From positions 1 to 38,041 of the IMG/VR virus record IMGVR_UViG_3300037132_000054: a stretch of 38,041 nt of DNA, one strand, 5' to 3'. The notes under the pieces were generated by a model that made no database searches, was not told the DNA's origin, and saw only the letters and a program-made list of their open reading frames with translations. Positions 1-38,041 of this stretch are shown in pieces; position 1 is the first letter of the stretch; every line of letters begins with the position of its first letter. The DNA is from a virus. The translations under genes and the position numbers were made by a program.

Positions 1-61
1 ATCGCCCTTTTCTCTCTCCCCTGGCCGACCAACTGCATAATCGGACCACGGACCAGCGGCA
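1..61. other. Short gene-free left end
   Basis: These 61 bases before the first gene hold no ORF. A pyrimidine-rich run is followed by a CATAAT hexamer at 36-41 that resembles a -10 box, but no -35 box sits at the right distance. If the window is a whole phage genome, this segment joins the gene-free right end and the pair would frame a packaging site; that is inference. Confidence 0.4.
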
Positions 62-376
62 ATGCATAGCCCGCAGCCCAACCAGCCTAGGGCAGTCCGC
101 GTCACGGACCGCCGCTACCGCACCAAGCGTTGGGAACGAATCCGCCTTCGCGTTCTCAATCGCGACGGTTGGGCCTGTCGCGTCGTGCAAGGCTGCCCCA
201 AGCCGGCAACCGTGGCTGACCATGTCATTCCGGTGTACGACGGGATGCCGGACTCTCTCTTCTTCGACCCGGCCAACCTGCGCGCCGCCTGCCGCAACCA
301 CAACCTCGCCCGTGGTCTGACCGAAGACCTAGTGCCTGTAAGCACGGCGGTCGTGACCAAGGACTACTCGGCATGA
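62..376 (+). CDS. HNH endonuclease beside the terminase
   Basis: A 104-residue protein with an HNH/beta-beta-alpha metal fold. Visible motifs are a first Cys pair (C39, C45), the catalytic D53-H54 in 'ADHVIP', N72 in 'PANLRAAC', and C77 with H80. The N-terminus is basic, as expected for DNA binding. Small HNH proteins immediately upstream of the large terminase are known in HK97-type cos phages, where they assist terminase in cutting DNA at packaging; that role is inferred here from position. The ATG of terL overlaps its stop. It could instead be a free-standing homing nuclease, but the compact size and location favour a packaging role. Confidence 0.85.
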   Translation: MHSPQPNQPRAVRVTDRRYRTKRWERIRLRVLNRDGWACRVVQGCPKPATVADHVIPVYDGMPDSLFFDPANLRAACRNHNLARGLTEDLVPVSTAVVTKDYSA

Positions 377-1833
377 TGGCCGCCACGGCGTTCGCTGTCG
401 CGCCGAAGGGGCAATCGCGGCCGCGCATCGCTCCGCCCTCACCGGCTAGGTCAGACATTGCCGGGATCTGTGCGGTGGCGGAAGGCGTTGGCATCCACTT
501 CATGCCTTGGCAGATGACGGCCGCGCGATACCTCGAGGCGAGGGGCAGAGACAAGCGCCATCTCTACCGCGAGGTCGCCGTCGTCGCGTCGCGGCAGAAC
601 GGCAAGAACGAGATCCTCGTCCCGCTGATCGTGAAGCGCCTCCGCGAGGGCAAGCGGATCATGCACACGGCGCAGGATCGCTCGCTGCCGCGGGACATCT
701 TCTACCGCGTGGCCGACATCATGTGGGAGCAGGATGCCGCCCTGTTCCCGATGCGCAACGGTCGCCCGACCAAACCCCGCTACGCCAACGGCCAGGAAGA
801 GATCCGGCTCTCGAACGGGGGGATCTACAGCATCGTGGCGCCGACACGCTCCGGCGCCCGCGGCCCGACCCGTGACCTGGTCATCGTCGACGAAGTGCGC
901 GAGATGGACTCGTGGGAGTTCATGGCGGCCGCCAAACCCACAATGACCGTCTCGGAAGACCCGCAGATGGTCTACCTCTCCAACGCCGGCGACGAGAGCT
1001 CCGTCGTCCTCAACGCACTGCGGGAACGGGCTGGCAAGGATCCTTCACTCGCCTATCTCGAATGGTCGGCGGAGTCCTCCCGGGCGATGGACGATGTCCG
1101 TGGCTGGGCTGAGGCTAACCCCGCGATGGGCCACGAGCCCAAGGGAATGGGCCAGGTCAGGGCCAGCCTCGAAGCCGAGTTCCTGGCGAACAAGCTGGCA
1201 GGCACGCTCGCCATCTTTGAGGCCGAGCACCTCACCCGCTGGGTACCGACGCTGCGCAAGCGCCTCGTGGACGATCTCGCGTGGAAGCGCGGAGAGGCAG
1301 CAGTCGAGACCCCGACCCGATCATTCATGGCGATTTCGCTAGATCCACAGGGCCGCCGCGCCAGTGCCGCGATTGCATGGCCCCAGGCTGATGGCACGAT
1401 CGGGCTCCGGCTGCTCTTCGATGTGACCGGCAGTCCGATCAACACGGACAAGCTCGGGCCGGACCTCCGCGATGCAGCCAAGAAATACGGCGCCGCCATC
1501 GTCGGATTCGACCCGCTTACCGATGCCGTGCTCGCCAAGGTGTTCCCGAAGTCGGAGGCCATCACCGGCCAGAAGTTCACCAACGCATCGGCCCGGTTCG
1601 TGGCGGCAGTCGAGGGTGGGCGCGTGAAGTGGGCCGACTGCGGAGCCGTGACGAGTGACCTCGTGTGGACTGCCCGCAAGGAAGACGACGCCACGGGCAG
1701 TTTCGAGGCCGTCCGCGGCAACGATGAGCGGCCGATTACCGCCGCGCTGGCCGCGATCCGCGCCGTCTGGCTGGCGTCCGAACCGGTCAAGGCGCCATAC
1801 AGGCGCAAGCCTCAGAAGGCGGTAGGTTTCTGA
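373..1833 (+). CDS. terL: Terminase large subunit (ATPase-nuclease packaging motor)
   Basis: A 486-residue protein that would pump DNA into the procapsid and cut it. The N-terminal ATPase has a Walker A-like loop 'SRQNGKNE' (residues 73-80) and a Walker B 'LVIVDE' (169-174), with a coupling 'LSNAG' near 202-206. The C-terminal RNase H-like nuclease shows an acidic residue in 'SLDPQG' (D324), another in 'GFDP', and a late 'NDERPITAA' segment. Length is typical of the family. It starts four bases inside the HNH gene stop (ATGA) and its stop overlaps the portal ATG (TGATG). No small subunit was recognised nearby; the HNH protein or an unrecognised ORF may stand in. Confidence 0.95.
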   Translation: MMAATAFAVAPKGQSRPRIAPPSPARSDIAGICAVAEGVGIHFMPWQMTAARYLEARGRDKRHLYREVAVVASRQNGKNEILVPLIVKRLREGKRIMHTAQDRSLPRDIFYRVADIMWEQDAALFPMRNGRPTKPRYANGQEEIRLSNGGIYSIVAPTRSGARGPTRDLVIVDEVREMDSWEFMAAAKPTMTVSEDPQMVYLSNAGDESSVVLNALRERAGKDPSLAYLEWSAESSRAMDDVRGWAEANPAMGHEPKGMGQVRASLEAEFLANKLAGTLAIFEAEHLTRWVPTLRKRLVDDLAWKRGEAAVETPTRSFMAISLDPQGRRASAAIAWPQADGTIGLRLLFDVTGSPINTDKLGPDLRDAAKKYGAAIVGFDPLTDAVLAKVFPKSEAITGQKFTNASARFVAAVEGGRVKWADCGAVTSDLVWTARKEDDATGSFEAVRGNDERPITAALAAIRAVWLASEPVKAPYRRKPQKAVGF

Positions 1834-3374
1834 TGTACGACCCGCTCCAGCCGCAAACCCTGGTCATCGGCTCCAACGAGTGGTGGCTGGCCCGTCTCGG
1901 CCGGCGCCTCGACGATCGCCAGACGCGGATGACGCAGCTGGAGGATTACTACTGCGGCCGGCAGCCCCTCGCGTTCGTGTCCGAGACCTTCCTCAAGGCG
2001 TTCGGTAGCCGCTTCCGCATCTTCTCGGCCAACTTCATGGCCCTCGTGGTCGACACGCACCGCCAGCGGCTCCAGGTCCAGGGGATCCGCATCGGCGACC
2101 ACTCGACCGGCTCTACCGACGCCTGGGACTGGTGGCAGCGGAATCGGCTCGATGCCGAGTCGCAGACGGCATTCACCGAGTCGCTCGTCAAGGGCATCGT
2201 GTACATCCTCGTCTGGCCCAACGAAAAGGGCGAGCCCGAAGCCTCGGTCGAGTCGCCGCTCCAGGTCGTGGTCGAGACGGTGCCCGGGCAGAGCTGGAAA
2301 CGTCGTGCGGCGCTCAAGCGGTGGCTCGGCGACGACTCCAAGTACCACGCCGAGCTCTACCTCCCGGACGGCATCTACAAGTACGTCTCAGCTCAGTCGG
2401 GAGTCGATTTCAGCACCAACTGGTCCTCCGTCGCGCAATGGACGCCAGAGAGCGAGGGCTTCATCCCGAACAAGCTCGGCGTCATTCCGATCGTGCCGCT
2501 GATTCACCGGCCGCGCCTGAACGGAACCAACCCCACCGGCCTCTATCGCGGGTCTCCGGTTCCCAATGGCGCCGTCCTGCCCGATGACGGGCAATCCGAG
2601 ATTGCCGCGGTCATGAGCAACCAGGACGTCATCAACAAGCTCCGCGCGGACATCGTCAACGCCTCGGACCTCGCTGCCTTCCGCCAGCGATGGTTGCTCA
2701 ACTTCGACGTCCAGGTTGACGAGAAGACCGGTCAGCCGATCGAACCGTTCAAGTCGGGCGTGGATCGACTGTGGACGGTCCCGCGGCCGGACCCGGAAGA
2801 CCTGAGCGCCAAAGACTTCCCGACCGAGTTCGGGGAGTTCGAGGCCACGGACCTGAAACCGATCATCGACGCGATCCAGTCCGAGATTCAGGAGCTCGGC
2901 GCGATCAGCCAGACGCCCTACCACTACCTGCTGCCCCAGAGCGGCCAGCCGCCCTCCGGCGAGTCGCTCAAGTCGTCGGAAACCGGCCTCGTGGCAAAGG
3001 TCGCGGACTCGCAACTCCACAAGGGCGAGGGCCTAGAGGAGGTCTTCCGGCTCAACTTCGCCTGGCGTGGTGACGCACGAGCCAACGACATGGGCGCGGA
3101 AATCGACTGGAAGAACACCGAGAGCCGCCAGGAGGCCGTTCATACCGACGCGATGACCAAGTGGAAGGGCCTCAACATCCCGGACGAGGTGATCTGGGAG
3201 GAACTGGGCCTCTCCCCGCGGCAGGTCGAACGAATCAAGGCGCTGATCGCCGCGGCCCCTCCCACGAACCAGAACCTGACGTCCAACATCACGCCAGAAC
3301 TCCCGAATCCCACCATGCCGGCGGAAATGCCGCTCGGCCAACCGCCCCTTGTACCCGAAAAGGTAGGAAGCTAA
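1833..3374 (+). CDS. Portal protein (SPP1 gp6-like)
   Basis: A 513-residue protein with the layout of siphovirus portal proteins of the SPP1 gp6 class: an N-terminal region beginning 'RLGRRLDDRQTRM', a central 'GSPVPNGAVLPDDGQSEIA' segment, and 'GAISQTPYHYLLPQ' followed by a helical crown region. It would form the dodecameric ring at one capsid vertex through which DNA enters and to which connector proteins bind. Position between terminase and scaffold/capsid genes supports the call strongly. The last about 30 residues are Pro/Asn rich and probably disordered. Confidence 0.92.
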   Translation: MYDPLQPQTLVIGSNEWWLARLGRRLDDRQTRMTQLEDYYCGRQPLAFVSETFLKAFGSRFRIFSANFMALVVDTHRQRLQVQGIRIGDHSTGSTDAWDWWQRNRLDAESQTAFTESLVKGIVYILVWPNEKGEPEASVESPLQVVVETVPGQSWKRRAALKRWLGDDSKYHAELYLPDGIYKYVSAQSGVDFSTNWSSVAQWTPESEGFIPNKLGVIPIVPLIHRPRLNGTNPTGLYRGSPVPNGAVLPDDGQSEIAAVMSNQDVINKLRADIVNASDLAAFRQRWLLNFDVQVDEKTGQPIEPFKSGVDRLWTVPRPDPEDLSAKDFPTEFGEFEATDLKPIIDAIQSEIQELGAISQTPYHYLLPQSGQPPSGESLKSSETGLVAKVADSQLHKGEGLEEVFRLNFAWRGDARANDMGAEIDWKNTESRQEAVHTDAMTKWKGLNIPDEVIWEELGLSPRQVERIKALIAAAPPTNQNLTSNITPELPNPTMPAEMPLGQPPLVPEKVGS

Positions 3375-3375
3375 G

Positions 3376-4074
3376 ATGCGTTCAACGACCAAGCCTGCGG
3401 GCGCGATGCCCGTCGTGCTGGACGCGATGTCCAGCCAGAGCCGCCCATCCGTTTGGGCCTCCTACCGGCTCCCGTTCCCTGGCGCAATCTCGGCCCGTGA
3501 GGCGGGGGTCTGCTTCGATGGCGAGCCTGGTGGCGCGACGCCGCCGGCCCCGCCCGCGACTCCTCCTCCGGCAACTCCTCCCGCCACGCCGCCCGCGACG
3601 GGCGACCCCGAACTCGGAGACGCCGGCAAGGCAGCAATCGCGGCCGAACGAAAGGCAGCGAAGGATGCCCAAGCGGCGCTCAAGGTCACTCAGGGCGAAC
3701 TCGAAGCCCTCCGGGCGCAGGGGATGACTGAGTCCGAGCGAGTCGTCAAGGAAGCCTCCAACGCGGCAACCGCAGCCGAACGGGCCAAGTGGCAGTCGAG
3801 CATCCGGGAAGTCCGAGTCGAGTCCGCCCTCCGTCTCGCAGGGGCGACCAACGAAAAGCTCCTCGAGCTCGCGCTCCGGTCCGACCTCATCACCGCGCTC
3901 AAGGTCGACGACACCGGCAAGGTGACCGACCTGGACAAGGCCATCGAAGCCCTCAAGAGGGACATCCCCGAGATGTTCGCCACCGCCGGCGGACCTACCC
4001 GCGGCGTCCAGACCGCCCCTCCGGGAACGGCCAAGGATCTCGACAGCGCCATCGCGGCGCACTACCAGAAGTAA
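3376..4074 (+). CDS. Scaffold-like capsid assembly protein
   Basis: A 232-residue protein in the scaffold position, immediately upstream of the capsid gene. After a short N-terminal part comes a Pro/Ala/Thr-rich linker (about residues 55-75). A long charged Ala/Lys/Glu-rich stretch predicted to be coiled coil follows (about 80-140), then a helical C-terminus. This is the usual organisation of scaffold proteins, which help the major capsid protein assemble and are then lost. No protease motif was seen, so a separate or fused maturation protease is not supported. The call rests on position and composition rather than a sequence signature. Confidence 0.7.
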   Translation: MRSTTKPAGAMPVVLDAMSSQSRPSVWASYRLPFPGAISAREAGVCFDGEPGGATPPAPPATPPPATPPATPPATGDPELGDAGKAAIAAERKAAKDAQAALKVTQGELEALRAQGMTESERVVKEASNAATAAERAKWQSSIREVRVESALRLAGATNEKLLELALRSDLITALKVDDTGKVTDLDKAIEALKRDIPEMFATAGGPTRGVQTAPPGTAKDLDSAIAAHYQK

Positions 4075-4090
4075 GCCCAGCAACCTGGGC
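4075..4090 (+). promoter_or_regulatory. RNA hairpin upstream of the capsid gene
   Basis: GCCCAG and CTGGGC form a perfect 6-bp stem with a CAAC loop, directly after the scaffold stop. An AAAGGA ribosome site follows at 4096-4101, nine bases before the capsid ATG. No U-run follows, so it is not a typical terminator. It may be a 5' stabilising or processing hairpin for the capsid message. Confidence 0.5.
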
Positions 4091-4110
4091 GACAGAAAGG
4101 ACAACCACAA

Positions 4111-5367
4111 ATGGCTGTGACTCTCGCCCAGGCGTCTCTGAACGCTGCCAGCGATATCGATCGCCAGGTCATCGACGAATTCCGCAAGTCCAGCTTCATC
4201 ATGGACAACCTGCCCTTCGACCAGGCCGTCAACCCGGCCGGCGGCGGATCCACGCTGGTCTACGGCTACACCCGTCAGACCACGCAGCGCAGCGCCGCGT
4301 TCCGCACGATCAACCAGGAGTACACCCCGACCGAAGTCGAGAAGGCGCAGTACACGGTCAACCTGCGACCGCTCGGCGGCGCATTCGAGATCGACCGCGT
4401 GCTCACGGGCATCGGAGCCATCTCGGAAGTCGGCTTCCAGATGTCCCAGGTCATCAAGGCCGCCAAGGCCTACTTCAGCGACCAGGTCATCAACGGCGAC
4501 GTCGGCGTGACCACCAACGGCTTCGACGGCCTTTCGGTCGCCCTGGGGGACTCGTCCACCGAGCGCGCGGGCCCCGTCATCGATATGACCGGCGTCACGA
4601 CCCAGGCGGCCGCCATCGCGGTCATTCGGACCATCAACGAGTGGCTCGGTCTGCTCGACGGCCCGCCCTCGGCGCTGCTGATGAACACCTACGCCAAGTC
4701 GTGGATGAACGCAGCCGCGCAACTGTCCGGCCAGCTCCGCTCCACGACCGACTCGTTCGGCGAGGTGGTCGATCGCTTCCGCAACATCCCCATGATCGAC
4801 GTCGGCTTCAAGGCCGGCTCCAACGACTTCATCATCCCGACCTACGGGACCACGAGCGAAGTCCAGCATCTCGACATCACGGCCGTTTCGTCCGACACGT
4901 ACAAGGTCACCTTCAACGGTCAGACGACCGAGGCGCTGGCGATCACCACAACGACCGCCAACCTCATCACGGCCCTCAACGCCCTGTCCAACGTGCGCTC
5001 CGGCGACATCGTCGGCTCGGGCTCGTATCCGAACCATGTCCTCACGTTTGCCCAGGACTATGCCGGGGTCAACGTCCCGATGATCGTCGCCCAGAGCACG
5101 GCGGCCGCCTCGACCGACGTGTTCGCCGTGACCCAGAACGTCAAGGGCGGCACGGGAACCGGCGGGCTGACGGACATCTACGCCGTTCGCTTCGGCCTCG
5201 ACGGCTTCCACGGTGTGTCGGTCCCCGGGCAACTCATCAAGACGTGGCTCCCGGACTTCACCCTGGCCGGCGCGGTCAAGAAGGGCGAGGTCGAGATGGG
5301 CCCGGTCGCCGTGGCGCTCAAGGCGTCCCGGGCGGCCGGTGTCCTGCGCAACGTCAAGGTCGCCTGA
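4111..5367 (+). CDS. Major capsid protein (HK97 fold) with an inserted beta domain
   Basis: A 418-residue protein in the capsid slot. Residues 1-245 and 352-418 read as one HK97-type capsid chain: the N-terminal 'DRQVIDEFRKSSFIMDNL', the 'TRQTTQRSAAFRTINQEY' strand region, and the C-terminal 'DIYAVRFGLDGFHGVSVPG' followed by 'GAVKKGEVEMGPVAVALK'. Between 'DFIIPTYGT' and 'TGGLTDIYAVRF' about 100 extra residues are inserted, with a 'VQHLDITA... TYKVTFNGQTTEAL' pattern typical of beta-sandwich modules found on phage virion proteins. The gene has a good AAAGGA ribosome site and is bracketed by two RNA hairpins, fitting high expression. The core call is firm; the insert's fold is inferred. Confidence 0.92.
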   Translation: MAVTLAQASLNAASDIDRQVIDEFRKSSFIMDNLPFDQAVNPAGGGSTLVYGYTRQTTQRSAAFRTINQEYTPTEVEKAQYTVNLRPLGGAFEIDRVLTGIGAISEVGFQMSQVIKAAKAYFSDQVINGDVGVTTNGFDGLSVALGDSSTERAGPVIDMTGVTTQAAAIAVIRTINEWLGLLDGPPSALLMNTYAKSWMNAAAQLSGQLRSTTDSFGEVVDRFRNIPMIDVGFKAGSNDFIIPTYGTTSEVQHLDITAVSSDTYKVTFNGQTTEALAITTTTANLITALNALSNVRSGDIVGSGSYPNHVLTFAQDYAGVNVPMIVAQSTAAASTDVFAVTQNVKGGTGTGGLTDIYAVRFGLDGFHGVSVPGQLIKTWLPDFTLAGAVKKGEVEMGPVAVALKASRAAGVLRNVKVA

Positions 5368-5382
5368 ACCATCGGGTAACTG

Positions 5383-5409
5383 TGTGGGGCCGCCCTGCGC
5401 GGCCCCACA
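5383..5409 (+). terminator. Strong hairpin after the capsid gene
   Basis: TGTGGGGCCGC (5383-5393) pairs perfectly with GCGGCCCCACA (5399-5409), giving an 11-bp stem and a 5-base loop that begins 15 bases after the capsid stop. There is no T-run, and the ribosome site of the next gene (AGGAG, 5414-5418) follows at once. It may be a partial terminator, a 3' stabiliser that raises capsid message, or both. Confidence 0.6.
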
Positions 5410-5426
5410 GAACAGGAGTTTCTGAC

Positions 5427-5930
5427 ATGGGCGACAAGTGGCGCAATGCCCTCGATGCCGAGTCCGTCTCGGTCACACCGTCGGGCGGTGTCACCGAGAC
5501 CAACGTCGAGGACGCGCTCTATGGCCTCGACGCCCGCACCGGAGCGCTCGAGGCCGATACCGTCGGCGTGAAGCGCACGGTCAACCTGGCGGCCGCCACT
5601 CAGGCCCTCACAGCGGCAGAGTCCGGCCAGAAGTTCGTCGGGGCTGTGGATGCGGTCTTCACCCTGCCAGCCGCCGCCGCCGGCACCGAGGGCATCTGGT
5701 TCGAGTTCGAGTGCGGCGCGCTCTCGACAGGTACCGGCCTCTCAATCAGCCCGGCAGCCGCGGACGCCATCGGGGGCAACGGGCTCTCCGTCGTCGTGGA
5801 CAAAGACCTTATCAACACGGGCGCGACCGATCGACTCGGCGACTTCGTCCGGATCTACTGCACGGGCGTGACCGGCGCGACCGCTTGGCGGATCGAGTCG
5901 ATCATCGGCACTTGGGCAAAGGAAGGTTGA
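5427..5930 (+). CDS. Small virion protein after the capsid gene, possibly decoration
   Basis: A 167-residue protein beginning 'MGDKWRNALDAESVSVTPSG'. The ATG was chosen because AGGAG lies nine bases upstream and the open frame before it overlaps the capsid gene. An N-terminal 'ETNVEDALYGLDART' segment resembles the helical linker seen in phage tail and head appendages. The rest looks like a beta-rich domain ('FVGAVDAVFTLPAAAAGTEG', 'WFEFECGALSTGTGLSISP') of the kind found on fibres and decoration proteins. Location right after the capsid gene suggests a head decoration protein, but no definite family was recognised. Confidence 0.6.
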   Translation: MGDKWRNALDAESVSVTPSGGVTETNVEDALYGLDARTGALEADTVGVKRTVNLAAATQALTAAESGQKFVGAVDAVFTLPAAAAGTEGIWFEFECGALSTGTGLSISPAAADAIGGNGLSVVVDKDLINTGATDRLGDFVRIYCTGVTGATAWRIESIIGTWAKEG

Positions 5931-5932
5931 CC

Positions 5933-6295
5933 GTGATCGTCCGCTCTCCCAACAAGACGCACAACGGCCTGACGGCTGGCGTGCAGTTCACCAACGGCTT
6001 CGGCGAGACCGACCGTCCGGCCGCGCTGGCCTACTTCCGGCGTGCTGGCTACACGGTCACCGCCGGCACGATGCCTCATCCGACCTCTCAGGCAGCCAGC
6101 CCCGCATCCAAGCCCACCCCGGCAGCCCCCGGAGATGTCCCTGCGGCGTCTCCGTTCGCTCCGACGGCTCCGGCCGCCAAGTCGCTCTCGCAGATGAACA
6201 AGTCCGAACTCCAGGCCATCGCCTCGGAGAAGGGTCTGTCCACCGAAGGCAGCAACCGCGAGCTCATCAACCGCATCCGTGAGGCTCAGGGCTGA
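5933..6295 (+). CDS. Small head protein with SAP/HeH-like C-terminus
   Basis: A 120-residue protein starting at GTG two bases after the previous stop, preceded by GGAAGG. Its N-terminus ('NGLTAGVQFTNGFGET') resembles short head proteins of siphoviruses. A Pro/Ala-rich linker (about residues 45-80) leads to a helix-extension-helix motif 'LSQMNKSELQAIASEKGLS' with 'NRELINRIREA' at the end, like SAP, LEM or Rho-N domains that bind nucleic acid. Such domains occur at the C-terminus of many phage head-tail connector or tail proteins. Function is not known; binding to packaged DNA is a possibility. Confidence 0.65.
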   Translation: MIVRSPNKTHNGLTAGVQFTNGFGETDRPAALAYFRRAGYTVTAGTMPHPTSQAASPASKPTPAAPGDVPAASPFAPTAPAAKSLSQMNKSELQAIASEKGLSTEGSNRELINRIREAQG

Positions 6296-6296
6296 C

Positions 6297-6899
6297 ATGG
6301 CCTCCTTCGTGTCGATCGCTGAGATTCGGGCGCTCGTGCGTTCGCGCCTCAGCGACGCCGATCTCCAGACTGTCATTGACCGCGAAGAGGACTGGCTCGC
6401 GACCAAGATCGGGGCCCTCTCTGGCTCGCGGACCACGACCTACAGCCCCGGCGTCTCGAATACGCCGCTCTACCTGCCACGACGCACCGAGAGTGTGGCT
6501 GTGGTGGACGCAGGCGCGGCCGTGGCGTCGTCTGACCTGCTGTTCACGCCCTCGAGCGGCTGCCTCCGGCGCCGCGCGGCCAGTAGTCCCTGGCCCACCG
6601 ACGGCCCGGTCCCGTTCGGCTATCCGACAGCCGGCGTCGAGCCCTACTTCCCGTCTTGGAGCGGCGACGTGGCCGTGACGTGGACGCCCTCCGATGGCGC
6701 CGCAGTCGCGCAAACCGTGATCGAGTTGGTGAGAGGCACCGTCGGCGAGACGGGCATGGAGTCCGAGACGATCGGCGACTACCAGTACACCCGTGGCGCC
6801 CGGGCGGTTTCCTCCAGCCGTCCGGCGCTGCTCCGCTCGATCCTGCTGCGGCGTCCCGCCTACAGCCTCAGCCTGCGAAGCATGGCGGAACCGACATGA
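6297..6899 (+). CDS. Head-tail connector protein (adaptor-like)
   Basis: A 200-residue protein whose N-terminus is mostly helical ('SIAEIRALVRSRLSDADLQ', 'VIDREEDWLATKIGAL') and whose middle is beta-rich. This matches the arrangement of connector/adaptor proteins that dock under the portal. Start ATG is one base after the upstream stop; the end overlaps the next ATG by ATGA. Assignment is from gene order and secondary-structure pattern, not a catalytic motif. Confidence 0.65.
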   Translation: MASFVSIAEIRALVRSRLSDADLQTVIDREEDWLATKIGALSGSRTTTYSPGVSNTPLYLPRRTESVAVVDAGAAVASSDLLFTPSSGCLRRRAASSPWPTDGPVPFGYPTAGVEPYFPSWSGDVAVTWTPSDGAAVAQTVIELVRGTVGETGMESETIGDYQYTRGARAVSSSRPALLRSILLRRPAYSLSLRSMAEPT

Positions 6900-7300
6900 A
6901 GGCCATCGATACCAACCACCGCTGGCTCGTATGGCTTTCCCCGCGGAAAGGCGAGCCACACGTCGTGGCGGCTTTCGACGAGCGCGAGGATGCCGAGACG
7001 ATGGCAGACAACTCGCCCCGCCTCAGTGTCCGGGAACACATCGCGTGGCTGCCGACCACCACGGTCCGCGTTCGGCGCCTGGTCCTGCCAAACCAGAGCG
7101 GTCTGCGGCTCGGCCAGATCTACCCGCCAGCCGGCGAAATGTTGACCATCGGAAACGAGCCGGTCGGCCGCGGGATGGTCATCTCGATCGAGCCCACAGA
7201 GTTCGCCGTTGCGGTCCCGGTCCTGCCGCCTGACATCGGAGACGGGCCGTCCCTGTGGGCACTCGGCCGGGATCTGGCGGCCAGGAGCGCTCAGGCATGA
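6896..7300 (+). CDS. Hypothetical connector-region protein
   Basis: A 134-residue protein, not recognised. The middle section ('TTTVRVRRLVLPNQSGL', 'GQIYPPAGEMLTIGNEP') looks beta-rich. It sits between adaptor and head-closure genes and is translationally coupled on both sides by ATGA overlaps, so a structural or assembly role is likely. Confidence 0.6.
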   Translation: MKAIDTNHRWLVWLSPRKGEPHVVAAFDEREDAETMADNSPRLSVREHIAWLPTTTVRVRRLVLPNQSGLRLGQIYPPAGEMLTIGNEPVGRGMVISIEPTEFAVAVPVLPPDIGDGPSLWALGRDLAARSAQA

Positions 7301-7512
7301 AGCGTCCGCGCGGCTCCGAGGATGACGACGTCGTTGAGATCGGCATGGGAAGTGCCCAGGCCGCCAGTGGCGAGCCGCGGTCTCCGAGAGGCCGCCTGGT
7401 CGGTCACATCCTCGTTCCTGACATCGACGAACGCCACGGCTGGCGCGAATGGTTTGTCTACCAGGGCCCGTCGCCTAAGAACTGGCGTCCAGTCGGGTTC
7501 GGCAAGCCATGA
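7297..7512 (+). CDS. Small hypothetical connector-region protein
   Basis: A 71-residue protein, not recognised. It has an acidic N-terminal patch ('EDDDVVEIG') and an aromatic C-terminal half ('RHGWREWFVYQGPSPKNW'). ATGA overlaps with both neighbours support real expression. Possibly a minor head or connector component. Confidence 0.5.
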   Translation: MKRPRGSEDDDVVEIGMGSAQAASGEPRSPRGRLVGHILVPDIDERHGWREWFVYQGPSPKNWRPVGFGKP

Positions 7513-8120
7513 GCTTCGACGACTTGTTGAACGCCCGCCTCGTCATCAAGCGGCTCACCCCCGTGCTGACGAGCACCGAGGAGACGCTCGGAGGGACGGA
7601 TACGACCCTGCTGGCCGATACCGCCTCCGGCGACCGGTCGTTCAACGTGCCGCCCGACTCGCACATCATCGTCGAGTCGTATCTGCGCCTGGGCGACGAG
7701 AGCGAGACGGAGACGGTAGTCGTGGACTCGATCGTGGATGTGGAGGTCGATCACGTCGTGGTCTATTCGACCGTGACGCTGACCACGCCTCTCCTGCTGC
7801 CCCACGATTCGGGTGACCAGGTCCGTGAGGTCGACGGGGCCGGTACCGGTAGCCTCAACGACGACGGCTATCCCGTGACCGCCCCGGCCACGGTCGCCAC
7901 GGTGGACGGGCGGATCCGGCCGCTGCGCGCCAACGAGGTTGCGCTGCTGTCCCAGGCCGGTGCGGTCGTGTCGACCTTGGCCTGTGATCTCTACCCCGTC
8001 GCGGGACTCGGCACGGACTGCTGGATCGAATGCGACGGAGTCCGGTACGACATCAACTCGATGCCCGATGCGGCCGGCGAGGGCCACCATCTCGTGCTTG
8101 GCGTGACGGCGGTGGCCTGA
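7509..8120 (+). CDS. Head-closure/stopper protein with inserted beta module
   Basis: A 203-residue protein in the head-closure position. The first about 30 residues ('DDLLNARLVIKRLTPVLT') and the last about 90 ('DGYPVTAPATVATVDGRIRP', 'DLYPVAGLGTDCWIECDG') match the small beta-barrel stopper proteins of siphoviruses. They are separated by a module (residues about 33-112) ending 'TLTTPLLLPHDSGDQVREVD'. The same module, ending 'TLTTPLVRSHDSGDAVVMVD', occurs in the tail tube gene. The barrel call is inferred from order and pattern. Confidence 0.65.
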   Translation: MSFDDLLNARLVIKRLTPVLTSTEETLGGTDTTLLADTASGDRSFNVPPDSHIIVESYLRLGDESETETVVVDSIVDVEVDHVVVYSTVTLTTPLLLPHDSGDQVREVDGAGTGSLNDDGYPVTAPATVATVDGRIRPLRANEVALLSQAGAVVSTLACDLYPVAGLGTDCWIECDGVRYDINSMPDAAGEGHHLVLGVTAVA

Positions 8121-8665
8121 TGCCAAGTCCCAAGACCCCTTCCGCCCGCACCCTGGCCAACCGCGCCAACCGCGTCGTGATGCACCACGATTCGCTCGAC
8201 CTGCTCCAGATGGGCATGGCCGACGGCTTTGCCGAACTCGGCCCCGTCATCATCGCGGACTACGCCGCCCACGCCCCACGCGACCCGGAGATCGCCCGCG
8301 AGCGCGGCGTCCCGATGATGGCCGACGCGGGCTCCTGGCAGGTCTGGGCGCTCGGCAAACGCGCCGCCGGCGACTGGCAGGCCAAGCCCCGCGGCGTAGG
8401 TTCGGTCAAGAACGAGGTGGTGCTGATCGTGCAGGTCAACTCCCCGATCGCCCACTTCGCCGAGCTCGGCACGGTCAACGAGGCCGCCCGGCCGTCTCTG
8501 CTGCCCGCGTTCATTCGCCACATCCCAGACGCCGGCAAGTTCGTCGTCCCCGCGATGGGCAAGCGTATGAAGCTCGGCAGGCTCGGGGCCACCGTCGCCA
8601 CCGCCATGGGCTATCGCGTTGGACAGCAGGGCGGCGTCCAAGGCGTAATCCGGAGGAAGTCATGA
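8120..8665 (+). CDS. Tail completion/connector protein (HK97 gp10-like)
   Basis: A 181-residue protein placed where HK97 gp10-type proteins are found. The segment 'GAPRDPEIARERG'-like chemistry is replaced here by 'HAPRDPEIARERGVP'. Then come 'VQVNSPIAHFAELGTVNEA' and 'ARPSLLPAFIRH', the characteristic 'A.F.E.GT....P.PFLRPA' pattern of the family. These proteins join the tail to the head-closure ring. Start overlaps the previous stop (TGATG); end overlaps the fibre gene start. Confidence 0.75.
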   Translation: MPSPKTPSARTLANRANRVVMHHDSLDLLQMGMADGFAELGPVIIADYAAHAPRDPEIARERGVPMMADAGSWQVWALGKRAAGDWQAKPRGVGSVKNEVVLIVQVNSPIAHFAELGTVNEAARPSLLPAFIRHIPDAGKFVVPAMGKRMKLGRLGATVATAMGYRVGQQGGVQGVIRRKS

Positions 8666-10116
8666 GCATTCACCACGCCCCCATCGCAGGAGCCAAGGTC
8701 CAAGTCGACCCGGACTACACCGCTGCCCACGATCTCGGCGGCGAGTCGCTCGTCACCCCCGACCAGCGCGCCGCGCTCGACGCCAACACGACGCTATCCG
8801 GGACGAACCCCGTGGCGAGCATGGCAGATGTGGGTTCCTCGCCCTACGCCGGTACCACGCCCGATGCTCCAGTCGCGCTCGCTCCGGTGGACTATCTGCT
8901 CTCGACGCTCAACGGTGACACGCCGCCCGCGGCAACCTACGACGACGCGGCCGGGACGCTCACGGAAACTGATCCGACCGATGGCGTCCTCTCGGCCGAT
9001 GGGCATGCGCCGACCGTCGGCCAGCGCATCCTGTGGTACTACAACAACTCATCCGACCAGAACGGCGTCGCGCACGGCATCTATGTCGTCACCAATCCCG
9101 GTAACGGAACCGATACGCCCTGGGTGCTGACTCGCGCCGCCGACTGCGACAGCATCGCCAAGCGCTGCCGGTACTGGGGCGTGGGCATTCTGTCGGGCAC
9201 GAAGTTCGCCGCTGGCTCCGCTCGTGTCACTGTCTTTGACGCCGGGGGTGGTTGGTTCGATGCCTCTCTAGCCGCCTCCGGGAACGTCTCGACCGCCTCC
9301 GGGAACTACTCGTCCGCCTGGGGGAACGGCTCGTCCGCCTCCGGGAACGGCTCGACCGCCTGGGGGAACGGCTCGACCGCCGCCGGGAACGGCTCGTCCG
9401 CCGCCGGGAACTACTCGTCCGCCGCCGGGAACTACTCGTCCGCCGCCGGGAACTACTCGTCCGCCGCCGGGAACTACTCGTCCGCCGCCGGGAACGGCTC
9501 GACCGCCTCCGGGAACTACTCGTCCGCCGCCGGGAACGGCTCGACCGCCTCCGGGAACTACTCGTCCGCCGCCGGGAACGGCTCGACCGCCTCCGGGAAC
9601 GGCTCGACCGCCGCCGGGAACTACTCGTCCGCCTCCTCTGATGGTCAGGTGGCCGATGCCGCTTGCCCGCAGAACGGGAGCAGCGGCCTCGGCCAGCACA
9701 GCCGGATAGCCCTGACCCGTGGCACTACCGAAGACGTCCCCGCGACTCTAAGCAACTCCGGCAACTCCAGCGGCTTTACCTTCTGCGACACGGATCAGGT
9801 CGCTGACTACACCAGGACCGCGGTAATCAAAGGGACCGTGGTGGCGCGTGAGTCGGATACACTCGGCACCGACTCGGCCTGGTCATTCGCGGGCGTCATT
9901 CGCGGCGACGGTTCGACGGCGTACTCATGGGTCGGTGGCTCCGCCCCAAGCCCAACAGTGATCGCGCAGGATGCCGGAGCCTCCGCATGGGCCGTAGCCG
10001 TGACAATCAGCGGCGCGACCATCGTCGTGACCGCGACCGGTGCCGTTGCCACGAGCATAAACTGGGTCTGCGACCTCGAAGTGGTCGAGATCGCCAGCCC
10101 CGGCGGTCCCTCATGA
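8662..10116 (+). CDS. Fibre-like protein with YadA-head-type heptad repeats
   Basis: A 484-residue protein encoded within the head-tail joining block. The N-terminal 30-80 residues are a fibre-like anchor. A beta domain follows ('GIYVVTNPGNGTDTPWVLTR', about residues 134-153), a pattern common in phage tail fibres. Residues 207-325 are 17 tandem seven-residue units of the type G-N-(Y/G)-S-(S/T)-A-(A/S/W). These resemble the left-handed beta-roll repeats of YadA/Hia trimeric adhesin heads. The last about 120 residues form another beta domain. It is probably a trimeric host-binding or head/neck fibre. Its location before the tail terminator, rather than at the tail tip, hints at a neck or capsid fibre. 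Confidence 0.75.
   Translation: MSIHHAPIAGAKVQVDPDYTAAHDLGGESLVTPDQRAALDANTTLSGTNPVASMADVGSSPYAGTTPDAPVALAPVDYLLSTLNGDTPPAATYDDAAGTLTETDPTDGVLSADGHAPTVGQRILWYYNNSSDQNGVAHGIYVVTNPGNGTDTPWVLTRAADCDSIAKRCRYWGVGILSGTKFAAGSARVTVFDAGGGWFDASLAASGNVSTASGNYSSAWGNGSSASGNGSTAWGNGSTAAGNGSSAAGNYSSAAGNYSSAAGNYSSAAGNYSSAAGNGSTASGNYSSAAGNGSTASGNYSSAAGNGSTASGNGSTAAGNYSSASSDGQVADAACPQNGSSGLGQHSRIALTRGTTEDVPATLSNSGNSSGFTFCDTDQVADYTRTAVIKGTVVARESDTLGTDSAWSFAGVIRGDGSTAYSWVGGSAPSPTVIAQDAGASAWAVAVTISGATIVVTATGAVATSINWVCDLEVVEIASPGGPS
9280..9636 (+). repeat. 21-bp in-frame tandem repeat, 17 units
   Basis: Seventeen 21-bp units encode seven residues each. Two main variants alternate (GGGAACTACTCGTCCGCC.. and GGGAACGGCTCGACCGCC..), with early units varied to Trp. 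The near-identity of units 7-17 at DNA level points to recent expansion by slippage or unequal recombination. There are no unique spacers, so it is not a CRISPR array. Confidence 0.95.
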
Positions 10117-10151
10117 TCGCCTCTGGCCTGATGGCCCCGGACGCGCCATGA
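10113..10151 (+). CDS. 12-codon mini-ORF bridging two genes
   Basis: A 12-residue frame (MIASGLMAPDAP) begins in an ATGA overlap with the fibre gene stop and ends in an ATGA overlap with the tail terminator start. It fills an otherwise untranslated 31-base gap. It may only serve to carry ribosomes from one gene to the next. It could also be chance, but both junctions are exact. Confidence 0.4.
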   Translation: MIASGLMAPDAP

Positions 10152-10630
10152 CGGTGTACTTCGATCCGGCGGGGTTCGGCGCGGGGTTCGATATCGGCAC
10201 CGCCCCGCTCGTGGTCAACCCGTACCCGCCCGCGTCCGCAGCAGCCGAACTCCGGCTCCTGCCGGGCATCCTCGCGGCCGGAATCCCGATCGACCTCGAT
10301 GAGCCCGCTCCGGGTCACGGCAAAGGCCCCGGAGCCTACCTCCCGTTCGTGGTGGTGGCCCTGTACGACGCGACCCCGATAGGCCGGACGCCCATCGACG
10401 CCACGAAGCTGATCGTGCGCTGCTACGGCGCCACGCTAGGCGAGGCTTGGCGCATCTGGTACGTCTGCAAGGGCGCCTTCCACGACGGCCGCTCCCGGAC
10501 TTCACACGGGATCGGCGTCTGGCACAGTTCGGTGCAGTCCGTGACGCCGGACCACGATCCGCTACCTCCGGTCGGAACCGGCCAGCCGTGCATCTACGCG
10601 ATCGTCAACTACCCGACCACACCCCTCTGA
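10148..10630 (+). CDS. Tail terminator-like protein
   Basis: A 160-residue protein in the tail-terminator slot, between connector genes and the tail tube. The segment 'KLIVRCYGATLGEAWRIWYV' followed by a strand-rich end ('GIGVWHSSVQSVTPDHDPLP', 'QPCIYAIVNY') resembles the small alpha/beta fold of tail terminators, which cap the tail tube. The assignment is mainly positional. Confidence 0.6.
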   Translation: MTVYFDPAGFGAGFDIGTAPLVVNPYPPASAAAELRLLPGILAAGIPIDLDEPAPGHGKGPGAYLPFVVVALYDATPIGRTPIDATKLIVRCYGATLGEAWRIWYVCKGAFHDGRSRTSHGIGVWHSSVQSVTPDHDPLPPVGTGQPCIYAIVNYPTTPL

Positions 10631-10641
10631 GGAGCGACCAA

Positions 10642-10866
10642 ATGGGCAATTCGCCGGGCTACAAAGGGAATCCAGCGGTCCACCGAATGAAGGTCCGAGC
10701 GGCAGAGTTCCGGGTGGCCGCCATTGAACAGGCCGAAGCCCAGATCGCCGCGCTCGAGGCCGAGCAGGCAGTCCAGATCGGCTTGGTCATTCCCACTCAC
10801 CGCCGCAAGGCGACCGTCAATCCCGGCGCGGAGCCGGCCACCGAGCAGCAGGAGACACCGCAATGA
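10642..10866 (+). CDS. Small coiled-coil hypothetical protein
   Basis: A 74-residue protein with a basic N-terminus and an alanine/glutamate-rich helix ('AAIEQAEAQIAALEAEQA', about residues 27-45) suited to coiled-coil formation. A GGAG ribosome site lies seven bases before the ATG, and the stop overlaps the tail tube start. Not recognised. Confidence 0.6.
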   Translation: MGNSPGYKGNPAVHRMKVRAAEFRVAAIEQAEAQIAALEAEQAVQIGLVIPTHRRKATVNPGAEPATEQQETPQ

Positions 10867-11612
10867 CAGTCGAGGCAAAGGACTATTTCTTCGGCGCGCC
10901 GGCCAGCGTCACGTACGACAACATCGACCTGGGGATCACCACCGTGGAGCCCAAGGTCACCGCCGAGTACACCTACTACACCCCGCCCTTCATCGGCGTC
11001 GCCGGCGAAGTCAAGGGCATGCGTCAGATGACCAAGGCCAAGATCACCGGCGCGACCACGCTCGAAGCCCTCTCGGCCGCCAGACTCCAGCGGGCCCTGC
11101 TCAATTCCACCGCTACCGTCGGCACGGCGGCTGTCACGAGCCCGTCAGGACTCGCCACCACCCTGACCGCTGACGTTGCGGCCGGAGCCTCCAGCATCAC
11201 CCTCACCGCGGCGACCAACATCGCCGACGACGTCTTTCTCAAGATCGGCGACGCCGGCGAGACGGAAATCGTCAAGGTCGGGACTTACGTCTCCGGCCTG
11301 ACGGTCACGCTCACCACCCCGCTGGTCCGCTCTCACGACTCCGGCGATGCCGTGGTGATGGTGGACGATGCCGGGACCACGATCATCCGCCAGCGCATCG
11401 GGCGCGTGCCGGACGAGGCGTACGGCGACCTCGTGATCCAGGGCATCGGGCTCGACGGCGAGGCACTCGTCATCACGCTCTTCGATGCTATCAACGAGGC
11501 CAACGCCGAATTCACCTTCGGCGAGACCACCACGACAGGCGTGCCGCTGTCGTTCATCGCCACGGTCGACGTGACCGATCCGACCCTCATCCCGTGGGCC
11601 ATCGAGCGGTAG
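10863..11612 (+). CDS. Major tail (tube) protein with inserted beta module
   Basis: A 249-residue protein directly upstream of the tail chaperone and tape measure genes, the usual place of the tail tube protein. Its ends look like a tube protein: 'DYFFGAPASVTYDNIDLGIT' at the start and 'GEALVITLFDAINEANAEF' to 'PTLIPWAIER' at the end. Residues about 99-171 are an extra beta module ('ASSITLTAATNIADDVFLKI', 'VTLTTPLVRSHDSGDAVV') that also occurs in the head-closure protein. It would polymerise into the DNA conduit, with the module probably exposed outside. Confidence 0.8.
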   Translation: MTVEAKDYFFGAPASVTYDNIDLGITTVEPKVTAEYTYYTPPFIGVAGEVKGMRQMTKAKITGATTLEALSAARLQRALLNSTATVGTAAVTSPSGLATTLTADVAAGASSITLTAATNIADDVFLKIGDAGETEIVKVGTYVSGLTVTLTTPLVRSHDSGDAVVMVDDAGTTIIRQRIGRVPDEAYGDLVIQGIGLDGEALVITLFDAINEANAEFTFGETTTTGVPLSFIATVDVTDPTLIPWAIER

Positions 11613-12194
11613 ATGACTGCCGACGAAATCACCCCCGAGCAGGAGGAGGCCGTAATGACGGCCGTCCTCCCAGTCAAGGTAGCCGGCGCACCCCGCCGGC
11701 TACCTATCCTTCCCCGCAAAGCAGCTCGCGAGTGGCGCGACTTCTGGCGACAGCGAAGTGCTGCTGAGGCAGCGGCCCCGGACATCCGGCAGTCGTTCGG
11801 CGAAGCCGCGGAACTCACGGGCGAAGCGCTGCTGGACATGATCGTGGCTTACGACGAGGCGATCGACTCGCGGACCGGCGAGCCATACCACGTCACCACG
11901 TTCGGCGGCCGAGACGAGCTCGACGCCACGGCCTCGGATCGCGAAATCCGGGCGATCTATGACGTGATCTGCGAGGAAGTGTTCAGCCCTTTAGTCCAGG
12001 CGGGCATGGCTCCGGTGCTGGCGGCGGCATTCCTGGAGGTCATAGCCTCACGCCAGGCGAGCTTTATCGCTGGGCGCTCGTTCACTGGCGACTCCGCCCC
12101 GACCAGCTCGACGACCGGCTCACCGAATCCCAAGTCGCGCTCCTCTGGACGAAAGACCAGCAGGCTCGCGAGGAAGAGCATTCCGCCCGCATGA
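11613..12194 (+). CDS. Tail assembly chaperone (G-like)
   Basis: A 193-residue protein between tube and tape measure genes. The N-terminal two-thirds is a helical domain ('PRKAAREWRDFWRQRS', 'ALLDMIVAYDEAI', 'EIRAIYDVICEEVF') like lambda G/gp14-type chaperones that keep the tape measure protein soluble. The last about 35 residues are Ser/Thr/Arg/Pro-rich and look like an out-of-frame reading of a second gene. The -1 frame over that stretch reads as a plausible protein that runs into the next ORF. Start ATG follows the tube stop with no gap; its ribosome site would lie inside the tube gene. Confidence 0.75.
   Translation: MTADEITPEQEEAVMTAVLPVKVAGAPRRLPILPRKAAREWRDFWRQRSAAEAAAPDIRQSFGEAAELTGEALLDMIVAYDEAIDSRTGEPYHVTTFGGRDELDATASDREIRAIYDVICEEVFSPLVQAGMAPVLAAAFLEVIASRQASFIAGRSFTGDSAPTSSTTGSPNPKSRSSGRKTSRLARKSIPPA
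11987..11993 (+). promoter_or_regulatory. Candidate -1 ribosomal slippery heptamer
   Basis: C CCT TTA, read in the chaperone frame, is a canonical X XXY YYZ heptamer. TTA is an uncommon codon in this GC-rich window. The -1 frame is open from 11963 through 12436, so slipping here would fuse the chaperone N-terminus to the downstream ORF, as in lambda G/GT. Against it, the zero frame still reads well for about 20 codons past this site. The true slip point could therefore lie nearer 12040-12070, where no canonical heptamer was found. Confidence 0.4.
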
Positions 12195-12436
12195 CCGACC
12201 TGTACGTCGTCGTGTCGGACGCGCTCGCACGCACCATGGTGCCCGTTGCACCGAGGGAGATCGAGCGACTGCCTCACTATCCACGGCCCTGGTACCTCCC
12301 GGGCCCTCTGCCGCCGAGCCGAGCCCAGCAAGAGGCCAACTTCGCATGGGTAGCGAAGGAGTCACCCGGCGTGATCCGGCGAATGGACCCCGCCAAGAAG
12401 GCCGCCATCGAAGCCCGCTACCGAAAGCCTGACTGA
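12191..12436 (+). CDS. Tail assembly chaperone C-terminal part (T-like)
   Basis: An 81-residue ORF beginning 'MTDLYVVVSDALARTM', overlapping the chaperone stop by ATGA and the tape measure ATG by TGATG. The same frame is open upstream for 76 codons. From about 12044 it reads as a natural helical protein ('LTPGELYRWALVHWRLRPD', 'LTESQVALLWTKDQQ') with no start codon of its own. This strongly suggests that the main product is a -1 frameshift extension of the chaperone, with the ATG at best a second start. The T part would contact the tape measure protein. Confidence 0.65.
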   Translation: MTDLYVVVSDALARTMVPVAPREIERLPHYPRPWYLPGPLPPSRAQQEANFAWVAKESPGVIRRMDPAKKAAIEARYRKPD

Positions 12437-15189
12437 TGTCCTCTTCCGTCGCCGACATCTACGCCCTCGCGAAGCTCGTCCTCGATTCGGGCGATTTCGT
12501 AGCGCAGGCCGGATCCGCCGGCGACAAGGGCGGCCAGGCGGCGGGCGACCGCATGTCCGCGCAGCTCAACTCCAAGCTCAAGAAGGCGATCAGCGGTGCT
12601 GTAGGAGCAGGGGCGGGCCTGGTTACCGGCGTGATGCTCTCTCAGGGCCAGGCCCTCGACGCCGCGACTCAGAAACTCGCGGCCGATACGGGGCTGACGG
12701 GTCAGGCGCTCGCGCAAGAAGGCGCGTCGATCGACAACCTGTACAAGCACTCCCTGCAATCGATGGGCGATGTCGAGCACGCCCTGAGTATCGAGATCTC
12801 GGCCTACAAACTCACCGGCCAGGCAGCCGAGACGGCTGCACTCGGGGTCGTCAAATACGAAGAGGCGACCGGCCAGGGTTCCGAGGCCATCGACACCCTC
12901 AAGGAGATCACCGACGCCTACAACCTGAGCGCGTCGGACCAGGGGCACGTCATGGATCTGCTGGTGGCGTCGCACCAGCAGTACTCGACCAACGTTGGCG
13001 AGAGCCAGGCAGCACTGCTGGCGATGGGGCCGTCCCTATCTGCCATGAACATGGGCCTCGACGATGGCGTGGCGCTCCTGAACCTCTTCGAGACGGCGGG
13101 CATCAGCGCGAGCAAGGCTCCCGCGGCGCTCAACAAGGCCATCAAGACCCTCAAGCCCGGCCAGGACCTCAACGACCTTATCACGCAGATCTCATCGATC
13201 GTCGACCCGACCGAACGCGCGCAGGCCGCAATGCAGATCTTCGGCGCCAAGGGCGGCACCAACCTTGCGAAAGCGTTCGCCCCGGGGATCACGAGCCTCA
13301 ACGAGTACAAGACTTCGGCCGAGTCCACCGTTGGCGCCTCCAACAAGGCCGCTCAGGCGATCGAAGACGATTGGGGCAATCGTGCCACCCTGGCGCTGCA
13401 CCAGGCCGGCGGGGCGCTCGCGAGCATTGGCGAGCAGTTCGGGCCCCTACTGAGCGCTGCGGCCATCGCGGGTCCGGGTCTGACGAAGGCTATCGCGTCG
13501 GGCATCGGCGGGGCCGCGGGCCTGCTCGCGCCGGCTATCACAAAGGCCATCCTGGGAACCACAACCACTGCTGCCGCGGCGGCCGGCACGGTCGGCACGG
13601 CCGCCGGGACCGCCGAGTCCGAGGCCGAGCTCGCAGCCAAGCAAGCGCTCGCGCCCGAGGATGCCGCCGCCGCGGCAGCGACAAAGGCGCCAATCGAAGC
13701 CGCTGCTGCCGCAGGCGTCGGAACGATCGCGGGCGAGGCCGAAGTCCAAGGCGAAGCACTGGCAGTCGCCGCGGGCGGCCCCGAGGTCGGCGCGGCCATC
13801 GCGGCACAGGCTCCGGAAGCCGCTGCGGCCGGTGGCGCAGTCGGCACCGCAGTCGGCACCGCGATGGCGGTCGCTATTCCCGTTGCTGTCGGCGCCGCGC
13901 TGGTGGTCGCAGCTGAGAAGGGAGGCGACCTGTGGGGCCAGATCGTCGACAACATCTTCGGCAATCACCTGATCGGCGACCTGAAGAACAACGGTCTGGT
14001 TGTGCCCAAGCCTGCGGGTCCGAGCATGGATCCGGGCGAGCAGGCCGCCGCGATCAAGGCTGCCACCGAGGCCACCCATGCCGCGGCTTTGGCCGACAAA
14101 GATGCGGCGCAGAAGGCAGTCGAGGACGGTCTGACCGCAACCGAACAGTGGATGATCAGCTCGGGCATGGCCCAGCTGGAGAAGGCCGCCGACGGCACCT
14201 TCCAGGTCATCCCGATCAGCGCGGCCGATCAATGGGCAGCGGCCAACGTGAATACACGGGTCGGACTCGCTGAGATCGTCAGTCAGATCAAGGCTTCCGG
14301 CGCTTCGATGGCCTCGGCATGGTCAACCGCCATGAGCGAGCGAGTGTCGGCACAGACGATTGGCTACCGTCTGGAGTCCAACGCCGCGGACATCGCGGAT
14401 AACGCGAAGCAGATCGCGGACAAGAAGACGTGGGCCACCCTCACGCAGCAGCAGAAGGACTCGCTCCTCGAGCAGCGTGCCCAATTGCAGGCGGATCACA
14501 TCGCCCTGCTCGTGGAAGACACCCAATACGGCACCAAGGCCCAGCGGCAGGCTAAGTTGACCGCTCTGCTGCAGTCGCAGGCCCTCAAAGACGGGCTCTC
14601 TAGCACCAACCCGGACATCCGCGCCATGTGGGCCGATGTGCAGGGGCAAACCGAAACGAGCTTGGGGATACTCAGCGACGACGTGGAGCAGTTCGCCAAA
14701 GACACGGGCCTGAGCCTCGCCGACGCCTGGGACACGAAGCAAATCGATGACGCGATCACGGCCGCTGCGGCCCATTGGCTGAGCCTGCTACCGCCGGGGT
14801 TCTCCTACGATTGGAACCTCGGTCACGTCATCGGGGCTCCGCAGACGCCCACCATCCTGTCGACGGGATCGGCGAGCGGGCCTCCCGGCCAACTACCCCT
14901 CCAGCCTCCAGCCGGCACAATCAAGCACAACCCCGCCGGCTTCGCGAGCGGCACGCCGTTCGTTGCCTATGACCAGCTGGCCTATATCCACCGCGGCGAG
15001 GCCATCATCCCGGCTGCACAGAACAAGGGCGGCATGGGCAACTCCTACAACTTCACCGGGCCGGTCAGCTTCGGCAGCGACGTCAGCCCCGAGGCCGCCC
15101 GCCGGTTCATTCGGTCGATGGACGACCTCGCCGACAAACTCCAGACCGAGGCCAGCCGCTTCTCTGGGTATACAGGGAGCCGACCATGA
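12436..15189 (+). CDS. Tape measure protein
   Basis: A 917-residue protein, the longest in the window, just after the tail chaperones. Residues about 45-330 match the TP901-type tape measure core ('LDAATQKLAADTGLTGQALA', 'AFETAG'-like 'LLNLFETAGISASKAP', 'QAAMQIFGAKGGTNLAKAF'). Residues about 340-500 are very Ala/Gly-rich hydrophobic helices that may insert in the membrane at DNA delivery. A helical region (about 530-760) follows. A Gly-rich tail carries 'YIHRGEAIIPAAQNKGG', a motif common at tape measure C-termini. It sets tail length and is ejected ahead of DNA. Confidence 0.95.
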   Translation: MSSSVADIYALAKLVLDSGDFVAQAGSAGDKGGQAAGDRMSAQLNSKLKKAISGAVGAGAGLVTGVMLSQGQALDAATQKLAADTGLTGQALAQEGASIDNLYKHSLQSMGDVEHALSIEISAYKLTGQAAETAALGVVKYEEATGQGSEAIDTLKEITDAYNLSASDQGHVMDLLVASHQQYSTNVGESQAALLAMGPSLSAMNMGLDDGVALLNLFETAGISASKAPAALNKAIKTLKPGQDLNDLITQISSIVDPTERAQAAMQIFGAKGGTNLAKAFAPGITSLNEYKTSAESTVGASNKAAQAIEDDWGNRATLALHQAGGALASIGEQFGPLLSAAAIAGPGLTKAIASGIGGAAGLLAPAITKAILGTTTTAAAAAGTVGTAAGTAESEAELAAKQALAPEDAAAAAATKAPIEAAAAAGVGTIAGEAEVQGEALAVAAGGPEVGAAIAAQAPEAAAAGGAVGTAVGTAMAVAIPVAVGAALVVAAEKGGDLWGQIVDNIFGNHLIGDLKNNGLVVPKPAGPSMDPGEQAAAIKAATEATHAAALADKDAAQKAVEDGLTATEQWMISSGMAQLEKAADGTFQVIPISAADQWAAANVNTRVGLAEIVSQIKASGASMASAWSTAMSERVSAQTIGYRLESNAADIADNAKQIADKKTWATLTQQQKDSLLEQRAQLQADHIALLVEDTQYGTKAQRQAKLTALLQSQALKDGLSSTNPDIRAMWADVQGQTETSLGILSDDVEQFAKDTGLSLADAWDTKQIDDAITAAAAHWLSLLPPGFSYDWNLGHVIGAPQTPTILSTGSASGPPGQLPLQPPAGTIKHNPAGFASGTPFVAYDQLAYIHRGEAIIPAAQNKGGMGNSYNFTGPVSFGSDVSPEAARRFIRSMDDLADKLQTEASRFSGYTGSRP

Positions 15190-15809
15190 GCGTCACCCTA
15201 TCCGGCACGATCACCGACGCCGACACCGGGCTCCCCATCGTCGGAGCGACGGTCGAGGTTTGGGACTCCGGCGGCTCCGGCATGATCGACACCACCACCA
15301 CGGACGGTAGCGGGGCATATACGTTCTCCCTGAGTGCCGGCATGGTATTCCTCGAAGTCTCAGCCACGGGCTACACGGGCGGCGAGGCAACAGGCATCGT
15401 GCTCGTTGCGGCTCCGGTCGTCTCAGACGTAGCCCTATCACTAATCTCCGTCCCAACCGCCACTTATTCCATTGGCGACGTCGCCCTGGCCGGTGTCGGT
15501 CGGGCTCCGACATGGCAGCGGCCGGCGTTCGTTAGCCGCATTCCCCTGCTCGACGACGGCACCGGAGCCGTAAACGAGACGCTCCAGTCCGGCTCCCTGC
15601 CCGCCCGTTCGGCGACATGGGATCTGCCGTGGGTCGAGGACGCCGACCTCGCGACGCTCCAGGGCTATCTCGACGGCGTGACGCAGGTGTCAGTCGTGAC
15701 ACCCGTCGAAACCGTGAACGCTGTGGTGCTCGAACTTCCGCCCGCGGACTTCATCGGTGCGGGGCTATGGTCGATCAGCGGCGTGGTCCTCGTTGAAGTC
15801 CCGACATGA
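15186..15809 (+). CDS. Distal-tail-like protein with carboxypeptidase-regulatory-like N-domain
   Basis: A 207-residue protein right after the tape measure. Residues 3-75 form a CarboxypepD_reg/transthyretin-like beta sandwich: 'LSGTITDADTGLPIVGATVE', 'TTTTDGSGAYTFSLSAG', 'VSATGYTG'. The remaining about 130 residues ('SIGDVALAGVGRAPTWQRP', 'WSISGVVLVEVPT') resemble small minor tail proteins at the tube end. The added sandwich would be an exposed carbohydrate- or surface-binding module. Overlaps by ATGA with both neighbours. The domain call is firm; the distal-tail role is positional. Confidence 0.7.
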   Translation: MSVTLSGTITDADTGLPIVGATVEVWDSGGSGMIDTTTTDGSGAYTFSLSAGMVFLEVSATGYTGGEATGIVLVAAPVVSDVALSLISVPTATYSIGDVALAGVGRAPTWQRPAFVSRIPLLDDGTGAVNETLQSGSLPARSATWDLPWVEDADLATLQGYLDGVTQVSVVTPVETVNAVVLELPPADFIGAGLWSISGVVLVEVPT

Positions 15810-17680
15810 GCGACATCGCGCCCGAACTCGTCGCGCTGCTCGAGAGCCGTTTCCAGGCCGGGGCGTCGGGGTTCCATTGCCTTGTGGGGCCTGCCGAGTC
15901 CTACCCCGTCCAAGTCAAGCACGTCTCGATCGACAAGAGCCGCCAGGCGGACGCCGCGAGCTTCACCATCGAGCTGGAGACGAACTCCCCGCCGGGCTGG
16001 GCGGTCCCCGGAGGCTATCTGCTCATCCGGCAGTGGTACGGGTCGCTCGATCGGACCATGACGCTCGACGGCATCATCGACAAGATCGACGACTCCCGCG
16101 TGCCCTCCGAGCGGACCTTCACCATCACCGGACGCGATCGGATGGCGCTGCTGCTCGACCCGTACCAGTTCATCGCGATCGCGCCGCAGGGAGTCGATGA
16201 AGTCGGGGCGGTCCGCGACTCGACGAACGGTGTGTATCTCGGGTGGGAAGTCTCGGCCATCGTGGCGGACGTCCTCGACAAAGCCGGATGGCCCTCGGAC
16301 TACCGGCTGATCTGGCCGAGTTCGTACTTCGTCGATGAGTTCGTGATCGCCGATGGCACCGAGTTCTGCGCCGCGCTCAATCAGTTGCGCCAGCTCGTCG
16401 GCTTCGATCACGGCTGCTGGGGCCAGATCTACCGCTTCGCCCCGCCCACCGCAGTGGACAAAGACACCGACGGCAACCCGATCCCCGTCGTCAGCGTCAC
16501 CTCCGGGGTTGACATGATGTCCCTGGAGCGCGCCGGCGACTGGCTCGACATGCGGACCCGCGTCAAAGTCACCGGCACGTTCACGTCGTTCAAGGACGCC
16601 TGGACGCAGACCTGGAGCACGAGCAAGATCGCCGCGCCCACGGGAGTCATGTTCGACGCCTCGGACCCGACGCACCTCAAGGTCGTCTCGGGCACGACGA
16701 AACGCATCTACATCCTGCTTCAGTCGGATCAGACCATCGCCGCGAGTTCGGCCGTGATTGCGGGCACGGTCTACCCCGCGGGCCTGTCGGGCGATCCGGC
16801 GGACTCCTCGATCCTCTGGCTGCTCGACGCGCCGTGGCGCATCGGCTCAGGCACCGCGAGCAAGATCCTGAAACTCAACAAGTCCACGCTCGCCACCCTG
16901 GCGACCTACACCCTGCCGGCGGGCGCATGGGCGGACATCAAGGCGGACGGCTCGGTGCTGTGGCTCGCGAACCAGACGACGGGCAAGTTCCACAGCCGGA
17001 GCAAGACAGACGGATCCGCGGTCGGCAGTTTCGGGCCGACCTATTCGGGGCTCCGAGCAGTCACGCGCTCCGATCCCTCAGGCCTCGCGATCGACGGCTC
17101 GGACATGTACCTCTACTTCGCCGGGCTCAACGAGATGTGGCGCGTGGATGCCTCGGCTCCGACGGTGGTGCTACAGGTCATCTCGACCGCCGGGACCGGG
17201 ATGTTCGGCGGCGACATGGACACCGCGACCCACACGGACATTTACGCCTGCAACGACTCGACTGGCGACACGTATAAGTTCGCTCTCAAAGAGGGCGTCG
17301 ACAACGCCGTGTCAATCGTGAAGATCGCGGGTTACGGACAGCCGGACACGGAGCCCACCGTGCCGATGGGCGCGCTCGAGGGGACCTATGGCATCCGGCG
17401 CTACACCCTCGGCTTGGGCGTCGTGACTTCCGCCGCGCAGGCAGCCACAACCGGCCAGGCCGACCTCGCCAAGCGCAGCCACCTCCGGACCGTGCGAGAC
17501 ATCGGCATGGTCGCGAACCCGTACCTCGAAGCCGGGATGGTGATTCGGGCCGTCGACCCTGTGACCGGAACCGACGAGCTCGGCGTCGTGGACACGTACC
17601 GCACCGACATGAGCGTCAGCAGCTCCGGCGGAAGCTACGTCGCGACCGTGGCGCACATCCCGTGGAGCGACTTCTCGTGA
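15806..17680 (+). CDS. Baseplate hub-like minor tail protein with propeller-like insert
   Basis: A 624-residue protein. Residues about 25-255 read like gp27/hub-type tail proteins ('SIDKSRQADAASFTIELE', 'IDKIDDSRVPSERTFTITGR', 'DEFVIADGTEFCAALNQL'). Residues about 520-624 complete the hub ('RRYTLGLGVVTSAAQA', 'IGMVANPYLEAGMVIRAVDP'). Between them about 240 residues repeat a strand pattern of 'LWLLD.PW', 'ILKLNKSTLATLATYTLP', 'ADGSVLWLANQTTGKFHS' and 'GSDMYLYFAGLNEMWRVD', as in NHL/SMP-30-like beta propellers. The core would hold the tail tip to the tube; the insert is a likely receptor or glycan contact. The hub halves and the propeller fold are inferred from pattern. Confidence 0.75.
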   Translation: MSDIAPELVALLESRFQAGASGFHCLVGPAESYPVQVKHVSIDKSRQADAASFTIELETNSPPGWAVPGGYLLIRQWYGSLDRTMTLDGIIDKIDDSRVPSERTFTITGRDRMALLLDPYQFIAIAPQGVDEVGAVRDSTNGVYLGWEVSAIVADVLDKAGWPSDYRLIWPSSYFVDEFVIADGTEFCAALNQLRQLVGFDHGCWGQIYRFAPPTAVDKDTDGNPIPVVSVTSGVDMMSLERAGDWLDMRTRVKVTGTFTSFKDAWTQTWSTSKIAAPTGVMFDASDPTHLKVVSGTTKRIYILLQSDQTIAASSAVIAGTVYPAGLSGDPADSSILWLLDAPWRIGSGTASKILKLNKSTLATLATYTLPAGAWADIKADGSVLWLANQTTGKFHSRSKTDGSAVGSFGPTYSGLRAVTRSDPSGLAIDGSDMYLYFAGLNEMWRVDASAPTVVLQVISTAGTGMFGGDMDTATHTDIYACNDSTGDTYKFALKEGVDNAVSIVKIAGYGQPDTEPTVPMGALEGTYGIRRYTLGLGVVTSAAQAATTGQADLAKRSHLRTVRDIGMVANPYLEAGMVIRAVDPVTGTDELGVVDTYRTDMSVSSSGGSYVATVAHIPWSDFS

Positions 17681-18210
17681 GCGTCCGCCAGAGTCCGATC
17701 CTCGAAATCCGGCGCCAGCTCGGAGCGGGCAAGCCCGGCACGGGTTCAGGCACGGCGATGGGCGGCACGGTGCTGATCGGCGACCCGCCGTACGCACTCG
17801 ACGGTCCGGCGCTGACCGGGCAACTGCCGATTGCGCGCGTCTCGGGGCTCGTTCGCACGATCACGGCCGGTTTCGACGGTGGCGGCTCGGCCCTGGTCTT
17901 GCCCGCGTTCGTGGACGTGGCGATCAGTTCGGCTCGCACCCTGACGGGTTGGTCGCTGCTGGCTGATCAGGTGGGAGCAGTCACGGTCGAAGTGCTGCGC
18001 GGCACGCTCGCCGATATGGAGGCAGGCACCCCGCCCTCGGCCTCGCTGACTGGCGGGAGCGACCCGGAGCTCGCGGGAGTCATGGCCGCGGCCGACTCAG
18101 CGCTCGCGGGCTGGACGACTTCGCTCGCTGCCGGCGACGTGGTGCGCTTCGTGCTTTCGGCCGTCGACGGCGTGCAAACCAAGGCAACGCTCACCCTGAC
18201 CACAACGTAG
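17677..18210 (+). CDS. Tail-tip appendage protein (beta-sandwich C-domain)
   Basis: A 177-residue protein starting at GTG in a GTGA overlap with the hub gene; an earlier GTG at 17662 lies inside the hub gene and is less likely. The N-terminal part is Gly-rich and extended. The C-terminal about 95 residues ('RTLTGWSLLADQVGAVTVEV', 'ALAGWTTSLAAGDVVRFVLS') match a beta-sandwich repeatedly found on phage tail-tip and spike proteins. A host-contact role is likely. Confidence 0.65.
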   Translation: MSVRQSPILEIRRQLGAGKPGTGSGTAMGGTVLIGDPPYALDGPALTGQLPIARVSGLVRTITAGFDGGGSALVLPAFVDVAISSARTLTGWSLLADQVGAVTVEVLRGTLADMEAGTPPSASLTGGSDPELAGVMAAADSALAGWTTSLAAGDVVRFVLSAVDGVQTKATLTLTTT

Positions 18211-18220
18211 AGGAGTAGAA

Positions 18221-18616
18221 ATGGCTCTCAATCCGCATTTGGACGACGCCGGAGCGAATGCCGCCGCGGGCGCGGTCATGGCGCTCTGCAACTCGGGCTA
18301 TATCGACATCATGTCGGGCACTCAGCCCGCCGCCAATGGTGCGGCCACAAGCGTACTGGCTTCGCTGACCTGTGCCGCGACGGCCATGACCGGCTCGCCT
18401 TCCGGTGGCGTGGCAACATTCGCAGCCATTGGCTCGGTCGCCGCGACCGGCACCGGCACGGCGTCGTGGTTCCGAGCCTACAAGTCGGACCATACGACCC
18501 CGGTCTTCGATGGCTCCGTGGGAATCGCGACCTCGAACATCGTCCTCAACTCGGTCGCCATCCAGACCGGCGCCACCGTGGCGGTATCGTCCCTGACCTT
18601 CACCATCACCGAATAG
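18221..18616 (+). CDS. Tail appendage protein
   Basis: A 131-residue protein preceded by a strong AGGAG site. It starts 'MALNPHLDDAGANAAAGAVM' and has the layout of short tail-tip proteins seen in many phages: an N-terminal helix, then a beta domain ending 'VAIQTGATVAVSSLTFTITE'. Its partner role in the tail tip is inferred from position among tail genes. Confidence 0.65.
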   Translation: MALNPHLDDAGANAAAGAVMALCNSGYIDIMSGTQPAANGAATSVLASLTCAATAMTGSPSGGVATFAAIGSVAATGTGTASWFRAYKSDHTTPVFDGSVGIATSNIVLNSVAIQTGATVAVSSLTFTITE

Positions 18617-18620
18617 CGCG

Positions 18621-19850
18621 ATGGCTCTCGTTGGGACCATCGGGGCAGTCTCGCTCGGCGCCGTCACCACGGCGGTAACGCCCGCCTGGGGCACGAGCGA
18701 GACGCGCGTCGCCGGAAATACGCTGGTCCTGTGGGTGGCGGTTCACGGTTCCGCCACCCTGCCGACATTCAGCGCAAACGGCACCGGATGGGCGGTGGCA
18801 GTGCAGCGCGCCGGGACGACGATGAGCGTCACGGCATTCGTCAAGATCGCCACCGGTTCAGACACCGCGCCGACCCTCGCGGCGATCACGTCGGGCTACA
18901 TTCAGGCCCAACTCGCCGAATTCACAGACGACATTATCAGCGTCACCCCCGACCGCACGGGCGTCAACTCGGGTACAACGACTCCGATCGTCGCCACAAC
19001 AGCCGGGGTAGACGTTGCGGTTGGCGATCTGGTCCTGGTCGTCGGGGCCGCGTACTACTCGGCTGCCGCGACCAAGACCCTGACGCATACCGTCACGGGC
19101 GGCGCCACCACGATCACGAGCACGAACAACAACGGCACGAGCCTGGCGCGTCACTACAACTTCGGGTATGGCTGGACCACCTCGAAAGCGGCCGCCGACT
19201 CTGACAGCTTCGCCCAGACCACGACGAGCATCACGGGCGGGGCGGTCGGCATCGCCTCACTCAAGCAGCTATACACCGGCACGGGCGCGATCGCGCGTCC
19301 TTCCGCAAACTCCGGGAGCGGCACGGAGACATTCAGCGGGACCGGAGACACGGCGCTCCCGTCCGCGAGTTCGGGCTCCGGCTCGGAGACGTTCTCGGGT
19401 TCAGGCGATACCGCCCGCCCATCTGCCAGCGCGGGCACGGGTCTGGCCGGCGTCATCGGTGGCGGGGATACGGCGCTCCCCTCCGCGAGCGCGGGAACGG
19501 GTAGCCAGATCTTCACCGGCTCAGGCTCGACTGTCTCGGCGGCATCGGCCATTGCAGGCGCCGGGAGTCAGATCTTCACGGGAACCGGGGCGTTTACCTC
19601 CGCGGCGTCAGCCAGCGCCGGCTCGGGCGCCGAGTCATTCACGGGGACCGGCGCGACGGCGCGGCCCTCGGCCTCCTCGGGCTCCGGCTCGGAGACGTTC
19701 TCGGGTTCAGGCTCGATGGCTCTGCCGTCCGCGAGCGCTGGCGTCGGGACCTATACCCCCCTCGCGATCACCGGGACGGGCACCTGGGAATCACCGGGTG
19801 GCACTCCGACCCCGACGGCACGGACCACGAGCTGGGGCTGGTCGAGCTAG
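18621..19850 (+). CDS. Tail fibre with Gly/Ser-rich 20-residue repeats
   Basis: A 409-residue protein. Residues 1-210 form a beta-rich domain ('NTLVLWVAVHGSATLPTFSA', 'DISVTPDRTG'-type strands, 'HYNFGYGWTTSKAA') similar to domains widespread on phage tail proteins. Residues about 217-385 are eight units of 20-21 residues of the type G-(T/S)-G-x-x-A-x-P-S-A-S-(S/A)-G-(S/T)-G-x-x-x-F-(S/T). A 'GTGTWESPGG' end follows. The repeats likely make an extended shaft or spacer. It is the last late gene before the regulatory gap. Confidence 0.7.
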   Translation: MALVGTIGAVSLGAVTTAVTPAWGTSETRVAGNTLVLWVAVHGSATLPTFSANGTGWAVAVQRAGTTMSVTAFVKIATGSDTAPTLAAITSGYIQAQLAEFTDDIISVTPDRTGVNSGTTTPIVATTAGVDVAVGDLVLVVGAAYYSAAATKTLTHTVTGGATTITSTNNNGTSLARHYNFGYGWTTSKAAADSDSFAQTTTSITGGAVGIASLKQLYTGTGAIARPSANSGSGTETFSGTGDTALPSASSGSGSETFSGSGDTARPSASAGTGLAGVIGGGDTALPSASAGTGSQIFTGSGSTVSAASAIAGAGSQIFTGTGAFTSAASASAGSGAESFTGTGATARPSASSGSGSETFSGSGSMALPSASAGVGTYTPLAITGTGTWESPGGTPTPTARTTSWGWSS

Positions 19851-20014
19851 GTCAGCCCCACCACCCCGTCGGCCGTCCACTGGAAGTCGAGCGCCGCGAG
19901 GCAGCTGTGGCACAGGGCTCCTGGCGAGTTGCTCGTCGAGAGGTCGACGATGTACCAGGCGTCGTAGGGTACAGCGTCGCTCCGACAAGATATGTAGTCG
20001 CGACGTATTGACAA
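19847..20014 (-). CDS. Possible small Cys-containing protein on the minus strand
   Basis: A 55-residue frame on the minus strand, starting at TTG inside the rightward -35 box and ending on the tail fibre stop. It reads protein-like: an early Cys (C10), 'VPYDAWYIVDLSTSN', then a 'LCHSC' pair (C35, C38) and 'LDFQWTADG', suggesting a small metal site. Third positions are nearly all G/C, but so are those of the opposite strand here. No ATG or GTG start and no well-placed leftward promoter support it. It may be a shadow. Confidence 0.3.
   Translation of the reverse strand: MSIRRDYISCRSDAVPYDAWYIVDLSTSNSPGALCHSCLAALDFQWTADGVVGLT
19851..20007. other. Gene-free stretch before the early promoter
   Basis: After the tail fibre stop this stretch has no + strand gene. 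It contains an 8-base palindrome GTCGCGAC at 19997-20004, just upstream of the rightward promoter. Its only other content is the possible minus-strand frame noted separately. No terminator-like stem with a T-run was seen after the tail operon. Confidence 0.5.
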
Positions 20015-20036
20015 CGTAGCGGCCGGTCGCTACTGT
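20008..20036 (+). promoter_or_regulatory. Sigma70-type early promoter
   Basis: A perfect TTGACA -35 box (20008-20013), a 17-base spacer and a TACTGT -10 box (20031-20036) point right. The expected start point is about 20043-20045, at or within two bases of the XRE gene ATG at 20045, so the message would be leaderless or nearly so. It is the only strong promoter I found and would drive the whole early operon. Confidence 0.75.
20016..20033. promoter_or_regulatory. Palindromic operator candidate inside the promoter
   Basis: GTAGCG GCCGGT CGCTAC is an 18-base inverted repeat matching at 8 of 9 pairs. It lies between the -35 and -10 boxes and covers the first bases of the -10. A dimeric regulator bound here would block the polymerase. 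The XRE protein encoded just downstream is the obvious candidate, so autorepression is likely; this is inference. Confidence 0.5.
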
Positions 20037-20044
20037 TCCCAGAC

Positions 20045-20257
20045 ATGAGCGACGAATACCCCAACCCAGTTCCTGGATCGGACCTCGCAGCCGCCCGACG
20101 CCAATGCGGCGTCACCCAGGTCGCGCTCGCGGCCCGGATGGGCCTTCATCGCATCACCCTCAATGGCTGGGAACGCGCCCCTTCGATCGACCCTCTCCGA
20201 GCCGCCCGTTATCACAAGGCGCTGCGCGAGATGGTCGCGGAAGCCGTGGCGCAATGA
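20045..20257 (+). CDS. XRE/Cro-type helix-turn-helix regulator
   Basis: A 70-residue protein made almost entirely of one HTH: 'DLAAARRQCGVTQVALAARM' forms helices 1-2, 'GLHRITLNGWERAPS' the recognition helix and the conserved W-E, then 'RAARYHKALREM'. It has the size of Cro proteins and lacks the dimerisation or protease-sensitive domain of CI repressors. First gene of the early operon, read from a leaderless promoter that contains a palindrome. Likely a Cro-like switch that limits its own operon. Confidence 0.8.
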   Translation: MSDEYPNPVPGSDLAAARRQCGVTQVALAARMGLHRITLNGWERAPSIDPLRAARYHKALREMVAEAVAQ

Positions 20258-20442
20258 CCGCTTCCGCCGCCCCCGCCTCGCAGCGTGCCCCACAGAGCCG
20301 CACAGAGAGCGCTGCCGACCTCGCCACCGCTGAGTTCCGCCGCCTGCTGGGCATCCAGACGCCCCGCGTGCCGGTGTGGGTCCAGCTTCACGTGACCCGG
20401 CATCCGTGCCTGATCGACCTGAACGCGAGGGGTGCGCTGTGA
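20254..20442 (+). CDS. Small hypothetical protein with VPxWV-HPCL motif
   Basis: A 62-residue protein overlapping the XRE gene by ATGA. The C-terminal half, 'RVPVWVQLHVTRHPCL', is shared with the protein at 21199 ('RVPTWVRRTLTSHPCL'), so the two are paralogues of an unknown short module. The N-terminus is Ala/Ser/Gln-rich. Function unknown. Confidence 0.55.
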   Translation: MTASAAPASQRAPQSRTESAADLATAEFRRLLGIQTPRVPVWVQLHVTRHPCLIDLNARGAL

Positions 20443-20672
20443 GCGATTGGCATGACGAAACCCCCGAGGAATTCGACAGCCGTTATCCCGCACCTCCAGA
20501 TGAGGGCGCAGCCGAGTCTGTCGTCATTCGAGTCACGGTCGAACAAGTCGCGGCGGCGCTGCATGAGGCTATCCCGCACTGGGAGGGGCACAAGCCCGAA
20601 AGCCAACGGCACCACGCCATCCACCTAGAACATGCCGCCGCTCTTCTGGCTGCCCTGGGCGCCTCCCGATGA
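20439..20672 (+). CDS. Small hypothetical protein
   Basis: A 77-residue protein starting at GTG in a GTGA overlap. It is acidic at the N-terminus ('DWHDETPEEFDSRYPAPPDE'). The rest is helical with several His ('HHAIHLEHAAALLAALG'). Not recognised. Confidence 0.55.
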   Translation: MSDWHDETPEEFDSRYPAPPDEGAAESVVIRVTVEQVAAALHEAIPHWEGHKPESQRHHAIHLEHAAALLAALGASR

Positions 20673-21202
20673 TCCGCCTCGCCCCCCTCGCCGCCGCTCT
20701 CCTGCTGGCCCTGTCCGCCTCCCCCGTCCATGCCACGCCGGACATGCTCGCCGTGACCAACGCGGACCGCGCCGCCGCTGGGTTGTCCGCCCTCATCGAG
20801 AGCCCGGCGCTCGACGCCTTCGCCCAGGCCCGCGCCGATGACATGGAAACGCGGGACTACTTCGGTCACAACATCCCGCCCGACGGGCATCTGGTGTTCG
20901 CGGACATGGGCGGGTACTGCTTCCTCGAGGCCGGCGAAAACATCGGCATGTGGGTTGGCGAGCCTGCTGACGTCGAAGCCGAGTTCATGGCGTCTCCCGA
21001 GCATCGCGCCAACATCCTCGGCCCCTGGACCGCGATGGGGTTCGGCTCTGCCTCGGCGGCGGATGGCCGGTGGTATCTCGTGGTCCTGTTCGACGTGCCG
21101 TGCGCCACTCCGACTCAGTCGATCAGCACGCCCGCGACCGCCACGCCGACACCTGCGCCGATGCTGCGGCCAACCCCTCCCACGACTTCGACCGAGTCAT
21201 GA
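20669..21202 (+). CDS. Secreted CAP/SCP-domain protein
   Basis: A 177-residue protein with a clear signal peptide (hydrophobic residues 6-17, cleavage after 'SPVHA'). A CAP domain follows (about residues 24-146). Its signature residues are present: H67 in 'YFGHN', E90 in 'GENIG', and H112 in 'SPEHRANIL'. C84 and C145 could form a disulfide. A Pro/Thr-rich tail ends the protein. CAP proteins are secreted in bacteria and eukaryotes, with varied roles including lipid binding and protease-like activity. They are unusual in phages. It would be exported by the infected cell. Role here unknown; cell-surface modification or superinfection effects are speculation. Confidence 0.88.
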   Translation: MIRLAPLAAALLLALSASPVHATPDMLAVTNADRAAAGLSALIESPALDAFAQARADDMETRDYFGHNIPPDGHLVFADMGGYCFLEAGENIGMWVGEPADVEAEFMASPEHRANILGPWTAMGFGSASAADGRWYLVVLFDVPCATPTQSISTPATATPTPAPMLRPTPPTTSTES

Positions 21203-21516
21203 CCACCACACAGCGTCATCAGCCCGCCCCGCTCCGCGAGCGCGTCTGGCGGATCCCGCCCGCCCGCGTCCCGACCTGGGTCCGCCGCACCCTCACGAGC
21301 CATCCGTGCCTTTCCTACGCCGATGCTGCCCGCGTCGGCTCCCACAGCGAGCGGCCGGTCCCCTCCCGGCCGCTCGCCTCTCGATCCTCGGCCGCGAGTT
21401 GCGTATCAGGCCCTCTCCCCCCCCGGCTTGGTGCGCAACTCGGAGCTGAGGCTCCGCTAGCTCCCGGAGGCTCAGGCAGGGTCTCCGGGAGGCGGGCCCA
21501 GCCCGTCCATTCGTAG
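21199..21516 (+). CDS. Hypothetical protein with VPxWV-HPCL motif
   Basis: A 105-residue frame overlapping the CAP gene by ATGA. Residues about 13-47 contain 'ARVPTWVRRTLTSHPCLSYA', matching the small protein at 20254. The second half (Ser/Pro/Arg/Gly) overlaps a segment packed with inverted repeats and does not look like a folded domain, so it may be poorly constrained. Function unknown. Confidence 0.5.
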   Translation: MTTTQRHQPAPLRERVWRIPPARVPTWVRRTLTSHPCLSYADAARVGSHSERPVPSRPLASRSSAASCVSGPLPPRLGAQLGAEAPLAPGGSGRVSGRRAQPVHS

Positions 21517-21522
21517 CCCGCC
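21347..21522 (+). ncRNA. Structured segment with several strong hairpins
   Basis: Four inverted repeats lie in 176 bases: GCGAGCGGCCGG/CCGGCCGCTCGC (12 bp, 21347-21358 and 21366-21377, 7-base loop); GAGTTGCG/CGCAACTC (21396-21403, 21434-21441); CTCCCGGAG/CTCCGGGAG (21461-21469, 21483-21491), competing with CTGAGGCTCCG/CGGAGGCTCAG (21446-21456, 21465-21475); and GGCGGGC/GCCCGCC (21491-21497, 21516-21522). No T-run, and no tRNA features. It could be a regulatory RNA, a processing region or a weak terminator. The class is a guess. Confidence 0.35.
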
Positions 21523-21534
21523 AAGGGGGCACCC

Positions 21535-21714
21535 GTGCGCCGCAACCGTCACACCACGCCAGCACGCCGCCAGGGCTACAGCGCCCGGGCCCACCGCGCA
21601 GCCGAGGCTGCCCGCCGCCGTGAGCGCGAGCAGGCCGAGCAATGCGTGACCGCTCAGGCAGACCTGTCGGGCTGGACCGAGTCGGAGAAGAGATTCGCTT
21701 GGGGAGACCGGTAG
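21535..21714 (+). CDS. Small basic hypothetical protein
   Basis: A 59-residue protein starting at GTG, five bases after a strong AAGGGGG site (21523-21529). It is Arg-rich with one long helix ('HRAAEAARRREREQAEQ') and ends 'LSGWTESEKRFAWGDR'. The ribosome site and conserved-looking end support it. Function unknown; DNA binding is possible. Confidence 0.6.
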   Translation: MRRNRHTTPARRQGYSARAHRAAEAARRREREQAEQCVTAQADLSGWTESEKRFAWGDR

Positions 21715-21716
21715 CC

Positions 21717-22241
21717 ATGGACATCGCCACGGCCCGCGAGCGCCACACCGAGTACATGCGCCTCTGGCGTGTCCGCAACCGCGAGCATGCCCGTGAGATC
21801 GACCGCGCCTATCGCGAGCGGCATCCAGATCGCGTTCGGGAGGCGAGGCGACAGGAATACGCGAAGCACGCGACCAAATACCGCGAGGCCGCGCGGGCGT
21901 GGCGCCTCGCCAACATCGAAAGAGTCCGCGCCACGGAGGACTCCTGGCGGGCAGACCACCCGGAGGAGATGCGCGAATACCGACGCCTCTACGCCGTCAA
22001 ACAGAGAGGCGCGACCGTGATCGAGGTCACGCCCCTCGTGTGGGCTGCCATCAAAGAGGCCTACGGCGGCCGGTGCGCTTATTGCGGCACGGCCGGGCGG
22101 ATCGAGCAGGACCACGTCATTCCGCTCTCGCGCGGCGGCCAGCACACGATCGACAACGTCGTACCGGCCTGCCGGTCGTGCAATGCCCGCAAGGCGCAGG
22201 GGCCGGCGCCTGATTTTCAGCGGAAAGCGTGGGGCAAGTAG
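21717..22241 (+). CDS. HNH endonuclease with long helical N-terminus
   Basis: A 174-residue protein. The first about 100 residues form a charged, Arg/Glu-rich helix with repeated 'YRERHPDRVREARRQEYAK'-type segments, common before HNH domains of phages. Residues 115-160 are the HNH core: C120-x2-C123, D132-H133 in 'DHVIPLSRGG', N147, and C152-x2-C155 in 'CRSCNARKA'. Probably a free-standing homing nuclease. ATG lies two bases after the upstream stop. Confidence 0.88.
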   Translation: MDIATARERHTEYMRLWRVRNREHAREIDRAYRERHPDRVREARRQEYAKHATKYREAARAWRLANIERVRATEDSWRADHPEEMREYRRLYAVKQRGATVIEVTPLVWAAIKEAYGGRCAYCGTAGRIEQDHVIPLSRGGQHTIDNVVPACRSCNARKAQGPAPDFQRKAWGK

Positions 22242-22243
22242 CC

Positions 22244-22891
22244 ATGACGCTCTACAAAGCAACCGACGTCCAGGGTCGCTCGTTCCACGATCCCGCGGTG
22301 ACGTGGGCTGTCGGGGAAGTCACAACGCATCCGACCTCGACGGCGATGGTGCCGAACGACGCCTCGACATACCTCTCGGCCTCATCCGAGCCTGCCGACT
22401 GCAACAGCTTTGTCTGGCCGTGCCGTCTGTTCGAGGTTGAGCCGGTCGGTGAAGTACTCGACGGCATGGATTACCCCAACAAGCGAGCGGCACTCGCGTT
22501 CCGCGTCGTGCGGGAACTTCCGGGCCACGACGCGCTCGGACCCAACGGGGCCGCAGTGGCAGCGTTTATCTTGCGCTGCAAGAGGTTGACGCCAGACGAG
22601 GCCCGGAAGTTAGGAGCCGCCTGGGCCGCCGCCAGGGACGCCGCCTGGGCCGCCGCCAGGGACGCCGCCTGGGCCGCCGCCAGGGACGCCGCCTGGGCCG
22701 CCGCCAGGGACGCCGCCTGGGCCGCCGCCAGGGACGCCGCCAGGGACGCCGCCTGGGCCGCCGCCAGGGACGCCGCCTGGGCCGCCGCCAGGGACGCCGC
22801 CTGGGCGCTCCTTGTCCAGGACAAGATCGCGCCCGAGCAGTTCGACACCCTCACCAAGCCCTGGCGCGACGCCGGACTGGATCTTGCGTGA
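22244..22891 (+). CDS. Hypothetical protein with AAWAAARD repeats (DUF7666-like)
   Basis: A 215-residue protein. Its N-terminus ('LYKATDVQGRSFHDPAV', 'TWAVGEVTTHP', 'LFEVEPVGEVLD') resembles a domain annotated DUF7666 in many phage and bacterial proteins, here recalled rather than searched. Residues about 125-187 are a run of eight-residue units A-A-W-A-A-A-R-D (five, one short AARD, two more), forming a long amphipathic helix or solenoid. A short C-terminal domain ends 'DTLTKPWRDAGLDLA'. Function unknown. ATG was preferred over an in-frame GTG at 22229 inside the HNH gene. Confidence 0.7.
   Translation: MTLYKATDVQGRSFHDPAVTWAVGEVTTHPTSTAMVPNDASTYLSASSEPADCNSFVWPCRLFEVEPVGEVLDGMDYPNKRAALAFRVVRELPGHDALGPNGAAVAAFILRCKRLTPDEARKLGAAWAAARDAAWAAARDAAWAAARDAAWAAARDAAWAAARDAARDAAWAAARDAAWAAARDAAWALLVQDKIAPEQFDTLTKPWRDAGLDLA
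22616..22795 (+). repeat. 24-bp tandem repeat encoding AAWAAARD
   Basis: Near-identical 24-bp units (GCCGCCTGGGCCGCCGCCAGGGAC type) occur five times, then a 12-bp half unit, then twice more. The identity at DNA level and the half unit point to recent expansion and contraction by slippage. It keeps the reading frame. Confidence 0.9.
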
Positions 22892-23007
22892 TGTTTGACG
22901 AGATCGACCGCATCGCCGTGCGGGCCTCGTGGCTCCTGATCGCGATGAGCGTGCTGTACCTCGCCGTGCAGGTCTGGCGCGCGGCACACGTCTGGCCGTT
23001 CGCATGA
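22891..23007 (+). CDS. 38-residue single-pass membrane protein
   Basis: A 38-residue protein in a TGATG overlap with the previous gene and an ATGA overlap with the next. It has an acidic N-terminal end ('MFDEIDR') and one hydrophobic segment ('SWLLIAMSVLYLAVQVW', about residues 13-29). Both junctions are exact, supporting expression. Role unknown; small early membrane proteins often act on host functions. Confidence 0.6.
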   Translation: MFDEIDRIAVRASWLLIAMSVLYLAVQVWRAAHVWPFA

Positions 23008-23342
23008 GCGCCGCCATCGACGTGGGCCCCGTCCGCGCCTTCCCGATCCAGGACGACCCCGCCTATCCGCGACGCGCCGGCGTCGGCCTGATCTTCGCCC
23101 ACAACGGGGATCACGAGCCGGTCCTGGAAATCGACGTGCTGGCCTCGAACGCGGCGCTGGTGATCGAGCTGCGACCCGAGAGTCGTCGGATCGACGGCTA
23201 TTTCCGGTTCCGCATCCTGCTCCCTGACGGCACGCGCCTGACCGTCCACGGCAGCGACCACCAGGGCTACGCCGCGACTCTCCACGACGAGAACGGCCAT
23301 TACCTCGACCACGCCTCAAAGCCTCGCGAGCCGAAGTCATGA
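23004..23342 (+). CDS. Hypothetical protein
   Basis: A 112-residue protein that looks beta-rich ('GVGLIFAHNGDHEPVLEIDV', 'GYFRFRILLPDGTRLTVHG'), perhaps a small beta-barrel or sandwich. Not recognised. Overlaps neighbours by ATGA. Confidence 0.6.
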   Translation: MSAAIDVGPVRAFPIQDDPAYPRRAGVGLIFAHNGDHEPVLEIDVLASNAALVIELRPESRRIDGYFRFRILLPDGTRLTVHGSDHQGYAATLHDENGHYLDHASKPREPKS

Positions 23343-23533
23343 CGCTCGCCGCTCCGCTCCCGGTCGTCACCCGCCCGCCCACCTGCCCGTGCGGCCATCT
23401 CGCGGGCTTCCGGGTCGTGTTCGACAACGGCGACGCGATGCCGGTCTGTGGCGGGGACCTGTGGCTTTGGCCACTTCGAACGAAGGATGCGCTCGGCCGA
23501 ACCGTGGCGCGCGTGGAGGTAATCGAACGATGA
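23339..23533 (+). CDS. Small protein with CPCGH metal-site motif
   Basis: A 64-residue protein with 'TCPCGHLAGF' (C16, C18, H20) and a later 'VCGGDLW', enough Cys/His for one zinc site. Not recognised. ATGA overlaps on both sides. Confidence 0.55.
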   Translation: MTLAAPLPVVTRPPTCPCGHLAGFRVVFDNGDAMPVCGGDLWLWPLRTKDALGRTVARVEVIER

Positions 23534-24099
23534 CTGAGCACGTCTACAAGGTGGGCGACGTCGTCTGGCGAGCGCAATTCGCGCCCAGCGCGCCGCAGAC
23601 TGTGCCCTGCCCGGTCTGCTACGGCAAGTTGGCCGTAGTCCTGACTCTCGGCAATGGCGACGAAGTCACGATTCAGTGCGACTACTGCGGCAAGGGCAAT
23701 CTCGGCGTGCCGAAGGGCTGGGAGACGGTCTACACGTCCGAGTGCAAGGCCGAGCAGGTCACGATCACCCGCGTCGATATCACCGCCACGTCCGAAGGCG
23801 AGACGCGGGAGTACTCGTGCTTCGATCGCTGGCGCATCGACCCCGCCGACATGTTTCCGACCGAGGCCGAGGCGCTCGCACGCGCCCAGGAGAAGGCCAC
23901 CGCACACGACGCCGAGCAGGAGAAGAACAGCACCCGCCAGCAGGAGTACGTGCAGAAGTCGTTCGCGTGGAAGGCGGGCTACCACATCCGCCAAGCCCAA
24001 CGCGCCCGCTCTGACCTGGCCTATGCCGAGCGGATGATCCAGGTCTGCAAGGCCAAGGCAACGCCGAAGTCCCTCGCGCGCTTCGGGCTCGGCGAATGA
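23530..24099 (+). CDS. Zinc-ribbon protein
   Basis: A 189-residue protein. Residues 25-60 form a zinc ribbon: 'PCPVC' and 'CDYCGKGN'. A beta domain ('AEQVTITRVDITATSEGET') follows, then a long charged helix (about 120-180, 'AEALARAQEKATAHDAEQEK', 'RARSDLAYAERMIQ'). The layout resembles DNA- or protein-binding adaptor proteins. Not assigned to a named family. Start ATG overlaps the upstream stop. Confidence 0.65.
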   Translation: MTEHVYKVGDVVWRAQFAPSAPQTVPCPVCYGKLAVVLTLGNGDEVTIQCDYCGKGNLGVPKGWETVYTSECKAEQVTITRVDITATSEGETREYSCFDRWRIDPADMFPTEAEALARAQEKATAHDAEQEKNSTRQQEYVQKSFAWKAGYHIRQAQRARSDLAYAERMIQVCKAKATPKSLARFGLGE

Positions 24100-24425
24100 C
24101 CGCATCCGAGCGGCTGGCCGCACGCCTGGAAGGGGCCACTCCGGGACCATGGCGCTCGTGGGGGATGCAACTGCGAGGCTCCACGAGTCCCGAGAGCGCC
24201 GACCTGGCCCACTCCATTCTCCTGGCCGACTTCTACACCGAACGGCAGGGCCACCCTCGCACGTTCGATCTCGACCTGACGATCACCCTCGCGAACGCTG
24301 CCCCGGCCCTGACGGACCTCGTGCAAGCCGTCGAGGCTCTCCGCGCTGAGTCGTTCGACTGGCCGCGCGAGCACCCCATCCTGGCTGCCGCGCTGGCTGC
24401 CGTGGAAGCGACGGTGGGGCTGTGA
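24096..24425 (+). CDS. Ead/Ea22-like hypothetical protein
   Basis: A 109-residue protein beginning 'RLAARLEGATPGPWRSWG' and ending with a helix 'APALTDLVQAVEALRAE'. The same start and end pattern occurs in many short phage early proteins of the Ead/Ea22 type. Function unknown. Confidence 0.6.
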   Translation: MTASERLAARLEGATPGPWRSWGMQLRGSTSPESADLAHSILLADFYTERQGHPRTFDLDLTITLANAAPALTDLVQAVEALRAESFDWPREHPILAAALAAVEATVGL

Positions 24426-24784
24426 GCGCCGAAGCCGTGACCTCCGAACTAACCGTCGATGAGGCCGTCGTGCGGCTCGCCGTGTTCGAGCGGCAGTGCG
24501 AACTCTGCGCCAAGGAGCTGGATGAGTCCGGCGTCGTCATGGTCGGCCACTACGCGGCGAACCACCCGGCCCCGCGTCGGATCGTGCATTCGCAACTCGG
24601 CAACCTCGGCGCCGATTGGGACTTCGATGCCGTGGTGGCGTTCCTCGAACGCGCCGAGAAGATCATCCGCGTCCCCGAAGGCCACTGGCTCGCCCGTGAC
24701 CACGCGGTAGCGGCGCTCGGGCGATACGACGCCACGTCGCAGCCCAAGTGGTACGCGTTCGCCACGAAAGAGGCTGAGCGATGA
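24422..24784 (+). CDS. Hypothetical protein
   Basis: A 120-residue protein starting at GTG in a GTGA overlap. The N-terminal half is helical with 'CELCAKELDE' (possible metal site). The C-terminal half includes 'VVAFLERAEKIIRVPEGHWL'. Not recognised. Confidence 0.55.
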   Translation: MSAEAVTSELTVDEAVVRLAVFERQCELCAKELDESGVVMVGHYAANHPAPRRIVHSQLGNLGADWDFDAVVAFLERAEKIIRVPEGHWLARDHAVAALGRYDATSQPKWYAFATKEAER

Positions 24785-25212
24785 CGCGCTGCCTCGCTCG
24801 CCTGCCCATCGGGGAGCGCCCGCGAGCCATGCTCGGCCCCGACGGCGCCGTGGTGTTCGTCCAGCGCCGCTGCGGGCAGACCGTGGGCGTCAGTGACGTT
24901 CTGTCGCCCGCGTCCGGCCGGTGGTTCGCCTGCTTCCGGGCCGGTCACGCGGCCGACGTGATCGCCCAAGCCCGAGACGCTGAACCGTGCTCCTGCGCGA
25001 AGTTCAGCAGCTCCTCGACCTCGCGGTACGTCTGCACCTGCGGGCATGTCTCGGATGAGCACGTGCAGCTCGGCATGTCCGAGTACGCCTTCTTCGGCCG
25101 GTGTGAGTCGCGAACCCCTGGGCGGTATCAGCGCGCCGTAGAAACCCGCGAGCGTGCCCGACGGGATGCCGACGAGGATGCGCGGGCGCTGCTGATCGAG
25201 GTGTCGCGATGA
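24781..25212 (+). CDS. Cys-rich hypothetical protein
   Basis: A 143-residue protein. Residues about 69-105 contain 'PCSCAKF', 'YVCTCGHVSDEH' and a later 'GRC', a Cys/His set likely to bind one or two metal ions. The C-terminus is a charged helix. Not recognised. It sits directly upstream of the Cas4-like nuclease and is coupled to it by ATGA. Confidence 0.6.
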   Translation: MTRCLARLPIGERPRAMLGPDGAVVFVQRRCGQTVGVSDVLSPASGRWFACFRAGHAADVIAQARDAEPCSCAKFSSSSTSRYVCTCGHVSDEHVQLGMSEYAFFGRCESRTPGRYQRAVETRERARRDADEDARALLIEVSR

Positions 25213-26135
25213 CCGCGCCAGTCGTCAGCCGCCCCGACCTGTCGGCCCGCCGGGGCCTGTCCAAAAGCGCGCTTACGTCGTTCGCGATGTGCTCACAGAA
25301 GGCGTGGCAGCGCAAGCACTGCCCGCGCCCGTTCATCCCCAAGCCAAAGATGAGCTTCGGCTCGTGTCTCGACGCGGCGTGCGAAGTCCTCATCAAGGAG
25401 GCCCGGGCCGGCATCGAGCTGGACGTCGAGCGGGCGCTCGCGGCGTCCGTAGTGGTCGAGGAACGCGACGGCGTCGAGGTCGACCAGGCCGAGATCGAGG
25501 CTGCGGTCCGCGCGTTCGTCGCCGACGTCATGCCGCGGTTCGACTTCGCGCTCTGCCGGACTCAGGCGCACGTCCACGTGGCACTGCCGGAGTGGGGCGA
25601 GGTCGACGGGCACCCGGACATCGTGCTCGCGTCCAACGCCGTGTGGGACGTCAAGAGCAGCGTCAACCCCAAGCAGACCGCGCTCACGGTCGAGCTCGGC
25701 ATGTACACCCTCATGGTCGAGGAAGAGACGGGCAAGCCCGTGCCCGAGGCTGGATACCTGACGTGGGTCCGCGACGGCCACGGCGGCGGCTACTGGCAGG
25801 GGTTCGGTGCCGACGCGGTCCACATGCGCGAACTCAAGTCCGGGCCGCGCAAGGGCCAACTCGTGCCCGAGGGCCACGGCATCCCCTCGACCGTGCCGGA
25901 CGACGAACTCCGGCGCTGGACGCGCGCGATGGTCTCGGCCTACGTCCGCGCCGATCGTGCCGATGACGTGCTCAACCGTGCCCGAACCAAGCGGGGCCTA
26001 CCGCCCGAGAACTACTCGTTTTCCTCAGGGCCGATAAACAGCTCGCTGTGCCTAGATTGCGAGTTCAACCCCCTGTTCGGTGGGGCGTGCCAACTCGCCC
26101 CGCGGAACCGGCCCGCCGACGAGGAGTTGGCGTAA
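25209..26135 (+). CDS. Cas4-like PD-(D/E)XK exonuclease with Fe-S site
   Basis: A 308-residue nuclease of the PD-(D/E)XK superfamily. 'GLSKSALTSFAMCSQKAW' opens the fold. 'GEVDGHPDIVLA' (D137) and 'WDVKSS' (D147, K149) are the catalytic motifs, followed by a helix with 'VELGMYTLM'. Four Cys are placed as in Cas4 and AddB: C28 near the start, and C281, C284, C294 at the end ('CLDCEFNPLFGGAC'). They are expected to hold an iron-sulfur cluster. It is followed, after an inserted HNH gene, by a probable annealing protein. The pair would process DNA ends for phage recombination, as Red alpha/beta do. No cas genes are near, so CRISPR adaptation is not suggested. Confidence 0.88.
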   Translation: MTAPVVSRPDLSARRGLSKSALTSFAMCSQKAWQRKHCPRPFIPKPKMSFGSCLDAACEVLIKEARAGIELDVERALAASVVVEERDGVEVDQAEIEAAVRAFVADVMPRFDFALCRTQAHVHVALPEWGEVDGHPDIVLASNAVWDVKSSVNPKQTALTVELGMYTLMVEEETGKPVPEAGYLTWVRDGHGGGYWQGFGADAVHMRELKSGPRKGQLVPEGHGIPSTVPDDELRRWTRAMVSAYVRADRADDVLNRARTKRGLPPENYSFSSGPINSSLCLDCEFNPLFGGACQLAPRNRPADEELA

Positions 26136-26632
26136 TGGCTGGGGTTCCTGGCGCGACGCACCGCGCCCCCGTTGTCCGTTTCTGGCGTCGAGTAGATCGC
26201 TCTGGCGAATGCTGGCTGTGGACTGGGTCGAAGCGTCAACGCGGGTATGGGCAGTTCAGCGTCACGCCAAAGCGAATCGTGCTCGCGCACCGCTATTCCT
26301 TCGAGCTGGCCAACGGTCCTATCCCCGTCGGCTTGGCAGTTTGCCACCGCTGTGACAACCCGCCGTGCGTGAACCCGGCCCACCTCTTTCTCGGGGACCG
26401 TGCGGCCAATGCGCGGGATCGGGATGGCAAAGGCCGAGGTTGCCTTCCTCCCGTTCGCAGTGGGATGGACAACGCGAGCGCGAAGCTCACCCATGAACTC
26501 GCGGCGGCGATACGGGCGGATATGCGTGGTCAGCGGCCGACCGCAGCCGCATATGGAGTCAGCAAATCGACTGTAGCCCGAATTCGTCAGGGCAGGTCGT
26601 GGGTTGTGGAGGAAACACCCGATGGCATCTGA
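26135..26632 (+). CDS. HNH homing endonuclease with HTH tail
   Basis: A 165-residue protein of the HNH_3 type. It has 'ECWLWTG', 'RIVLAHRYSFELANGPIPVG', then the metal/catalytic segment 'CHRCDNPPCVNPAHLF' (C70, H71, C73, C78, H83). The end is an HTH-like DNA-binding tail 'LTHELAAAIRADM' and 'YGVSKSTVARIRQGRSW'. This is the usual layout of mobile intron-type nucleases. It overlaps the upstream stop by TAATG and its end runs past the next gene's ribosome site. It therefore looks inserted between two genes that work together. Confidence 0.9.
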   Translation: MAGVPGATHRAPVVRFWRRVDRSGECWLWTGSKRQRGYGQFSVTPKRIVLAHRYSFELANGPIPVGLAVCHRCDNPPCVNPAHLFLGDRAANARDRDGKGRGCLPPVRSGMDNASAKLTHELAAAIRADMRGQRPTAAAYGVSKSTVARIRQGRSWVVEETPDGI

Positions 26633-27836
26633 AATCATCGAAGGGGAGTACGTGGACCAGCAGCCTCAAGCCCTCGCGGTCGTGCCGCCCGTCACCGGCA
26701 CCTACGCCCTCGCCATGCAGAGCGACGAGGAATTCGACCGCAACCTCGCGGCGATCCGCCAGGGCCAGCGGCGCATCTCCCGGATGCAGGAGGAGTTGCT
26801 CGTCAAAGGCGTGGATTACGCCAACATCCCGAACGTGGACAAGCCGTCGCTCGGCAAGCCGGGCGCGGAGAAGCTCTGCGTAGCCTACGGCCTGGCAGCT
26901 CGGGTGGAGACGGCGCTCGTCATGGGCGACGGCGTTACCCGCCCGCTCATCACGTACGACGCGACCTGTTTCCTGCACCTGGGATCACTCGACGGCCCGG
27001 TTGTGGGCGTCGGGCACGGCACCTGCAACTCCTGGGAGTCCAAGTACCGCTATCGCAACGCGGACCGGATCTGCCCCAAGTGCAAGAAGCCGACCATCAT
27101 CAAGGGCCGCCAGGAGTACGGCGGCGGCTGGCTGTGCTTCGCGAAGAAGGGCGGCTGCGGCGCCAAGTTCAACGACGGCGATCTCTCGATCGAGGGCCAG
27201 GCCACCGGCCAGATCGAGAACCCCGACCCGTACGACCTCGCGAACACCATCATGAAGATGGCCGAGAAGCGGTCCCACGTCGATGCCACGCTCCGCACCA
27301 CCGCGGCGTCGGGCATCTTCACTCAGGACGTCGAGGACAACGTCGGCGCTGAGCCCGCTACGCCCGGCGCGCCGGCAGCCGCACCCGAGCCGAAGGCCAA
27401 GCCGCCGGCCCGCAATGCGGCCAAGGCCGCTCCCGCCCGCTCCAACGAGCCGCCCGCGCTCGACGATGCGGAACTCGACTCGCTGTTCGGGGATGCGCCA
27501 TCGGCCGCCACTGCGGCTCCGGCGCCCAAGCCCGTCCCGGCCGCGAACGCTCACGAGCTATTCGTGGCCGCCCTCCGGCGCGCCGCTATCGCGACCGACC
27601 TGCCCGACGAAGCGGGCACCTTCTCCGAGGAGCAGGGGTTGGCGCTGCGAGCCCTGGGGCTGCCCAATTCGACCGCCGTCGTCGGGGAGACGTTCGGGCC
27701 GCACAAGGTGAGCGCCGCCGCCGCTCAGGCAATCCTCGACCTCCACGACGCCGACCCCGCGGGCTTCCTCGCCGCCTGGAAGGCGTACGGCGAGCACCTC
27801 GTCACAGGCGTCGGACCCGGCGCCCCGCGCCGCTAA
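26622..27836 (+). CDS. Zinc-ribbon recombination protein, probable ssDNA-annealing protein
   Basis: A 404-residue protein with a strong GGAGGA site eight bases before its ATG. Residues 55-95 have 'QEELLVKGVDYANIPN' and 'KPSLGKPGAEKLCVAYGL'. A zinc ribbon follows: C151, C154 in 'CPKCKKP', and C172, C179. Then comes 'DPYDLANTIMKMAEKRSHVD' and 'LRTTAASGIFTQD'. This signature recurs in phage and plasmid proteins near recombination nucleases and recalls Rad52/Erf-type annealing proteins. The linker (240-305) is Ala/Pro-rich, and a helical C-domain follows. The pairing with a Cas4-like exonuclease supports a two-part recombination system. The exact activity is inferred. Confidence 0.7.
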   Translation: MASEIIEGEYVDQQPQALAVVPPVTGTYALAMQSDEEFDRNLAAIRQGQRRISRMQEELLVKGVDYANIPNVDKPSLGKPGAEKLCVAYGLAARVETALVMGDGVTRPLITYDATCFLHLGSLDGPVVGVGHGTCNSWESKYRYRNADRICPKCKKPTIIKGRQEYGGGWLCFAKKGGCGAKFNDGDLSIEGQATGQIENPDPYDLANTIMKMAEKRSHVDATLRTTAASGIFTQDVEDNVGAEPATPGAPAAAPEPKAKPPARNAAKAAPARSNEPPALDDAELDSLFGDAPSAATAAPAPKPVPAANAHELFVAALRRAAIATDLPDEAGTFSEEQGLALRALGLPNSTAVVGETFGPHKVSAAAAQAILDLHDADPAGFLAAWKAYGEHLVTGVGPGAPRR

Positions 27837-27869
27837 TCCCGCCCGCATAGCCAGGAGAGGAACCGTCAC

Positions 27870-28808
27870 ATGGCCATCCGACACCTGCCCGACAGCGGGC
27901 TATTCCCCGAGATCGAAGCGCGCGAGTTCGTCCAGAGCGACGAGGTCGCGGCGCTCGCAAAGGACGTTATGAGGGCCCACGAGGCCGGGCCCCAGGCGAT
28001 CAACGCGATCACCGGCCTCTCGATCGTCGTGCGCAACGAAGAGATCCACGTCCTGTACCTGCTCAACCACAAGCCCTTCGACCCACTCAAGGACGAGTAC
28101 CACCACGACGTCGTGGCGAAGGCGATCAAGGCCCCGACGCTCTGGCGGGACGTGACCGGCTACGACGCGGTCGTGTGGATCCGCTCGTACTTCTGGACGC
28201 TGTTCGAGCCCCGCAAGCGCTCCGCGGTGATGCTCCACGAGCTGCTCCACTTCGAGGTTGAGCGCGACCCCGACAGCGACGAAGTCAAGCTCCGAATCGC
28301 CCACCACGACGTCGAGGAGTTCGCCACGGTGATGCGCTTCTACGGCGCGATCGACGGCGCGCGCGAATCGATGGTCAAGGCGTTCGGACTCTGGCAGGCG
28401 GACGGCGGCAAGCCGGTCACGGAGCCGAAGCCGCTGCGCTCGGTCGAGCAGTTGGCGGCGGACATCGAAGGCATGCCGGCCGAGCCCCAAGACGCGCTGC
28501 GCAGCGTCGTGCGGGCACTCGCAAGCGAGCAGCGGGCCGATGGGCGAGTCGTTGACCCGGAGACAGGCGAGATCGTGCCTCAGGCGCTCGTGGATGCCGC
28601 TCGCGCGGTTCTGAACGTTGCTCCCGGCACGAGCATCACGGTCACTTCCGCTCGTACGGGGGAATCCTTCACGGCTGGCACGCCGCTCTGCGTCAACGGT
28701 GCCTGTGCGCTGGAGGCGGGACACGATGGGCCATGCAAGCCGCCCTCGATCGACGACACCGCGGCCCCGGACGAGGCGGACGACGACAGCGACGACCTGC
28801 TGCCATGA
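27870..28808 (+). CDS. Putative phage metallopeptidase (HEXXH)
   Basis: A 312-residue protein. It has the zincin motif H123-E-L-L-H127 in 'AVMLHELLHFEVE', followed by 'HHDVEEFATVMRFYG' with acidic residues suited as a third ligand. This is the pattern of the family called putative phage metallopeptidase. The C-terminal about 120 residues are a separate part: a helix, then 'CVNGACALEAGHDGPC' with three Cys, and an acidic tail. Substrate unknown. A strong AGGAGAGG site and a 33-base gap precede it. Confidence 0.8.
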   Translation: MAIRHLPDSGLFPEIEAREFVQSDEVAALAKDVMRAHEAGPQAINAITGLSIVVRNEEIHVLYLLNHKPFDPLKDEYHHDVVAKAIKAPTLWRDVTGYDAVVWIRSYFWTLFEPRKRSAVMLHELLHFEVERDPDSDEVKLRIAHHDVEEFATVMRFYGAIDGARESMVKAFGLWQADGGKPVTEPKPLRSVEQLAADIEGMPAEPQDALRSVVRALASEQRADGRVVDPETGEIVPQALVDAARAVLNVAPGTSITVTSARTGESFTAGTPLCVNGACALEAGHDGPCKPPSIDDTAAPDEADDDSDDLLP

Positions 28809-29341
28809 GCGAGAACATGGCCCAACGCGCTGCCGAGGTGAACACGATGGCCCACCGCCGGGGCGCGTACGGGCGGATCAGCGCCAACGACATTAGGGCC
28901 CTGGTAGCTCGCTACGAAGGCCGGTGCGTCTTCTGTGGCGTAGAGACGATGGGCATCGACCATGACCTTCCGATCGTGCTCGGCGGCCGCAACGTCCCCG
29001 AGAACCTACAGCTGTGCTGCAAGCGATGCAACGAGCGGAAGAATCGGCGCACGAGCGAGCAGTTCATCGCGGGCCAGTGCACGAAGGGCCATTCCAAAGC
29101 CGAGCGGAGCCAGACCCAGCGGGTGATCGTCTGCCTCACCTGTGCGCGTGAGCGGCAGCAACGACACCGCGCAGGTCAGCCCCACCGTGAGCGTCTTCGG
29201 CGGACGCACTGTAAGCAGGGTCACCCCTTCGCGGGTGAAAACCTTCGGCTGAACGGCCGAGGCGTCCAGGTCTGCCTGGCGTGCGCCCGCGATGCGGATC
29301 GCCGCTATAAGGAAGCCCACCGAAAGGTCGCGTCGGCATGA
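28805..29341 (+). CDS. HNH endonuclease with two extra Cys/His knuckles
   Basis: A 178-residue protein. The HNH core occupies residues 35-80: C41-x2-C44, D52-H53 in 'IDHDLPIVLGG', and C72-x2-C75. After it, two related metal modules repeat: C92-x3-H96 with C110-x2-C113, and C136-x3-H140 with C157-x2-C160 ('GRGVQVCLAC'). These C-x3-H...C-x2-C units probably grip DNA. The duplication is visible by eye. Overlaps upstream by ATGA. Confidence 0.85.
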   Translation: MSENMAQRAAEVNTMAHRRGAYGRISANDIRALVARYEGRCVFCGVETMGIDHDLPIVLGGRNVPENLQLCCKRCNERKNRRTSEQFIAGQCTKGHSKAERSQTQRVIVCLTCARERQQRHRAGQPHRERLRRTHCKQGHPFAGENLRLNGRGVQVCLACARDADRRYKEAHRKVASA

Positions 29342-29676
29342 CCGCTTTGCATGTCGCAGTCACCGCCGCCGACATCGAAGCCGCCAACGGCCAGTCACGC
29401 GCCGAATGGTGGGCCTGGCCCGTCAAGCGGGCGCTGGAGGGCCTCGCGGGCGTAGACGTCGACATTGACGCGGGAGGGGGCATCGGCGGTGGTGAGCCGT
29501 TCTGTATCGCCAGCTTTGGCGCTAAGGAGCCCGCGACGCTCGTCGTGGAGCTGCCGCCGGACGCCACGGCCTGGCTGGACGCCCGCTGGGAAGCGATCAA
29601 CGAGCGCACGCCCGGAGAGCCGTTCGAGTTCGAGCTGATCCTGCCCGCCTGGCTGGTGGGGCTGGTGCGGCGATGA
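29338..29676 (+). CDS. Hypothetical protein
   Basis: A 112-residue protein, not recognised. 'SRAEWWAWPVKRALEGLAG' and 'FEFELILPAWLVGLVRR' are aromatic and hydrophobic stretches, with a Gly-rich turn ('DAGGGIGGGEP') between. Coupled to both neighbours by ATGA. Confidence 0.55.
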   Translation: MTALHVAVTAADIEAANGQSRAEWWAWPVKRALEGLAGVDVDIDAGGGIGGGEPFCIASFGAKEPATLVVELPPDATAWLDARWEAINERTPGEPFEFELILPAWLVGLVRR

Positions 29677-30035
29677 GGAATATCTCGTTCTCGATGACCA
29701 CCGAGGCCGTGCGTCGTCACGAGAAGACCGTCACGCGCCGCCTCGGTTGGTGGAACCTCAAGCCCGGAGAAGTCCTGCAAGCCGTCGAGAAGGCGCAGGG
29801 GCTCAAGAAGGGCGAACACGTCAAGCCGATCTGCCTGATCCGGGTGGTGTCGAGCACGGATGAGTCGCTGGACGCGATTACGGAGCGGGCCGATGGAGCA
29901 GACGAATGCCGCCGCGAAGGCTTCCCCGACCTGTCGCCGATTGGCTTCGTTGAGATGTTCCAGGCGGCCAACGCCCGCGACTGCCCCTACTTCGACACCA
30001 TCGTCAACCGGATCGAGTTCGAGTACGTCCCATGA
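29673..30035 (+). CDS. ASCH-like domain protein
   Basis: A 120-residue protein matching the small phage ASCH-type fold: 'SFSMTTEAVRRHEKTVTRRL' at the start, 'WWNLKPGEVLQAVEK', 'LIRVVSSTDESLDAIT' and 'DTIVNRIEFEYV' at the end. ASCH and PUA-like domains bind RNA or modified nucleotides. Phage members are of unknown target. Neighbours include a PolX-like protein, suggesting nucleic-acid work. Confidence 0.7.
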   Translation: MRNISFSMTTEAVRRHEKTVTRRLGWWNLKPGEVLQAVEKAQGLKKGEHVKPICLIRVVSSTDESLDAITERADGADECRREGFPDLSPIGFVEMFQAANARDCPYFDTIVNRIEFEYVP

Positions 30036-30607
30036 GCACCGGCACGCGCTATAGCCTCGCCGAAGCCCAGCGCATCGCGGGGCAGATCGTTGGCCAACTC
30101 GACCCGTCCTGCGAGCGCCTCGTGATCGCGGGCTCCATCCGCCGGCGCCGGCCCGACGTAGGCGACATCGAGCTCGTGGCCCTCCCGCGTTTCATCGAGG
30201 AGCCGTCCGGCCTGTTCGAGACGGTGCAGGTCAGCCTGCTAGACCGTGCCCTGGCCCGCGAGGAGCGCGACCAGGTCCTCGAGCGGATCTCCGGCGGCGA
30301 TCGCTACGTCAAGCTGCGCCACGTTCGGAGCGGGCTCCAGGTCGATTTGTTCGTAGTTCTGAGCCCGGCACAGTGGGGCGCGATCCTCACGATTCGGACA
30401 GGCCCGGCGGATTACAGCCAGCGCCTGGTGACCCTCGCACGACGGCAGGGCAACCACGAGGCCGGCGGGGCGCTGCGCCTGGGCCTGCGTGACCACTCGA
30501 CGCCTGCCGAAAAGGTGTGCACCTGCCCCGTCATCCCGACCCCGGAGGAGCGCGACTTCTTCGCCGCCCTGGGCCTCGCGTACGTCGAGCCGGAAGCGCG
30601 CCTATGA
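30032..30607 (+). CDS. PolX-like nucleotidyltransferase
   Basis: A 191-residue protein with the catalytic pattern of DNA polymerase beta-like transferases: 'IAGSIRRRRPDVGDIELVA' holds G34-S35 and the metal ligands D45 and E47. 'LQVDLFVV' supplies the third acidic residue D105. 'TGPADYSQRLVTLAR' and 'IPTPEERDFFAALGL' match the thumb end of PolX. The 8-kDa lyase domain and helix-hairpin-helix motifs are missing, so it is a short form. It could fill gaps in repair or add nucleotides to ends; activity is inferred. Confidence 0.82.
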   Translation: MSTGTRYSLAEAQRIAGQIVGQLDPSCERLVIAGSIRRRRPDVGDIELVALPRFIEEPSGLFETVQVSLLDRALAREERDQVLERISGGDRYVKLRHVRSGLQVDLFVVLSPAQWGAILTIRTGPADYSQRLVTLARRQGNHEAGGALRLGLRDHSTPAEKVCTCPVIPTPEERDFFAALGLAYVEPEARL

Positions 30608-31056
30608 CGAGCGAAGTCCACTTCGAGCGCGCGTTCGGCCTCTACAGCGGCGGCCGTCGCCCCGCCTACAAACCCCAGCGCACGGAGCCGCTCGTCACGC
30701 AGGCTCCCAAGGAGATCCGTCACATGGCAAGCACCACGACCGCGATCACGGCCCCCTGCGGCTCCTGCGCCCACGAGCCCGTCTGCATCCGCACGGTGGC
30801 CGTCAGACAGTTGGCCGGCCACGTCGACGTGAACACGGTCCCGATGCCGCCCGGGCTGACGATCGCCATCAGAGCCACGATCGAGTGCGACGCCTACATG
30901 GCGGTCAAGGGGCTCGGACGCGGCGGACTTCTCCCGCGACGCGGCGTAGGGCTGCCAGGGCGCGTGCGGACTGACGAGGACCGCGCCAAGGCCAGTGAGC
31001 GACGTCTCGCGCAGGTTGCCGCCAAGCGCGGCCCGAATGAAGCGGACGCTGAGTAG
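30604..31056 (+). CDS. Cys-containing hypothetical protein
   Basis: A 150-residue protein. The middle has 'APCGSCAHEPVCIRTVAVR' and later 'ATIECDAYMA', four Cys of a likely metal site. An internal ATG at 30724 preceded by AAGGAGA may mark a shorter, better start, giving about 110 residues. The C-terminus is charged. Not recognised. Confidence 0.6.
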   Translation: MTSEVHFERAFGLYSGGRRPAYKPQRTEPLVTQAPKEIRHMASTTTAITAPCGSCAHEPVCIRTVAVRQLAGHVDVNTVPMPPGLTIAIRATIECDAYMAVKGLGRGGLLPRRGVGLPGRVRTDEDRAKASERRLAQVAAKRGPNEADAE

Positions 31057-31058
31057 CC

Positions 31059-31355
31059 ATGATCGCCCGTCACGGCATCCGCGAGACCCCGGACGGCATC
31101 GAAGTCATGTGTGACGCCTGCGCCGAATGGTGGCCGCCGACGTGTGAGTTCTGGCCCCGGACTTCGCCGGACCGGAACCGCCGCCTGTCGTTCGCTCGTT
31201 GCCGCGCATGTCACAACGCCCAAGCACGCCGGCGCTTCGCGAGCCCCGTAGCTCGTGTGCGCCGCGCAGCCGCTCAGGCCAAGTACCGCGCGGCCAATCT
31301 CGTGAGCGTCCGTTTCAAGGAGCGCGAGCGCATGCGCGCCAGGAGGGCTGCATGA
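31059..31355 (+). CDS. Small zinc-finger-like protein
   Basis: A 98-residue protein with 'MCDACAEWWPPTCEFWP' and 'ARCRACHNAQARRRF': two Cys pairs in a treble-clef-like arrangement. A long basic helix follows. It resembles the metal-binding half of HNH-type proteins without a DH motif. Possibly a DNA-binding protein. Located directly upstream of the helicase loader. Confidence 0.65.
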   Translation: MIARHGIRETPDGIEVMCDACAEWWPPTCEFWPRTSPDRNRRLSFARCRACHNAQARRRFASPVARVRRAAAQAKYRAANLVSVRFKERERMRARRAA

Positions 31356-31984
31356 CGGCCATGACACTCGAAACCATCCTGTCGCGCTCAGGAGTCCCGT
31401 CCCGCTTCCTGGACCGCCAGCTGGACACATTCACCGCGGGCAAGATCACGGGCGGCTCCCGGGCGCTGCTGGCGTGCCGTGGACTCGTGGACACGCCCAC
31501 CGGGCTCATCCTCACCGGGCCTACCGGCGTGGGCAAGACGCACCTCGTGGCGGGCATCCTCGCGGCCCGATCGGAGGCGTGGCTGGCGAAGTACCCGACG
31601 CCTGCGGTGGAGCTGGCGGACCGTCGCATGGCCGTTCGGCCGCCCTTCACGGACCGCTTCGCCAACGTGGCGGACCTGCTCGACCGCATCAACGTCTGGT
31701 ACCGCGGCGACGCCGAAGACCCCCTGCCGGAGCTGGCAACGGCGGACCTGTTGGTGCTCGATGACCTCGGCCGGGAGAAGTCCACGGAGCGCACGGCGGA
31801 GCGGCTGTACGTGCTGGTGAACCGCCGATACGAGGCCAAGTTGCCGACTGTGGCGACGACGAATTACACCGTCGCGGACCTCTGCGACCGGGGTTACGAC
31901 GTGATCGTCAGCCGTATCCTCGAGGACGGCGGGCACGTCGTGAAGCTCGGCCTGGTGGCCGAAGACCAGCGGATGGCGCGATGA
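31352..31984 (+). CDS. DnaC-like helicase loader ATPase
   Basis: A 210-residue AAA+ ATPase. Walker A 'GPTGVGKT' (56-63), Walker B 'LLVLDDLG' (133-140), sensor 'ATTN' (168-171) and an arginine in 'VSRILED' match DnaC/DnaI/IstB-type loaders. It would place the host DnaB helicase on the phage origin with the initiator encoded next door, as lambda P does. A good AGGAGG site precedes ATG; a second in-frame ATG three codons on is an alternative. No helicase gene was seen in the window, so host helicase is probably used. Confidence 0.88.
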   Translation: MTAMTLETILSRSGVPSRFLDRQLDTFTAGKITGGSRALLACRGLVDTPTGLILTGPTGVGKTHLVAGILAARSEAWLAKYPTPAVELADRRMAVRPPFTDRFANVADLLDRINVWYRGDAEDPLPELATADLLVLDDLGREKSTERTAERLYVLVNRRYEAKLPTVATTNYTVADLCDRGYDVIVSRILEDGGHVVKLGLVAEDQRMAR

Positions 31985-32868
31985 CTCAGGACCGCTTCGT
32001 GCTCGTCCATTACGACCAAATCGCGCGAGATTCTCGCTTCGATTCGATCAGAAACGACGATAAAGCGCTCGGTTTGTGGCAGCGTTTGCTCTGGTTAGCC
32101 GACGCAATGTGGCCACTTCCCGCGCCGATTCCGGGTTGGGCCAGCCGCTCAACTCTCGCCAAACTCACAGCGAAAGAATGCGGTCTGATCGAGATTCTGC
32201 CCGAGCATTTGTTCCGGGTTCACGGCCTCGATCGCGAGCGGGAACGCCGCGCCGCAAAGGGAAAACCGGGTGCTAGGACCCGCTGGGGCGATGCGAACGC
32301 ATCGCCACCACCGCCGACAGACGCAGATGCGAAGCCAGATGCGAACGCAGATGCGAAGCCAGATGCGAACGCAGATGCGATCGGACATGCAAAGGCACAT
32401 GCGAACGCATCACCGAACGCAAATGCGAACGGAGTGGGATCGCGCGCGCGGGAGATAGAGAGGGGAGATAGAGATAGAGAATCTAGAACTCCTAGCGCAC
32501 GTACTAAGCCTGTCGAGCCGAGGCGCGCGCGACCTGCCGGATGGGATGACGCTGTCGCCTATCTGGCGGGGCGATCGGTGTACGTCGCGGAGTCGTCCGC
32601 CAATGGGCACGTCGAGCACCTGAGTCGGTTGCTTGAGCAGCACGGCTGGGCCGACGTCCGATCGACGTTCGACACGATCGCGCCTCGCTGTCACGAGTTG
32701 CGCCAGTTCGTGCTGGGCGCCGACAACCGGCTGAACCAGATCCCCGAAGCGGCCAACGGCAAGGCGCCGAGCATCGACGCGCACAAGTACGACCACCTCG
32801 TGGAAGAGGGCGACGACTTCGCAGCCCCTGACGCGATGGACACGGACTACATCGGCGGTGCGCGATGA
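31981..32868 (+). CDS. Replication initiator-like protein
   Basis: A 295-residue protein. Residues 1-85 look like a winged-helix domain of phage initiators ('DDKALGLWQRLLWLADAMWP', 'SRSTLAKLTAKECGLIEIL'). Residues about 104-152 are a low-complexity Asp/Ala/Asn/Lys linker encoded by 12-bp repeats. Residues 180-260 form a helical domain ('WDDAVAYLAGRSVYVAESS', 'RLLEQHGWADVRSTFDTIA'). It lies directly after the helicase loader, as O precedes P in lambda but in the reverse order. The first third has noticeably more A/T at third positions than neighbours, suggesting a different source or constraint from an embedded origin. Confidence 0.7.
   Translation: MTQDRFVLVHYDQIARDSRFDSIRNDDKALGLWQRLLWLADAMWPLPAPIPGWASRSTLAKLTAKECGLIEILPEHLFRVHGLDRERERRAAKGKPGARTRWGDANASPPPPTDADAKPDANADAKPDANADAIGHAKAHANASPNANANGVGSRAREIERGDRDRESRTPSARTKPVEPRRARPAGWDDAVAYLAGRSVYVAESSANGHVEHLSRLLEQHGWADVRSTFDTIAPRCHELRQFVLGADNRLNQIPEAANGKAPSIDAHKYDHLVEEGDDFAAPDAMDTDYIGGAR
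32291..32434 (+). repeat. Phased 12-bp iterons in the initiator gene
   Basis: ATGCGAA starts at 32291, then at 32327, 32339, 32351, 32363, with variants at 32375 (ATGCGAT) and 32387 (ATGCAAA), again at 32399, a degenerate unit at 32411, and at 32423. All are in one 12-bp register. The regular register and core resemble origin iterons that bind an initiator dimer. Confidence 0.85.
32450..32507. other. A-rich tract next to the iterons, candidate unwinding element
   Basis: Directly after the iterons comes a purine-rich, A-rich run (GGAGATAGAGAGGGGAGATAGAGATAG in two parts, then AGAATCTAGAACTCC). It is one of the least GC-rich stretches in the coding part of the window. Beside iterons, such a tract is the usual place where an origin melts. 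Together with the repeats it is a candidate replication origin inside the initiator gene. Confidence 0.5.
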
Positions 32869-33278
32869 GCGCCTGGTGGGATACCGAGCGGGAACTGCCG
32901 GTGGCGCCCGAGCCACGGACCTGCCTGCTCTGTGGCCTCGAGGCGACGTCGGCGACGATCTGGCTCAAGCCCGCCTGGTGGCGGGAGCCGCTCGACGGCC
33001 GTGAGGTCACGACGATCCCGCGCTGCCTCGACATCGACGCCTGCCGCCGCCGAGTGGCTGACGCCGGCGAGCGCTGGCTGCTGCTCGAGACCGGCGAGGA
33101 GCCGGGACGGCGGCGCCGCGAAGAGATCGGCTCAACGGGCGCCCCGATCGCACCCCGTCCAGCTCGAGGGCTGGTCCCACCGCTCGTCCCGAGCGAGCCC
33201 ATGCAGGCGCCACAGCCGGCGCCACCCGATGCAGACGTCGATGAGGAGGCCCCCGTTGGAATACCGGATTACTTCTAG
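32865..33278 (+). CDS. Cys-containing hypothetical protein
   Basis: A 137-residue protein. 'RTCLLCGLEATS' and 'RCLDIDACRRRV' carry two Cys pairs likely to bind zinc. The C-terminal 50 residues are Pro-rich and end acidic. Not recognised. ATGA overlap with the initiator gene. Confidence 0.6.
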   Translation: MSAWWDTERELPVAPEPRTCLLCGLEATSATIWLKPAWWREPLDGREVTTIPRCLDIDACRRRVADAGERWLLLETGEEPGRRRREEIGSTGAPIAPRPARGLVPPLVPSEPMQAPQPAPPDADVDEEAPVGIPDYF

Positions 33279-33293
33279 CGCTGAGGAGACGCG

Positions 33294-33488
33294 ATGAACC
33301 CGAACACTGGCGAGATCAAGCGCAATCCGACGGCCGAAGAAGCCGCCGCGTTCTCGGTCGCCCTGACGGAGCAGGAGGCCGCCTACCTGCGGCACATCCG
33401 CAAGACCGAGCGTGTCGCGGCCCTCGCCAAGCGACGCGAGGAGCACCCGATCAAGTTCAGCCAGACGCACCGCCGCAAGCACCGATGA
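33294..33488 (+). CDS. Small charged hypothetical protein
   Basis: A 64-residue helical protein ('AAAFSVALTEQEAAYLRHIR'), basic at its C-terminus ('FSQTHRRKHR'). A GAGGAG site precedes the ATG and its stop overlaps the RusA-like gene. It may act with that resolvase; unknown. Confidence 0.55.
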   Translation: MNPNTGEIKRNPTAEEAAAFSVALTEQEAAYLRHIRKTERVAALAKRREEHPIKFSQTHRRKHR

Positions 33489-33994
33489 GCGCCGAGCCCG
33501 TCGCCTTCGTCGTCCGGGGCGTTCCAGTGCCGCAGGGCAGCTCGCGGGCCTTCGTCGGCAAGGGCAAGAACGGCAAGCCGCGGGCCTTCGTCGCGACCGA
33601 GGCCCACACGGACTCGCCGCTCGGGTCCTGGCGGACGGCGATCGCGCAAGAGGCGCGTGAGGCCATGGGCGATCGACCCTTGCTCGAGGGGCCGCTCAAG
33701 GTCTGGCTGACGTTCGTCTTCCCCCGGCCGGCGAGCCACTTCCTGCCGGCGAACAGTCGACGACCCGTCCGCGAGCTCCGCGCCGACGCTCCGACCTACC
33801 TCTGCACAAAGCCTGACCTCGACAAGCTCCTCCGCGCCGCCCTGGACGCCATGACGGGCGTCGTGTGGCGCGACGACGGCCAGGTCGCGGCCTTCGGACA
33901 CCCGCAGAAGATCTACGAGACGGCACTCGAGCAGCAGCCGCCGGCGATGACTCACCGACCCGGCGTCGAAGTCCACGTGAGGCCGATCGGATGA
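33485..33994 (+). CDS. rusA: RusA-type Holliday junction resolvase
   Basis: A 169-residue protein of the RusA family: 'VPVPQGSSRAFV' at the start, 'GPLKVWLTFVFPRP' strand, and the catalytic acidic run 'TKPDLDKLLRAALDAM' followed by 'VVWRDDGQV' (D111, D113, D130, D131). It cuts four-way DNA junctions formed in recombination and replication, which would debranch DNA before packaging. Fits the recombination genes upstream. Confidence 0.93.
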   Translation: MSAEPVAFVVRGVPVPQGSSRAFVGKGKNGKPRAFVATEAHTDSPLGSWRTAIAQEAREAMGDRPLLEGPLKVWLTFVFPRPASHFLPANSRRPVRELRADAPTYLCTKPDLDKLLRAALDAMTGVVWRDDGQVAAFGHPQKIYETALEQQPPAMTHRPGVEVHVRPIG

Positions 33995-34203
33995 GCGGTC
34001 GGCTGCGACGTGCCCGAATGTCGGCACAGCGCCGGCGCTGCGTCTTCCTCGTGGCGCGTGATCCCGCCTCCCTGGCACCGCGTGGCGACCTGGTTCCCTG
34101 TGGCCGAATAGCCAACCAGCACCCTGTCGCCGATCGGGGCCGATTCGGAAACCATCTCTACCCGATCTTCGTCGACCTTTCCCCGCGGAACGCCCGCCCA
34201 TGA
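33991..34203 (+). CDS. Small basic hypothetical protein
   Basis: A 70-residue protein, Arg-rich at the start ('GRLRRARMSAQRRRC'). The rest resembles 'VPCGRIANQHPVADRGRFGN', without known family. ATGA overlaps with both neighbours argue for expression. Confidence 0.45.
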   Translation: MSGRLRRARMSAQRRRCVFLVARDPASLAPRGDLVPCGRIANQHPVADRGRFGNHLYPIFVDLSPRNARP

Positions 34204-34361
34204 CCAAGCTGCTGACGCTGCCGGAAGCCGCGGAGTGCCTGCGCGTGTCGCGGGCGACGCTGTTCCGACTGATCTCGTGGAGCGGGTCGCATCTAGTCTC
34301 ACTAACTCCCACCCGCTACCGCGATAGGGTCCCAGTTAGGGTCACGGCGGGCACCGCATGA
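34200..34361 (+). CDS. Excisionase-like short HTH protein
   Basis: A 53-residue protein in ATGA overlaps on both sides. 'LLTLPEAAECLRVSRATLFR' matches the helix-turn-helix of excisionase/AlpA/MerR-type (HTH_17) proteins. After 'LISWSGSH' the usual wing is replaced by a short, different end, so it is truncated or diverged. No integrase gene was seen, so a role in excision is doubtful; it may be a small regulator. Confidence 0.6.
   Translation: MTKLLTLPEAAECLRVSRATLFRLISWSGSHLVSLTPTRYRDRVPVRVTAGTA
34302..34339. promoter_or_regulatory. Imperfect inverted repeat in the HTH gene
   Basis: CTAACTCCCACCC (34302-34314) and GGGTCCCAGTTAG (34327-34339) pair at 10 of 13 positions around a 12-base centre. 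It lies within the excisionase-like gene and may be a protein-binding site or a chance pairing. Confidence 0.3.
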
Positions 34362-34900
34362 GGCCGGAGGAGTACGAGGCTTGCAGTCTCCGGCCCGAAG
34401 CGGTCCGCCACCTGACGCGCGAGCAGTGCCGCCTGGCCCGAATCTGCTGGTGGTGCGGGAAGGCCCTGACGGGGCGCCAGATCTACTGGTGCGGCTCGGG
34501 AGGGCATCGCCCCTGCGAGGGCGAATGGCGCCAACTCCACGACTGGACGACTGCCCGACCGGCCGCGATGGCGCGAGCGAACGGCCGGTGCCAGCGGTGC
34601 GGCGCCCGGGCGCACGAGGTCAACCATCGTGAACCGCTCGTGGGGCGCGGCTATCACTCCGGCTGCGTCCACCATCCGGACAACCTCGAACCGCTCTGCC
34701 ACGACTGCCACGTTGCGGAGACGACGAAGCAGCTCTACGACCGCCGTCAGCGCGACGTCGAGGCCGGCCGCGACTACGGGGGTCGTGCCGCTCGGCGACG
34801 CCTGGGCCTTCGGCCACTTCCCCCGTTCGCGACCGAAGAGGACATCGCCCGAATTGACGCGCTGCCGCCATCCCCGACTCTCTGGGACGAGACGGCATGA
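34358..34900 (+). CDS. HNH-type protein with an extra Cys cluster
   Basis: A 180-residue protein. The first part has C24, C30-x2-C33 ('ICWWCG'), C45 and C53, an added metal site. The second part is HNH-like: C78-x2-C81, 'AHEVNHREPLVGRGYHSGC' with H90, then 'HHPDNLEPLCHDCH' (N109, C114, C117, H118). The usual DH is replaced by NH, so cutting activity is uncertain. A charged tail follows. Confidence 0.78.
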   Translation: MRPEEYEACSLRPEAVRHLTREQCRLARICWWCGKALTGRQIYWCGSGGHRPCEGEWRQLHDWTTARPAAMARANGRCQRCGARAHEVNHREPLVGRGYHSGCVHHPDNLEPLCHDCHVAETTKQLYDRRQRDVEAGRDYGGRAARRRLGLRPLPPFATEEDIARIDALPPSPTLWDETA

Positions 34901-35199
34901 GGAACCCCACCGGCTCGCCGCGCGAGTGGGAGATCGCCGCCACGTATTGCCGGTACGGCTGCCACAAGGACACCGCGTCAGCGCTCGGGATCACGATCCC
35001 CACGGTCGGGAACGCCATGACGAACCTGTACCGCAAGTACGACGTTCACTCGCTGATCGAACTCGTGCAGATCGCCGGCTGGCTCCAGATCCCGCCTGAC
35101 AACATGCCAAAACGTAGTACACCCATACCGTTCCCCCGAGAGATAACCGCAGCTACTCTTTCGGGGATGTGCTCGCCTCGTCAGCCCGGCACGAAATGA
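34897..35199 (+). CDS. LuxR/GerE-type HTH regulator
   Basis: A 100-residue protein. Residues 7-62 are a LuxR-type HTH: 'SPREWEIAATYCRYGCHKD', 'ALGITIPTVGNAMTNLYRK' (recognition helix) and 'SLIELVQIAGW'. No receiver or sensor domain. It stands between the early genes and the lysis block, so it may control late or lysis genes. The last 35 residues are loose, and a CCCCGA/TCGGGG pair (35134-35139, 35161-35166) lies in them. Confidence 0.75.
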   Translation: MRNPTGSPREWEIAATYCRYGCHKDTASALGITIPTVGNAMTNLYRKYDVHSLIELVQIAGWLQIPPDNMPKRSTPIPFPREITAATLSGMCSPRQPGTK

Positions 35200-35354
35200 C
35201 ACCTGACCGCCCCGTCGGCCAGGGCGTCGCTGTGAACAGCCGTTCCCTCCTCTCCCGGTGCTGCTTGGAGCTGTCTATGACGGGGCCGCTCCAGCAGTGC
35301 CGCCTCATGCCCGGCGCTGACGCAAGGCAACCGTTGGGGTCGGGCACCCGATGA
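35196..35354 (+). CDS. Weak small ORF
   Basis: A 52-residue frame linking the HTH gene and the membrane protein gene by ATGA overlaps on both ends. Its composition is unremarkable and no motif was seen. The exact junctions are the only support, so it may be real or a coupling device. Confidence 0.3.
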   Translation: MTPDRPVGQGVAVNSRSLLSRCCLELSMTGPLQQCRLMPGADARQPLGSGTR

Positions 35355-35773
35355 CTCCCCGGAGGTCCCTTGTGCCCCTGACGCCTGAGAACGCCACCGG
35401 CAATGGTGTGCCGTCCACTGAGGACCTCATCACCGTCCAGGGCGTCTTCCTCCGCGAGATGGGCAGCCTGCGCAGCGAGATCATCGAGCGCATCGATGGC
35501 GTCTGCGACCGCCTGACGGACATCGAGACGGCTCGCAAGGTCGAAGCTGCCGTGGTGTTGGAACGTCAGGAAGTCGCCAGAAAGGCCGAGGCGGACCATG
35601 CCGCTCAGGCGGCAGAAGAGCGCCGCGCCGCCGCCGAACTTGCCGCGACCGTCCTCAAGAAGACCGAGACGAACATCCTCACCCGCCACTGGCGCGTCTC
35701 GCTCGCCGTCGCGGCGTTCTTCAGCGCCGGGAGTCTGGCGCTCGGCGTCCTGAACTTCGTGACTTCCCGATGA
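35351..35773 (+). CDS. Coiled-coil membrane protein of the lysis region
   Basis: A 140-residue protein: a long coiled coil (about residues 35-105, 'RSEIIERIDGVCDRLTDIET', 'AEERRAAAELAATVLKK'), then one membrane helix at the end ('VSLAVAAFFSAGSLALGVLN', 117-136). Placed before the peptidase and holin candidate. This resembles the tail-anchored membrane proteins often found in lysis cassettes. It could be a holin, a spanin-like part, or unrelated. Confidence 0.6.
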   Translation: MTPRRSLVPLTPENATGNGVPSTEDLITVQGVFLREMGSLRSEIIERIDGVCDRLTDIETARKVEAAVVLERQEVARKAEADHAAQAAEERRAAAELAATVLKKTETNILTRHWRVSLAVAAFFSAGSLALGVLNFVTSR

Positions 35774-35868
35774 ACCGCAACCTCGCCATCCGTCCGCGCT
35801 TGGTCGCCCTGACCGTAGGCGTCCTGGTCTTAGTGCTGGTGCTCCTGAGTGCCGGAGGCGCGTCGTGA
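35770..35868 (+). CDS. 32-residue membrane peptide
   Basis: A 32-residue protein, ATGA overlap upstream and GTGA overlap downstream. A basic start ('MNRNLAIRPR') is followed by one hydrophobic helix ('VALTVGVLVLVLVLLSAGG'). A holin-associated small membrane protein is possible. Confidence 0.55.
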   Translation: MNRNLAIRPRLVALTVGVLVLVLVLLSAGGAS

Positions 35869-36113
35869 GCGATTGGCTCCTCCTCCTCGGCTCGGCCCTC
35901 ATCGCGGGTTTCCTCTGGCTGTCCCGACCTCGCCCCAAGGCTGAGCCCCACGACGTGCTCGTGGGCCTCGGCGGACGGCCGGCTGACTACCCCGACGACT
36001 TCGACCGAGCAATCGGCACCGTCTCCTGGCGGCCGAACCCCGAATGGCCCATGTACCCGATCGAGATGGATGCCTCGCTCGCTGGCGAGCAGGGAGAGAC
36101 GGAGACACGATGA
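35865..36113 (+). CDS. Small membrane protein of the lysis region
   Basis: An 82-residue protein starting at GTG. One N-terminal membrane helix ('WLLLLGSALIAGFLWLS', residues 3-19) is followed by a soluble tail with several acidic residues. It overlaps the peptidase gene by ATGA. It may help holin or anchor to the membrane; unknown. Confidence 0.6.
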   Translation: MSDWLLLLGSALIAGFLWLSRPRPKAEPHDVLVGLGGRPADYPDDFDRAIGTVSWRPNPEWPMYPIEMDASLAGEQGETETR

Positions 36114-37228
36114 CGCTCAAACTCGGCTGCCGCCCGCCAATCAACAAGCCCGCCCTGCGGCTCGGGGACTTCCTGACCGGCGTCCTGCCTGCCACGCCGC
36201 CCGTCGACTACCTCGCCCGCCTGTCCGCCTGGCAGATGCTCGGGAACGACCGCTACGGCGATTGCGTGGCTGTGACGTGGGCCAACGTCAAGCGGCTGTG
36301 CTCGGCGCTCCTGACCGGCAAGGAGATCTACCCGACCCTCGCCGACGTCCTGGCGCTGTACAAGACGCAGAACCCGAACTTCCCCGCCCAAGACAACGGC
36401 ATGGACATCCAGACGCTGCTCGAGTACCTCCAGAAGCGCGGGGACATCGTGGCGTTTGCCACCGTCGATCGCTCAAACAATGCCGAGGTCGACGCGGCGA
36501 TCTCGCTATTCGGCTTCGTGTGGACCGCAATCAACGTCCGCGTCGCCTCGATGGCGGACTTCAACGCAGGCCGACCGTGGTCCTACCACGCCACGAGCCC
36601 GATCGAAGGCGGCCACAGCATCATCTCGGGCGGGCATCGCGACGTAGCAGCCAACGACGTGCGCTTCGTCACGTGGGCCGCCGAGACGGGGTTCACTGCC
36701 GACTTCTGGGCGCACGACGTGGTCCAGACCTGGATCGTCATCCTGCCCGAGCACCTCGGCTCCGCGACGTTCATGGCCGGGATCGACCTGCCGGCACTCG
36801 CCGACTGCTACCACGAGCTCACGGGACGGACGCTGCCGATCCCGACCCCCCCACCCACCCCGACGCCGCCACCGACTCCGGCGCCAATCCCGGAGGCCGA
36901 AATGCAACTCCTCGCCAAGCCCGTCCGCATCTTCGACGGCGCCGTCGCGGCCAACGTCGGCAAACTCGTCAGCGTCGCGGGTGTCTTTGGCATCCCCGAC
37001 CAGGCGATCGGCGTGTCGTGCATCGTCCGAGTGGTCAACCCGCTCAAGGCAGGCTGGGTCTACTGCGGTCCCGGTCCTGTGCCGAGCAACGTTTCGACGC
37101 TCGACTTCGGGGCCGGCGTCATCACTGACGGCTTCCCCACGGTCGCGCTGACGAACGGCCAGCTCACCGTTCTCTCAACCGTGGCTATCCCCCGGTTCGT
37201 CGTGGACGTGACCGGGTACTTCGAGTAG
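36110..37228 (+). CDS. Papain/C39-like cysteine peptidase with surface-binding C-domain
   Basis: A 372-residue protein in the lysis region. Residues about 30-215 read as a papain/C39-like peptidase: 'GNDRYGDCVAVTWANVKRL' has the catalytic C52; 'SPIEGGHSIISGGHRD' has H169; 'RFVTWAAETGFT' and 'VVQTWIVI' finish the fold. A Pro/Thr linker (245-262) leads to a beta domain ending 'PRFVVDVTGYFE', the 'VDVTGYF' pattern of repeats common in cell-wall-linked proteins of Gram-positive-type bacteria. It may be a lysin cutting peptide bonds in the wall, or a virion or host-surface protease. The gene starts in an ATGA overlap and has no signal peptide. Confidence 0.78.
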   Translation: MTLKLGCRPPINKPALRLGDFLTGVLPATPPVDYLARLSAWQMLGNDRYGDCVAVTWANVKRLCSALLTGKEIYPTLADVLALYKTQNPNFPAQDNGMDIQTLLEYLQKRGDIVAFATVDRSNNAEVDAAISLFGFVWTAINVRVASMADFNAGRPWSYHATSPIEGGHSIISGGHRDVAANDVRFVTWAAETGFTADFWAHDVVQTWIVILPEHLGSATFMAGIDLPALADCYHELTGRTLPIPTPPPTPTPPPTPAPIPEAEMQLLAKPVRIFDGAVAANVGKLVSVAGVFGIPDQAIGVSCIVRVVNPLKAGWVYCGPGPVPSNVSTLDFGAGVITDGFPTVALTNGQLTVLSTVAIPRFVVDVTGYFE

Positions 37229-37237
37229 GAGGACGTC

Positions 37238-37588
37238 ATGAGCCAATTCATCGCCAACCTGCACAACGCCTGGCTCGCTCTCGACCCAGGCATCCGAGCA
37301 GCCCTCAGCTTCTCCGCTGCCGTCTTGCTCGCTGCCGCCATCGGACTCGTTCAGGGCTTCGGATGGGTCATCCCGGCATCCGTGGTCGATGCCAAAGGCG
37401 AGGTGATCGCCTTCCTGACCTACGCCGTGCCGGTCCTGGCCGTCCTGGTCGCCCAGCTCGTGCGCTCGAAGATCGCTCCGGCGTTCGTGGCCTGGTTCAT
37501 GTCGACGTTCGGCTACGCGCCGGCCTACAAGGTTCAGACGCCATCCGCCGGCGGTCTTCGCCGCTCGGACATCTGGGTCCGGGCCTAA
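37238..37588 (+). CDS. Holin candidate
   Basis: A 116-residue protein with a GGAGG site before ATG. Two membrane helices: 'ALSFSAAVLLAAAIGLVQGF' (about 22-41) and 'VIAFLTYAVPVLAVLVAQLV' (about 56-75). They are followed by a shorter amphipathic part and a basic tail. This fits a two-helix holin that makes pores to let the lysin reach the wall. It follows the peptidase gene, which supports the call; sequence alone cannot prove it. Confidence 0.7.
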   Translation: MSQFIANLHNAWLALDPGIRAALSFSAAVLLAAAIGLVQGFGWVIPASVVDAKGEVIAFLTYAVPVLAVLVAQLVRSKIAPAFVAWFMSTFGYAPAYKVQTPSAGGLRRSDIWVRA

Positions 37589-37592
37589 CCAC

Positions 37593-37865
37593 ATGCACAC
37601 GGCCCAGCGCACAGCGCAGGACGTAGCGGGCATCTCGGCGTCCGCGTCGCGCAACCGACGCGCCCGAGTAGCACCGCAATCTGACCTTGGGGCCGATCGC
37701 CCCGCGCCCGCCCGGGATATGGCGGGCACTTCTCCTGACGCAATGGCACCGACGCTCGACCACATCATCGCCTTGGCGAATGGGGGGACGCACGAACCGG
37801 CCAATTGCCAACTCGCTCACTTCATATGCAACTCGCTCAAGGGCGATCGCGAGTGGGTGATGTAG
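37593..37865 (+). CDS. HNH protein lacking its first Cys pair
   Basis: A 90-residue protein. 'PTLDHIIALANGGTHEPANC' holds D56-H57 and N71, and 'LAHFICNSLKGDR' has H76, C79 and N80. This is the typical end of phage HNH nucleases, but the N-terminal Cys pair is missing. It may be truncated or a variant. With the genome end close by, it could be the counterpart of the HNH beside terminase. Confidence 0.65.
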   Translation: MHTAQRTAQDVAGISASASRNRRARVAPQSDLGADRPAPARDMAGTSPDAMAPTLDHIIALANGGTHEPANCQLAHFICNSLKGDREWVM

Positions 37866-38041
37866 GTGGCGATCTATGCATTCGGTATCCGTCTATGCAG
37901 ATCACGAGTGTATCGCCCGATTCATGAGGGCTACTCGTGCATTAGGCCACATGCCGTAACAGCCTACGAAAGCAAGGTGGTAAGCAGCCCAGTACCACGT
38001 ACTGGGGGCAGGTACACAGTAAGTGCCTCACGCTCACGGAC
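37866..38041. other. Gene-free right end with inverted repeats
   Basis: This end has no gene and more A/T than the rest. It contains CACGAGT/ACTCGTG (37903-37909, 37933-37939), and CCCAGTAC CAC GTACTGGG (37988-37995, 37999-38006), a tight hairpin. GATC-TATGCA and TATGCA-GATC lie as mirrored flanks at 37871-37903. Candidates are a packaging or cohesive-end site or a promoter region; no -35/-10 pair was convincing and no tRNA was found. Confidence 0.55.

Follow-up and report, generated by a model that had tools for sequence, protein, structure and literature searches.

A probable lambda-like replication origin within an unclassified putative initiator gene of an uncultured phage

The DNA analysed here, referred to as the window, is a full virus record of 38041 bp. 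The segment from 32290 to about 32511 is probably the phage's replication origin, a lambda-like in-gene origin of the theta type that would be bound by an unclassified initiator. It has the hallmarks of a lambda-type in-gene origin, namely repeats within a putative initiator gene, an adjacent unstable tract and an adjoining loader gene. The features, all on the plus strand, are the following.

31352–31984, plus strand: DnaC-like helicase loader gene, 210 aa (phrog_50, E 2e-35; Pfam IstB_IS21, E 8e-12)
31981–32868, plus strand: putative replication initiator gene, 295 aa, adjoining the loader gene and carrying iterons in its linker
32290–32301, plus strand: outlying iteron GATGCGAACGCA, a full dyad in the 12-bp register of the main array
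32326–32433, plus strand: main iteron array of nine consecutive 12-bp units with the core ATGCGAA
32450–32511, plus strand: purine-rich, duplex-unstable tract by nearest-neighbour energy, a candidate DNA unwinding element
33485–33994, plus strand: RusA-like Holliday junction resolvase gene (phrog_140, E 3e-26; Pfam RusA, E 9e-16), context from the same early cluster

The word ATGCGAA occurs seven times on the plus strand of the window (32291, 32327, 32339, 32351, 32363, 32399 and 32423), and all seven copies fall within the single 295-aa frame and a single 12-bp register. The copy at 32291 lies exactly 3 × 12 bp upstream of 32327 and is thus in register with the main array. The minus strand has two copies (12341 and 22999), and there is no second cluster in the window. 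This window-wide count confirms the preliminary description, which had reported ATGCGAA at 32291 and from 32327 to 32423 in one 12-bp register with a few variants. The variant units inside the array are ATGCGAT (32375), ATGCAAA (32387) and CACCGAA (32411).

From 32321 to 32380, Tandem Repeats Finder reports a perfect 24-bp unit with 100% match, where the full dyad TGCGAACGCA alternates with a unit retaining the left arm only. This 4+2+4 dyad (TGCG-AA-CGCA) is found at 32292, 32340, 32364 and 32400, spaced by 48, 24 and 36 bp, and nowhere else in the window. Tested against synonymous-codon shuffles, the 7-mer repeat of the putative initiator gene is the strongest among the 39 window frames of at least 150 aa (P 0.005). 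Limiting 2000 shuffles to the gene itself is a stricter null, since the array contributes its codons to the pool, and it still gives P 0.002. Significance is confined to the TGCGAACGCA word; the number of 4+2+4 dyads of any sequence in the gene is not significant (10 vs 6.7, P 0.12). In blastn against phages, the array gives chance-level matches only.

The window has other tandem repeats. The second strongest 7-mer repeat (P 0.035) belongs to the 220-aa frame 22229–22891, where a 24-bp tandem repeat at 22616–22805 codes for AAWAAARD repeats, in frame and apparently at the protein level. In the structural half of the genome, a 42-bp tandem repeat at 9272–9636 codes for SGNYSSAAGNGSTA-type repeats in the frame 8662–10116.

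The 12-bp unit is an exact multiple of three, so the DNA repeat is translated into a DANA/DAKP protein repeat within a flexible linker. Its codons run against the phage's preference, with GAT over GAC by 6:1 for Asp, against 77% GAC among the phage's Asp codons. For Ala, the array has eight GCA, eight GCG and neither GCC nor GCT, while the phage uses GCC for 45% and GCA for 9%. When the same residues were drawn 20,000 times at the phage background codon usage, no draw gave seven ATGCGAA (mean 0.64, maximum 6). Moreover, 15 of the 16 differences from the consensus unit are non-synonymous, against a random expectation of 22% synonymous, and differences between units concentrate at unit positions 1 and 9–11, outside the core. 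A linker conserved for its residues should give the opposite pattern. The codon choice and the amino-acid-changing differences together argue that the repeat is maintained at the DNA level rather than the protein level. The earlier suggestion that the DANA/DAKP linker is a by-product of the DNA need therefore gains support from the codon choice, the replacement pattern and the off-frame occurrence of the same iteron elsewhere.

Downstream of the array, 32450–32507 has 38% A, 71% purine and 47% G+C, compared with the window mean of 67.5% G+C, and GGGAGATAGAGA is present twice within the purine-rich tract to 32511. Ranked by nearest-neighbour energy across the 38-kb window, no 40-bp stretch is less stable than 32455–32494, which begins about 25 bp beyond the last iteron. 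The minima for stretches of 30 and 60 bp also fall here, starting at 32465 and 32452, and at 80–100 bp the tract no longer ranks first. The preliminary description had an A-rich run at 32450–32507 following the array at once. The tract is better called purine-rich and starts about 20 bp past the last iteron core.

The loader gene starts at ATG 31352, with its frame open from TTG 31199, and its end overlaps the start of the putative initiator gene by 4 bp. Its product also matches phrog_3277 and phrog_26922, and scores under the NCBIfam equivalog cut-offs. The putative initiator has an N-terminal part of about 105 aa, a low-complexity linker at about 105–180 and a C-terminal part of about 115 aa. 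Its role is putative, resting on position and anatomy rather than homology. No match was found in Pfam, PHROGs, NCBIfam, PDB sequences or phage records, and tblastn of the phage records with the whole protein and its N-terminal 103 aa gave no homologue. Homologues are likewise absent from the IMG/VR and GTDB pattern scans and from 396 genomes of one phylum.

The best weak match to the initiator (L275) was rejected as it sits in an unrelated gene, and a degenerate DNA scan for the WPxPAPxP motif hit only unrelated frames. A single-sequence structure model is unusable because its mean pLDDT is 44. Two HNH endonuclease genes lie on either side of the early region (28733–29341 and 34358–34900). 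The window's terminase is nearest to actinobacteriophage terminases, at less than 30% identity.

Mechanistically, we infer initiator binding, melting, helicase loading and use as an origin from this arrangement. The 31981–32868 protein would bind the 12-bp units through the TGCG-AA-CGCA dyad and, once bound, would wrap or bend the array. It would then open the adjacent purine-rich tract at 32450–32511. The DnaC-like loader would in turn load the host's replicative helicase onto the opened strands.

In lambda, O binds mid-gene iterons beside an AT-rich tract required for unwinding (PMC7466680). As in lambda, the window has mid-gene repeats with the gene's least stable DNA on their 3′ side (25 bp away vs 13 bp in lambda), and a helicase-loader gene adjoins the putative initiator gene. 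Unlike lambda, the window's units are tandem and of 12 bp, whereas the four lambda iterons are of 18 bp and spaced 20–24 bp. The loader is DnaC-like and upstream in the window but P-like and downstream in lambda. The protein is also dissimilar to O, with no Pfam family including Phage_rep_O and a BLASTP E of 2.4. The earlier claim of a lambda-like origin is supported for the anatomy of iterons, unstable tract and adjoining loader gene. Relatedness to O is not supported.

The arrangement in SPP1 is comparable by description. Its gp38 binds repeats inside gene 38 and the loader gp39 loads the helicase gp40, and oriL inside gene 38 consists of direct repeats and an AT-rich unwinding element (PMC6316719). 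The window similarly has repeats and a candidate unwinding tract inside the putative initiator gene.

DUF1376 genes such as ydaU, next to ydaV in the Rac prophage, share the layout of an N-terminal domain, a repeat-bearing linker and a C-terminal part. They also share the neighbourhood, with ydaU beside a putative ATP-binding protein gene as the window gene is beside the loader gene. Rac is said to possess an active origin, oriJ (PMC3945230). The resemblance of the window protein's topology to DUF1376 is by eye only, as there is no PF07120 match and hhalign against eight DUF1376-type proteins gives a probability of 0.3%. The Rac ydaU iterons also differ from the window's, being TGTTCAAACA-like. 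In E. coli K-12 Rac (L402, 5009–5140), these TGTTCAAACA-like linker repeats are followed by the least stable 40 bp of ydaU. The window's system is probably lambda-like in function, and it can be assigned to neither lambda O nor DUF1376 by descent.

The same iteron is found in other genes. A strict three-copy pattern matched two IMG/VR contigs. One (L024) has the iteron in the linker of a DUF1376-type gene in a different frame (CERICEGTCEG; CERICEGTCEGIC). In the other (L023), it is intergenic, with TTATAG repeats next to it and a gene nearby that looks Lin1244-like by eye at its N-terminus. In the latter contig, the intergenic ATGCGAACGCA array at 1160–1275 is directly followed by the TTATAG repeats, a candidate origin outside the coding region. 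A looser scan gave a DUF1376-like gene (L168) with AATGCGAACGCATATGCGAACGG twice in different frames, read as AMRTHMRT in the N-terminal region and as NANAYANGHANA in the linker, and then a CCTACTTCC-repeat tract. These three were found through their arrays, so they show frame-independence and not frequency.

We also sampled 17 DUF1376 genes from 249 genomes with repeats disregarded. In two of them (L404 and L406), TGCGAACG-type iterons occur in several frames. Together with L024 and L168, this makes four non-Rac DUF1376-type genes with a TGCGAACGCA-type iteron. Three more genes of the sample (L408, L409 and L419) have other iterons, spaced 11 and 22 bp apart and alternating in frame. The 7-mer repeats of L408 and L409 strictly alternate between 11 and 22 bp and between reading frames, a very clean helical phasing. 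The window's spacing is 12 bp versus about 11 bp in many relatives, so its successive units are not on one helix face.

In an IMG/VR scan for three copies of ATGCNAA, the families among the 74 frames listed include DUF6291 (6), DUF1376 (5), Phg_2220_C (4) and Lin1244_N (1). A control scan with the core reversed has DUF7833, DUF6291 and Phg_2220_C once each among the 92 frames listed. This excess of replication-type Pfam families among the matches listed is suggestive, and the per-family counts may overlap.

Genes preceding DnaC-like loaders were tested at 12 loci, whose loaders are 27–41% identical to the window's and were fetched without regard to repeats. Significant repeats (P ≤ 0.05) occur in six of the 12 genes just upstream of the loader and in none of 84 control frames of the same loci (Fisher P 1e-6). 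The loci are not entirely independent of one another, L012 and L021 being related, and the control frames are mechanical. The repeats are mostly off-frame and often spaced near 11, 22 and 33 bp, for example 32/22/33 in L002 and 12/35/11 in L018, both in mixed frames. Genes chosen with no regard to repeats thus show this anatomy again, in the initiators of other phages as well as in lambda O, which supports the origin reading.

The polarity of iterons and then unstable DNA is also recurrent. In the positive controls, the gene's least stable 40-bp stretch starts 13 bp past the last annotated iteron in lambda O and 30 bp past sites chosen by inspection in Rac ydaU. It lies on the same side at a distance of 3–78 bp in L007, L012, L013, L018, L020, L021, L024, L168, L407, L408 and L419. 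The polarity fails in L002, L003, L006, L008, L010, L017, L404, L409 and L413.

Three other explanations have to be weighed. The array may be a low-complexity disordered linker, born from recent slippage duplication of the 24-bp unit, with no function for the repeat as DNA. In its favour, the middle 60 bp form a perfect 24-bp tandem, and bacterial genes outside replication commonly encode DANA/NANA-repeat proteins with ATGCGAA at 12-bp intervals. A scan of GTDB genomes for three copies of ATGCGAA gave 114 matches, most of them in generic DANA-type proteins, so an array is not proof by itself. However, recent duplication explains the perfect central part and not the divergent units, which retain ATGCGAA while 15 of 16 differences change residues. 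Nor does it fit the outlying copy at 32290 being in register despite unrelated intervening sequence, the genome-wide stability minimum directly after the array and the identical DNA word off-frame in other initiators. We consider functionless slippage unlikely.

The array could also be an operator where the protein or a repressor controls transcription of the early cluster, as dyad repeats equally fit repressor or autoregulator binding and initiators often autoregulate. We regard this as very improbable, since the array is mid-gene and not at a promoter, and since an origin would need the unstable tract and loader gene that adjoin it. The lack of a sigma-70-type promoter match at 28000–38041 points the same way, though weakly in a GC-rich phage. 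Alternatively, the gene may encode the initiator and the array may act as a secondary or copy-control site, with the working origin elsewhere. SPP1 has two origins and only one of them is inside gene 38 (PMC6316719), but the window has no other ATGCGAA cluster, and a screen of its tandem repeats gave no second site of repeats with an unstable tract. This possibility appears quite improbable.

Counting against the origin reading are the protein's lack of relatives and of an initiator family, the frequency of 12-bp ATGCGAA arrays in low-complexity bacterial genes other than initiators, the 12-bp unit spacing, the reversed gene order and the skew. The order of loader and then initiator (31352–32868) is the reverse of that in lambda, Rac and the 12 compared loci, where the initiator comes first. 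The cumulative GC skew falls nearly steadily to the right end without a turning point at 32.4 kb, so this check, proposed in the preliminary description, lends no support. A skew minimum, present or absent, is uninformative here because nearly all genes are on one strand. The proposal of the array as the replication origin is nevertheless supported by the array itself, the unstable tract, the polarity, the loader gene and the same anatomy in other initiators.

Unrelated initiator families, those of the window's orphan protein and DUF1376 with the Lin1244-like neighbour in L023 as a possible third, might share the iteron word TGCGAACGCA, either through undetectably distant homology of their DNA-binding parts or through a host factor that recognises it. 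We hold this as a doubtful idea. If true, the in-gene origin would be a general, frame-independent rule in phages with DnaC-like loaders, and origins would be predictable from sequence alone.

In summary, the likely replication origin of an uncultured phage is narrowed to about 220 bp, and a protein without a match in any family library gains a proposed role. The surrogate tests point to a general rule, by which the initiator gene beside a DnaC-like loader often hides phased linker repeats in any frame, followed by the gene's least stable DNA. Such a rule would make sense of many puzzling low-complexity linkers in proteins of phages, and gives a means of predicting origins and naming initiators without homology.
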